Shown here: piece by piece, positions 1-49,568 of the stretch
Numbering within the stretch: the stretch's first letter is position 1
Layout of the letters: each line of letters starts with the position of its first letter
Assembly (NCBI GenBank): GCA_003155695.1
Contig: PMDZ01000004.1
Coordinates: 1 to 49,568 of the forward strand
DNA length: 49,568 bases
DNA from: Candidatus Nomurabacteria bacterium
GTDB taxonomy: Bacteria > Patescibacteriota > Minisyncoccia > Phycocordibacterales > UBA9973
Direction: 5' to 3'
The notes under the pieces: generated by a model
What the model saw: only the letters and a program-made list of their open reading frames with translations
What the model was told of the DNA's origin: nothing
The model's database searches: none
Translations under genes and position numbers: made by a program

Positions 1-63
1 GTGGATAACTTTTAACCCATCCCCCAACCCTTCCTAAAATAATTGCTAGGTCTTGCCTAGCAA

Positions 64-666
64 TTATTGTTTCTTGTATTCGTAAATAGTGACTTTGGCG
101 GGGCGGATAACTCGGTCACCAATTTTATATCCAACTTGGAGAACTTTTTCCACCATATGATTCAGTTTTTCGTCATTGGTTTCAACTACACTAATTGATT
201 GATGAACACCCGGGTCAAAAGGTACACCACTATCCTCTATTGTTTCAATACCAGAATTCTGCAAGCCGGCCAAGAACTGTTTATGGATGGATTTCATTCC
301 ATCTTGCCACTCTTTATCGAGCTTCTCCCAGTGTTCGAGATTAGCAAAGGCCATTTCGAAACTATCGAGCGCCGGGAGCAATCTCTCAACTACTTTTTCT
401 TTGGTCAAAATGGAACTATTAACGTGAGCCGAATCCAGCTCTTTTTGAAGGTTTATGTAGTCTGCCTTTGCTCTCTGCCAACCAGTCAAATATTCTTCTT
501 TTTCTTTCCGACAAGCTTTCAATTCCTCGCGGAGTTTTTTTGTCACGTCTTTCGTCGGCAACTCTTCCCCATCTTCTGTGCTTTCAACAAAAGTTAAATC
601 ATCAAAATTCTCTTGGTCGCCTTCAGTTTGAGCTGGTAAATTATTTTTATTTTCTTCGTCTTTCAT
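64..666 (-). CDS. grpE: GrpE nucleotide exchange factor (start trimmed to internal Met at 666; the longer ORF overlaps rpsI)
   Basis: C-terminal GIETIEDSGVPFDPGVHQSI..VLQVGYKIGDRVIRPAKVTIYEY is typical of GrpE; a terminator hairpin lies between 666 and rpsI. Confidence 0.93.
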   Translation of the reverse strand: MKDEENKNNLPAQTEGDQENFDDLTFVESTEDGEELPTKDVTKKLREELKACRKEKEEYLTGWQRAKADYINLQKELDSAHVNSSILTKEKVVERLLPALDSFEMAFANLEHWEKLDKEWQDGMKSIHKQFLAGLQNSGIETIEDSGVPFDPGVHQSISVVETNDEKLNHMVEKVLQVGYKIGDRVIRPAKVTIYEYKKQ

Positions 667-682
667 AACCTTTATCTTATAC

Positions 683-714
683 AAAAAACCAAACTTTTTC
701 AAGTTTGGTTTTTT
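683..714 (-). terminator. Intrinsic terminator after rpsI
   Basis: AAAAAACCAAACTT-TTTC-AAGTTTGGTTTTTT, perfect 14-bp stem. Confidence 0.8.
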
Positions 715-721
715 GTTAATA

Positions 722-1168
722 TTATCTTTTACTCCATTGTGGAGACTTTCTTGCTTTTTTGAGTCCGAATTTCTTTCTTTCAACGACTCGAGGGTCGCGC
801 TTCAACATTTTGGCTTTCTTCAAGACACTGCGGAGTTCCCCATTCTCTTTGACAAGAGCACGCGCGATACCGTGACGAACCGCTTCAGCTTGAGCATGAA
901 TTCCACCACCGCGAGCCGTTACGACAACTTCGAATTTCTCCATTGGAGTTGCTTTCTCGAATGCCGAAGTCACAATCTTTTTCAAATCTGCTGTTTTAAA
1001 ATATTCAGTCATTTCCTTGCCGTTGACCGTGTAGGAATTCTTTGTGGCTTTGGTTAGACGAACAACAGCAGTCGCGGTCTTACGACGGCCAATGGCTCTC
1101 CAATATTCTTTTTTCTTTGTCTCACCCGTAGGTTTACGATTTGTAGTTACTTTTTTTTCTTTTTCCAT
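722..1168 (-). CDS. rpsI: 30S ribosomal protein S9
   Basis: YWRAIGRRKTATAVVRL... DPRVVERKKFGLKKARKSPQWSKR. Confidence 0.97.
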   Translation of the reverse strand: MEKEKKVTTNRKPTGETKKKEYWRAIGRRKTATAVVRLTKATKNSYTVNGKEMTEYFKTADLKKIVTSAFEKATPMEKFEVVVTARGGGIHAQAEAVRHGIARALVKENGELRSVLKKAKMLKRDPRVVERKKFGLKKARKSPQWSKR

Positions 1169-1171
1169 ATA

Positions 1172-1522
1172 TTAATCTTTTATTGTTAAATGCTTCATGA
1201 TAAGTGGTCGCAATTTATTTGAAGGGAGCATGCCGAAGACAGCCAATTCATACAAACCATTCCAGCCTTTCTTCTCCAGAATTTTGGCATTTGTCGATAC
1301 TCTGAAACCTCCGGGCTGCCCGGAATATCTTTCGTGCAAAGTTTCACTGGTGCGACGTTCAGACATTTTGGTTTTACTTGCATTTATGATTGAAACCGAA
1401 ACATCGGCAACTTTATTCGCTACATAATCCGGTAAATTCTTGCCCATCAGAGCTTTGGCTGCAACACTCGCAACACGGCCAAACACTTTCCCATTTGCAT
1501 CAATTGTATATGTGGTAGTCAT
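1172..1522 (-). CDS. rplM: 50S ribosomal protein L13
   Basis: DANGKVFGRVASVAAKALMGK..., adjacent to rpsI. Confidence 0.96.
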   Translation of the reverse strand: MTTTYTIDANGKVFGRVASVAAKALMGKNLPDYVANKVADVSVSIINASKTKMSERRTSETLHERYSGQPGGFRVSTNAKILEKKGWNGLYELAVFGMLPSNKLRPLIMKHLTIKD

Positions 1523-1592
1523 CCCATTAAAAAATTTAAATGATAATTTTTATTTTTACTTTCCGTTAGATGATTTTCTAACGGGACAAGTA

Positions 1593-1946
1593 TTAAATAA
1601 ATTCGATTACAGCCATCTTGCTAGCATCTCCACCTCGACGAGGGAGTTTGGTAATGCGGGTATATCCTCCAGCACGTTCCTTGTATTTCGGCGCAATATC
1701 TTTAATCATTTTATTGGCCAGAGAAGTCAAACCGTATAAACCTGAAATAACATGACGCTTTGAAGCCAGTGTCCCGACATTGGCTTTGGTAATTATCTTT
1801 TCAATAAAAGGACGAAGCTCCTTGGCCTTGGCCTCGGTGGTTTCTATTTTTCCATGAGCAATAAGCGACAACGAGAGCCCCTTGAGCAAGGCACTTCGTT
1901 GATTCTTTGTTCTTCCAAATTTTCTATTACTGTTGTGGTGTCTCAT
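1593..1946 (-). CDS. rplQ: 50S ribosomal protein L17
   Basis: MRHHNSNRKFGRTKNQRSALLKGLSLSLIAHGKIETTEAKAKELRPFIEKIITKA. Confidence 0.97.
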   Translation of the reverse strand: MRHHNSNRKFGRTKNQRSALLKGLSLSLIAHGKIETTEAKAKELRPFIEKIITKANVGTLASKRHVISGLYGLTSLANKMIKDIAPKYKERAGGYTRITKLPRRGGDASKMAVIEFI

Positions 1947-1972
1947 TGTATTTATTAATTCTTAATTCGTAA

Positions 1973-2953
1973 TTATTTCAATGTTATTCCGTATCCACCA
2001 AGAACTTTCTTGATTTCTTGAATGCCTTTATCGCCAATTCCTTCTATTTCTAATAAATCTTCTTTCTTTTTTCTGGCTATTCCGCCGATTGTCCTGATGT
2101 TAGCCCCGGTTAAAGCATTCAGTGTGCGTGTCGATAAATCCAGGGTATCAATTCTAGTTTTAAGAATGTCCGTAAATTCATTACTTTCACCTTTTAACGG
2201 TTCTTCTTTTTCATCTTTTTTAGATTCTTCCTTCTCGACTTCCTTTTCTAGAACTTTTTGGGAAATCGTAAAGCCGACAATCGCTTGTAATTGTTCTACC
2301 ATAATTGTGATAGCTTTTTCAAGTGCCTCTCGTGGTGTCAGGGTTCCATCGGTTTCAATCGTCATGCGCAAGCGGTTGTGGTTCGTCTTGTCTCCAACAC
2401 GCATATTCTCAACTTCATAAGCCACGCGACGAATTGGTGTAAATATAGCATCAAGAGAAATAACTCCAACTTCATTTTTTGTTTTCTGGTGCATTTCTTT
2501 CGGAATAAAACCTAAACCTTTTTCAACTGTCATCTCAATCGAAAGAGTAACCTTGCCGGTAATTTCGGCAATATACAAATCATCATTTAGAACTTCAACT
2601 TGACCACCTGCTTCAATATCGGAAGCGGTAATTTGCTTGGGACCTTTCACATGAAGAGTAACCTTTTGAGGTTCGTCGGTATTTAATCGGAATCTAACTT
2701 GTTTTAAATGAAGAAGAATTGTAATAACATCTTCCTTTACTCCATCAATAACAGAAAATTCATGGTCAACTCCATCAATTTTAATAGACGTAATAGCCGA
2801 CCCGGTCAGAGACGACAAAATAATACGACGAAGTGAATTGCCTAAGGTGTGTCCGTACCCCGGATAAAGTCCGTCTATTTCATAAACACCTTTGGTGCCT
2901 ACTTCGGAAACGATGGATAATTTTGATGGTAGTATAATATTTAAATCAGACAT
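1973..2953 (-). CDS. rpoA: DNA-directed RNA polymerase subunit alpha
   Basis: GYGHTLGNSLRRIILSSLTGSAITSIKIDGVDHEFSVIDGVKEDV; alpha-CTD with acidic linker. Confidence 0.97.
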   Translation of the reverse strand: MSDLNIILPSKLSIVSEVGTKGVYEIDGLYPGYGHTLGNSLRRIILSSLTGSAITSIKIDGVDHEFSVIDGVKEDVITILLHLKQVRFRLNTDEPQKVTLHVKGPKQITASDIEAGGQVEVLNDDLYIAEITGKVTLSIEMTVEKGLGFIPKEMHQKTKNEVGVISLDAIFTPIRRVAYEVENMRVGDKTNHNRLRMTIETDGTLTPREALEKAITIMVEQLQAIVGFTISQKVLEKEVEKEESKKDEKEEPLKGESNEFTDILKTRIDTLDLSTRTLNALTGANIRTIGGIARKKKEDLLEIEGIGDKGIQEIKKVLGGYGITLK

Positions 2954-3015
2954 ATTTATATGATTTTGGAGAGCATTGCCCCCACTAATTATTTATAAAA
3001 AATTCACCATAACTC

Positions 3016-3624
3016 TTAACGACTATAAAACTCTAACACAGTGTTAAGGTCAATATATCCTTCATTATTTTTCGGTTTGCCCTGTACCTTGCCTTTCAGA
3101 TTTTCCACATCAAACGCTAACCAATTAGGGCAATTATATTCTTTCATTTTGTTGACCATATCGCTAAATAAGACACTTTTTTTGCTTCCTTCGCGGACGG
3201 CAACAATATCTCCGACTTGCACACGCTCGGATGGAACTGTCGTTTTCTTTCCATTTAATGTTATATGTCCGTGCGAAACCATTTGGCGGGAAAGACGGCG
3301 GGAATGCGTCAGACCCAATCTGTAAACTACATTATCCAATCGGCTTTCCAATAATTCAAAAAGATAATCGGTTGTCGAAACGCTTTTATGAGCTACAGCT
3401 TCTTTGATATAGTTAGAAAATTGTCTTTCACTTATGCCATACATAAAACGAACTTTTTGTTTCTCGATAAATTGAGTGGCATAACCGGAAAGTGGTTTCG
3501 GACGTTTGTTTTTTGTATTTTTGGCGTGCCTTGCTTCAGACATGGCAAACTTGGTCGTTTGACATTTCTCAAAGACTCCAGGGCCTAATCGTCTACCAAT
3601 TTTATATTTTTTGACTTTTTTCAT
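3016..3624 (-). CDS. rpsD: 30S ribosomal protein S4
   Basis: RLDNVVYRLGLTHSRRLSRQMVSHGHITLNGKK. Confidence 0.97.
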   Translation of the reverse strand: MKKVKKYKIGRRLGPGVFEKCQTTKFAMSEARHAKNTKNKRPKPLSGYATQFIEKQKVRFMYGISERQFSNYIKEAVAHKSVSTTDYLFELLESRLDNVVYRLGLTHSRRLSRQMVSHGHITLNGKKTTVPSERVQVGDIVAVREGSKKSVLFSDMVNKMKEYNCPNWLAFDVENLKGKVQGKPKNNEGYIDLNTVLEFYSR

Positions 3625-3627
3625 AAT

Positions 3628-4083
3628 TTATACCCTTCGTGGTTTTTTAGGTTTTGGACCATTGTGAGGAACCGGGGTCATATCGCGAACTCCGGTAATA
3701 TCTATATCATAAGCCATAAAAGCTCGGATTGTCGGCTCACGGCCGCTACCTACTCCTTTGACTACAACATCAACTTCTTTGACTCCGAGAGCTTTGGCTT
3801 TTTCTCCGATAACCGAGGCAGCTTTTGAAGCCGCAAATGGTGTTCCTTTCTTTGCTCCCTTGAAACCCAATGCCCCAGCTGAAGTCCAGAAAATGGTATT
3901 GCCTTCTTTGTCGGATAAAACAATTTTCGTATTATTAAAAGTTGCTTCGACGTGCAAAGTTCCGGAAACAATTTTCTTCTTTGGAATTTTTACTTCCTGT
4001 TTCGAAACAACCTCGGGAGCTTTTTCCGTTGTTTCTTTTTTTTCTTCCTCTTTTTCTTTTGTTATAATTTTTACCTTTCCCAT
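3628..4083 (-). CDS. rpsK: 30S ribosomal protein S11 (start trimmed to 4083; longer ORF overlaps rpsM)
   Basis: GTLHVEATFNNTKIVLSDKEGNTIFWTSAGALGFKGAKKGTPFAA...PHNGPKPKKPRRV. Confidence 0.95.
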   Translation of the reverse strand: MGKVKIITKEKEEEKKETTEKAPEVVSKQEVKIPKKKIVSGTLHVEATFNNTKIVLSDKEGNTIFWTSAGALGFKGAKKGTPFAASKAASVIGEKAKALGVKEVDVVVKGVGSGREPTIRAFMAYDIDITGVRDMTPVPHNGPKPKKPRRV

Positions 4084-4093
4084 ATAATTAGTT

Positions 4094-4474
4094 TTAAGTC
4101 TTTTCGGCTTTTCTTCTACCGCTACCCATCGTCTTTCGGACATTGCCTCTGACGGTGCGAGAATTTGTCTTTGTTCTTTGGCCACGGACAGGTAAACGCT
4201 TCATGTGTCTGATTCCTCGGTAAGCTTTTATATCTTTTAATCTTTTTATATTGGAAGCAATTTCACGCTTAAGTCCACCTTCAATCGTCATTGTTTCGAC
4301 AATTTTTCTAATAGCATTTTCTTCATCAACAGTAAGAGCATCGGCTTTAATATCTCTACGGATGTGAGCATCGTCTAGAATTTTCCTGGCTCGAGAAATA
4401 CCAATACCATAAAGACACGTTAAGCCGACATCTAAATGTTTATTATTGGGGATAGTGATACCGAGGATTCTCAT
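4094..4474 (-). CDS. rpsM: 30S ribosomal protein S13
   Basis: MRILGITIPNNKHLDVGLTCLYGIGISRARKIL...RGIRHMKRLPVRGQRTKTNSRTVRG. Confidence 0.97.
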   Translation of the reverse strand: MRILGITIPNNKHLDVGLTCLYGIGISRARKILDDAHIRRDIKADALTVDEENAIRKIVETMTIEGGLKREIASNIKRLKDIKAYRGIRHMKRLPVRGQRTKTNSRTVRGNVRKTMGSGRRKAEKT

Positions 4475-4483
4475 ACGATAAAA

Positions 4484-4594
4484 TTATTGTTTTTGTTTAT
4501 GTTTAGGGTTGGAACAAATAACACGAAGATGACCACTTCGCTTAATCAATTTACAATTTGTGCAGATTTTTTTAACGGCTGATTTAATTTTCAT
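4484..4594 (-). CDS. rpmJ: 50S ribosomal protein L36 (36 aa; below the length cutoff of the supplied ORF track)
   Basis: Own translation: [37 protein letters not shown]36 Cys pattern, between infA and rpsM. Confidence 0.93.
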
Positions 4595-4611
4595 TTTTTA
4601 TTACGCGAAAG

Positions 4612-4641
4612 AAAAATATAGGGCTTTTACCCTGTATTTTT
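4612..4641 (-). promoter_or_regulatory. Leader hairpin/attenuator-like stem-loop between infA and rpmJ
   Basis: AAAAATATAGGG-CTTTTA-CCCTGTATTTTT. Confidence 0.5.
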
Positions 4642-4710
4642 ACTACAAAAGCATACACCTGTTTATAATACACTATTTAATAAAATACGCAAGACCAAAC
4701 AGGGTAAAGT

Positions 4711-4926
4711 CTAAGTCCTCTTAATAATTCTTCCTTTTCCACCATAAGAATCAAGGAGAACTTCTACCCTGTCCCCGACTAATACCTTTATTCTGTGTAT
4801 CCGCATTTTGCCGGCCAGATATGAAAGAATGATTTTCCCATCTCCAATATCAACTCTGAAAAGAGTATTGGGAAGTGCTTCCGTCACGGTCCCCGCTACA
4901 ATATTTTTTTCATTTCTATCGTTCAT
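4711..4926 (-). CDS. infA: Translation initiation factor IF-1
   Basis: GTVTEALPNTLFRVDIGDGKIILSYLAGKMRIHRIKVLVGDRVEVLLD. Confidence 0.96.
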   Translation of the reverse strand: MNDRNEKNIVAGTVTEALPNTLFRVDIGDGKIILSYLAGKMRIHRIKVLVGDRVEVLLDSYGGKGRIIKRT

Positions 4927-4973
4927 TTAATACTTATATAAATATAACAAAAAATATATATTCAGTCAAATTT

Positions 4974-6431
4974 TTAATTTACCACCACGTTGATTTTTGA
5001 TATATCGTCCGGAACATACTTCTGCCAAGGTGGGAAGATTTTGACGAGAGCCGAAGCAATACCGTGGTCTTGACGGAAAATTGATGAAACATCATTTTTA
5101 TTTATTCCTGTAAGTTTCGTTTTAAGTAATTCTACGTCAGGATTCCAGATGGCATTTATGTCACCGGAAAGAGCGAAAGAAACGGAAGAAATGTCTTTGG
5201 TAATAAGCTGGTCTTTATTTGTAAAATTAAATGCAAGGTTGTTTAAATCGGATATTTTAATTTCTTTTGTTTCATCACTCTTGATATTCGGCAAAGAAAT
5301 TTTTATTATATTATCTACCAAACTTTTTTCTTTCAACAATACTACCGACAAAGTTTCATCAATCTCAATATCGGTATTCGGAGTTTTAGAGGAAATATTA
5401 TCCCCTATTTTATAAGTGAATGAGAGAGCATTCGGGTATAGTATATATCCAGGTGGAACAAGAGCTTTGACTTGGTTTAAAAAATCCTCTTTATAGGTTA
5501 ATTCTGCCATGGTATTAATCTCACTTCTGTCCGAATCATTTAGTGTATAGACTAACCCGATAGCTCCCCCTGCAAGTGGAGTTTTCAACTTGCCATAAAT
5601 TTTTAGATATTTTGTGGTATCTTTGAAGGAATTTATATGGAAATCCGTTGGGGAGCCGTTGTAAGCATCCCCGGGCAGAAAGGCCGTGATGTCGACAGAT
5701 ATTTGCCCGGGAATTATTTTTTTATTTTTATCGGTCTTATATCCAGGTATAGTTACAATCTTATCGGTCTTGTAAGCCTTGCCATTATTATCGGATAAAA
5801 AGGTTCCCGCTGATAATTTTTGAGGATTAGCATTAAACTCATTATATAAAATAATGCTCCCTTCTGCTTTTGTCGATACATTTTTTGAATCTGTTAATGT
5901 TACATTTTTCAATTTCTTGTCTGAGGTAATCATTATTTCGAAATTAATCGAATCACTATTCGAATCCTGCAGAGCAACAAATTGTTTATTGTTATAAGTT
6001 ATTAGTTGGTGTTTGGAAGTTATTGTTACGTCTGCTTTTTGAAATATTTCTCCACCCCAATAAATTCCTCCAGTAATAATCATAATTATAAAAATAACTA
6101 GAGTTGTTTTGTGTAATATTGGAGGTTCAATTTTTACTTGAGGGGTTCTTTGTAGCCTTTGCCTTTCAAGAGCTTTCTTCTTGAAATATTTTTCTACCAC
6201 TCCTTCTTTTTTTTCTGTCTTCTCTTTTACTTTTTCCTCAACTTTCTCTTTTATTTCCTTTTTTATTTCTTCTATCTTTTCTTCTTTTATTTCTTCAAAC
6301 TTTTCTCGATAATATTCCTTCGGGATATTTATTTTCGAAGGTAAAACGACCTCCTCCATAGAAGGAATTATTTTTTTCCTAGTATTTGGTCTGATGTCTT
6401 CTATAATTCTTCTTGCCATATTATTTACCAA
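4974..6431 (-). CDS. Hypothetical single-pass membrane protein (K/E-rich cytoplasmic N-terminus, one TM, large extracytoplasmic region)
   Basis: Hydrophobic LVIFIIMIITGGIYWGG after a charged segment; overlaps the next gene by 11 nt. Confidence 0.7.
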   Translation of the reverse strand: MVNNMARRIIEDIRPNTRKKIIPSMEEVVLPSKINIPKEYYREKFEEIKEEKIEEIKKEIKEKVEEKVKEKTEKKEGVVEKYFKKKALERQRLQRTPQVKIEPPILHKTTLVIFIIMIITGGIYWGGEIFQKADVTITSKHQLITYNNKQFVALQDSNSDSINFEIMITSDKKLKNVTLTDSKNVSTKAEGSIILYNEFNANPQKLSAGTFLSDNNGKAYKTDKIVTIPGYKTDKNKKIIPGQISVDITAFLPGDAYNGSPTDFHINSFKDTTKYLKIYGKLKTPLAGGAIGLVYTLNDSDRSEINTMAELTYKEDFLNQVKALVPPGYILYPNALSFTYKIGDNISSKTPNTDIEIDETLSVVLLKEKSLVDNIIKISLPNIKSDETKEIKISDLNNLAFNFTNKDQLITKDISSVSFALSGDINAIWNPDVELLKTKLTGINKNDVSSIFRQDHGIASALVKIFPPWQKYVPDDISKINVVVN

Positions 6432-7599
6432 TTTTTCTCATTATCGCAATGGCTTCTATCATCAAAAATGGATCGCATGCTCCCTTGGTGTCACACATAC
6501 TCAAAAATTCGGGTCCGTCCAAAGTTACAACTTCACATTTGTGATCAGTGGTTGCAGATTGAATATGTTCCTCATTTCGCAAGGCGTTTGCAAACCAATT
6601 CATAATATCATTGTCCGCGGTTAAAAATATAGTGTTGGGCAAAATGAGAGTACGTGGAAGAGTAATGATACATTGTTTAAAAGCTTCACCCCAAGAATTC
6701 TCTATTGATTTGAAAAGTGGTTCCACTTTTTTCCTATATTCTTCAGAAAGACTATTTGCGCTATAAAGTTTGAAAAGTTCTTCAGCGTCGCGTAATTCAA
6801 TATCAAGTTTGGTACACATATAACTGAAGAAAGTCTTCTTGCCGAAAGGGAACGACAATACAGATTTTAGAATTCCTTTTGTTACAATACCGACATCGGT
6901 TATCTCTCCACTGATATCAAGCAGCAAATAAGAGTCCGGAATTATATACTTGTCTCTGACCGCCAGATAAGTCGCCACTGTAAAAGAGGAAAAGGAAACA
7001 TTAATATGGTGAAAAGTTTTTGATAATGTCTCGCGTATTTTATTAAGGCATAATCGAGGTGATAAGGATATAATCATATTCATTTCAACAAAGTTACATT
7101 TTTTACTAAGTGGATCCGCAACCACATAACCGTTAAGTGACACCGCCATGGTATGTTGTTCTATCATCTCTGGTGTACTATCCAAATCACCATATTTAGT
7201 CTTATATGACTCCGTAAGTCCGGATATTTCCTTTTGAATTAATTCCGTTGCTAGGCGTTTTGTGAAAGTGAAAGGTTTTTCTTTGGACATTTTTATCACT
7301 CTGGTTTCCGACAAATACCAAGGTGAAGCAAGAACACAAACAATCTCATCCGGAGCGCCGACTTTTTTGTCATATAATGAATTCGCGGACTGTGAAAGAG
7401 CCGAGACCATATCTCCGACAAATATATTAAAATTAAATTTTTCACGAAACCTAATATCGTTACGGACAGATTTCATTATGAAAGGCACTCCTTTACCCCC
7501 GGTCGGAATGCGGACGATAGCTCCTCCGACACTTCCGGAACCAATATCAAAAATAGCTACAATCTTTTCTTTCTTTTTAGTTCCAAATAAAAATCCCAT
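6421..7599 (-). CDS. Actin-like ATPase, FtsA/PilM-like
   Basis: N-term IVAIFDIGSGSVGGAIV phosphate-1-like motif, YLLLDISGEITDVGIV phosphate-2-like motif. Confidence 0.7.
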   Translation of the reverse strand: MGFLFGTKKKEKIVAIFDIGSGSVGGAIVRIPTGGKGVPFIMKSVRNDIRFREKFNFNIFVGDMVSALSQSANSLYDKKVGAPDEIVCVLASPWYLSETRVIKMSKEKPFTFTKRLATELIQKEISGLTESYKTKYGDLDSTPEMIEQHTMAVSLNGYVVADPLSKKCNFVEMNMIISLSPRLCLNKIRETLSKTFHHINVSFSSFTVATYLAVRDKYIIPDSYLLLDISGEITDVGIVTKGILKSVLSFPFGKKTFFSYMCTKLDIELRDAEELFKLYSANSLSEEYRKKVEPLFKSIENSWGEAFKQCIITLPRTLILPNTIFLTADNDIMNWFANALRNEEHIQSATTDHKCEVVTLDGPEFLSMCDTKGACDPFLMIEAIAIMRKIGK

Positions 7600-7652
7600 A
7601 TTATATATAGTATACTACAAACCAAATAAAATGCTCAATATATTGTGGAAAA

Positions 7653-9356
7653 TTAAACAAGAATTGCTTTGATGCGACGAACGCCGGCAGATACAGCTTC
7701 TTCTTTCTGAATTTTAAATCGTTTTGGCGCACCATTCGGGTTATCGGCTAATTCTTTTGTATTTGAGACATGTGGCCCACCACAGAATTCTCGACTAAAA
7801 TACCCTTTCGTCTCGTCTCCTATAGAATAAACTTTTACCACGTCTCCGTATTTCTCATTGAAAGAATGAGTAGCGATTTTCTCCGCTTCAATTCTCGGCA
7901 TTTCAACAAAACCAACAGGTAATCCTTCGTCAATTTTTTGATTAACAATTCTTTCAACTTCATCTTTTTCTTCTTCGCTAAGTTTTCTCGGGTGAACGAA
8001 ATCAAAACGTAATCGCTCTGCATTTATATTACTTCCTTTTTGAACAACATGTTCGCCGAGAACAATCCTTAGCGCTTGGTTTAGAAGATGTGTAGCCGTA
8101 TGTAATTTTTTTGATTCTTCTCCAGAATCAACTAATCCACCCTTAAACATTCCGGCACTTGAAGTCCGCGAAAGTTCTTGATGCTTTTTGGAAGCTTCTT
8201 CAAATTCATCTTTAAATTTATCTGACAATACTGTTCCTTTCTTTTTTGCTATTTCAATAATATCTGAAATCCGCGTTCCTAAAGTAGAAGATATATTGAA
8301 TGCTTGATATCCAGTAAATCCTTGGTGTTTACTAATTTCAGCTTCAGTGTGGTTGTAGGCTTGCTCATATGCGGCTCTTTCATTTTTAAATTCTAAAACA
8401 ACCCATTCTTTATTCAGCTCAAAATATTGCTTTCTTAATTTTTCTATAATAATTTCAACTAACTTCTCAATGTCTATATTTTTATAACTTGCTACGGTCC
8501 GCATCAGCCTTCGTAAAACATACCCTGAACCTTTATTGGAAGGTCTGACTCCATCGGAAATCATGAAGGTAATGGCTCGGGTGTGGTCCACGATTATACG
8601 TTTTTCTTTTGTTTCTTCGTTATCAAACAAATCAGTGTCATAAACACTTTTTTTATTTTGAACTACTGAGACTAAACGTTCCAATCCCATACCGGTGTCA
8701 ACTCCCATAACCGGAAGTTTGGTTAATTTTGCCTCGCCTTTGTCCAATTTCTCTCGGGAACCATCCGAGAAGTATTCATTAAAAACAATATTCCAAATCT
8801 CCACATCTTCATCGGAAGCATTCTTGCAATATATTTCGGTCGTCAGACCGCAAGGACCTGAATCCCCTGTTGGCCCCCAAAATAAATCTTCCATGCCTTC
8901 CTCGCGAATATTTGTCACGCCGAGAGATTGCCAAATCTTTTCCGATTCATCGTCTCTTCTAATATTTTGGCTTCCTTTAAATATAGTGACGTAGGAAATT
9001 TTTAACCCCATTTCTTTTGTAATAAATTCATGCGCATATTCTATGGCATCTTTCCGTCCATAACCACCAAAAGAAAAATTCCCGAGCATTTCGAAAAATG
9101 TTAAGTGGTTATTGTCTCCGACTTCCTCAATATCGCCGGTTCGAACGCATTTCTGAACTGTCGCAACATTATTAACTCCAAAATCTCTTTTGGCCAGTTC
9201 TGGGTTTGTATAATAGAGCTTGAATTGCTGCATCCCTGCAGTCGTAAAGAGAACGGAAGGGTCATTCTCGGGAATAAGCGAAGCAGAAGGAATTATTTTG
9301 TGTCCTTTCTCTTTAAAAAACTCCAAAAATTTTGACCTGATTTCATTTGATGTCAT
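7653..9356 (-). CDS. alaS: Alanyl-tRNA synthetase, short form (catalytic + editing domains, no C-Ala domain)
   Basis: FLEFFKEKGHKIIPSASLIPENDPSVLFTTAGMQQF; HTATHLL and CGGPH editing motifs; ends right after SAGVRRIKAIL. Confidence 0.93.
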   Translation of the reverse strand: MTSNEIRSKFLEFFKEKGHKIIPSASLIPENDPSVLFTTAGMQQFKLYYTNPELAKRDFGVNNVATVQKCVRTGDIEEVGDNNHLTFFEMLGNFSFGGYGRKDAIEYAHEFITKEMGLKISYVTIFKGSQNIRRDDESEKIWQSLGVTNIREEGMEDLFWGPTGDSGPCGLTTEIYCKNASDEDVEIWNIVFNEYFSDGSREKLDKGEAKLTKLPVMGVDTGMGLERLVSVVQNKKSVYDTDLFDNEETKEKRIIVDHTRAITFMISDGVRPSNKGSGYVLRRLMRTVASYKNIDIEKLVEIIIEKLRKQYFELNKEWVVLEFKNERAAYEQAYNHTEAEISKHQGFTGYQAFNISSTLGTRISDIIEIAKKKGTVLSDKFKDEFEEASKKHQELSRTSSAGMFKGGLVDSGEESKKLHTATHLLNQALRIVLGEHVVQKGSNINAERLRFDFVHPRKLSEEEKDEVERIVNQKIDEGLPVGFVEMPRIEAEKIATHSFNEKYGDVVKVYSIGDETKGYFSREFCGGPHVSNTKELADNPNGAPKRFKIQKEEAVSAGVRRIKAILV

Positions 9357-9392
9357 ATACCTATATTATACTAAAACAGCCAAATAAACAAA

Positions 9393-9419
9393 AAATGGGG
9401 AATATAATATTCCCCATTT
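9393..9419 (-). terminator. Intrinsic terminator-like palindrome
   Basis: AAATGGGGAATA-TAA-TATTCCCCATTT. Confidence 0.6.
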
Positions 9420-9623
9420 CTATAATTTACTGTTTAAAAACCGATATACAGCATGTCTTGATACTGCATGAAAACTTTCGTCATCATATACACTTTTCAA
9501 CTGTAACAGAACACTCATTAAGAATAATTCTATCAGAACAAGTATTGGAAGAATAATATTAAACGAAAACATTGACTTCGATTTTGTCATCATTACCATA
9601 ATGATTCCTTTGCTTTCAACCAC
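9420..9623 (-). CDS. Small hypothetical membrane protein
   Basis: 67 aa ORF with a hydrophobic segment; overlaps the upstream ORF. Confidence 0.4.
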   Translation of the reverse strand: MVESKGIIMVMMTKSKSMFSFNIILPILVLIELFLMSVLLQLKSVYDDESFHAVSRHAVYRFLNSKL

Positions 9624-9970
9624 CTCAATCTATGATTACAGTAAAAAAATACACCATTTATCTCATTAATACAGACAACATTGTAATCATCAAAAGAAAC
9701 AGATGATGTTCTTTGGAAAATTTTCTGAAATTGTTCTTCGCTTAGTAAAACTTTTTCTTTGGGCATTTCATCTTTTAATTCTGTATAATTACCAAAGGGC
9801 AATATTACCTTTTCGGTAAGATTTCTTTCATGTGGGTACAAAAGAAGTGCAAATGTTGCGATTGAACATGCAACCAAGAAATAAAAGAAAATAACTCTTA
9901 CGGTTGCTTCTCTTTTTGAAATTTCAAGCTCTTTTTGGAACTTTGAAATCAGGTTAAGATTTTTTTGCAT
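9593..9970 (-). CDS. Hypothetical protein with one TM segment
   Basis: 125 aa; VIFFYFLVACSIATFALLLYP. Confidence 0.5.
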   Translation of the reverse strand: MQKNLNLISKFQKELEISKREATVRVIFFYFLVACSIATFALLLYPHERNLTEKVILPFGNYTELKDEMPKEKVLLSEEQFQKIFQRTSSVSFDDYNVVCINEINGVFFYCNHRLRWLKAKESLW

Positions 9971-10083
9971 TTTAAAGATCTCCTATGATTTAGTTAATTA
10001 AATTTTTAGATTATTTATTCACTATCATAACAAACAAAAGCCAAGCCGTCAATAGCTAGAACCTGTTTGCCTTTCGAAAAGAT

Positions 10084-10560
10084 TTATTCTTGAGTTATAT
10101 CGTTATTAACAAATTTAGATTTTTTTAGTTGTTCTTCTACGAACCATAAAACTATAAAGATAAACAGAGTAAGCGCTGTCGCAATTATAGCAATATTAAA
10201 AAGTCTGAAACCGGCCGCCATACCGATTCCGGCCGAAACCCACAAACTTGTAGCGGTTGTGAGACCAACCAATTTTGAATCTTTGGTGAAAATAAGTCCC
10301 GCGCCGATGAAACCGACACCGACAACTATTTGGGAAACTATTATTAAAGGATTAAGTCCAGAGAAACCAGTATAATATTTCACCATCTCATTTGAAATGA
10401 TAACAAACAAAGCTGAACCCATAGAAACAAGTGCATACGTTCGCATTCCGGCAGTCTTGTGCGCCCAGACACGCTCGGTTCCAATAATCATACCCAAAAG
10501 TAGCGCTATTAAAAGACGAATTATAATATCTATAGTTGTAATTCCTAAAAAATTTTCCAT
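10084..10560 (-). CDS. MgtC/SapB family membrane protein
   Basis: RLLIALLLGMIIGTERVWAHKTAGMRTYALVSMGSALFVIIS...GVGFIGAGLIF. Confidence 0.92.
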   Translation of the reverse strand: MENFLGITTIDIIIRLLIALLLGMIIGTERVWAHKTAGMRTYALVSMGSALFVIISNEMVKYYTGFSGLNPLIIVSQIVVGVGFIGAGLIFTKDSKLVGLTTATSLWVSAGIGMAAGFRLFNIAIIATALTLFIFIVLWFVEEQLKKSKFVNNDITQE

Positions 10561-10595
10561 AAATATAGTATACCAAAATTAATAATAATAAGGAA

Positions 10596-12374
10596 TCAAT
10601 AAACTTCTTGTTGATAACATTTTTCGCAATAAACAATCTCGGGGCGATTTGGATCATACGATGTTTCAAACTCGTTTTGACATTTATTGGTATGACCATG
10701 GTTTGATTTGTCGCACATACAACTTCGGTGCCATAGTTTAAGCGGATTTCTAAGCTTTAATCTTTGATAGTGTCGGCAATTTGAACAAAATCTTGGGATA
10801 GGAATATTCATTCTTTTATAGAATTGGAATTCTTCCTGAGTAATTTTAAAAGCTTCGGTGCACTGTTCATTGCACTTGCCTTGGTGTTCACACTCGATAA
10901 TTTGCCCGACAACCGATTCAGTTATTTGTGATATATCATCCGGAATATTTGTGTTTTTTAAATCTACTTTATAATTTCTTTCTTCCTTTTCTTTCCAATT
11001 ATATTTATTTTCAATTATTTGTTCTTTCGATAAAGGGAAGAATTCATTGGCAACAGTCTCATTGTAGGCAAATGGAGACAAATCCGTTGGAAAATATTCT
11101 CCATATCCGTACTTTACCATCCTTTTGTCTAAATATGGCATTTCCCCCATATGCTTAATGATTTTGGGCAGTAATTCTTCATATTGTTCTTTGCTGTACT
11201 GCTTGTTCAAAATACAATAGTGTTTATTGCGCAAACCAATACAGCCGAAAACATTCGAGCAATTTTCGCAAGTATCAGAATAAGTACCATAACTACCGCT
11301 CCAATAGCAAAAGCAAAATTTTGAAAATGACGAGTTGTGACTTACAACCTCCAGATTGAATTGGGCATTCTCCACAATCGAATATCCATCATAAGAATCT
11401 TTTACTTTGTTCACAATATATAGATATTTACAATCTTCAACATCCTCGCCATCAAATACTAGAGATGAATTTTTGGAATGAATTAAATAATCTCCGGTTG
11501 AATTCACATTGTTTTTCCCATGATAATATTTACTTGGAAATTGTGAATGAAATTCTTTAGATTTGTCCGAAATATCTTTAATATTGGAAGCTCGGGATAG
11601 ATTCATTCCTGTAAGTATTTTTTCACATTCGGCTTTTGTATATTGCTCGTTAAAAACGCAAAATGACTTTCCATATAGATTTACTGAACCAATACAATCG
11701 TGGCAACCCGAGCAATTTTTACAAAAATATAAATTAAACGAGTTAATGCAATCTTGGGAATATAAACTATTGGAAAGCTTCTCACAATCTATTAGTCCGG
11801 CAGAAAACTCGCAGTGTCTGGCCCCAAGGCAGTCAAATACATCCTTGCAATAAAAGATAGAATGGGAGTAGGAACTATCCTCGTTGTGGTCGCTGGCGAA
11901 TATCATGAAACAACTTTTATTATAGGCAGCTCCGTTCACATATTCGCTGTTGTAACATTCCGTTACCATCGCATATAAACGAGGAACTTTTTTTTGTAAT
12001 TCATTGAATTGAAGAAAAAACGGCTTGGAAAAATCGTATAGAACCCCGTACGAAAAAGGATCCCATTTATCGTTTCTGAAACAAGTATGGCAATAAACAT
12101 TGTATCCTGATTCCGGTTTATATATCGAAATAATTGACCTTTGGCAAAGTCCGCATGTTTGTCGATAAAGAAATCTTTCGTTGCGCCATGACATACGACG
12201 AATAAGACGACATTTTGGACAAAATGTTGGAGGAGGAACTTTCAGTTTTTCATAAAAAGAGAAATCGTCAGGCTCAATTATAAAATCGGTCTTGCAATTT
12301 TGGCAGTTTTTCGTCTCGGAAATCATAGGTATATTATTCCACAACACCTCCCCCAAGGCAAATATCGCCATCAT
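10596..12374 (-). CDS. Large cysteine-rich zinc-ribbon-type protein of unknown function, with repeated modules
   Basis: PPPTFCPKCRLIRRMSWRNER N-terminal and PIPRFCSNCRHYQRLKLRNP C-terminal modules; CENCSNVFGCIGLRNKHYCILNKQYSKEQYEELLPKII repeat; start may be the internal Met of MISETKNCQNCK. Confidence 0.8.
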   Translation of the reverse strand: MMAIFALGEVLWNNIPMISETKNCQNCKTDFIIEPDDFSFYEKLKVPPPTFCPKCRLIRRMSWRNERFLYRQTCGLCQRSIISIYKPESGYNVYCHTCFRNDKWDPFSYGVLYDFSKPFFLQFNELQKKVPRLYAMVTECYNSEYVNGAAYNKSCFMIFASDHNEDSSYSHSIFYCKDVFDCLGARHCEFSAGLIDCEKLSNSLYSQDCINSFNLYFCKNCSGCHDCIGSVNLYGKSFCVFNEQYTKAECEKILTGMNLSRASNIKDISDKSKEFHSQFPSKYYHGKNNVNSTGDYLIHSKNSSLVFDGEDVEDCKYLYIVNKVKDSYDGYSIVENAQFNLEVVSHNSSFSKFCFCYWSGSYGTYSDTCENCSNVFGCIGLRNKHYCILNKQYSKEQYEELLPKIIKHMGEMPYLDKRMVKYGYGEYFPTDLSPFAYNETVANEFFPLSKEQIIENKYNWKEKEERNYKVDLKNTNIPDDISQITESVVGQIIECEHQGKCNEQCTEAFKITQEEFQFYKRMNIPIPRFCSNCRHYQRLKLRNPLKLWHRSCMCDKSNHGHTNKCQNEFETSYDPNRPEIVYCEKCYQQEVY

Positions 12375-13536
12375 AAACTACGATTGACTGACCGGAAGCA
12401 ACTAGTACATTTTTTTCAAATATAACTTCTGCACCAGTCGGACCTGCCTGTTCGGCAGACAGGCTAGTGCAATTTATTTTACAATTCAATAGTTCTCCAT
12501 GATACCTAATCTGACCTTGATATTTTTTATTTTTTTCTGGTATTTTAGATATCCAATTAATATTACTACATAGGACGGTCCTATGTATTTTCTTTTCTAC
12601 CTGTTTCTCTAACCTATGGGAAACTGTGATAGTATTCTTTTTTATGTCTTTTGAAATAACATATAATGGTTTATCGCTCTCTATATGTTTATTCAGAGTG
12701 AATCCATGCCTTTCGCCTAGGGTAAAGAAGACTGCTCCATCGTGACTACCTATGACTTCACCTTTTTCATTAATGACATCTCCTTTTTTCGATTCGATAT
12801 AATGCCGGAGGAAATCTTTCATATCAAGCGGACCCAAGAAACATACTCCTTGGCTATCTTTTTTTGTGGCAGTCGGAAGTTTAAATTTTTCGGCAAGTTT
12901 TCGAACTTCGGTTTTCTTCAAATGCCCTACTGGGAAAAGCACATGCGATAAATCTTCTTGCTTCAAAGTCCAAAGGAAATACGATTGGTCTTTCGAGTCG
13001 TCTATTCCCTTGTGGAGTTCGCAAGGTCCTCGAAAAGCGACGGGTGTGGGTGAGGAAGCGAAAGCTTGGAGCTTCCGCAAGACCTTTTGAGATTTCTTTG
13101 TATTCAAAGAATCCAAAAGGTGTACTGCATCCGTAGGATGTGCCGTTATATTTTGAGCATAGTGACCAGTTGCAATATAATCCGCCCTTTTTGATTTGGC
13201 GAATTTCCAAAAGACACCAAATTTCACTTCGCGATTACACATAACATCCGGGTTCGGGGTGTTACCTTTTTTGTATTCTTCAATCATATAATCGGCCACT
13301 CCTTCTTTATATTTTTTCTCGGCATTACATTCCAAAAACGGGATGCCCAAGTGAGCACAGACACGCATAGCATCACGTCGCTCGTCTCGCCAAGTACACT
13401 CGATAAAGTCCGGCGTCCAAGTACGAATAAAAACCCCAACGACGTTGTATCCTTGTTCTTTTAGAAGCGCAGCAGCCACTGAACTATCTACTCCACCGGA
13501 CACTCCAACAAATACTGTTTTATTAATTGTATTCAT
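12334..13536 (-). CDS. mnmA: tRNA-specific 2-thiouridylase MnmA (start trimmed to 13536), carrying two apparent repeat-derived in-frame inserts
   Basis: KTVFVGVSGGVDSSVAAALLKEQGYNVVGVFIRTW; NPDVMCNREVKFG; KDQSYFLWTL; SIVVYDGDICLGGGVVE. Confidence 0.95.
   Translation of the reverse strand: MNTINKTVFVGVSGGVDSSVAAALLKEQGYNVVGVFIRTWTPDFIECTWRDERRDAMRVCAHLGIPFLECNAEKKYKEGVADYMIEEYKKGNTPNPDVMCNREVKFGVFWKFAKSKRADYIATGHYAQNITAHPTDAVHLLDSLNTKKSQKVLRKLQAFASSPTPVAFRGPCELHKGIDDSKDQSYFLWTLKQEDLSHVLFPVGHLKKTEVRKLAEKFKLPTATKKDSQGVCFLGPLDMKDFLRHYIESKKGDVINEKGEVIGSHDGAVFFTLGERHGFTLNKHIESDKPLYVISKDIKKNTITVSHRLEKQVEKKIHRTVLCSNINWISKIPEKNKKYQGQIRYHGELLNCKINCTSLSAEQAGPTGAEVIFEKNVLVASGQSIVVYDGDICLGGGVVE
12443..12463 (-). 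repeat. Short palindromic element in mnmA encoding LSAEQAG
   Basis: CCTGCCTGTTCGGCAGACAGG; coding-strand stem with one G.U pair. Confidence 0.65.
13025..13140 (-). repeat. Family-B multi-hairpin repeat inside mnmA coding sequence
   Basis: Minus strand: CATCC-TAC-GGATG-CAGTACACCTTTTG..hairpin..CAAAAGGTCTTGCGGAAGC..GCTTCC, matching the intergenic copies at 38594 and 42410. Confidence 0.75.
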
Positions 13537-13555
13537 ACTTAAACATCTCTGCTTC

Positions 13556-13658
13556 ACAAAATAAGCTCTTCTCGAAATGCACGGATATTTTTCTGCTGAA
13601 AAATTCCTCGTGCTCGCGCCGTCGCGCTCCCAAGGCATTTCTTAAAGACTTATTTTGT
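13556..13658 (-). repeat. Family-A branched palindromic repeat upstream of mnmA
   Basis: AATAAGTCTTTAAGAAATGCC...GCATTTCGAGAAGAGCTTATT with an internal GAATTTTTcagcagAAAAATatCC-type hairpin; homologous to 36731-36845. Confidence 0.8.
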
Positions 13659-14561
13659 TCCGCTCATCCATCTGGCAAATATACCACAAGGTAGCAATCT
13701 GTCACTTCCAGTTTCTTCTATTGCCAATTCCCCTGTTTCAATTTCTCCTTTGTGGTCTTTCATCATATCTTTCAGATTATTTTCATAAACGATTGCAGAG
13801 TATCCTGCAGTATATCCATTGATAAGAATAAAAAGTGGGTTATCGGATAATATTTCTTTGCATGACTTCATCAATTCAAGAAAATGTTCTTCGATTTTCC
13901 ACAACTCGTCTTTTGGACCATGACCGAACGACGGCGGGTCCATAATGATAGCATCGTACTTTCTTCCCCTTTTTATTTCCCTTTTAAGAAAAACGATAAC
14001 GTCATCGACAATCCATCTTACCGGAGCATTTTCAAGACCGGATAATTTGGCATTAACTCTTGCCCATTCGACTGCTGTTTTCGAACCGTCAACATGACAA
14101 ACCTCGGCGCCAGCTTTTGCACAGGCGAGAGTTGCTCCACCGGTATAAGCGAATAGATTTAAAACTTTTGGTTTTTTTTCTTCATTATTAATTAGTAATT
14201 TGTAATTAGTAATTATCTTCTCCATCCATTCCCAATTCGGTAGTTGCTCAGGGAAAAGTCCTGTATGTTTGAACGATGTCGGGCGAATTGAAAATTCCAA
14301 TCCTCCATAGGATATATCCCAGTTTTTTGGTATTCCATCTTTTATAATCCATCCTGCCTGCCGGCGAGGCAAGTTTGTTTTAATTCCGCTTCGGATGAAT
14401 TGCAATTCTGCTTTATTCCAAAATTCCGGATCTTTTGATTTCTGCCATAGAGCTTCGGGATCCGGGCGTCTTAAAACATACGGACCGTATCGTTCCAATT
14501 TTTCGCCATTACCCGAATCGAGCAATTCATATTCTTTTTGTTTTTCTGTTTTTAGTATCAT
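13650..14561 (-). CDS. Class I SAM-dependent methyltransferase, RlmI-like 23S rRNA methyltransferase family
   Basis: VLNLFAYTGGATLACAKAGAEVCHVDGSKTAVEWARVNAKLSGL; AIIMDPPSFGHG; start trimmed to MILKTEKQ. Confidence 0.85.
   Translation of the reverse strand: MILKTEKQKEYELLDSGNGEKLERYGPYVLRRPDPEALWQKSKDPEFWNKAELQFIRSGIKTNLPRRQAGWIIKDGIPKNWDISYGGLEFSIRPTSFKHTGLFPEQLPNWEWMEKIITNYKLLINNEEKKPKVLNLFAYTGGATLACAKAGAEVCHVDGSKTAVEWARVNAKLSGLENAPVRWIVDDVIVFLKREIKRGRKYDAIIMDPPSFGHGPKDELWKIEEHFLELMKSCKEILSDNPLFILINGYTAGYSAIVYENNLKDMMKDHKGEIETGELAIEETGSDRLLPCGIFARWMSGTK
14184..14216 (-). repeat. AT-rich degenerate tandem (AATTACTAATTA units) within the methyltransferase gene
   Basis: Minus strand ATAATTACTAATTACAAATTACTAATTAATAAT, encoding IITNYKLLINN. 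Confidence 0.5.
14353..14373 (-). repeat. Short palindromic element encoding LPRRQAG in the methyltransferase gene
   Basis: Minus strand CTTGCCTCGCCGGCAGGCAGG. Confidence 0.7.
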
Positions 14562-14570
14562 ATTTATGTA

Positions 14571-14652
14571 GTTCTGCATAATTATTAAAATTTTTATCCG
14601 TGTCGGAGCCCTTTAGGGTAAAGCGGGAAAAATTTTAATAATTGTGCAGAAC
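14571..14652. repeat. Long fold-back palindrome between the mltG-like and methyltransferase genes
   Basis: GTTCTGCATAATTATTAAAATTTTTATCCG ... CGGGAAAAATTTTAATAATTGTGCAGAAC, nearly complementary arms. Confidence 0.8.
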
Positions 14653-14656
14653 TTAG

Positions 14657-15553
14657 TTATTTTAAGTAATTATTTATATTACGCTTATGCTCGTCAAATG
14701 TCACGGCGTAATGCACATCGCCATTTTTATCGTGGAGATAATATAGATATGGAGAATTTATGGGATTAATAGTAGCATTGATAGATAACAACCCGGGATT
14801 ATTTAGTGGTTTCGTAGGTAGTCCTTTTACATTATATGTGGATTTATCAATATCTACTTGAAGTGGTATATCAAGAGAAATTCTTTTCCACAAGATACCT
14901 GAAATAATTCCGATATCTTCTTTTCCTCTCGCTTCACCCTCAAGTATTGAAGCCATAGTTATGATTTCGGACAAACTTTTACCGCTTTTATCTATTTCGG
15001 ATGAAAGATTTTTTATTTTCATCTGAAAATTATTTGATAACTTTTCGATTATCTCGTCCGTCGTATCAAGTGGAAAGAAAAAATAAGTGTCGGGGAATAA
15101 ATATCCCTGTTTGTCATTAGTACTTGATAAAAATAAATCCCGACGGAAACCAGCCAGCTTATCAGCGAGTATTGTCGCAATTTCTTCATTTGTTAAGCCC
15201 TCTCGGATTACTATTTTAATCGGTTCTATATTATGATACCCACGGCCAATTTGCCAAGCTACTGTCCAAACTTGAGAATTTTTCTTAATCAGATAATCTC
15301 CGGAAACTATTCCCTTTCCCGATTTTAGTAACTTGATAAAAATCTTCAAAGTAAAATCATACCGAATTGCTTTTTCACTTTTAAGTTGGAGTGCCACAGA
15401 ATTTATAGATTTGCCGTTTGATATATGTATTATGACATCTTTATTACCATAAGGAGCAAATAACAAATAATACGAAAACAGAGAAACAAAACCAACAATC
15501 AAAAATATGTTGGGTATCCAATTTTTCGGTTTTTTAATATTATTGTCATCCAT
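14657..15553 (-). CDS. mltG: Endolytic transglycosylase MltG/YceG-like
   Basis: IVIREGLTNEEIATILADKL; QGYLFPDTYFF; ITMASILEGEAR; INPINSPYLYYLHDKNGDVHYAVTFDEHKRN. Confidence 0.9.
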   Translation of the reverse strand: MDDNNIKKPKNWIPNIFLIVGFVSLFSYYLLFAPYGNKDVIIHISNGKSINSVALQLKSEKAIRYDFTLKIFIKLLKSGKGIVSGDYLIKKNSQVWTVAWQIGRGYHNIEPIKIVIREGLTNEEIATILADKLAGFRRDLFLSSTNDKQGYLFPDTYFFFPLDTTDEIIEKLSNNFQMKIKNLSSEIDKSGKSLSEIITMASILEGEARGKEDIGIISGILWKRISLDIPLQVDIDKSTYNVKGLPTKPLNNPGLLSINATINPINSPYLYYLHDKNGDVHYAVTFDEHKRNINNYLK

Positions 15554-15557
15554 ACGT

Positions 15558-16856
15558 TTATCTCGGCAAGTTCGAAGGCGGCTTTGCAATCTTCGATTCT
15601 ATGCGCTTGAAGCTTGGAGTTTCCGAAACCATTCCAGGGAAGTGATAAAGTGTCGCCAATTCTTCCGTGGAAAGGACAAAAAGCTGAGGTTTACCTGAAG
15701 GAAAGAAATTAGATATTAATGCTGGATATTTGAAAGCATATTGAATCGGTGGATGGAAAAATGTCCTTAATCGGTAAAAATCAAGCATACGTTTCTTTAG
15801 TTTGGTCAGGGCTAATCCTGTTGGGTCGGACCATGGAGCATCAAACTGAGTGGGACTAATACGATTTAATTCATTTGAGTATGGTTGAGCATATTGACGA
15901 AAGATAAGACGGGATGAGCGTCGAAAATTGTTAAATTGTTCAGCGGTAAAATACTTCTTTTCTGCCAAGGTCACAAGACGTATCCCCGTGTCGAAATGAA
16001 TTTGTCTTAAATTTGTAACCCACATTTTTAGAGACTCATCGAGAAAGCTTGGAGCTCGGATTTCCGTCGCATCTATACCTCCAACACCAGCTCCGGCATG
16101 AATTCTTGTATATGGCCTAAGAACTTCCTTGACATATTCTTCGGCGTAAGCGTCAAAATTAACATGCTTGCCGGCTTTATGACTATGATATTTCTTTAAG
16201 CTTTGCCTTATAATTATTTGAACCCACATTTGTTGCCCTTTGCCGAGTGACCCTAGATATTCTATCGTCGGAGTTAATGGGTCAACTTTATATTCTTCTT
16301 TCGTTCCACTTTTCAATTCCTCCATTTGCCTATAGGTTTTTATGGTTTGAACATCATTTTTCAACTTGGTAAATTCGCAACCCCACATATGCCAGTCGCC
16401 ATCTTTTGTATACTGGGGAACATTCCAGACGTAATCGTCCACTTCGACAACTTTGGCTTGCGGATACTGGGCATAAATTTGAGTCTCCACCAAGTCCCGG
16501 ATACGAGACGGCGTTCGCACATAGAAATGCACTCTACCCTCAATAGAAACCATTTCAAGGGAAAACCAGAGCCATGGAGCACCTATCATATATTCTTCCC
16601 AAAATCCTTTTAAACTTTTATGATAGAAAGCATTGGAAAAAATAAGTTCCATAGCTGCCGGGGTTTTTATCACATCGCGCGGAACTTGTATCTCGAGCAA
16701 AATCCATTTTATATTCATAATAAAACGTTCTTGCCTGTAGTGATGCCACAACTCAAAGGCAAGGTAGGACAAAGGAAGTGGCATAAGATAACCAATAGCT
16801 ACTATCAGTATTTGTATAAGATTAAAATGATGTGTGGAAAGGAAATCTTGTATCAT
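15558..16856 (-). CDS. Hypothetical membrane-anchored protein, 432 aa
   Basis: One N-terminal hydrophobic segment, full-length ORF; family not identified. Confidence 0.7.
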   Translation of the reverse strand: MIQDFLSTHHFNLIQILIVAIGYLMPLPLSYLAFELWHHYRQERFIMNIKWILLEIQVPRDVIKTPAAMELIFSNAFYHKSLKGFWEEYMIGAPWLWFSLEMVSIEGRVHFYVRTPSRIRDLVETQIYAQYPQAKVVEVDDYVWNVPQYTKDGDWHMWGCEFTKLKNDVQTIKTYRQMEELKSGTKEEYKVDPLTPTIEYLGSLGKGQQMWVQIIIRQSLKKYHSHKAGKHVNFDAYAEEYVKEVLRPYTRIHAGAGVGGIDATEIRAPSFLDESLKMWVTNLRQIHFDTGIRLVTLAEKKYFTAEQFNNFRRSSRLIFRQYAQPYSNELNRISPTQFDAPWSDPTGLALTKLKKRMLDFYRLRTFFHPPIQYAFKYPALISNFFPSGKPQLFVLSTEELATLYHFPGMVSETPSFKRIESKIAKPPSNLPR

Positions 16857-16976
16857 AAAATTTTATCTAGAAAGAGCTCCAATCAAAATGGCAACAATAA
16901 TAAGCCCGATTACTATCATAATAATATTAACTAATCCATTCTTCACTCCGAATATTATATCATATATAAAAGAAAA

Positions 16977-16994
16977 CCTCGACTATAGTCGAGG
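16977..16994 (-). terminator. Intrinsic terminator, perfect palindrome CCTCGACTATAGTCGAGG followed by a T tract on the minus strand
   Basis: Immediately downstream of the 17002 stop. Confidence 0.85.
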
Positions 16995-17001
16995 CATCCT
17001 T

Positions 17002-18033
17002 TTAAGCTATTGTGTACAATCCATTATTATTCTTTTTGAAATATTTGGAATTCTGCAGATTAACCAGAATAGTATTCTTTTTCAGATATCTTTCCTTCAT
17101 TACTTGGTCGATAATATCTTCTTTGGTCATCGGGCCATTCTTCTTTATAAGTTCTTTAATGACGTCACGAACTACTCCGGTCTTGTAACCCCATTCAGCC
17201 AAAGCATAAATACCACGGCCAACCAAAACAAACCTTGGGTCTTTAATAAGTTCATTGTGACAAGTTGCGACATGGCACTTTTTCCCGAAGGTGCTCGATA
17301 CGGCTTTGGCAACTTCTCTGAAATGCATCGGGCTGCCATGTTTGCGCATCATTAAAAATGCATAATCTTTGACCCCACGAGTCTTAATTGAAGAGGAAGT
17401 AGATTTTCCCCATTCGCCGAGTGGATTCTTGCTAATCTTTTTGGACATTGAAAGCCAGCGACGGGCAATTTCTTCATTCTTGTACTGTTCGGCCAGATTT
17501 TTGACATCATCAAGGAATCGAGCAATAAGTTCTCCTTCCGTGATTAACTCATCGTCGGAAAGACTCTCAAAAAGATTTTTTAACGATTTATGAATTTGTT
17601 CCGCTATTTCGGAATTCACACTCCAGCGGGCTTTGAAATGCTCATCTTCTTTGTGTTTGGTGAAAGCTTCTCCCAGACTCAGATACAGGTGTATGTGGTT
17701 CTGAGTTAATTTGTCTTTCGATAAGTGATTAAGTAGGTCTTGCTCTCCGATAATTGCTCCAAGAGTTTCTATCAATTTTTTTAATTCTTCGAAAACGGCT
17801 TTTTCATTCTTGAAAGATTCCGACTTGCGGATAAGAGCTAAGGCCGAATTTTCTATTTGGCGAACACGCTCACGAGTAATGCCATACTTCTGGCCTATCG
17901 CTTCCAAAGTTTTTCTTTGCGTATCGTCTGTCAGACCAAAACGATTCACGATAACTTCGTGAGCACGCGGTGGCAAACTTGAGAGAATACGTTTGGTAAC
18001 TTGTTTTGGTTTAAATGAAATTGTGTTAGCCAT
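17002..18033 (-). CDS. Sigma-70 region 4-like domain fused to a C-terminal HARE-HTH-type winged helix
   Basis: VIVNRFGLTDDTQRKTLEAIGQKYGITRERVRQIENSALALIRKS; C-term MHFREVAKAVSS...LVGRGIYALAEWGYKTGVVRDVI. Confidence 0.8.
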   Translation of the reverse strand: MANTISFKPKQVTKRILSSLPPRAHEVIVNRFGLTDDTQRKTLEAIGQKYGITRERVRQIENSALALIRKSESFKNEKAVFEELKKLIETLGAIIGEQDLLNHLSKDKLTQNHIHLYLSLGEAFTKHKEDEHFKARWSVNSEIAEQIHKSLKNLFESLSDDELITEGELIARFLDDVKNLAEQYKNEEIARRWLSMSKKISKNPLGEWGKSTSSSIKTRGVKDYAFLMMRKHGSPMHFREVAKAVSSTFGKKCHVATCHNELIKDPRFVLVGRGIYALAEWGYKTGVVRDVIKELIKKNGPMTKEDIIDQVMKERYLKKNTILVNLQNSKYFKKNNNGLYTIA

Positions 18034-18138
18034 TTTGATTTAAAAATTTAACTTAATTAGTTATTGTTTAACCATAATATCATTACTATTAAATAAAGTC
18101 AACTGATTTTCTAACTTCTTCAAAAATCCCTATAAACA

Positions 18139-19947
18139 CTACTTTTTCAAGGCTGTATTTCTTTTTGCCCTATCCATTTCTGCCAATAACTTTTTCCTTA
18201 AACGAACACTTTTTGGAGTTATTTCAAGATACTCATCTTCAGCCATTATCTCAAGACCTCTCTCTATAGATAACCGATATGATGGTTTAACATTTATAGC
18301 TTCATCTGTTCCGCTTGAACGCATGTTTGAAAGTTGTTTCCCTTTGGTCGGATTAACTGCCAACTCGTCTCCCTTCGTGACATTGCCAATGACCATACCT
18401 TCATAAACTTCATCTCCATGCTCTACATATAATACTCCTCTTTCCTGAAGTGTCCAGAGCGAAAATGCCACAACTTTTCCGTTCACCATTGAGGTCATAG
18501 AGCCGACATCACGTTTCTTTATGTCTCCGGCATAATCTTTGAAACCGATAAATCGCGAAGCTAGTATTCCTTCACCTCTGGTATCAACCACAAACTGCCC
18601 ACGATACCCGAGTAATCCTCGCGTCGGTATTTCTATCAGCATCCGAACGATTCCTTCCTTTTCATGCATGCTTGTAATTATCCCACGTCGCGAAGTTAAC
18701 TTTTCTATTACCGAACCTGAATACTCGGAGTGAACATCAATCGTTGCCTCTTCATATGGTTCCAATTTTTTACAATTCTCTTCTTTTATAATTACATGAG
18801 GTTGAGACACTTGGAGTTCGTATCCTTCACGACGCATATTTTCAAGTAGAACGGCAATGTGCAATTCGCCTCGTCCATAAACAAGAAACCCTTCCTGAAT
18901 TTCTTCTTCATCCGGAGCGTCGAAATTGATACGAAGTCCAACGTTCATTTCCAATTCTTTTTCCAGTCTTTCTCTTATCTGACGGCTTGTTACATATTTT
19001 CCTTCACGCCCGGCAAACGGCGAATCGTTGACCAGAAAATTCAAAGATATCGTCGGTTCGTCTATATCAATGGAAGGAAGTGGTGCCGTATTAATGTCAT
19101 CACAAATAGTTTCTCCGATATAGACGTCGGGAATTCCGGCAATGATTGCGATATCACCAGTATTTAATTCATTTACTTCCTTCCTGTTTATGCCTTCAAA
19201 TGTAAACATTTTGGTTATTTTGGCCGAACGAGAAATACCATTTGCGTTTTTAACAATTATTTGAGAGCTTGGTTTTATTGACCCGGAATAGGCTCGGACA
19301 ATAGCCAAACGCCCGAGGAAATTATCGTAACCAAGATTAAAAACTTGAGCCCGAAACGGCTTATCTTTATCCACCGAGGCTTCTTTAACTTCGGAAAGGA
19401 TTAAATCAAACAATGGAGTCAAATCTTTTGATTCGTCTTCCAAATTTAATTTGGCTATTCCTTGCTTGCTGATGGCATACAAGAATTTGAAATCAATTTG
19501 TTCTTGCGTTGCCCCAAGTTCCAGGAAAAGTTCGAGTATCTCGTCATGAACACGAGCCGGGTTAGCTGCCGGTTTATCAATTTTATTTATAATCACAATC
19601 GGCTTGAGTCCAAGTTCAAGAGACTTTTTTAAAACGAAGCGAGTCTGGGGCATTGGGCCTTCTTGAGCATCTACCAACAGAAGAACTGAATCAATAGCTC
19701 GGAGAACCCGCTCAACCTCGGAACCGAAATCCGCATGGCCCGGAGTGTCCACAATATTTATTTTCGTCCCTTTATATATAACCGAAGTGTTCTTGGAATA
19801 TATAGTAATACCACGCTCAAGTTCAATGGCGTTTGAATCCATCGTAACTCCTTCTTCCACCATCCCGCACTGCTTCATCATCTGGTCGGTCAGAGTTGTT
19901 TTCCCGTGGTCCACGTGGGCAATAATTGCAATGTTCCTTATTTCCAT
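18139..19947 (-). CDS. typA: Ribosome-associated GTPase TypA/BipA (start trimmed to 19947)
   Basis: MEIRNIAIIAHVDHGKTTLTDQMMKQ; VDTPGHADFGSEVERVL; NKIDKPAANP. Confidence 0.96.
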   Translation of the reverse strand: MEIRNIAIIAHVDHGKTTLTDQMMKQCGMVEEGVTMDSNAIELERGITIYSKNTSVIYKGTKINIVDTPGHADFGSEVERVLRAIDSVLLLVDAQEGPMPQTRFVLKKSLELGLKPIVIINKIDKPAANPARVHDEILELFLELGATQEQIDFKFLYAISKQGIAKLNLEDESKDLTPLFDLILSEVKEASVDKDKPFRAQVFNLGYDNFLGRLAIVRAYSGSIKPSSQIIVKNANGISRSAKITKMFTFEGINRKEVNELNTGDIAIIAGIPDVYIGETICDDINTAPLPSIDIDEPTISLNFLVNDSPFAGREGKYVTSRQIRERLEKELEMNVGLRINFDAPDEEEIQEGFLVYGRGELHIAVLLENMRREGYELQVSQPHVIIKEENCKKLEPYEEATIDVHSEYSGSVIEKLTSRRGIITSMHEKEGIVRMLIEIPTRGLLGYRGQFVVDTRGEGILASRFIGFKDYAGDIKKRDVGSMTSMVNGKVVAFSLWTLQERGVLYVEHGDEVYEGMVIGNVTKGDELAVNPTKGKQLSNMRSSGTDEAINVKPSYRLSIERGLEIMAEDEYLEITPKSVRLRKKLLAEMDRAKRNTALKK

Positions 19948-20023
19948 AAAATAAAATCGCCAAGAGGCGCTCAAATATATTGGTAATATATCATAGATTT
20001 TGTAAAAAGTAAAACAAAAAATT

Positions 20024-20045
20024 GGAGTGCATATACATACACTCC
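20024..20045 (-). terminator. Intrinsic terminator downstream of the small Cys-containing ORF
   Basis: GGAGTG-CATATACATA-CACTCC flanked by A/T tracts. Confidence 0.65.
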
Positions 20046-20048
20046 TTT

Positions 20049-20237
20049 TTAATTATACGACTTTTTCTTTTTGATGTCTTCACACATATTCATGTTTGTG
20101 TTATTGACTGGAATTTTGCTTGGGTCAATTTCTCTTTTTTCCCCCTCCAAAATGCATAAATCTCTACATTTACCATTTAATGACAGATTATGACATTCAA
20201 GAGAATTCTTTTCTTTTCCGCACTGTCCTTTTGGCAT
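20049..20237 (-). CDS. Small Cys-containing hypothetical protein (62 aa)
   Basis: MPKGQCGKEKNSLECHNLSLNGKCRDLCILEG; followed by a terminator. Confidence 0.5.
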   Translation of the reverse strand: MPKGQCGKEKNSLECHNLSLNGKCRDLCILEGEKREIDPSKIPVNNTNMNMCEDIKKKKSYN

Positions 20238-20307
20238 ATCATTAGGTATTAATTAACAATTTACACTCTTATTTTTAGATTATAATTTATATAGAATATT
20301 GTCAAAC

Positions 20308-20329
20308 AAAAAATCCCCACATGGGATTT
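20308..20329 (-). terminator. Intrinsic terminator after rseP
   Basis: AAAAATCCC-CACAT-GGGATTTTT. Confidence 0.7.
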
Positions 20330-21574
20330 TTACAGCAATTTCACTATATCATGGTAAGTGATGAACACCATTAGAATCATCAGCAAGCCGAAGCCAATCA
20401 TATTTACCGTATTGGCAATTTGCGGTTTGATGCGAGAACCTTTAATTTTCTCTATTAATAAAAATAGAAGTCGTCCCCCATCAAGCGCCGGGAATGGAAT
20501 AAGATTTATGACCGCAAGATTTATGGAGATAAATGCTGTAAAAGACAATAAATAAATAAATCCGAATTTCGCCGCATCGCCGACAACTCCGACAATTCCA
20601 ACCGGGCCAGTCAAAGTGGATAAATCGGCATGACCTAAAAACGCATCATGAATTAAATTATAGAATCCGACAACTGTCCCGACTGTTACATCCCAAGTTA
20701 ATTTTAATCCTTCCCAGATAGCTTTGTGGATTGGAAGTTTTAATCTCCCGATTATATCCATCGATATTCCTATCATCGCTGTATCGCTTCCTTTACTTTT
20801 CTCCGGAGTAACACTCAATTGCATCGGCTCTTTCCCGCGAACAATTCCGACTGTTATATTTTCACCATTGTGAGCTTTGACAAAAGTTTGAACATTCTCT
20901 GTTCCCAAATTTGAAGACAAAAGTTTGGTCGAATCTGTCCCCGTTTCAAGTGATATTATTTTATCTCCCGTTTTAAGACCGGCAATTTCAGCCGGAGATT
21001 TGGGTAAGACACTCGTAATAGTCAGAGTTTGATTTTCTATGACCGCCCCCTTCGGCACAGCCTCGACCGAAGTCGGAAGCCCGGATATAAAACCTATAGA
21101 TAGAAGTAGCCAGGCCACGAGGAAATTCATGGCAATACCGGCAAAAAGAACCAGTGCTTGAATATACTTTGGTTTGTTGGCAAAGCTCCTGCTTTTATTT
21201 TCGATTTTTTCTTCTCTAATATCTTCTTTAATAGTTTCTGTTTCGGTAATGGTCACTTCGCCAGATGGCGAAATTGTTTCTTTGATTGATTCTTCTATGA
21301 GTGTTTCTTTTATGATAGTCTTATCCTTTTCAGTTTCTACATTTCCATTATCTTCCGTTTCCCCGTTTTCTCCATAAATTTTGACATATCCACCGAGTGG
21401 CAATAGATTGAAATTGTAAGTCGTTTCCCCTATTTTTTTTCCGAAAAGTTTTGGCGGAAAGCCGAATGAGAATTCATCTACTCTTATCCCCGACTTCTTG
21501 GCCACAATAAAATGCCCAAATTCATGGGACACAACAAGCACAAGCAAAATGATAACGAAAATCAAAATACTCAT
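20330..21574 (-). CDS. rseP: Site-2 protease, RseP/RIP zinc metalloprotease with PDZ
   Basis: VVSHEFGHFIVAKKSGIRVDEFSFGFPPKLFGKKIGET; NLIPFPALDGGRLLFLLIEKIKG. Confidence 0.93.
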   Translation of the reverse strand: MSILIFVIILLVLVVSHEFGHFIVAKKSGIRVDEFSFGFPPKLFGKKIGETTYNFNLLPLGGYVKIYGENGETEDNGNVETEKDKTIIKETLIEESIKETISPSGEVTITETETIKEDIREEKIENKSRSFANKPKYIQALVLFAGIAMNFLVAWLLLSIGFISGLPTSVEAVPKGAVIENQTLTITSVLPKSPAEIAGLKTGDKIISLETGTDSTKLLSSNLGTENVQTFVKAHNGENITVGIVRGKEPMQLSVTPEKSKGSDTAMIGISMDIIGRLKLPIHKAIWEGLKLTWDVTVGTVVGFYNLIHDAFLGHADLSTLTGPVGIVGVVGDAAKFGFIYLLSFTAFISINLAVINLIPFPALDGGRLLFLLIEKIKGSRIKPQIANTVNMIGFGLLMILMVFITYHDIVKLL

Positions 21575-21618
21575 TAGAGTATCATAACATATTTAGGTTT
21601 AAAATTACTAATAAAAAA

Positions 21619-21646
21619 TCCTCATTGAAGAATTAACCAATGAGGA
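21619..21646 (-). terminator. Intrinsic terminator
   Basis: TCCTCATTG/CAATGAGGA with adjacent A/T tracts, downstream of 21676 ORF. Confidence 0.75.
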
Positions 21647-21675
21647 CTTTAATAATACTGCGGTGCTAAGTTTTA

Positions 21676-23238
21676 TCATCTAGCATAAGGTCTACAAACT
21701 TTTGCTTTAACATACCAGAAAGCTACTGTAAATCTATGAATAACACTCGACGGTTTTGGCATAAATTTAACATCAACTTTCTCCGGTAGTTTGTTAATGT
21801 CAAAACTTTCAATTAACCACTGTTTGCGTTTTTGTTCACGTTTTTCTTGAACAGTTTTAATGCTCGGTAATTTTACTTTTTTTGTTTTAGGTATCTTTGC
21901 AATTACTTTTTTTAATAATGGCAATAGACATTTATACGCCAGATACAAAGACCGAATAAGCAAACCACTAGCTAATATTCCAACTATAAACGGGAAAATA
22001 CTTTTGGAAACATGGATAGTTGCTTTCCCCACCGTAGTCCATGGAACTTGTGTTATGAGAAAAGATAAGATGGCAATAATTGTCAGAATAGAGGTTATCC
22101 ACCCGGCAACATTTTTGCCTCTTTCCGTTTCTTTTTTTGCTTCCCCATAACTATAGTTCAATCTCCATTTTTGTTCCCATTCTTCTCCTTTTTTCGCTGT
22201 CGATATCGTAACTATCATCGAATGAGCTATTATAAGTGACAGGAAAAACAAACCAACAGTAGCAAAAAAGCTAAGAACTATATGAGGGTAAAGCTTAGCC
22301 CAAAACGCATATACAGCCCAACCGTAAAGTAAGAACATAAAAAAGTAATAAATCAGACCAAAAAATGTAACTGGAATATGAATTCTTTTTTTGCCGATAG
22401 CGAGTGTTTTGTAATCATAAGCATCGTCTTCAGAAATTTTTCCTAAATACCCAGTCCAATTATCGAGGTCAAATACTCTTTTATATCCTTCACGAGGATA
22501 CAGAAAAAGAAAATCGATTAATAATTTTCTGTAATTTGGAAAGAAATATACTGGTTGGGTACCAGCCAAGAAGAATAGTAACCTGGGAACAGGAATTATA
22601 ACTGCTAAAAATATTGAGCAGATAATTCTTGGAATTAACACTAATAACCATAGAATTGGTTTGATTGTGAATGCCGGTATTCTACGTTTCTTATATTCAC
22701 ATTCGTCGATAGGTTCTAATTCGTACCAGCCGTTAACCCAACGATGAATTGCTTTTTGAAATTTTGTTTTTGGTTCCGGCGCAAATAATTGCTCCGGAAC
22801 ATCTACAACAACTTCAGCATAGCAAAGCTGATAAGGCAATTTGTTTTCTTCGATTGAACTGAAATATAACTCCTGATCATAACGAACACGGCTTTTTTTA
22901 AGAAAAAATTCCCGACAATATTTATCAACTTCTTTTAATAAGATAAAGATAAGATAATGAATTCCCGGTTTATTCAGTTGCAAATACTGAATCGGTTCAA
23001 GTTCAAAAAGTGTCCTTTTTGAATATAAACTATAACTGCAACGCTCACCATTATTTTCGGTGAAAGGATCGGTTGCTACATCTATTACTAAGATGTGAGT
23101 AGGTTTTGAATCAACAATTGATTTATCAAAACCGATTTGGAACGGAATCGTGGCATCATCAAGTTCATGTTTACCACCATTCAAAACAATCTTCATTACA
23201 GATTGTTCTTTTAAGATACTCCTTGCTAAATCTTCCAT
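21676..23238 (-). CDS. Hypothetical multi-pass membrane protein (520 aa)
   Basis: Several hydrophobic segments (FLLYGWAVYAFWAKLYPHIVLSFFATVGLFFLSLIIAH and others). Confidence 0.7.
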   Translation of the reverse strand: MEDLARSILKEQSVMKIVLNGGKHELDDATIPFQIGFDKSIVDSKPTHILVIDVATDPFTENNGERCSYSLYSKRTLFELEPIQYLQLNKPGIHYLIFILLKEVDKYCREFFLKKSRVRYDQELYFSSIEENKLPYQLCYAEVVVDVPEQLFAPEPKTKFQKAIHRWVNGWYELEPIDECEYKKRRIPAFTIKPILWLLVLIPRIICSIFLAVIIPVPRLLFFLAGTQPVYFFPNYRKLLIDFLFLYPREGYKRVFDLDNWTGYLGKISEDDAYDYKTLAIGKKRIHIPVTFFGLIYYFFMFLLYGWAVYAFWAKLYPHIVLSFFATVGLFFLSLIIAHSMIVTISTAKKGEEWEQKWRLNYSYGEAKKETERGKNVAGWITSILTIIAILSFLITQVPWTTVGKATIHVSKSIFPFIVGILASGLLIRSLYLAYKCLLPLLKKVIAKIPKTKKVKLPSIKTVQEKREQKRKQWLIESFDINKLPEKVDVKFMPKPSSVIHRFTVAFWYVKAKVCRPYAR

Positions 23239-23337
23239 TTTTTAATTATTAATGAGCAAAATAAATACTATTATTTATATTATTCTAAACTATTTTTTTC
23301 TTTACATTACAACTTATAACACAATTTGTCAACAAAA

Positions 23338-23363
23338 AAAGTTACCGCTTTGGCGATAACTTT
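23338..23363 (-). terminator. Intrinsic terminator
   Basis: AAAGTTACCGC-TTTG-GCGATAACTTT. Confidence 0.65.
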
Positions 23364-23369
23364 ATTTTT

Positions 23370-23561
23370 CTACTTTCTCGCTTTTTTTAAATTTTTTAAA
23401 AAAGCAAAGATTCCTTTGTATGACTTCCCTTTATGGGATTGTTTGCCTTCGAATGCAGGACAACAATTGTAAGTCGACAACTGATAGGGTGATGCAGCCG
23501 GATTATCTCTTTCAAAATTCGGCAATATTTCTCTAATAAAACCAAAATCATCATTTTCCAT
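23370..23561 (-). CDS. Small hypothetical protein
   Basis: 63 aa ORF upstream of a terminator. Confidence 0.4.
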   Translation of the reverse strand: MENDDFGFIREILPNFERDNPAASPYQLSTYNCCPAFEGKQSHKGKSYKGIFAFLKNLKKARK

Positions 23562-23585
23562 ATTTTGTTTTAATAAAAAATTTTT

Positions 23586-24152
23586 TTACTTAAAGTGAGA
23601 ACGAAGTGATAAATTGCCGGAGAAATTATAAACAAGCTGAATCTCAACAAACATATCGATTTTAACGTATTTTCCAATTCTACTGAAATCTTCGATTTTC
23701 CTGAAATAAGTTTTTGCTGTATAACATCCAACTCCAAAATCAACATAGAGCCTGTTACAAAATCTATAACTGGGCTCAGCTTTGTTTAAACAAAATCTGT
23801 GTCCAACTAATATCATCCAGGAATCTGATTCTTTGTCCCTTGATTTACTTTCATAAAAGCCTTTCCAGTGATAAACATTTTTTACCGAACATCCTGCAGA
23901 CAGATAACTCAATCCATCATCTAAATATTCAATACCGGTATGAGTATTGAAATAATATGTTCCGGCGATAGGATAAGTGGTAAAATTTAATGTTGGCCAC
24001 CAAGCTGCGCTTAGTGATAATCTCCAATATTGAATTTCTACTCCAACTAGTCCTTTCATCGGAGTATAACCTGCATGTACGTCAGCAATAATTTGAGCAC
24101 TCAAAGTTGTTGCCGGAATAAAAAATAAAAGAAAAAACAGAATCTTTTTCAT
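23586..24152 (-). CDS. Secreted protein with signal peptide and outer-membrane beta-barrel-like sequence
   Basis: MKKILFFLLFFIPATTLSAQ signal peptide; alternating aromatic/polar pattern. Confidence 0.6.
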   Translation of the reverse strand: MKKILFFLLFFIPATTLSAQIIADVHAGYTPMKGLVGVEIQYWRLSLSAAWWPTLNFTTYPIAGTYYFNTHTGIEYLDDGLSYLSAGCSVKNVYHWKGFYESKSRDKESDSWMILVGHRFCLNKAEPSYRFCNRLYVDFGVGCYTAKTYFRKIEDFSRIGKYVKIDMFVEIQLVYNFSGNLSLRSHFK

Positions 24153-24371
24153 TATTTCCTAGTATTTAGTTAGACATTCAATTTATTTTTGAGAATATAT
24201 TTTAATGAGCGAAATGCTCTACTTTTATGGAGTCATTCTTGCTTATATTATAGCTCACAATGTTTTTACAAACAAAAAACATATGGGTTTGCTCACGTGT
24301 TTAAACTTTTGTCAAATATTGATTCATTATTTCGTTTATTAAGGAAAAAACTACTCTATGATATAGAAAAC

Positions 24372-25091
24372 TTACCAAGAATCACAAATCCCCAATTTAG
24401 CGCAAAGCGAGGGGGGTTGCCACATACATTTTTCATCGGAAATACAATTATCTTTGTCGTTAAAACTAGTACACATATTTATTATGACATCGAGTTCATT
24501 TTTTACATCAGAATCAGTTTGCTCACAATGATTACCGGCCCAACCACAAGACAAATTATCGGTCTCGGAATTGCACAAACTTTTACTTTTTATATCATCA
24601 CAGAAAGTTTCCCGACAATCATAATTTAGCGAAGCACAACCTTGACTATAACTATCGACAGCACAATTCTTCTTCAAATATGTGTTGTCCATTTTCCAGC
24701 CACAATCCAAGTTGTATGGGTTGGATTTACAGTCATTTTCAGTTGTAAAGCCTGTACACGTTGCTTCTTGGCAAATATTATTCTTCCAAGCACAATTTAG
24801 TATTTTTGAGTATGAATTGCATTTTGTCTCATCCTCAATATTGTAACATTCAGCTTTCACACATTGCCTATTACTACTTCGCCATTGGCACATCAGATAA
24901 TCCGGAGCATTCGAACACTTTTTGGAAGTGTTGTAATAATCGCAATCATATTGTTCTTTTGGAATACAAAACCCCGGCGGATTCAATTTTTCTTCTGATT
25001 TAGTTACTATATTAGATGCTACTAAAAATAATAATATCAACAAAGCCCCACCGATAATAACTTTATTAATTATTTTTTTATTTTTAATCAT
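24372..25091 (-). CDS. Membrane-anchored Cys-rich protein with repeated C-x-W...C modules
   Basis: N-terminal TM then CQWRSSNRQC / CAWKNNIC / CGWKMD / CGWAGNHC / CMWQPPSLC. Confidence 0.7.
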   Translation of the reverse strand: MIKNKKIINKVIIGGALLILLFLVASNIVTKSEEKLNPPGFCIPKEQYDCDYYNTSKKCSNAPDYLMCQWRSSNRQCVKAECYNIEDETKCNSYSKILNCAWKNNICQEATCTGFTTENDCKSNPYNLDCGWKMDNTYLKKNCAVDSYSQGCASLNYDCRETFCDDIKSKSLCNSETDNLSCGWAGNHCEQTDSDVKNELDVIINMCTSFNDKDNCISDEKCMWQPPSLCAKLGICDSW

Positions 25092-25099
25092 TAAAAACT

Positions 25100-25633
25100 T
25101 TAATTCATTATTTCATTTTCTTTTTTGGAAAAGATGGCTTCGAGATTGTTGTTGCCTTCATCAACAACTTTTTGGATGTCTTCTTTCCCTCTTTTAACTT
25201 CATCTTCCGACAAACTGGTCAGTTTGTCTATTTCATTCTGGCGTTCTTTGCGGACACTGATTCGGGCTTCTTCAAGTTTTTCCTTCAAAACTTTCACCAG
25301 CTTTGTGCGATTCTCGGTCGTGAGCATCGGGAAAATTACTCGAACTCCATCACTATCGGATACGACAGACAACCCGAGGTTCGCCGCTGTAATAGCCGCT
25401 TCAATTCCTTTAATTTGATTTTTATCCCATGGAGCGATACGCAAGGTCTTCGGGTCCTCAATTGTAATTCCGGCGACATTTTTTATCGGCATGTGAGTTC
25501 CATAACTCTCCACCATGATACTATCAAGAACAATCGGCGTCGCCCGGCCGGTATGCACCTGCCCGTATTCTTTGCTCAACCATTCCTCAATCTTTTTTAA
25601 TTCAATCTTAAAATTTTGTGTATTGTATGCCAT
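25100..25633 (-). CDS. frr: Ribosome recycling factor
   Basis: VHTGRATPIVLDSIMVESYGTHMPIKNVAGITIEDPKTLRIAPWD. Confidence 0.96.
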   Translation of the reverse strand: MAYNTQNFKIELKKIEEWLSKEYGQVHTGRATPIVLDSIMVESYGTHMPIKNVAGITIEDPKTLRIAPWDKNQIKGIEAAITAANLGLSVVSDSDGVRVIFPMLTTENRTKLVKVLKEKLEEARISVRKERQNEIDKLTSLSEDEVKRGKEDIQKVVDEGNNNLEAIFSKKENEIMN

Positions 25634-25717
25634 GTGTATATTCTACTATAAAAGCATATTTTTAAAAAGTGCCCCAAACTTGGAAGGATGTTCGGAAAAT
25701 TATTATTGAAGAATATT

Positions 25718-26209
25718 CTAATTATTAAAAAAATATTCCTTTAATTTCTTTGTACTTTCTTTTATTTTTAACAATTCAACTTCATTAGAATGTTCCTTTT
25801 TTGCCATCTCCATTATCTTCATAACATTATCAATTTTTTTCTTATAATCAGACATCCAAGAATGCCAAGGGAATAACCATATATGGAAATGGGATGAATT
25901 AGTTGTTTCTTCTTGAATTATGGTTATTTCTTCAATCCCTAATTTTTCTTTCATTGCTTTTCTGCATTTAATTAAAAAACTAATAAAATCTTTCTGCTCT
26001 TCATCAGTGAATTCTAAAAAAGATTTTATATGTCTTTTTGCAACAATAACCGTAAATCCTTCTATTGGATATTCAAAATCTTGTTCAGCAACAAAATAAT
26101 TTGTTTCTGCTATTCTCTCTACCGGCAAGGCAACTTCACCACTCTGTATAGAGCAAGCAATACAATCAATATTATGTTCTATCCCTGATATATCTTTTAT
26201 TACTACCAT
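25718..26209 (-). CDS. HIT-family-like protein
   Basis: NIDCIACSIQSGE ... GFTVIVAKRHIKSF ... SSHFHIWLFPWHSW. Confidence 0.7.
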   Translation of the reverse strand: MVVIKDISGIEHNIDCIACSIQSGEVALPVERIAETNYFVAEQDFEYPIEGFTVIVAKRHIKSFLEFTDEEQKDFISFLIKCRKAMKEKLGIEEITIIQEETTNSSHFHIWLFPWHSWMSDYKKKIDNVMKIMEMAKKEHSNEVELLKIKESTKKLKEYFFNN

Positions 26210-26310
26210 AATTCTATTTTACCATAGGCTTGAAAAAATAACGACAAAATACGGCCAAAAATTTTGCTCCAAACTTGGGATGATATTCAAAAAGCAGTAA
26301 TTTGTCGGGG

Positions 26311-26784
26311 TTAACCCTTTATACTTTTAGTATTTAGGGTTTCGAGTGGAATATTAAGTTTATATAACTTTTCTGCTTGTAATAGTTCATCCTCTATGCC
26401 AACGTGTGAGATGTTTTTTAAATCTTCAAATGATACCCATTTATAGTCAGTAAAGTCATCACTGATTTTAATATTGTCAGAATTTTCAACTTCACATAAA
26501 TAGGAAAAGACCTTAACTGTCTGATTATCTGGTCTTATAAAAGATTTATCTTTTAATAAAATTTTTCCTGGTTTCAAATCGAGGTTTGCTTCTTCTTTTG
26601 CTTCTTTTACTAGGGTTTCTTCTATAGTGTCATTGTCTTCAACTTTTCCTCCAGGAAATGTATACATACCAGGATAAGCAATTTCTCTTTCCGATCTTTT
26701 GAGAACCAGGTATTTACCTTCATTATTTCTAATAACAGCTACTACTGAGACAATATGAAGTTTGTTATTTTTTGTATATGTCAC
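26311..26784 (-). CDS. NUDIX hydrolase (GTG start)
   Basis: YTFPGGKVEDNDTIEETLVKEAKEEANL. Confidence 0.9.
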   Translation of the reverse strand: MTYTKNNKLHIVSVVAVIRNNEGKYLVLKRSEREIAYPGMYTFPGGKVEDNDTIEETLVKEAKEEANLDLKPGKILLKDKSFIRPDNQTVKVFSYLCEVENSDNIKISDDFTDYKWVSFEDLKNISHVGIEDELLQAEKLYKLNIPLETLNTKSIKG

Positions 26785-26791
26785 AAAAAAA

Positions 26792-27517
26792 TTATATCAC
26801 AAGTGCTAAATGTTCTAAAATCATTTTGACTGAAGCCCCAGATGTGCTTAGGTATCCACGGGCTTTTTGTAATTCACCGAGAATAAATTTGGTCTTTTCG
26901 TCATTAATATTTTTCTTGAATTTAGGATAATAGATACTTTCCAATTCATTAACGAATGAAGTTGCATAAAATCGAAGTTGCCCACTATTTTCATCACTCT
27001 TATTTTCTTTAACCATCACCGCTACCTTATCAATTCTTATTTTGGGAGTTGACGACACAAAAGTAAGTGCCTCTTTTTGAATATCCTTGTTCTCTACACT
27101 AATAGATTGTTTGGTTATAATGACATGGACTCTCGAAATAATAGTGCTTGCGAGGACCGAAGCATCGGGGACAACGATGAAAAAGTGAGTATTTTCTGCC
27201 GGCTCTTCGATTATTTTCAAAAGTGTCTGTTCAGCTTCGCGATTTATGAACTTGGTGGCTATAATGCAAATCTTTTTACTCTTGCCTATTCCCTTTCGGC
27301 TGTGCCAATCTTTTATTTCGCCACTTTCATCCATCGTAAATGATTCGTAAATTTGGAAAAGAACATCCCCGCCTTTTTTCTCGGCATCCCCTCGTTTTTC
27401 CAGAAACTGAAGGAGCAATTCCCCGGTTGTTTTCGGGTCACCTTCAATGACATAGCTGTGATATAAATTTTGAGGAAATAGTTTGGCGAAATCTATCATG
27501 CGTTTATTGTACCGCAA
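26792..27517 (-). CDS. DNA polymerase III delta'-like subunit
   Basis: INREAEQTLLKIIEEPAENTHFFIVVPDASVLASTIISRVHVI. Confidence 0.8.
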   Translation of the reverse strand: MRYNKRMIDFAKLFPQNLYHSYVIEGDPKTTGELLLQFLEKRGDAEKKGGDVLFQIYESFTMDESGEIKDWHSRKGIGKSKKICIIATKFINREAEQTLLKIIEEPAENTHFFIVVPDASVLASTIISRVHVIITKQSISVENKDIQKEALTFVSSTPKIRIDKVAVMVKENKSDENSGQLRFYATSFVNELESIYYPKFKKNINDEKTKFILGELQKARGYLSTSGASVKMILEHLALVI

Positions 27518-28583
27518 TTGGGTAAATATCGGAAAGCTCGCCGGAATAATAGAATTCGTAACCTAAATCGCCGAAAGTATAATCAGTATTATTTACACTG
27601 ATGACTGTTCCTCCGGTTGCCGGATTTTCTTTCGGCACCGAGTAGTAAAATCCAAGATTATACAAAGTCGAAAGTATTTCCGGACGATTGCTTATATCAA
27701 AACCAGCTTTTTGCCACTGGGCGATAATTTCTCGCATATAGAGCCCGGCATACAGATACGAATAATATGGGTCCTTGGCATTGGTAATTCGATTCATTCT
27801 TTCCGATTCAACATCAACCCCGGGATTATAATCAACAATATGCTCCATTGCCAGGCCCAAATAAAATGGAGATTTGGAATTTTTCAAATTGTCTTCGATG
27901 ATGCCGACGGTTTTGGGTTTGAGCCCGGCAATGCCGAATGAAGTATTCGAAAGTGAAGCCAGAATTTTCAGCGGTTCAAAATAACTTTTAAAAGATTCAC
28001 GACGACTACCGAAGAATCGGAATTGCTCACCAATGACACCGCTTAATATAAGCCGTGGTGAAATTCCGGCGTCTTTGGCGGCTTTAGTTATAACTTCCTG
28101 GTCACGAGTGAAAACTTCTTTCATCAAGGCCCATTCATCGGAGTCCGCCCAGGCATAAGCCGAAATTGGCGTGTTCAGAAGTTGTGCCCCGTAAATTGAA
28201 TTACTACAATCGTTCATATCTTTATTAAAGGCGTCATTATTGAGAAAACGCAAAGACGCCGTTTCTATCATTTTAGTCAACAGTTCGTCTTTCCCGCCAC
28301 CAATCAAAGTTCTCGATATATTAACCGAAGTGAGTGGCGCATATTTACTCAAGACATTTATTTCACAGATAATTTTTAAATTTTCTGTTTGGTTATTACT
28401 CGCGGGTGTACTTTTATTTATAATATTAAAATATGAATTGCGCTCGGATATCGAACCCCGAACATTCAGCCAGCCAAACTGCATGGCAAAATAAACGGCC
28501 ACAAAGATAAGGCCAATAATCGCAAAACCAAATAACAATATGCGAAATGTCTTCCGCCCAATTTTTCTATAATCAATACTCAT
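27504..28583 (-). CDS. Membrane-anchored protein, possibly lytic transglycosylase-like
   Basis: N-terminal TM; AGISPRLILSGVIGEQFRFF...FGIAGLKPKTVGIIEDNL. Confidence 0.55.
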   Translation of the reverse strand: MSIDYRKIGRKTFRILLFGFAIIGLIFVAVYFAMQFGWLNVRGSISERNSYFNIINKSTPASNNQTENLKIICEINVLSKYAPLTSVNISRTLIGGGKDELLTKMIETASLRFLNNDAFNKDMNDCSNSIYGAQLLNTPISAYAWADSDEWALMKEVFTRDQEVITKAAKDAGISPRLILSGVIGEQFRFFGSRRESFKSYFEPLKILASLSNTSFGIAGLKPKTVGIIEDNLKNSKSPFYLGLAMEHIVDYNPGVDVESERMNRITNAKDPYYSYLYAGLYMREIIAQWQKAGFDISNRPEILSTLYNLGFYYSVPKENPATGGTVISVNNTDYTFGDLGYEFYYSGELSDIYPIAVQ

Positions 28584-29596
28584 TATTTTTTACTTAAAAT
28601 ACTTTTTTTGTAAGTGTCCAAGTGGTTTAGTGCTTCACCTGTTCCTTTGGCGACACAAAGTAGCGGCTCATCGGCAACGCGCGCTTTGACTCCTGTTCGA
28701 CGATAAACCAAATCCGCCATATTTCGCAGTAGCGATGAACCGCCGGTCATAATAATTCCATCGTCAATAATATCGGCGGCAAGCTCCGGCGGAGTTTGTG
28801 ATAGTAAATCTTTAACCGCCCCGATCATCGTCCGTAATTCCTTATCGATAGCTTTGACTATTTCATTTGTGGAAATTTGAGCTGTGCGAGGAAGTCCTTG
28901 AATATAATCACGACCCTTGATTGTAATCGTCAACTCTTCTTCAAGCGGTATAGCGGCGCCGATTTTTATTTTTATAGCTTCAGCCGTTCTGTCGCCAATC
29001 GCCAGGTTAAAAGTTTTCTTGATGTAATCGGTAATGGCTTGGTCTATTTTATCTCCGGCACATTTTACAGAAGTTGAAGTCACTATTCCTCCGAGAGCAA
29101 TGACGGCAATATCTGTCGTTCCTCCACCTATATCCATAATCATGTAACCACGCGATTCCTGAATCGGAATTCCTGCGCCGATGGCAGCAAGAATTGGTTC
29201 CTTCACAACATAAGCATTCTTGGCCCCGGCGCGAATCGCCGCTTCGACAACCGCTCGGCGTTCAGTTGAAGTAATTCCAGCCGGAACTGAAACCATAACA
29301 TCCGGCTTGAATAAATTATATTTGCCAAGAGTTTTATTGATAAAATATCGAAGCATGGCCTCTGTCACCCGATAATCAGCGATAACGCCATCTTTCATAG
29401 GTCGATAAACAATTATATTTTCGGGTGTTTTGCCTATCATATTCTTGGCTTCAATCCCAATTGCCAAAATCGTATTATCCTGCTCGGAGACAGCCACCAC
29501 CGACGGCTCATTCAAAACAATCCCTTTATTCGGAAGGTAGACCAGCGTATTCGCCGTGCCCAAATCAATACCAAGTTTTCTGGAAAATATAGTCAT
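28583..29596 (-). CDS. mreB: Rod shape-determining protein MreB (start trimmed to 29596)
   Basis: FSRKLGIDLGTANTLVYLPNKGIVLNEPSVVAV; MIMDIGGGTTDIAVIALGGIV. Confidence 0.97.
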   Translation of the reverse strand: MTIFSRKLGIDLGTANTLVYLPNKGIVLNEPSVVAVSEQDNTILAIGIEAKNMIGKTPENIIVYRPMKDGVIADYRVTEAMLRYFINKTLGKYNLFKPDVMVSVPAGITSTERRAVVEAAIRAGAKNAYVVKEPILAAIGAGIPIQESRGYMIMDIGGGTTDIAVIALGGIVTSTSVKCAGDKIDQAITDYIKKTFNLAIGDRTAEAIKIKIGAAIPLEEELTITIKGRDYIQGLPRTAQISTNEIVKAIDKELRTMIGAVKDLLSQTPPELAADIIDDGIIMTGGSSLLRNMADLVYRRTGVKARVADEPLLCVAKGTGEALNHLDTYKKSILSKK

Positions 29597-29630
29597 AAGT
29601 GCATAGATTGTAGCACAAAAATTCAATATT

Positions 29631-29665
29631 AAAAATACTCTCGAATTTGGTTCGAGAGTATTTTT
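29631..29665 (-). terminator. Intrinsic terminator, perfect 15-bp stem
   Basis: AAAAATACTCTCGAA-TTTGG-TTCGAGAGTATTTTT. Confidence 0.85.
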
Positions 29666-29688
29666 AATAAGCTTAAGAATGATTCTTG

Positions 29689-31341
29689 TTAGTTATTTAA
29701 TTTGTTTTTTATTTCTTCTGGAAATTCAAGGTTAAGTCCTTTAATCGAATTTAGTAAATCATTATTCTTTTCTTGTTTTGCTATATCTATTAATCCACTT
29801 AATTTATCAAATTTATGTATGTTTGAATTTAATGTATCTTCTTTTATTGAATTTTCAATTTCATTTTTATATTTATAAACTAATTCTGAAGGGCTAGTAA
29901 TGCCACTTTTATCTCTCATATCAGAAAATGCTTTCTGGTCATAGGGCGTAGATGTAAGCCTAGGTGTTTTAAGATATTCAATCGTTTCTTCATTTCCCTT
30001 TAATTCTCTTTCTTCACCTTCTATATAAGCAATATCGGGAGACTTTTTTTCTTTTTCTTCTTGAATCGCAGATTTAATAAGTAGGATGCGAGCTTCAAAA
30101 TTTTTTATCAGAGCTTTTTGATAATTTAATTTATCATTCTTGAAAAGGAAATAATCCGGTTGAGCTTGTGACTTTACAAATTCTGTTCTTAGTGGTTCAC
30201 GTATTTTTTCCCATTCCTGATGTTTTTCATAAACCTTCCTTGATTCTTCTTTTTCAGCTTCAGTCATTCCAGTATTTTTTACTTCTGGTCTATTCGGCAC
30301 TTCCGCAGTTTTTTCTTGCGTTTCAGTTTTTACTTCTTCTTTCATAGAATCCGGCCACGGTATTTCGGAGTGGCTACTAATTAAATCTTTTATTTTCGCA
30401 ATAGTGTTTTGATCATTATTATCAATAGCCGCATTGAGTAATCCCGAAAGTCTATCAAATTTATGCGGGTAAGAATCGAAGTTTTTACCGTATGTATGTG
30501 TTTTATTGTAGTCAACAAATTTCTTTATGTATTCAAAATAATCTCTAACTAAATCTTGAGGATTTTTATAGGCTAATTTTTCAACGCGTTGATTATATTC
30601 AGCCAAACTAGTTGGACGTTCTTCAGCCCTGGTAATTCTTTCTTTCAATGAATTACTTCTTTCATTTAAATCTTTGACTCTTTGTTCATAGGTACCCCTT
30701 TTCTGCGCTTGTTTTATTTCTTCAGGAGACATACTTCCTCCTTCTTTCATTGCTGTAAGGTGTTCAATTAACGACTTTTGGAAACCTTTTTCATCTTTAG
30801 TTATAACATAATAATCCATACCGCCATCGCTTGATTCTTGGTCCGTCGTAAATTTTTGTCTTTCATTTTGAAATTTCACTTCAGATTCATTTTCAGGAGA
30901 AATGAATTCTTCTTGGTTATCATTCTTTGTTTCTTGAATCTCCTTTATTGTTGTATTTTTTACTTCTTCTATATTTTCATTTTGCTCCTCGGCAATACTC
31001 TCTTTCGTTTCAGTTTTTACCTCATCCATATTTTCGTTTTGCACTTCAGTAATTTTCGCTTGTGTTTCGGTTTTCACTTCTTCAATTTTTTGGTCAACTC
31101 CTTCTGTTCTTTTTTCAATTTCTTCGCTTGAACCTCCATATTCATTAACTTGAGAAATTTGAGATTCGCTTGTGGTTTCTATTTTTTTAGCTTTATTTTC
31201 TATTTCTCCCAATTTTTGATTTGCTAATTCAACAATATCTTCATGACCTAGTAACTCAGCATCTTCACGAAGTTTTTCAACTTCTTCAACTGTTTCTAAT
31301 TTACTCAAATCCTGCTTTAGTAACTCTTTTTCTCTGTCCAT
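29689..31341 (-). CDS. Acidic coiled-coil/low-complexity protein with a duplicated C-terminal domain
   Basis: EVKTETQ.KITEVQNENMDEVKTETKESIAEEQNENIEEV repeats; HKFDRLSGLLNAA and HKFDKLSGLIDIA duplicates. Confidence 0.75.
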   Translation of the reverse strand: MDREKELLKQDLSKLETVEEVEKLREDAELLGHEDIVELANQKLGEIENKAKKIETTSESQISQVNEYGGSSEEIEKRTEGVDQKIEEVKTETQAKITEVQNENMDEVKTETKESIAEEQNENIEEVKNTTIKEIQETKNDNQEEFISPENESEVKFQNERQKFTTDQESSDGGMDYYVITKDEKGFQKSLIEHLTAMKEGGSMSPEEIKQAQKRGTYEQRVKDLNERSNSLKERITRAEERPTSLAEYNQRVEKLAYKNPQDLVRDYFEYIKKFVDYNKTHTYGKNFDSYPHKFDRLSGLLNAAIDNNDQNTIAKIKDLISSHSEIPWPDSMKEEVKTETQEKTAEVPNRPEVKNTGMTEAEKEESRKVYEKHQEWEKIREPLRTEFVKSQAQPDYFLFKNDKLNYQKALIKNFEARILLIKSAIQEEKEKKSPDIAYIEGEERELKGNEETIEYLKTPRLTSTPYDQKAFSDMRDKSGITSPSELVYKYKNEIENSIKEDTLNSNIHKFDKLSGLIDIAKQEKNNDLLNSIKGLNLEFPEEIKNKLNN

Positions 31342-31349
31342 GTTAATAA

Positions 31350-31517
31350 TTATTTATCTTCTAATATAGATGCCCGAATCGCATCTATTTTTTTGGACTC
31401 TAACTCTTTTATATAGCCAGAAACAATACCCTTACGCTCTTTATTAAGTTCTTCAAGCTTCTTAATAGCTTCATTGTAGATTTCTTCAATTTTTTTAACT
31501 TTTTCTTCTGGTGTCAT
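31350..31517 (-). CDS. Small charged protein (55 aa), not in the supplied ORF track
   Basis: Own translation MTPEEKVKKIEEIYNEAIKKLEELNKERKGIVSGYIKELESKKIDAIRASILEDK; directly upstream of the 29689-31341 gene. Confidence 0.7.
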   Translation of the reverse strand: MTPEEKVKKIEEIYNEAIKKLEELNKERKGIVSGYIKELESKKIDAIRASILEDK

Positions 31518-31603
31518 ATTATATTATTAATAATACCCTTTTAACAAAAACATGTCAAAATATCAGTTCTTTATATTATCTACCTATGTGCTACGATATT
31601 AAT

Positions 31604-33559
31604 ATGTATATCGCAACCGTTATTCCGATACAAAAAGGAAACCAAAAAGAGTACCTTTCTTATTTTTCGGCGATCGATATACCGCTCGGAAGCATTGTCT
31701 CTATCCCGGTCAGAACCAAAACTATCGATGCTATTGTCGTAAATATGGAAGAGGCTCGAAATATAAAATCGGATATCAAAAATGCCGACTATCAATTGAA
31801 AAAAATAATCAAAGTCAAAGGCGACTCGCCTTTCAACAAAAGTTTTTTCATTGCTTGCCAAAAAATGAAAGATTATACGATCAGTAATACCGGTTCAATT
31901 ATAAAATCTCTCTTGCCAACAATTTTTATAGAAAATATAGAAAAGTTAAAAGAATCAGTCTCTCTACAAATCCTCGGTAAGACAGACGAAAATATCAAAC
32001 AAGAAAAATTAATCTTCCAAGCCACTCCATCCGATCGTTTAGCTTTTTACAGGACACTTATCCGTGAAGCTTTCGCCAAAAAAGAGTCTGTATATCTCTG
32101 TGTTCCAACCCACTTTGATATTGACCATTTTCATAAAGAATTGGCTCGTGGAATAGAGCAGTATGTTTTTACTCTTCATTCCGACATGACAAAAAAAGCT
32201 TTAATAAAGACCTATAATTCGATAATAGACGAAGTTCACCCGATTTTTATTATCGGAACAGGTATATTTTTGTCCATTCCTCGCCACGATGTAAAAACCA
32301 TAATTCTCGAACATGAGAGTTCGGACGTATACAAACAAATCGGGAGACCGTACTTGGACATCAGAAGTTTCGCCGAAGTTTTATCTTCGATAGAAAAAAT
32401 AAAATTGATTTTCGGTGACACTCTTCTTCGCCCAGAAACATTATACCGACACGATAAAGGAGAATTTGGAGAAATATCTTCCCCACTTTATCGTCTTCCT
32501 CAAACCGAAAGACAAATCGTTGTCGATATGAAAGGAGAAGTTAACGAGAAAGGTAAGAAAGTATTTGCGACAATATCGGAAACCACAAGAAAAATGATTG
32601 GCGAAGCTACCAAAGGCAATAAATCGGTATTGCTGTTTTCCGTACGAAAAGGACTGGCACCAATAACCGTCTGCAATGACTGCGGTCATACACTCCTATG
32701 TCCTCAGTGCTCGACTCCGATAGTTTTGTACGGCACGAGACAAATAACCGCCACCAAATCGACAACTCCAAGAATATTTATGTGCAACAAATGCGGTCGC
32801 AAGGAAAAAACAGAAGTATCGTGCCCTAATTGTTCAAGTTGGAATCTTACTCCTCTCGGCGTCGGGACAGATAGGGTTTATGAGGAAATAAAGAACTTGT
32901 TCCCAAAAATAAAAGTTTTTCAAATAGACAAAGAGGCAACTTCAACACCAAAAGACGCCAAGAATATTATAGCCGAATTTAATAAAAACCCGGGAAGCAT
33001 TTTAATCGGAACCGAAATGGTATTTTCTTATTTGAAAAACCAAGTTAACTCAAGCGCCATAATTTCTCTTGATGGACTATTCTCCATACCGAGTTTTAAT
33101 ATCACACAAAAGATTTTGCACATCATCGAGAAATTACATAACATTACCCTTTTAAATCTTATAATTCAAACGCGTATACCCGAGAATAAAATTCTTCAAT
33201 ATATATTGACCGGGAATGTCCTGCCACTTTGTCGGGAAGATTTAGCCGAAAGAAAAGATTATGGCTATCCTCCATTTAAACGTCTGATAAAAATTACTTT
33301 TGAGGGCACAGCGAAAGATACGGAGAAAGCCAGAAGTTTCGTTGAGAAAACATTGGGTAATTACGAACCACAAATATTTTCCGCTTTTGTCAGCCGTGTA
33401 AAAGGCCAATATATAACCAACACCGTCATAAAAGTTGACCCGCGAATTTGGCCATTACCGACAGATGAAAAACTTTCGGTCAACCAAAATCTATCTCAAA
33501 CCCTTTCTCAACTTCCCCCATCTTTTTCCATAAATGTTGACCCTGAAGATTTGCTATAA
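31604..33559 (+). CDS. priA: PriA-like primosomal protein N' with apparently degenerate helicase motifs (start trimmed to 31604)
   Basis: Zn-binding CNDCGHTLLCPQCSTPIVLY...CNKCGRKEKTEVSCPNC; GVGTDRVYEEIKNLFP; ERKDYGYPPFKRLIKI. Confidence 0.88.
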   Translation: MYIATVIPIQKGNQKEYLSYFSAIDIPLGSIVSIPVRTKTIDAIVVNMEEARNIKSDIKNADYQLKKIIKVKGDSPFNKSFFIACQKMKDYTISNTGSIIKSLLPTIFIENIEKLKESVSLQILGKTDENIKQEKLIFQATPSDRLAFYRTLIREAFAKKESVYLCVPTHFDIDHFHKELARGIEQYVFTLHSDMTKKALIKTYNSIIDEVHPIFIIGTGIFLSIPRHDVKTIILEHESSDVYKQIGRPYLDIRSFAEVLSSIEKIKLIFGDTLLRPETLYRHDKGEFGEISSPLYRLPQTERQIVVDMKGEVNEKGKKVFATISETTRKMIGEATKGNKSVLLFSVRKGLAPITVCNDCGHTLLCPQCSTPIVLYGTRQITATKSTTPRIFMCNKCGRKEKTEVSCPNCSSWNLTPLGVGTDRVYEEIKNLFPKIKVFQIDKEATSTPKDAKNIIAEFNKNPGSILIGTEMVFSYLKNQVNSSAIISLDGLFSIPSFNITQKILHIIEKLHNITLLNLIIQTRIPENKILQYILTGNVLPLCREDLAERKDYGYPPFKRLIKITFEGTAKDTEKARSFVEKTLGNYEPQIFSAFVSRVKGQYITNTVIKVDPRIWPLPTDEKLSVNQNLSQTLSQLPPSFSINVDPEDLL

Positions 33560-33588
33560 AAATAAGCATATGTTAATATGTCCTCACT

Positions 33589-33840
33589 ATGATTACAGTT
33601 ATAGAAGTAAAGAAAAATGCAAATGAGAGCAATATGAATCTTGTTCGTCGATTCACCCGCAAAGTGCAGGAATCGGGAATTATTCAGAAGGTCAAGAGTA
33701 AACGTTATAATAAGAGAGCAGAATCAAAGGTCAAAGTTAAAGTTGCAACTCTCAAGCGTTTGGCTCGCAGGAAGGTCCAAGCGAAACTTTTCAAACTAGG
33801 CAAAGAAGACAAAACACTTAAAAAGAGAGGCCATAAATAA
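33589..33840 (+). CDS. rpsU: 30S ribosomal protein S21-like
   Basis: VKKNANESNMNLVRRFTRKVQESGIIQKVKSKRYNKRAESK. Confidence 0.82.
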   Translation: MITVIEVKKNANESNMNLVRRFTRKVQESGIIQKVKSKRYNKRAESKVKVKVATLKRLARRKVQAKLFKLGKEDKTLKKRGHK

Positions 33841-33844
33841 TTTT

Positions 33845-34231
33845 ATGTCTCTGAATGGTTTTTGTACTATTTTAAATAAAACAAAAGGCAAGCTTCCGCG
33901 CTTGCCTTTTGTGTCCATAAAAAATAAAATCCTCGGCAGTCGGTATGAACTCGGTTTGAGTTTATTAAATCCGAAAGAGCAGAAAAAGATAAATCAAAAA
34001 TATCGTGGCCGAAATGAGACAACAAACATCCTTTCTTTCCCTCTTTCGAAAAATTCCGGGGAAATCACCATCGATACGCAAAAGGTCAGGAGTGATGCTC
34101 CGCTATTTAATATGACATATACCCAATTCTTCAAATACCTCTTTATCCACGGACTACTGCATTTGAAAGGTTTCGAACATAGTAGTATAATGGAAAAAGA
34201 AGAAAAGAAATATCTCAAGATTTTTTCGTAA
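33845..34231 (+). CDS. ybeY: Endoribonuclease YbeY
   Basis: KINQKYRGRNETTNILSFPL; HGLLHLKGFEH metal site. Confidence 0.9.
   Translation: MSLNGFCTILNKTKGKLPRLPFVSIKNKILGSRYELGLSLLNPKEQKKINQKYRGRNETTNILSFPLSKNSGEITIDTQKVRSDAPLFNMTYTQFFKYLFIHGLLHLKGFEHSSIMEKEEKKYLKIFS
33881..33912 (+). terminator. Terminator-like hairpin inside the 5' coding part of ybeY
   Basis: ACAAAAGGCAAGC-TTCCGC-GCTTGCCTTTTGT, perfect 13-bp stem. Confidence 0.6.
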
Positions 34232-34254
34232 AATATTTCTTTCTCTATTCAAGC

Positions 34255-35430
34255 ATGAATAAAAACAATTACACTTGCGGCATAGACGTGGGCACAAACT
34301 CTACAAAAGTTGTAGTTATGAGTTTCGATAAAGGCAGGCGCGAACCAACTGTTATTGCCACAGGAATATCCGAAACAAAAGGAATGCGTTTTGGCTATGT
34401 CACAAATGTTGATACTGTCGCCGAGAGCATTCGAAAAGCCGTTAAACAGGCCGAAAATATTTTGGGTATAAAAATCCGCCGAGCTTACATCTCGCTCGGG
34501 GGAGTTAGCTTGAGCTCTATCGTTTCGACGGGGTCAGTCATCATTTCGAAAGCAGACCAAGAGATAACAAATCTTGATGTTACGAAAGCTATCGCCAACA
34601 GCGAAGAGAATCTCGATATTCCAAACAAAAAAATAATTCATACTATTCCCCTCGGATATAAACTTGATGGCAAAGATATATATGCCAGGCCCGAAGGTTT
34701 GCGAGGTATAAAGCTTGAAGTTAAAACACTTTTCATTATCTGTTTGAAGCAAAATATGGAGGACCTGATTACGGCTTTGACCCTTGCCAAGATTGATATT
34801 GAAGAGATAACAGCTTCACCGATAGTCACCGGCAACGTCCTTTTGGGCAGTAAACAAAAGATTGCCGGATGTGTTCTTGTCGATATTGGGTCGGAAACAG
34901 TTTCGACGGTAGTCTTCGAGAATAATTTACCAATTTCGGTTTCAGTTTTTTCGATTGGCAGTATGGATATAACCAAAGACATTGCTCTTGGGTTGAAAAT
35001 TTCTCTTGAAGAAGCCGAGAGCATAAAACTTGGAAGCGTCATCGGAGGAGATTATTCGAAAAAGAAAGTTGATGAAATTATTGAAGCTCGACTCGTTGAC
35101 ATATTTGAACTTGTCGATAATCAATTGAAGCGCCTCAAACGTAATGAACTTCTTCCAGCCGGAGTCATCATCACAGGTGGCGGTTCACTTGTAAACAACA
35201 TCGCCGATATTGCCCGCAATCAATTGAAACTTCCGACAAGAGTCGGACCAATAGACAATTCCCTTAACAACAAATTTAAAGTTCGCGATAATTCTTGGTA
35301 TACGGCGTTAGGTCTGGCTCTTTCGGAAGATAGTGAATATTCAAGCGACTCATCAAATAATTTTCAAGGTGGAAATGTCAAGGAGGTAAAAAATTTCTTC
35401 AAATCTATCTTTTCCCAGCTCTTACCTTAA
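34255..35430 (+). CDS. ftsA: Cell division protein FtsA
   Basis: YTCGIDVGTNSTKVVVM; GCVLVDIGSETVSTVVFENN; upstream of ftsZ. Confidence 0.95.
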   Translation: MNKNNYTCGIDVGTNSTKVVVMSFDKGRREPTVIATGISETKGMRFGYVTNVDTVAESIRKAVKQAENILGIKIRRAYISLGGVSLSSIVSTGSVIISKADQEITNLDVTKAIANSEENLDIPNKKIIHTIPLGYKLDGKDIYARPEGLRGIKLEVKTLFIICLKQNMEDLITALTLAKIDIEEITASPIVTGNVLLGSKQKIAGCVLVDIGSETVSTVVFENNLPISVSVFSIGSMDITKDIALGLKISLEEAESIKLGSVIGGDYSKKKVDEIIEARLVDIFELVDNQLKRLKRNELLPAGVIITGGGSLVNNIADIARNQLKLPTRVGPIDNSLNNKFKVRDNSWYTALGLALSEDSEYSSDSSNNFQGGNVKEVKNFFKSIFSQLLP

Positions 35431-35543
35431 TCAAATAAGGCAATAAAATGTATATTTGTCAAACGTTCCATTTTCTATAATTTCTGCTATTATATACTTA
35501 CGTAAAAATTATTATTAATGAAAGACTTAAGTCTCATAAATAT

Positions 35544-36728
35544 ATGCCTAAATTAAACCCAGATATTGAATCATTCGCAAGAATTAAAGTCGTTGGAATT
35601 GGTGGGTCAGGAAAAAATGCCCTAAATCATATGATTAATTCTAAAGTTAAGGGTGTCGAGTTCATAGCTATGAACACCGATACTCAAGACCTGCATAATT
35701 CTCTAGCCGAAAAGAAAGTGCACCTTGGGAAAAATCTTACCCATGGATTGGGCGCCGGTATGAATCCTGAAGTTGGACGTCGTGCCGCTGAAGAAACCAA
35801 AGCCGAGATACAAGACGTTATAAAAGGAGCCGATATGGTTTTCATCGCTTGCGGTATGGGTGGTGGAACAGGAACCGGTGCTGCTCCAATCGTTGCTCAA
35901 GCAGCGAAGGAGCAAGGAATCCTGACTGTCGCTGTTGTCACCAAACCATTTTCTTTTGAAGGAAATCAGAGAATGAAAATTGCCGATACGGGACTTGCCG
36001 AACTTGAAAAAGAAGTTGATGCCATTTTAATTATTCCTAACGATAGACTGATTGTTATTTCCGGAAAAGAAGTAGGATTTAGAGAAGCTTTCGCAATGTG
36101 TGATGAAGTTTTGAAGCAAGCCGTGGAGGGAATATCGGAATTGATTACAACCCCTGGAATGATAAATGTAGACTTTGCTGATATCAAAGCTGTCATGTCC
36201 GATGCTGGTTCGGCACTGATGGGAATCGGTATTGCTGGAGGTGAAGGACGTGCAGAGAAAGCTGCTCTTGCCGCTATAAATTCCCCTCTTCTTGACCTTT
36301 CTATTTCCGGGGCTCATGGAGTCCTCTTTGCTATTTCAGGCGGAGATGATTTAACCATTCACGAAATTCAAGATGCTGCAAAGGTAATTACCGAGTCTAT
36401 CGATAAAGATGCCAAAGTTATTTTCGGAACGATACGCGACGAGAAACTTAAAAAAGGCGAAATGAAAGTCACAGTCATCGCTACTGGTTTCCCGACCGAT
36501 ATGCCAAAGCGTTCTCTTTTCCAAATCGGGCAAATGAAGAACGGTGAACAAACCGTTGTCAACTCGACAAAAGAAGAAGTACTGCAAGCTGCAACATCCA
36601 AAGACCAGTCTAAAAATAGCTCTTCGGATTATGTAAAAAAATCGGAAAAAGCAGATGACAATTTGTTTATCGACGACACGGATGATTGGAGTACCGTCCC
36701 GGCATTTCTAAGACGAAACAAGAAATAG
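35544..36728 (+). CDS. ftsZ: Cell division protein FtsZ
   Basis: IKVVGIGGSGKNALNHMI; ACGMGGGTGTGAAPIVAQAAKEQGILTVAVVTKPF; C-terminal VPAFLRR. Confidence 0.98.
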   Translation: MPKLNPDIESFARIKVVGIGGSGKNALNHMINSKVKGVEFIAMNTDTQDLHNSLAEKKVHLGKNLTHGLGAGMNPEVGRRAAEETKAEIQDVIKGADMVFIACGMGGGTGTGAAPIVAQAAKEQGILTVAVVTKPFSFEGNQRMKIADTGLAELEKEVDAILIIPNDRLIVISGKEVGFREAFAMCDEVLKQAVEGISELITTPGMINVDFADIKAVMSDAGSALMGIGIAGGEGRAEKAALAAINSPLLDLSISGAHGVLFAISGGDDLTIHEIQDAAKVITESIDKDAKVIFGTIRDEKLKKGEMKVTVIATGFPTDMPKRSLFQIGQMKNGEQTVVNSTKEEVLQAATSKDQSKNSSSDYVKKSEKADDNLFIDDTDDWSTVPAFLRRNKK

Positions 36729-36730
36729 TA

Positions 36731-36845
36731 TAAAATTCCTAATAAGTCTTATCAAAGGGGCTTTGGAGCTCGACGGAGCGAGAACCGAGCAAATTTTTAG
36801 TAAAAAATTTGCGTACCCTTTGAGAAGAGCTTATTGGGAATTTTA
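36731..36845 (+). repeat. Family-A branched palindromic repeat between ftsZ and trxB
   Basis: TAAAATTCCTAATAAGTCTTATCAAAGGGG...GCAAATTTTT-AGTA-AAAAATTTGC...CCCTTTGAGAAGAGCTTATTGGGAATTTTA. Confidence 0.85.
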
Positions 36846-36866
36846 TTAATCGCTTGACCTGTGTGC

Positions 36867-36878
36867 TATAATATAAAT
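36867..36878 (+). promoter_or_regulatory. Extended -10 (TGTGCTATAAT) six nt before the trxB ATG
   Basis: TATAAT-ATAAAT-ATG. Confidence 0.6.
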
Positions 36879-37805
36879 ATGTATGATTTAATTATTTTGG
36901 GTGGAGGGCCGGCGGGAACTGCCGCAGCAGTCTATGCCGCCCGCAAACAACTTAAAACTGCCATTATCGCATTCGAGTTCGGTGGCCAATCCATAGTCTC
37001 GGAACTTATTTATAACTGGGTTGGAACTCCGGAAATTTCCGGAACGGATTTAGCGGCAAATATGAAGAAACATGTCCTTTATTACAAAGGACCGTATCTG
37101 GATGTGATTGAAGGAGAAAAAATTTCATCCGTTACAAAAACGGAAAATGTATTTAATCTGAAATCGGAATCGGGAAAAGAATACACAACAAAAACAATTT
37201 TGATATCAACCGGAAGTAGCCGACGTAAAATAGAAGTTCCAAATGCCGACGTTTTCGAAAATAAAGGCATCACATATTGTGCTTCGTGCGATGGTCCACT
37301 CTTTGCCGGCCAAGATGTAATAGTTGTCGGTGGTGGCAATGCAGCGTTTGAAACATCTGCTCAACTTCTTGCTTATTGTAAAAGTGTCACAATGGTTCAC
37401 CGAAGTGAAAAGTTCAGAGCCGACGAGATAACTGTCAAAAAAATAGAAGAGAACCCTAAATTTAAAGCCATAACAAATGCCGAGATACTGAGAGTAGATG
37501 GTGATAAGTTTGTTGGCTCTCTCACATATAAAGATAAAATTTCGGGTGAAGAACATACAATTCCGACTGCCGCAATTTTCGTTGAAATCGGGCAAATTCC
37601 AAATGTTGATTTTGTGAAAAATCTGGTTGCCATCGATGAATTCGGGAAAATTATTGTAGACCCGATGACCCAGATGACTTCAGTTCCCGGAATTTGGGCA
37701 GCTGGAGACTGCACCAACGGCAAATACCATCAGAACAACATTGCCGCCGGCGATGCCGTAAAAGCGCTTGAAGACGCTTATCTTTGGATTCACAAAAATA
37801 AGTAA
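36879..37805 (+). CDS. trxB: Thioredoxin reductase-like flavoprotein (start trimmed to 36879)
   Basis: MYDLIILGGGPAGTAAAVYAARK; YCASCDGPLFAGQDVIVVGGGNAAFE; WAAGDCTNG. Confidence 0.94.
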   Translation: MYDLIILGGGPAGTAAAVYAARKQLKTAIIAFEFGGQSIVSELIYNWVGTPEISGTDLAANMKKHVLYYKGPYLDVIEGEKISSVTKTENVFNLKSESGKEYTTKTILISTGSSRRKIEVPNADVFENKGITYCASCDGPLFAGQDVIVVGGGNAAFETSAQLLAYCKSVTMVHRSEKFRADEITVKKIEENPKFKAITNAEILRVDGDKFVGSLTYKDKISGEEHTIPTAAIFVEIGQIPNVDFVKNLVAIDEFGKIIVDPMTQMTSVPGIWAAGDCTNGKYHQNNIAAGDAVKALEDAYLWIHKNK

Positions 37806-38564
37806 TTACAAGTTTTGATTGGCTAATATTCCTTCTAGTATTTCAAGTTCCTGTTTTGAGTTAGGCTGGAATCCTTCTAAAATATTTTTTAGTGGAACGG
37901 CTTCTATCAGCTCCCCTTCGCGACTTGCAATTTTTACAAGGTCAGTTAAGTAATATTCGCCTTGTACATTTTCATTTTTTAATTTATCAATATTATTCCA
38001 AAGCCATTTTGCATTAAAAGCATATAAGGCCGGATTTACTTCTTTAATTTCTTTCTCTTTTTCACTCGCATCTTTATTTTCAACTATTCCAATAACTTTA
38101 TTATTCTTATCTCTCAATATTCTTCCGAAATTTACAATCCCTGCCCGCCAATCTTTAAAATCTGGAAGTACTACGGTTCCAATTACAATAACTGCAGGAC
38201 TATTCTCAAGGGTTTTGATAATATCCTCGATTGTCTCTTTTGAAACTAATGGTTGGTCTCCAGATAAAACAACGACTATCTCGTGGTCCGGATGAGTCGC
38301 ACTTTTTGCCGATAGCACCGCATGACCGGTACCCAGTTGTTCTTCTTGGTGAGCATAGTTATAATCCTTACCTATCACTTCAAAAATTCTTTCCTTTTTA
38401 TGCCCAACAACTATCACCGGCTTAATCGGTAAATTAAGGTGCGAGAGTGTATCCAAAATATGCTTTAGAAAAGGTTTGCCCTGAAGCACAGCAAGAGCCT
38501 TCGGTTCATCCGATTCCATTCTTTTACCCTTCCCTGCCGCCAAAATTATTATTTGTGTATTCAT
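37806..38564 (-). CDS. GlmU-like nucleotidyltransferase (N-terminal domain only)
   Basis: [53 protein letters not shown]. Confidence 0.88.
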
Positions 38565-38593
38565 AATGTGTTTGTATAAATAATGAATGACTA

Positions 38594-38734
38594 GAACCTT
38601 ACAGGTTCAGTACACCTTTTCCGTTCGCTTCGCTCACAGGGAAAAGGTCTTCTCGTCCTCTACGCAAGCAAAGCAGTTTGCTTGCTATCGTGTAAAAAAA
38701 TTACTTACGTAATTTTTTGTGCACGATAGAGGAC
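38594..38734. repeat. Family-B multi-hairpin repeat, overlapping the 3' end of tRNA-Val
   Basis: GAACC-TTACA-GGTTC, AGTACACCTTTTCC..GGAAAAGGTCTT, GCAAGCAAA-GCAG-TTTGCTTGC, AAAAAATTAC-TTAC-GTAATTTTTT. Confidence 0.85.
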
Positions 38735-38792
38735 TTGAACCTCTGACCCTCCCCACGTCAAGGGGATGCTCTACCAACTGAGCTAACCGTGC
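38720..38792 (-). tRNA. tRNA-Val (anticodon GAC)
   Basis: GCACGGTTAGCTCAGTTGGTAGAGCATCCCCTTGACGTGGGGAGGGTCAGAGGTTCAAGTCCTCTATCGTGCA; complete cloverleaf; no encoded CCA. Confidence 0.95.
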
Positions 38793-38800
38793 ATTCCATG

Positions 38801-38887
38801 CGGAAGTGGTGAGATTTGAACTCACGAGGAGCTTTCACCCCTGCCGCTTTTCGAAAGCGGTGCCTTAAACCTCTCAGCCACACTTCC
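38801..38887 (-). tRNA. tRNA-Ser (anticodon CGA)
   Basis: GGAAGTGTGGCTGAGAGGTTTAAGGCACCGCTTTCGAAAAGCGG.. long variable arm ..GTGAGTTCAAATCTCACCACTTCCG; no encoded CCA. Confidence 0.95.
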
Positions 38888-38930
38888 AATAAACTTTCGT
38901 AGTATACAAAAATAAAGCCAAAAAATCAAT

Positions 38931-39563
38931 TTAAACCTGTTTTACGTCCTTATGAATCATATGGCCATCATTATCCAAATCATAAATAGTGGCAGTATCG
39001 AAACCTATTTCAAAATCACTAATCCTTTCGTCGGATATGTTTTCTATGTATTTTGATAATGCTCTCATTGAGTTACCATGAGCTACAACAAGAACATTTT
39101 TACTGTCTTTCAAAAGAGGCATAATTTTATTTAAAAAAAATGGTAATGCCCTTTCGTAAACCATCTTCAGACTTTCACCGTTGGGAATATTATAATCCCA
39201 ACTGCGTCTTATTTTTTGAAATTCTTCACCACCTACTTCTTTTTTAACTTCCCATTTATTTTTGCCCGTATAATCGCCGTAATCTCTCTCTATTAATTCT
39301 TTCGATTCTTCTATAGGAACATCTTTCTTTGTGACCAAATTTGCATCCAAGATAGCAAGTAAAGTTTCTTTCGTCCTAATAAGTGGTGTATCAAATATAT
39401 AATCAAAACGAAAATCTTTTAATAACTCTCCTATTTTTTTTGCAACCTCTAATCCTTCTTTTGACAAGTGAACATCAGTTATACCGGTCCAAAGACCTAA
39501 ACTATTCCACTCAGACAGTGCATGCCTAACAAATATTAATTTTCCCATTTTTTGTGTTTCCAT
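38931..39563 (-). CDS. Histidine phosphatase, phosphoglycerate mutase-like
   Basis: KLIFVRHALSEWNSLGLWTGITDVHLSKEGLEVAK; VLVVAHGNSMRALSKYIE. Confidence 0.88.
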   Translation of the reverse strand: METQKMGKLIFVRHALSEWNSLGLWTGITDVHLSKEGLEVAKKIGELLKDFRFDYIFDTPLIRTKETLLAILDANLVTKKDVPIEESKELIERDYGDYTGKNKWEVKKEVGGEEFQKIRRSWDYNIPNGESLKMVYERALPFFLNKIMPLLKDSKNVLVVAHGNSMRALSKYIENISDERISDFEIGFDTATIYDLDNDGHMIHKDVKQV

Positions 39564-39626
39564 ATGAACATTCTATCATAAACTTTTTTTAATTTATAAT
39601 TCATAAAAATATGGTATAGTTGCAAC

Positions 39627-40424
39627 ATGTCTGAAATTATCGAAGTTAAAAATTTAACGAAAAAATTTGGTGATTTTGTCGCCGTTGATGATATTTCTTT
39701 CGAAGTGAATAAAGGCGAGATTTTCGCTTTCTTGGGTCCGAACGGCGCCGGTAAATCCACGACCATTAAAATGCTGACAACACTTCTTACCCCGACACAA
39801 GGGACACTTACTTTGGATGGTCATAGCGTCATGAAAGACTCAAACGCCGTTCGTCATTCATTCGGCATTGTTTTCCAAGACCCAAGTCTTGACGATGAAT
39901 TAACCGCCTATGAAAATATGGACCTTCATGGAGTCCTTTATCGCGTCCCGAAAGCATTGTGCAAGGAACGAATTAAACAGCTTCTCACCCTCGTTGAACT
40001 TTGGGACCGTAAGGACAACTATGTCAAAGAATTCTCCGGTGGAATGAAGCGCCGGCTGGAAATTGCTCGTGGTTTACTTCATCATCCGAAAATTTTATTC
40101 CTTGATGAACCAACTCTGGGTCTTGACCCTCAAACTCGCAACCATATGTGGAGCTACATAAATGACCTCAACAAGTCGGAAGGCATCACCGTTTTCTTTA
40201 CAACCCATTATATGGAGGAAGCTGAACGAATAGCCGGGAGAATCGCCATTATCGACCACGGAAAAATTATTGCCTCCGGAACAGCCACGGAATTAAAATC
40301 GAAGACTAATACAAAATCTCTTGAAGAAGCATTCTTGGCGCTCACCGGTAAAGTCATTCGTGATGAAGAAGTCGGAAAAGTTGACAGAATGCGCATGATG
40401 CACAGCGCCTGGACGAAAAAATAA
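39627..40424 (+). CDS. ABC transporter ATP-binding protein (DrrA-like)
   Basis: GPNGAGKSTTIKMLTTLLTPTQG; EFSGGMKRRLEIARGLLHHPKILFLDEPTLGLDP. Confidence 0.96.
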   Translation: MSEIIEVKNLTKKFGDFVAVDDISFEVNKGEIFAFLGPNGAGKSTTIKMLTTLLTPTQGTLTLDGHSVMKDSNAVRHSFGIVFQDPSLDDELTAYENMDLHGVLYRVPKALCKERIKQLLTLVELWDRKDNYVKEFSGGMKRRLEIARGLLHHPKILFLDEPTLGLDPQTRNHMWSYINDLNKSEGITVFFTTHYMEEAERIAGRIAIIDHGKIIASGTATELKSKTNTKSLEEAFLALTGKVIRDEEVGKVDRMRMMHSAWTKK

Positions 40425-40425
40425 T

Positions 40426-41169
40426 ATGAAAACAATTTACATTTTATGGCTTAGACAATTGAAACGTTACTTCAGGTCAAAATCGAGAATGATCGGCTCT
40501 TTGGCGCAACCGTTATTCTTTCTTTTATCTCTCGGCTACGGTTTCGGTCCGGTCTTCAAACAAGCCGGCGAAGGAAATTACATTCAGTTCCTCGTCCCCG
40601 GAATTATCGGCATGAGTATCATTTTTACTTCTATTTTTTCCGGGATGGAAATTATCTGGGACCGTCAATTTGGTTTCTTGAAAGAAACACTTGTCGCTCC
40701 GGTCTCAAGATTCAATATCATGATTGGACGAACTATCGGTGGAGCAACAGTTGCGACATTACAAGGAACACTTGTCCTTCTTATTTCCTTTTTAATCGGA
40801 TTTAAGCCGATGAATTGGAGCTTAATCCCCGTCGCCATTGTCGTCATGCTCTTATCGGCTCTTCTTTTCACAGCTATGGGCACAGCCATCGCTTCCAAGC
40901 TCGACGACATGCAAGGCTTTCAGCTTATCATGAACTTCTTGGTTATGCCGTTATTCTTCCTTTCCGGAGCCATCTTTCCTCTTGCTAGTGCTGGGATCTT
41001 AGGTAAAATTGCGAACTTTGACCCACTTTCTTACGGCGTAGATGCGCTGAGGAGTTTGCTCTCGGGAATTACACACTATGGATTGGCGACAGATTTCGGC
41101 ATTTTGGCAATTATCACAATCGCTTTCCTTGCACTCGGAAGTTATTTCTTCTCTAAAATACAAATTTAA
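40426..41169 (+). CDS. ABC-2 type transporter permease (DrrB-like)
   Basis: Six-TM-like pattern; FLVPGIIGMSIIFTSIFSGMEIIWDRQFGFLKETLVAPVSR. Confidence 0.93.
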   Translation: MKTIYILWLRQLKRYFRSKSRMIGSLAQPLFFLLSLGYGFGPVFKQAGEGNYIQFLVPGIIGMSIIFTSIFSGMEIIWDRQFGFLKETLVAPVSRFNIMIGRTIGGATVATLQGTLVLLISFLIGFKPMNWSLIPVAIVVMLLSALLFTAMGTAIASKLDDMQGFQLIMNFLVMPLFFLSGAIFPLASAGILGKIANFDPLSYGVDALRSLLSGITHYGLATDFGILAIITIAFLALGSYFFSKIQI

Positions 41170-41179
41170 TAATAAACCT

Positions 41180-41207
41180 TTGACTTTTCGAGCATGTATG
41201 ATATAAT
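41180..41207 (+). promoter_or_regulatory. Sigma-70-type promoter
   Basis: TTGACT-N16-TATAAT; leader contains TTATTGGTG/CACCAATAA inverted repeat. Confidence 0.7.
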
Positions 41208-41302
41208 CAAACAAATTTTGAAAGCTCTTCGATATTAATTTTATTGGTGACTAAACGAGATATAACAATTGTCTTTTGTAGCCACCAATAAATAAATAAT
41301 AT

Positions 41303-41800
41303 ATGAAAAATCTAAGTTTTAATGAAAAAATCTGGGTTGTTTTTTTGTCTTTTTTATTCTTTAAAATGGACCAAAAAATTAAATCCTTAGCCGGCGACAG
41401 AAAAGCCGGAGATGCAATCAACCTGCGGGAACGCTTTTCTTTGGCGTTCGCAACAATTTGGATGTTAAAAAAAGAAAAAAAAGAAAATGAGAATAAGATT
41501 CTTTTTTCAAACGTAACCCCAGACTCATTTTTTCAAAAAAAATTTAGAAATCAAATTTATAATGATTTTTGTTCTGTTTTTTTTGAAAAAGAAAGTATTG
41601 TCACTGTAAGTTGTTCGTCCGAAAAAGACAATTCAAACTCACTTGTAAAAGTACAGGATGGATACAAAACGACGATGCTTCTGTCGGGACAAGGATTACT
41701 TTCCGAGGATCAAGACTTTCTTGACTTTTTTATTCAAGAAATCGGTAAAAATTTTAAAAATGCAGAAAAATTTTTTCAAAAAAAGCTGGAGCAAAAATAA
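41303..41800 (+). CDS. Hypothetical protein (165 aa)
   Basis: Promoter upstream, terminator downstream. Confidence 0.65.
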   Translation: MKNLSFNEKIWVVFLSFLFFKMDQKIKSLAGDRKAGDAINLRERFSLAFATIWMLKKEKKENENKILFSNVTPDSFFQKKFRNQIYNDFCSVFFEKESIVTVSCSSEKDNSNSLVKVQDGYKTTMLLSGQGLLSEDQDFLDFFIQEIGKNFKNAEKFFQKKLEQK

Positions 41801-41824
41801 ATCTTGTTCAACTAATCGATTATG

Positions 41825-41858
41825 ATAAACCCTTTGTTAACTCAGGGGGTTTATTTAT
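41825..41858 (+). terminator. Intrinsic terminator
   Basis: ATAAACCC...GGGTTTAT followed by T-rich sequence. Confidence 0.65.
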
Positions 41859-41975
41859 TTTGTTTAGAAACCCAAAAGGTTAGTAGTTAGAACCAGATTG
41901 TGGAGAAAATAATGAAATTTCAAGTACTATCTTGCCAAAATAGAAAATATGAGGTAATCTAAAGAAAAAAAGAAT

Positions 41976-42326
41976 TTGGTTCATAAACATATAAAACTGA
42001 GCGTTATGCAAATAATTAAAAAACACGGAACAACTAAAAATGAAGCAATCAAAAAAATTGACAGCTTCTTGAATGATTTAATGAAAAAAGATTTCCCTGC
42101 GGGCATTAAAATCAAAGATCCCCAAAAAAACTGGAATGGGAGTGTTATGAATTTTTCTTTCAGAGCCAAGAAAAGAATTGTTGGAATTACAATTTCTGGA
42201 ACTGTATCTGTAAACGATGCAGAAGTGAAATTGGACTCTACTCTTCCCGGAATGGTTACAACTTTTGTAAGTGAAGACAAGGTGAAAGATGTAATTACAA
42301 AACAATTCGAAGAATTATTCAGTTAA
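41976..42326 (+). CDS. Polyhydroxyalkanoate granule-region (PHA_gran_rgn)-like small protein
   Basis: FPAGIKIKDPQKNWNGSVMNFSFRAKKRIVGITISGTVSVNDAEVKLDSTLPGM pattern. Confidence 0.55.
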   Translation: MVHKHIKLSVMQIIKKHGTTKNEAIKKIDSFLNDLMKKDFPAGIKIKDPQKNWNGSVMNFSFRAKKRIVGITISGTVSVNDAEVKLDSTLPGMVTTFVSEDKVKDVITKQFEELFS

Positions 42327-42347
42327 ACCGTGTAGCCAAGTGACACA

Positions 42348-42379
42348 AAGAAGTCTGATAACCAGACTTCTTTTTTTAT
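42348..42379 (+). terminator. Intrinsic terminator
   Basis: AAGAAGTCTG-ATAAC-CAGACTTCTTTTTTT. Confidence 0.85.
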
Positions 42380-42409
42380 TATATTACCGGGACCGCGAGT
42401 ACGCTTATC

Positions 42410-42552
42410 GAACCTTACAGGTTCAGTACACCTTTTCCATTCGCAAGCTCATATGGAAAAGGTCTTCGCTTCCCGGACGCGGGCAAAGCAGTTTGCCCGC
42501 TTAGGGTCACAAATTAAAAAACCCATCTTGCGACAGTTTTTTTAATTTGTGA
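42410..42552 (+). repeat. Family-B multi-hairpin repeat
   Basis: GAACC-TTACA-GGTTC, AGTACACCTTTTCCAT..ATGGAAAAGGTCTT, GCGGGCAAA-GCAG-TTTGCCCGC, TCACAAATTAAAAAA..TTTTTTAATTTGTGA. Confidence 0.88.
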
Positions 42553-42659
42553 TGTATTACTATCCTTTGCACGAACTTATTTCGAACAAAATGAATGATA
42601 ATCTTACGCTCTACTTTTGAATTTTCTTCAATAAAACTACAACGCTCTACTAATGTATA

Positions 42660-43240
42660 AATGCTGACTCGGTTTTGCGAAACTAAATTTGCGGGAATGG
42701 ATTCGCAAAACCTCGACTATTCCCATTTTGCCTTGATTTCTGATTTTGCCGTGCAGGAGGAACTCGGAAAACAAAATTCAAAATACATTGTCTCGGGCAA
42801 GTTACATATTTATATTTTCGTGATTATTTAGAGTTAAAGGGTATCACCCTCGGCATTCGCCTCGGGCTTTTCCGCTATGGCTACTCGCGCCTAGATGCTT
42901 ATGAGCGGGAAAGGGTAACGGCTCAAATACTGGGGAAATGAGCCGTTAGGGTTCCCGCGCTTCTTGGGGAGAGGAAGTTTCCTCTCCCCGGGTCGGGCTA
43001 CTCCTGATTACAGGAGTTCTGCCCTCGCCATCCCCACTCTACGCTTTTCAGTATTATGTTTATCTTATCGCTTTCGCTACTTGAGATTAGTATCAAAATA
43101 CAATCACGGCGCTCATCCTTTAGCCACTGGACGCCATAGCGGAAAAGCCCGAGGCGAAGAATACGTGCTTTGCCCCAGTTCCGTGTGATTACACACGGAA
43201 CTATCCCACCCGTGCGTGCACGAGGAATTCACTCCCTTTT
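42660..43240. ncRNA. Candidate large structured noncoding RNA or fold-back element (orientation unknown)
   Basis: Perfect 26-bp IR 42856-42881/43133-43158 enclosing further perfect hairpins; no credible protein. Confidence 0.55.
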
Positions 43241-43793
43241 AAATTTTAGAATAGAATACAGATTTTCCTGTTTTCCCAGTTTGGTTTATTTTGTTTTCCT
43301 TTTCCAAAGTATTCAGATATCTTTCAGCTGTTGCATCAGATACATGCATGAATTTTTCAACTTCGTCATTTGTGATTTTAGATTGTTTTAAAAATAAAGT
43401 CATAACTTTATCCAACTTCTTTTTCTTTCTGAACTGAATCATATTCCTTGCTTTGATTAGAAGTTCACGCGCTAATTTTTTTGTTGAAATAATTACAGGA
43501 ATTGATTTTGTTTCAACTGGTTCGGTTTTAATTTCGGGATTTTGTTCAACTGGATTTGATTCTATTTTAACAGGCTCAGATTCAGTTTCTGATTCAACTG
43601 ATTTTGTTTCTGTCGGAATAATTTCATCAACTTGTTCAGTCGTTGGTTCATTTGGAATTTCAGGACTAGCTAATGGCTCAGATACTGGTATTTGAGCCGT
43701 TTGAGGTTCTAAATCTTGTTCAGGTTCGGAAATAGGCTCGTTTTGTGGCTCAACTACCTTTATTTCTTCATTTGCTGTTGTTTCTTCTGCCAT
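43239..43793 (-). CDS. Pro/Glu-rich disordered N-terminus fused to a C-terminal winged-helix-like domain
   Basis: EPISEPEQDLEPQ...; KLDKVMTLFLKQSKITNDEVEKFMHVSDATAERYLNTLEKENKINQTG. Confidence 0.7.
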   Translation of the reverse strand: MAEETTANEEIKVVEPQNEPISEPEQDLEPQTAQIPVSEPLASPEIPNEPTTEQVDEIIPTETKSVESETESEPVKIESNPVEQNPEIKTEPVETKSIPVIISTKKLARELLIKARNMIQFRKKKKLDKVMTLFLKQSKITNDEVEKFMHVSDATAERYLNTLEKENKINQTGKTGKSVFYSKI

Positions 43794-43839
43794 ATATAGA
43801 TTATATCAAAAAGGGCTTAAATATATAGAGTTTTATCTA

Positions 43840-43868
43840 TTGACAGATATCTCTAAAAGGTGTATAAT
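43840..43868 (+). promoter_or_regulatory. Consensus sigma-70 promoter
   Basis: TTGACA-N17-TATAAT, both hexamers exact. Confidence 0.85.
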
Positions 43869-43896
43869 ATATAGATAAAGTGGTTCTTTTATATTT

Positions 43897-43956
43897 CACT
43901 ATGGATATAGCTAAAAGTTATTTATAAATAAATACCCTTTAGCTATTGCCATGGTG
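43897..43956 (+). promoter_or_regulatory. Leader stem-loop in the 5'UTR of the 44017 gene
   Basis: CACTATGGatATAGCTAAA ... TTTAGCTATtgCCATGGTG. Confidence 0.6.
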
Positions 43957-44016
43957 GTTATAGTTCCTTCTCGGAAAAGAGAAAACAAATGCGCAAATTA
44001 GTGCAAGGAGGTTATT

Positions 44017-44673
44017 ATGCAAACAGAATTTTTAATTTCAGGTATTACAACCGGTCAGTTAAATGCAATGGTAAAAAATATCATGGCTCAGACTGGTATT
44101 ACAGACCCAAGTAAAGCAGTACGCATGTTAAATGCTGGTAGACTCATTATTTCAGTAGTTGATTCAGGCTGGTATGAAAAAGATGGGATAATCTATCTTT
44201 CTCTTACTTCTGATGGCACTCCTAAAGAAGAATTGATTAAGCGTTTAGAAAGTAAAGGGATTAATATTGAATATTTTTCCCAAAATCTTTTTTCTTCATC
44301 TGATTTAACTCCTACAAATGGGGTGTCCTACAAAATAGCTATCCTTAAACCAGAACTATTTATAGGAAATCGTCTTACTCATGGATTAGTTTGTGAGGAA
44401 GCAGTTAGTCGTAATTTAATTGCTCTGAATCTCGAAGCTTCATGTCTTCTATCAGACAGATTGTCTTATCAGGACATCTCTGAGATGGGTTTAGATTCTC
44501 TCGATTTTATGCATGAACCAGTAGATTCAAATCTGAATGATTCTGGAGAAAGAGGTCCGCGAAGGCTTCATTTTAGCGGTAGTTCACTCAGTGCATATTA
44601 TGTACACGACGAAGGTTCTGTTGCTGCAGAGATAACAATGAGAAGAGGTTTTGCTTTTCTTATGCAGGAATAA
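44017..44673 (+). CDS. Hypothetical protein (218 aa) with strong Shine-Dalgarno
   Basis: AAGGAGGTTATTATG; own consensus promoter and terminator. Confidence 0.8.
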   Translation: MQTEFLISGITTGQLNAMVKNIMAQTGITDPSKAVRMLNAGRLIISVVDSGWYEKDGIIYLSLTSDGTPKEELIKRLESKGINIEYFSQNLFSSSDLTPTNGVSYKIAILKPELFIGNRLTHGLVCEEAVSRNLIALNLEASCLLSDRLSYQDISEMGLDSLDFMHEPVDSNLNDSGERGPRRLHFSGSSLSAYYVHDEGSVAAEITMRRGFAFLMQE

Positions 44674-44707
44674 GGGAAAGAGTAATCCTAATTTTAAAAT
44701 TACTCAC

Positions 44708-44741
44708 ACAGCCAATTAACCATATTGGCTGTTTTTATTTT
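44708..44741 (+). terminator. Intrinsic terminator
   Basis: ACAGCCAAT-TAACCAT-ATTGGCTGTTTTTATTTTT. Confidence 0.9.
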
Positions 44742-44789
44742 TAAAAATGACAACAATTCAATAAATATAATTTATGATATAATTTCAAT

Positions 44790-45206
44790 ATGAATAAAAG
44801 ATTGACTTCTATGTTCATCCCTTATTACCTTAAAGATAACGAGCTTTATGTTTTTTTACAAAGGCGTAATTTTGATGCCAAACACCCAAACAGTTTAGGC
44901 TCATTCGGTGGTGGATTAGAAAACGAAGAAAATAACGAAAAAGCTTTGATTAGAGAAATTAGTGAAGAATTAGAATATACTCCTATTAATTATTCATTAC
45001 TTGGAGTTTTTGAAGATGATTACTCTATTTCAAATTATTATATTGAAGAAGTTAAAGAAAATTTTGAAACAAGTATTAGTATACATGAAGGGAAAGGCGG
45101 AGAATGGCACCTGGCAAAAAAAGTTATAGGAAGAGATGATATAAGTTTAAATACAAATAATGTAATGCAAGAAATGATTGTTAAAATCGAAAAAAGCTTG
45201 AAGTAA
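44790..45206 (+). CDS. NUDIX hydrolase
   Basis: GGGLENEENNEKALIREISEEL; TATAAT-N6-ATG upstream. Confidence 0.88.
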   Translation: MNKRLTSMFIPYYLKDNELYVFLQRRNFDAKHPNSLGSFGGGLENEENNEKALIREISEELEYTPINYSLLGVFEDDYSISNYYIEEVKENFETSISIHEGKGGEWHLAKKVIGRDDISLNTNNVMQEMIVKIEKSLK

Positions 45207-45800
45207 TTACTTTATAGCTAAAATTTCCATTCCTCTTTTGCCGACCCAATATTTAAATTTTAAAATTTTAAAACCTTTTTTTAATAATAAATTTTTAAAT
45301 GACTTCGAAGATAAGTATTTTTTATTTATTCCTTCATTAGAATCATAAATTTCATAGTCTTCTTTTTTGTCGCTCACAGCCGAAGTAATATATAAAACTC
45401 CATTTTTTGCTAATAAACTTTTAAGCTTTTTTATAAATTTTTCTTGTTCCTTTATTGATATATTATGGAAAACTCTTGAACACCATATACCATTAAATTT
45501 TTTTGTGGTTAGTAAATCCATAATATCTATAAGTCTGAAATTGACTTTAGGGACATGTTTATGAGCAAGCTTAATCATTTCTTTAGAGATATCAATTCCG
45601 AGTACATCAAAACCACGATCAAATAGGAACTTAGAATCTTGTCCACCACCACAGCCTAGATCTAAAACCCTAGCTTTTAAAGGTAATTTCGATGCAAATT
45701 TTTCGAGAGATTGAATAGATAAATTCTCCCCATAGCCGTGCTCTTGAGTATATTCTTTTGCAATTTTATTATAATAATTTTTTATTATTTTATTTTCCAT
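45207..45800 (-). CDS. Class I SAM-dependent methyltransferase
   Basis: ARVLDLGCGGGQDSKFLFDRGFDVLGIDISKEMIKLA. Confidence 0.9.
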   Translation of the reverse strand: MENKIIKNYYNKIAKEYTQEHGYGENLSIQSLEKFASKLPLKARVLDLGCGGGQDSKFLFDRGFDVLGIDISKEMIKLAHKHVPKVNFRLIDIMDLLTTKKFNGIWCSRVFHNISIKEQEKFIKKLKSLLAKNGVLYITSAVSDKKEDYEIYDSNEGINKKYLSSKSFKNLLLKKGFKILKFKYWVGKRGMEILAIK

Positions 45801-45872
45801 TTTTTGTTATATCTGACACATAGCATAAAACTTAACATATTATATCATATTCGATCTTGCATTTTAAAAATA

Positions 45873-45899
45873 AAATAGCCGACTTTTTGTCGGCTATTT
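45873..45899 (-). terminator. Intrinsic terminator, perfect 11-bp stem
   Basis: AAATAGCCGAC-TTTTT-GTCGGCTATTT. Confidence 0.85.
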
Positions 45900-45940
45900 A
45901 TTTGTAGCAATTTTACTATTAGGCTTGCTCTTTTCCTTTA

Positions 45941-46924
45941 CTACTCTGGAACAGATGGAATTTCGTGGCAGTTGATATACTTAAGATACTTAAGTATTAT
46001 CTTGTCAGCTTCTTCCCATGAGATGTCCCTATAAGCGTTTTCTTCTGTCAGTGGTTCTACACTAAGAGCTTTAAAGATTGTTTCTAAAGCTCGAGAAAGT
46101 TTGTCACTTTCTGATTCATTTATGCACTCAACGAACATCATGCATTTGTTTGACTGAAAACTGAAGTGAAGATTGGCCCAGTCATCACCAAAATCTATAA
46201 AATCCTTAATTTTGGCATCAAACTCATAGTGTTCGTATTCTTCATCGCTACCCCAGCGTCCGGCTTTCAATCCAGCCAGACTAGGTTCAAATTTAGAAAG
46301 TGTTCCATTTTCCAAAAGTTCGGATATAAATGGAGAAACCTCATCGATTATCAGCCCAAAATTTTTATAGCGAGCAATCCACCCAGCTAAGTTTTTTAAC
46401 CCAATTACGTCTTTAAGGTCAAGCTTACTTTTTGGCACTGGCAGAATTCCATCATTCGGTCGAACGACGAGGAAGCCAAAGGTATTACTCCAGCTCAGTG
46501 GTCGCTCATAGAGGTTAAGTCTACGCTTAAAATCGTAGGTAGTAAGAACAGGAATTTCATACTTACTATTTCCATACTGAAAATTCGATCCCAGAGCGAA
46601 AATGGGAAATTGTCGTTGCATTTCCGGATTAATTTCGCCAAACTTTAGAAGTTCGGGTAAAGTTGCAGGAAGATAACCATCTTCAGCTATTCTACGAATA
46701 GAATCTTCACTAGAGATTGACTCATTAAAAAAATAAATTTTATAAATTCCATCAATCTTTTTGCCGATCAATTTAACAGGCAAGGGAAAATTTTTAGTCT
46801 TAATATCGTCATTTATCCGATACTCGTATTTTCCTTCGGCTATCATCTGTTCCAAGGTTTTTGAATAATCAACAGTCATTACAAATTCAGAGTTCTGTAA
46901 CTCCGTAGAAGATTGCTTTTTCAT
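45941..46924 (-). CDS. Hypothetical protein (327 aa)
   Basis: Long ORF with promoter, leader and terminator; family not identified. Confidence 0.8.
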   Translation of the reverse strand: MKKQSSTELQNSEFVMTVDYSKTLEQMIAEGKYEYRINDDIKTKNFPLPVKLIGKKIDGIYKIYFFNESISSEDSIRRIAEDGYLPATLPELLKFGEINPEMQRQFPIFALGSNFQYGNSKYEIPVLTTYDFKRRLNLYERPLSWSNTFGFLVVRPNDGILPVPKSKLDLKDVIGLKNLAGWIARYKNFGLIIDEVSPFISELLENGTLSKFEPSLAGLKAGRWGSDEEYEHYEFDAKIKDFIDFGDDWANLHFSFQSNKCMMFVECINESESDKLSRALETIFKALSVEPLTEENAYRDISWEEADKIILKYLKYINCHEIPSVPE

Positions 46925-47038
46925 AATTTTATATTTAAAAAGTTAGACATTAATTAGATTATTCCTACCTCCAGGGTTTAGAGACAAAAATAATCTAACT
47001 AATGTAACCTTAAATATCAAAGAACTTTTCTACTCTAC

Positions 47039-47067
47039 AGTATAGCATATTATTATACTATTGTCAA
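47039..47067 (-). promoter_or_regulatory. Sigma-70-type promoter for the 45941-46924 gene
   Basis: Minus strand TTGACA-N17-TATACT. Confidence 0.8.
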
Positions 47068-47153
47068 TACATATTGTCTTTCCACCCCCGCAAAAAAGAA
47101 CCAGTAAATACTAGCTTTATTAACGCAAGGATGAAACCAGTGCTTTTAGTGTT

Positions 47154-47930
47154 TTAATCAATATAATTCTTAAAGAAAGACTGTCCCTTTTCATCTTTAA
47201 TAAGAATAGGAACATCTTTGTATAAATCAACCTGGCATGAGAATTTTACATCTTCGGGGTAACCCATATTAATCAATTCTCTACCACTACTTGAATCGTT
47301 TATTAACTCACTTAAATTTGGTTTGGCATTCTGAAATGCTCCAATACAGACTTTTGCTTCTGGCGATTTTGTGCCCTCAAGTTTTTCAAGTATTGCTCCT
47401 GCACCAAGATAGTCTTCAATGCTTGGTCTTAATTCTCTTGATTCATCATTTGTACTTCTCCATCTTTCGCCACAAGCAATTACAGTAATATTTATATTTG
47501 TTTCTTTTTGAATTTTATTCACGATATTAGCAATAGAAGAAATGTTAAGTAAACTACCAATCAAAATATAAGCGTCCTGTTTTGAAGCCTTGGCACACGT
47601 TGCTCCATTTCTAGAGGACAAAACATATCTCTTATCTTTATGTGATTCATTAAACGAAGTAGCTGACAAAGAAGGAAGACCCGCGGTTTGCGATTCAACT
47701 CTTCCCAAACAAACTTCCGCATCAACAAGTTTTCCGAATTCTTCAATATCTCCAACTTTTGGGAACGGATAAACAATAGCTCCGTGATGTACAGCGCCTG
47801 TGATCGTAGTTGAAAAACTTAGAACATCAACAATCACGATAATATCACCTCTATTTGAAGCTTCAATCGTTCCTTTTTCTCCCCAATCCATACGGCATTG
47901 ATAAGGAGACTGATCAAAAATATTTTCCAT
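47154..47930 (-). CDS. 2-phosphosulfolactate phosphatase (ComB)-like
   Basis: IVIVDVLSFSTTITGAVHHGAIVYPFP; RYVLSSRNGATCAKAS; ILIGSLLNISSIA. Confidence 0.8.
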   Translation of the reverse strand: MENIFDQSPYQCRMDWGEKGTIEASNRGDIIVIVDVLSFSTTITGAVHHGAIVYPFPKVGDIEEFGKLVDAEVCLGRVESQTAGLPSLSATSFNESHKDKRYVLSSRNGATCAKASKQDAYILIGSLLNISSIANIVNKIQKETNINITVIACGERWRSTNDESRELRPSIEDYLGAGAILEKLEGTKSPEAKVCIGAFQNAKPNLSELINDSSSGRELINMGYPEDVKFSCQVDLYKDVPILIKDEKGQSFFKNYID

Positions 47931-47976
47931 ATATTAATATTGTATCATAAGTAAGTAATCATTTTTATTCTTTTCT

Positions 47977-48375
47977 TTACTCTCTTTCCCATGCTTTAAC
48001 ATCAGGATGAAAATCTACTTGATATGGTGGAATTCCCAGCGAAAGACCATATTCTTTAGCTTGATTATATTGCTCTATATTATCTCTTTTAATATAAAAA
48101 ATTTTATTTGGGAAAATAATATAATGGTGAGTTTTGTTCCGGAAATCAGCATACCAACTGGAATGTTCTTTATCAAAAGACTTACTTATTTCTAATGCAA
48201 TATTTTCTGCTTCATTTTCTGGAATTAATGTAAAATGTAGAGTCCATTGCTTAAGCCACGGGGTTCTGTGTTTGTCAGTGATACTTTCAACTTTCGTGCT
48301 TAAAATTTGGACTTTCTTTAATACATCTTTATTATCCAAACTTTCTTCAATTATTGTTCCTTTATAGTCTTTCAT
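47977..48375 (-). CDS. Conserved hypothetical small protein
   Basis: 132 aa ORF, 4 nt from the upstream gene. Confidence 0.65.
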   Translation of the reverse strand: MKDYKGTIIEESLDNKDVLKKVQILSTKVESITDKHRTPWLKQWTLHFTLIPENEAENIALEISKSFDKEHSSWYADFRNKTHHYIIFPNKIFYIKRDNIEQYNQAKEYGLSLGIPPYQVDFHPDVKAWERE

Positions 48376-48379
48376 AAAA

Positions 48380-49243
48380 TTATTTTTTTAATTTCTTTGC
48401 AATCTCATATTCTTTTTTAGTTAATTCAAGGTTACAATTTTTAAACTTATATAAATCGGAAAATGTTTTACCATATTCATATAGGCTGGATAATGAAACT
48501 GCATTTAGACTTTGGCTGTCTAAATAGAACTCAAACGAATCACATCGTGGACATTGGTCGCCACTTCCCATAAGACTGAAAGCATTTGGAGTATGTATTG
48601 ATAGCCTATCGCTAGTTATTAAATTTCTGTGATTAAAACCCCTGATAGTAACAGATGAAAAAGGATTATACTCTGTAGATTGTATTTTTTTCTTAACTTC
48701 CTCAATTAAAACTTTTTCTAGTTCTTCTTCTGAATATTTCTTTTTTGGTTTATTGGATTTTATTAAATCTTTTCCAAAGATAGACACTGCTTGAACAGAA
48801 ATTTTTTCCCATACTGTTCCCATTTTTTTAACAAGATTTTCTTTTTCAAGCAGAACATCATTATCTGGTTTATAACCATGCACAAAATGGTTTCTAATAT
48901 TGTATATATCAATTAGAACTTGAATTTCGTCATCAGAAAATTCGTCAACAAACATCAAATTATATCTGCTTAGGGTTTCTCTTATTTTAATAGTTTCAAT
49001 ATTTAATTCCTTTTCCTTTATTATAGATATTAGAGCATCATCATCTTTAGTTTTTGAATTTTCATACACTAAAACTGGATTTTTTGAATGTAATTTAATT
49101 TTAAATATTTTTTCTGTTGTAATACAAAAAGCTACAATTATTTCAGGTAAATTTTCTTGCTTATTTGGAATATCTGCAAGGTAATCATCTACTTGTGAGT
49201 AAAGTCGTAATAAATATTTATAATCTTTTTCGTTTACCTTCAT
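48380..49243 (-). CDS. HEPN-like protein (R-x4-H motif) with a C-terminal CxxC
   Basis: VLIDIYNIRNHFVHGYKPDND; SGDQCPRCDSFEFYL; 4 nt downstream of an XRE gene. Confidence 0.6.
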   Translation of the reverse strand: MKVNEKDYKYLLRLYSQVDDYLADIPNKQENLPEIIVAFCITTEKIFKIKLHSKNPVLVYENSKTKDDDALISIIKEKELNIETIKIRETLSRYNLMFVDEFSDDEIQVLIDIYNIRNHFVHGYKPDNDVLLEKENLVKKMGTVWEKISVQAVSIFGKDLIKSNKPKKKYSEEELEKVLIEEVKKKIQSTEYNPFSSVTIRGFNHRNLITSDRLSIHTPNAFSLMGSGDQCPRCDSFEFYLDSQSLNAVSLSSLYEYGKTFSDLYKFKNCNLELTKKEYEIAKKLKK

Positions 49244-49247
49244 AATT

Positions 49248-49451
49248 TTATTTTAATAACTCACTACTTGAAATTCCTAATGCTTCAGCAATTTTTTCTA
49301 ATGTTGAAAGAGTTGGATTCATGCGACCATTTTCTATATTACTAATATATGCTCTGTCTACATTAAGTTTTTTAGCTAAATCACCTTGTGATAGTTTATT
49401 TTTTAGTCTTAATTTTCTGAGGTTTTCACCGAGTCTTTTGCTTGATTGCAT
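49248..49451 (-). CDS. XRE-family HTH regulator (start trimmed to 49451)
   Basis: RLGENLRKLRLKNKLSQGDLAKKLNVDRAYISNIENGRMNPTLSTLEKIAEALGISSSELLK. Confidence 0.92.
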   Translation of the reverse strand: MQSSKRLGENLRKLRLKNKLSQGDLAKKLNVDRAYISNIENGRMNPTLSTLEKIAEALGISSSELLK

Positions 49452-49485
49452 AATTATATAGTAAGAAAACTTGCATTGTTTTGCA

Positions 49486-49507
49486 ATAGTGCAGTATAAT
49501 GCACTAT
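49486..49507 (-). promoter_or_regulatory. Operator-like palindrome over the XRE -10 region
   Basis: ATAGTGCA-GTATAA-TGCACTAT, perfect 8-bp half-sites around TATACT (minus strand). Confidence 0.6.
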
Positions 49508-49543
49508 ATAAGAAATTAGCCCAACCGTGCATTCCTCCCGCAC

Positions 49544-49568
49544 CCTCCTGCACGGCAAAATCAGAAAT
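49544..49568 (-). repeat. 25-nt inverted copy of 42736-42760, cut off by the window edge
   Basis: Reverse complement ATTTCTGATTTTGCCGTGCAGGAGG is identical to 42736-42760. Confidence 0.85.

Follow-up and report, generated by a model that had tools for sequence, protein, structure and literature searches.

The locus and its structured core

The window, the whole stretch of 49,568 nt that was analysed, comes from a Candidatus Nomurabacteria contig and contains a 401-nt structured RNA core on the minus strand (42836–43236), whose 5' end, GGGAG, lies at 43236, 2 nt past the stop codon of the upstream gene. That gene, C0 (43239–43793, minus strand), encodes a Pro/Glu-rich N-terminus, a long helix and a winged helix, and beyond it lie cargo genes (44017–49243) for NUDIX-like, methyltransferase-like and 2-phosphosulfolactate phosphatase-like proteins and for unknowns. 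An Xre-type HTH regulator (49248–49450, minus strand; HTH_3, E = 2e-20) is the first gene of the cargo module after the left copy of a repeat, IR2, whose inner end (49544–49568) is an inverted repeat of the inner end of IR2'. IR2' itself (42553–42760), the right repeat of the cargo module, carries the left arm of attP/attR and occupies a position that is homologous in other elements. It is bordered by the attR core TCACAAA (42546–42552, minus strand), identical to the tRNA-Glu 3' end plus flank at attL. A terminator-like hairpin after attR (42507–42545, minus strand), as judged from its sequence, probably marks where the tRNA-Glu gene originally ended. The rest of IR2 and the internal attP (J2) fall inside a 75-N assembly gap just beyond the window, and past the gap are the recombinase gene (contig 49772–51259) and the tRNA-Glu gene (~51278–51350).

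The initial annotation had described a GC-rich, structured noncoding region between 42660 and 43240, closed by a perfect 26-bp inverted repeat. The repeat (42856–42881/43133–43158) is there, as are the GGGGAGAGGA, GAGCCGTTA and GGTTTTGCGAA hairpins and two hairpins with ATTA loops, and the GC content is about 0.5 against about 0.3 in the genes beside it (~0.48–0.51 across the stretch vs ~0.26–0.36 in neighbouring genes). The extent had to be redrawn: 42836–43236 stands as the core, and 42546–42760, including the hairpin at 42671–42712, is the terminal inverted repeat of a mobile element. When folded against dinucleotide shuffles, the minus strand gave z = −10.3 and the plus strand z = −8.0, and none of 100 shuffles was as stable as the stretch. 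A scan of the whole window with Rfam 15 at the gathering threshold returned two tRNAs and nothing else, and a scan of 42480–43300 up to E = 5 returned chance miRNA matches alone. Thus the core matches none of the Rfam 15 covariance models, GOLLD, ROOL, OLE and HEARO included, and neither scan yielded a group II intron or retroelement RNA.

Read in the minus sense, the core opens with a 5' domain (43170–43236; helices 2–4 of the alignment A2 described below) made up of GGGAG, a GTGC/GCAC helix and a hairpin with a GUAAUC loop (43177–43202). The perfect repeat forms the long helix 5, with arm 1 (43133–43158) as its 5' arm and arm 2 (42856–42881) as its 3' arm. In the RNA sense both ATTA loops read GUAAUC; across homologues the loops are mostly UAAU-like and the stems variable. 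A near-invariant hairpin, GGGGAGAGGAAACUUCCUCUCCCC (42966–42989, minus strand), is kept in all 27 sequences of alignment A1, with paired changes rare. We considered the CCGAGAC motif of the 3' tail, which is similar to arm 2, as an alternative partner of arm 1; the tabulation was mixed and we claim no switch.

The GAGCCGTTA hairpin is present and yet separate from the rest: it is a copy of a dispersed palindromic repeat (AACGGCTCA..TGAGCCGTT, 42918–42950) inserted into a variable stem of the RNA, and it is absent from 8 of the 27 homologues. Hairpins like it are found at other places in related genomes and also within the ORF next to the RNA. The repeat is ~30–45 nt long with a conserved loop, TTTCCNNGGTATT, and a variable stem, and is found at many places in related genomes, with copies in the RNA, in the C0 coding sequence (43669–43705), where it is read in frame (TAQIPVSEPLA), and in a terminal repeat of another locus (L117). 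It is reminiscent of the Rickettsia palindromic elements. Its echo in the C0 ORF could be taken as mRNA mimicry of a site on the RNA, and insertion of the palindrome into both is the better explanation. A second dispersed repeat, GC-rich and ~90–110 bp long, lies in the window at 42390–42500 and 38594–38681, with further copies at G000:C8:17506–17610, C12:139344 and C2:5177. One copy is 3' of tRNA genes, and the repeat ends in TTAGGGTCACAA, resembling the tRNA-Glu 3' end that is used as an attachment core.

Conservation, covariation and strand

When 148 genomes from the family to which the window belongs were searched at the DNA level, 48 proved to contain homologues, ~72–92% identical over varying lengths. 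R1, a covariance model built from the 3' part of the RNA, matched 43 of the 148 and, across the order, 55 of 397 sampled genomes in 38 genera. Other orders of the class gave a few matches and genomes outside the class one convincing match (G1131, E = 3.5e-13), some of the weakest listed matches being the short dispersed palindrome alone. The named contigs that carry the near-invariant 24-mer are nearly all from Nomurabacteria or other Parcubacteria/Paceibacterota MAGs, or from unnamed bacterial MAGs; one is labelled Bacteroidetes. The IMG/VR viral contigs and the phage and plasmid collections searched gave no homologue of the RNA, and so offer no sign that it resides on phages or plasmids. At one locus (L029, G122:C25) a gene for an IS110-family transposase directly follows a truncated core, apparently inserted into the RNA.

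For the comparative folding we used A2, in which 18 full-length members are aligned by MAFFT without fitting; its consensus structure has 84 pairs. In A2, 97.9% of the cells pair, against at most 45% in controls in which the partner was slid, and double compensatory changes occur at least once in 32 of the 84 pairs, compared with a mean of 14.7 in shuffled alignments and 3–7 with slid partners. None of 500 shuffles attained any of the five measures. Since the shuffles ignore relatedness and the same alignment supplied the structure, the slid controls are the fairer check, and these also fall short by a wide margin. The changes are spread over the fold: helices 2–4 of the 5' domain contain 12 doubly changed pairs, and 7 of the 23 pairs of helix 5 show compensatory double changes. 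The extensive structure with compensatory changes that marks a large structured noncoding RNA on a mobile element is therefore found here.

Among pairs predicted independently on both strands, the minus reading has nine G-U pairs and one A-C pair, and the minus sense folds better in 46 of 59 members. The RNA also has a hairpin with a changing stem capped by GAAA/GGAA-type loops, and in one homologue (L015) a variant stem capped by UUCG. Because of the covariation, the strand-biased G-U pairs, the better folding of the minus strand and these loops, we take the region to act as an RNA in the minus-strand sense, as its sequence comparisons suggest. The idea of a new structured RNA, one of three offered at the outset, is thus strongly supported, with no Rfam match even at E = 5, deep covariation across genomes and an identified sense strand.

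The integrative element around the RNA

On contigs that hold a whole element, of 7.7–9.5 kb, the order is tRNA 3' end, IR1-recombinase-IR1', IR2-cargo-RNA-IR2' and attR, with the RNA as the last feature before IR2'. This repeat, of 84–350 bp, starts ~65–130 nt beyond the modelled part of the core and has its inverted partner 2.8–6.6 kb upstream; the two are 84–100% identical within a unit and differ between units. Of 51 copies of the RNA, 18 have a large serine recombinase within 10 kb, where ~6% would be expected and many contigs end too early for one to be seen, and all 15 upstream recombinases are divergent, facing away from the cargo. The recombinase has Resolvase (E = 2e-22), Recombinase (E = 4e-11) and zinc-ribbon (E = 7e-10) domains. 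An attL at the tRNA 3' end shares a short direct core with attR (CAGC, CCGC, GCAC, CTC or TCACAAA), and attL (tRNA-core-IR1 arm) and attR (IR2 arm-core-flank) read as the classical products of integration. The junction between the modules is a complete attP in inverted orientation (J2 = J3 left arm + core + J1 right arm), its left arm coming from attR and its right arm from attL. The logic of the window's attR is repeated in four other fully resolved elements, with matching junctions at L155 (tRNA-Gln), L157, L158 (tRNA-Leu) and L161 (tRNA-Thr). The excised circle predicted from these junction sequences would contain two inverted attP sites. Together with the conservation above, this anatomy makes it probable that the RNA, read in the minus sense, represents a family absent from Rfam 15 and is a conserved part of integrative elements that target tRNA genes and carry the gene for a large serine recombinase.

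Because many MAG contigs cut the element off at IR2, its complete layout is visible only in a minority of cases. Several contigs (L042, L047, L075 and others) end exactly inside the inverted repeat, with 141–159 bp common to both ends. The repeat breaks assembly, so that such elements are probably under-reported in MAGs.

The RNA module can take either orientation, given the additional attP between the modules. A related genome (G053) has the same tRNA-Glu insertion as the window and a 95% identical recombinase, with its RNA module in the opposite orientation and bounded by a 121-bp repeat at 99% identity. Opposite orientations at the same tRNA-Glu indicate that module inversion is a natural event, for which either the recombinase or homologous recombination may be the agent. 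The yeast 2-micron plasmid has inverted repeats with recombination sites for a tyrosine recombinase, and the predicted circle is similar to it in having two unique segments between two inverted repeats with recombinase sites, both isomers of which occur; the element here differs in having a serine recombinase, in integrating at tRNA genes and in giving no evidence of amplification or of inversion made by the recombinase. Known tRNA-targeting islands of large serine recombinases share the Resolvase, Recombinase and Zn-ribbon domains, the attL at the tRNA 3' end and the same short core at attR, whereas the element here has an extra complete attP between two modules bounded by inverted repeats.

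The cargo varies from unit to unit and includes type II restriction-modification, Schlafen/AlbA-like, E1-E2/ThiF-like and OLD-like ATPase genes, a DGR reverse transcriptase with Lcl_C-domain proteins, PAP2/VTT membrane proteins and unknowns. The recombinase is the only constant protein, besides a frequent xre gene, similarly placed in L155, L158, L164, L107, L108 and L174. DGR genes (reverse transcriptase and Lcl_C-type targets) are carried as cargo of recombinase elements at L060/L145, L116 and L052, and such cargo is a possible route for the spread of DGRs in CPR bacteria. The suggestion that the RNA is associated with a retroelement is not supported, since reverse transcriptases, of the DGR type, occur only as cargo and in a minority of the units.

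The architecture extends beyond the elements that have the RNA, since 18 of 20 other recombinase loci, which lack an R1 match, have the same inverted repeats around or beside the recombinase. An IR2 pair is visible in five of these 20 elements. Three of the five (L174, L179 and L181) have a different RNA at the same site before IR2', which opens with the same GGGAG...GUGCGCGCAC...GGGGCAAGCACA domain, and L163 is a fourth example. The local match of the 5' domain to these type II RNAs is far above shuffles (scores of 55–67 vs 21–26), and their 3' part has no significant similarity to that of the first type. The four examples (L163:18030–18330, L174:13640–13920, L179 and L181), the only ones seen, have a AGAGGAAGCGCCTCG core in the 3' domain. 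The remaining two elements with a visible IR2 pair have no recognisable RNA; these two, and the presence of IR1 in most RNA-less sister elements, imply that the RNA is inessential to the architecture.

Possible roles of the RNA

We infer the expression, any processing and any function of the RNA. It would be produced as the final part of the cargo transcript or, next to a divergent gene, from a promoter of its own, would fold on its own, and would serve the element, not any cargo gene, in the establishment, maintenance or control of the excised circle. The main argument for a service to the element is that the RNA is retained while all the cargo changes. A stand-alone, element-serving RNA of the GOLLD/ROOL sort is the reading we tentatively prefer by analogy. 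A regulator or stabiliser at the 3' end of the cargo transcript comes next, and the weight left after these two is shared by the control of replication, the control of recombination and other roles. GOLLD and ROOL are RNAs of mobile elements, of unknown function and found near tRNAs (PMC12286853). The RNA described here is similar to both in its large elaborate fold, its place on mobile DNA and its frequent nearness to tRNA genes, and to GOLLD in having one conserved and one variable region; at ~400 nt it is shorter than their ~660–800 nt (PMC12286853), and it matches neither Rfam model. It also differs from them in being tied to Paceibacterota recombinase elements with paired inverted repeats, not to known phages. 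The PLE satellite offers a further likeness, by description and not by sequence comparison: a noncoding transcript, IIR, lies between inverted repeats on an integrative element whose integrase is near one attachment site. On the side of differences, that transcript has antisense matches to the leaders of PLE genes, and no description treats the PLE repeats as an internal attP (PMC7567579).

The strongest rival, which we regard as a real if lesser possibility, is a regulatory 3' UTR, in which the RNA would protect or control the cargo mRNA that ends in it, perhaps bound by C0. In the first 34 loci a same-strand gene usually stops 2–20 nt before GGGAG, and C0 is the same-strand neighbour in 17 of them, as this explanation would have it. 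However, the upstream gene changes freely and is divergent in some units (L107 and L115), and the ~400-nt structure that is kept exceeds the needs of a stabilising stem. C0 as an obligate protein partner was rejected, since it adjoins only about half of the copies in this first set.

It is rather unlikely that the RNA takes part in processing the element's DNA, as a replication primer, as a copy-control RNA of the circle or by acting on the recombinase. Its fixed place beside the attP-bearing repeat, the predicted circle with two inverted attP sites, and the cargo inspected, in which no conserved replication protein stood out, would fit such a role; but large serine recombinases need no RNA, RNA-less elements exist, and complementarity between the RNA and the att sites was not demonstrated. 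The more specific proposal, that the RNA has an active part in the DNA transactions of a so far undescribed class of integrative elements with a second, inverted attP, and controls either the replication of a two-isomer circle or the site choice of the serine recombinase, has in our estimate only a slight chance of being right.

We give a similarly small chance to the structure working as DNA, that is, as a single-stranded or cruciform element with the role of an origin, of a transfer site or of a folded site for recombination. The perfect long palindromes, the nearness to attR and the mobile context are what one would expect of it. Against this, each att site is an ordinary short core that sits where a repeat ends on its outer side, ~280–390 nt from the RNA core, and the strand bias of the G-U wobbles, the better folding of one sense and the GNRA and UUCG loops all speak for an RNA. 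The initial annotation had also allowed for a fold-back mobile element, which is correct insofar as an integrative element does have a true inverted repeat immediately outside the RNA and incorrect insofar as the 26-bp arms are an RNA helix, internal to an element whose true ends are IR1/IR2 and the att cores. A decayed transposon end or MITE-like fold-back with functionless palindromes is hardly credible, for all the inverted repeats and dispersed palindromes abundant nearby, given compensatory evolution in more than 30 genera and covariation statistics that already contradict it.

We found no description of the RNA or of the element in the open-access literature, a scope outside which most subscription papers fall, and a prior description is possible. 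Large mobile-element RNAs are a known kind; the RNA family and the architecture of its host appear to be new. To our knowledge, no more than a handful of large folded RNAs have been described from bacteria, with obscure functions for nearly all. The RNA described here is widespread in one branch of the CPR; the mobile element that carries it is precisely defined, down to attachment sites legible in the sequence, and the alternative 3' domain on a common 5' domain provides a built-in comparative test. The two repeat-bounded modules joined by an inverted attP would on their own be of interest to the mining of serine integrases and to the study of defence islands in reduced genomes.
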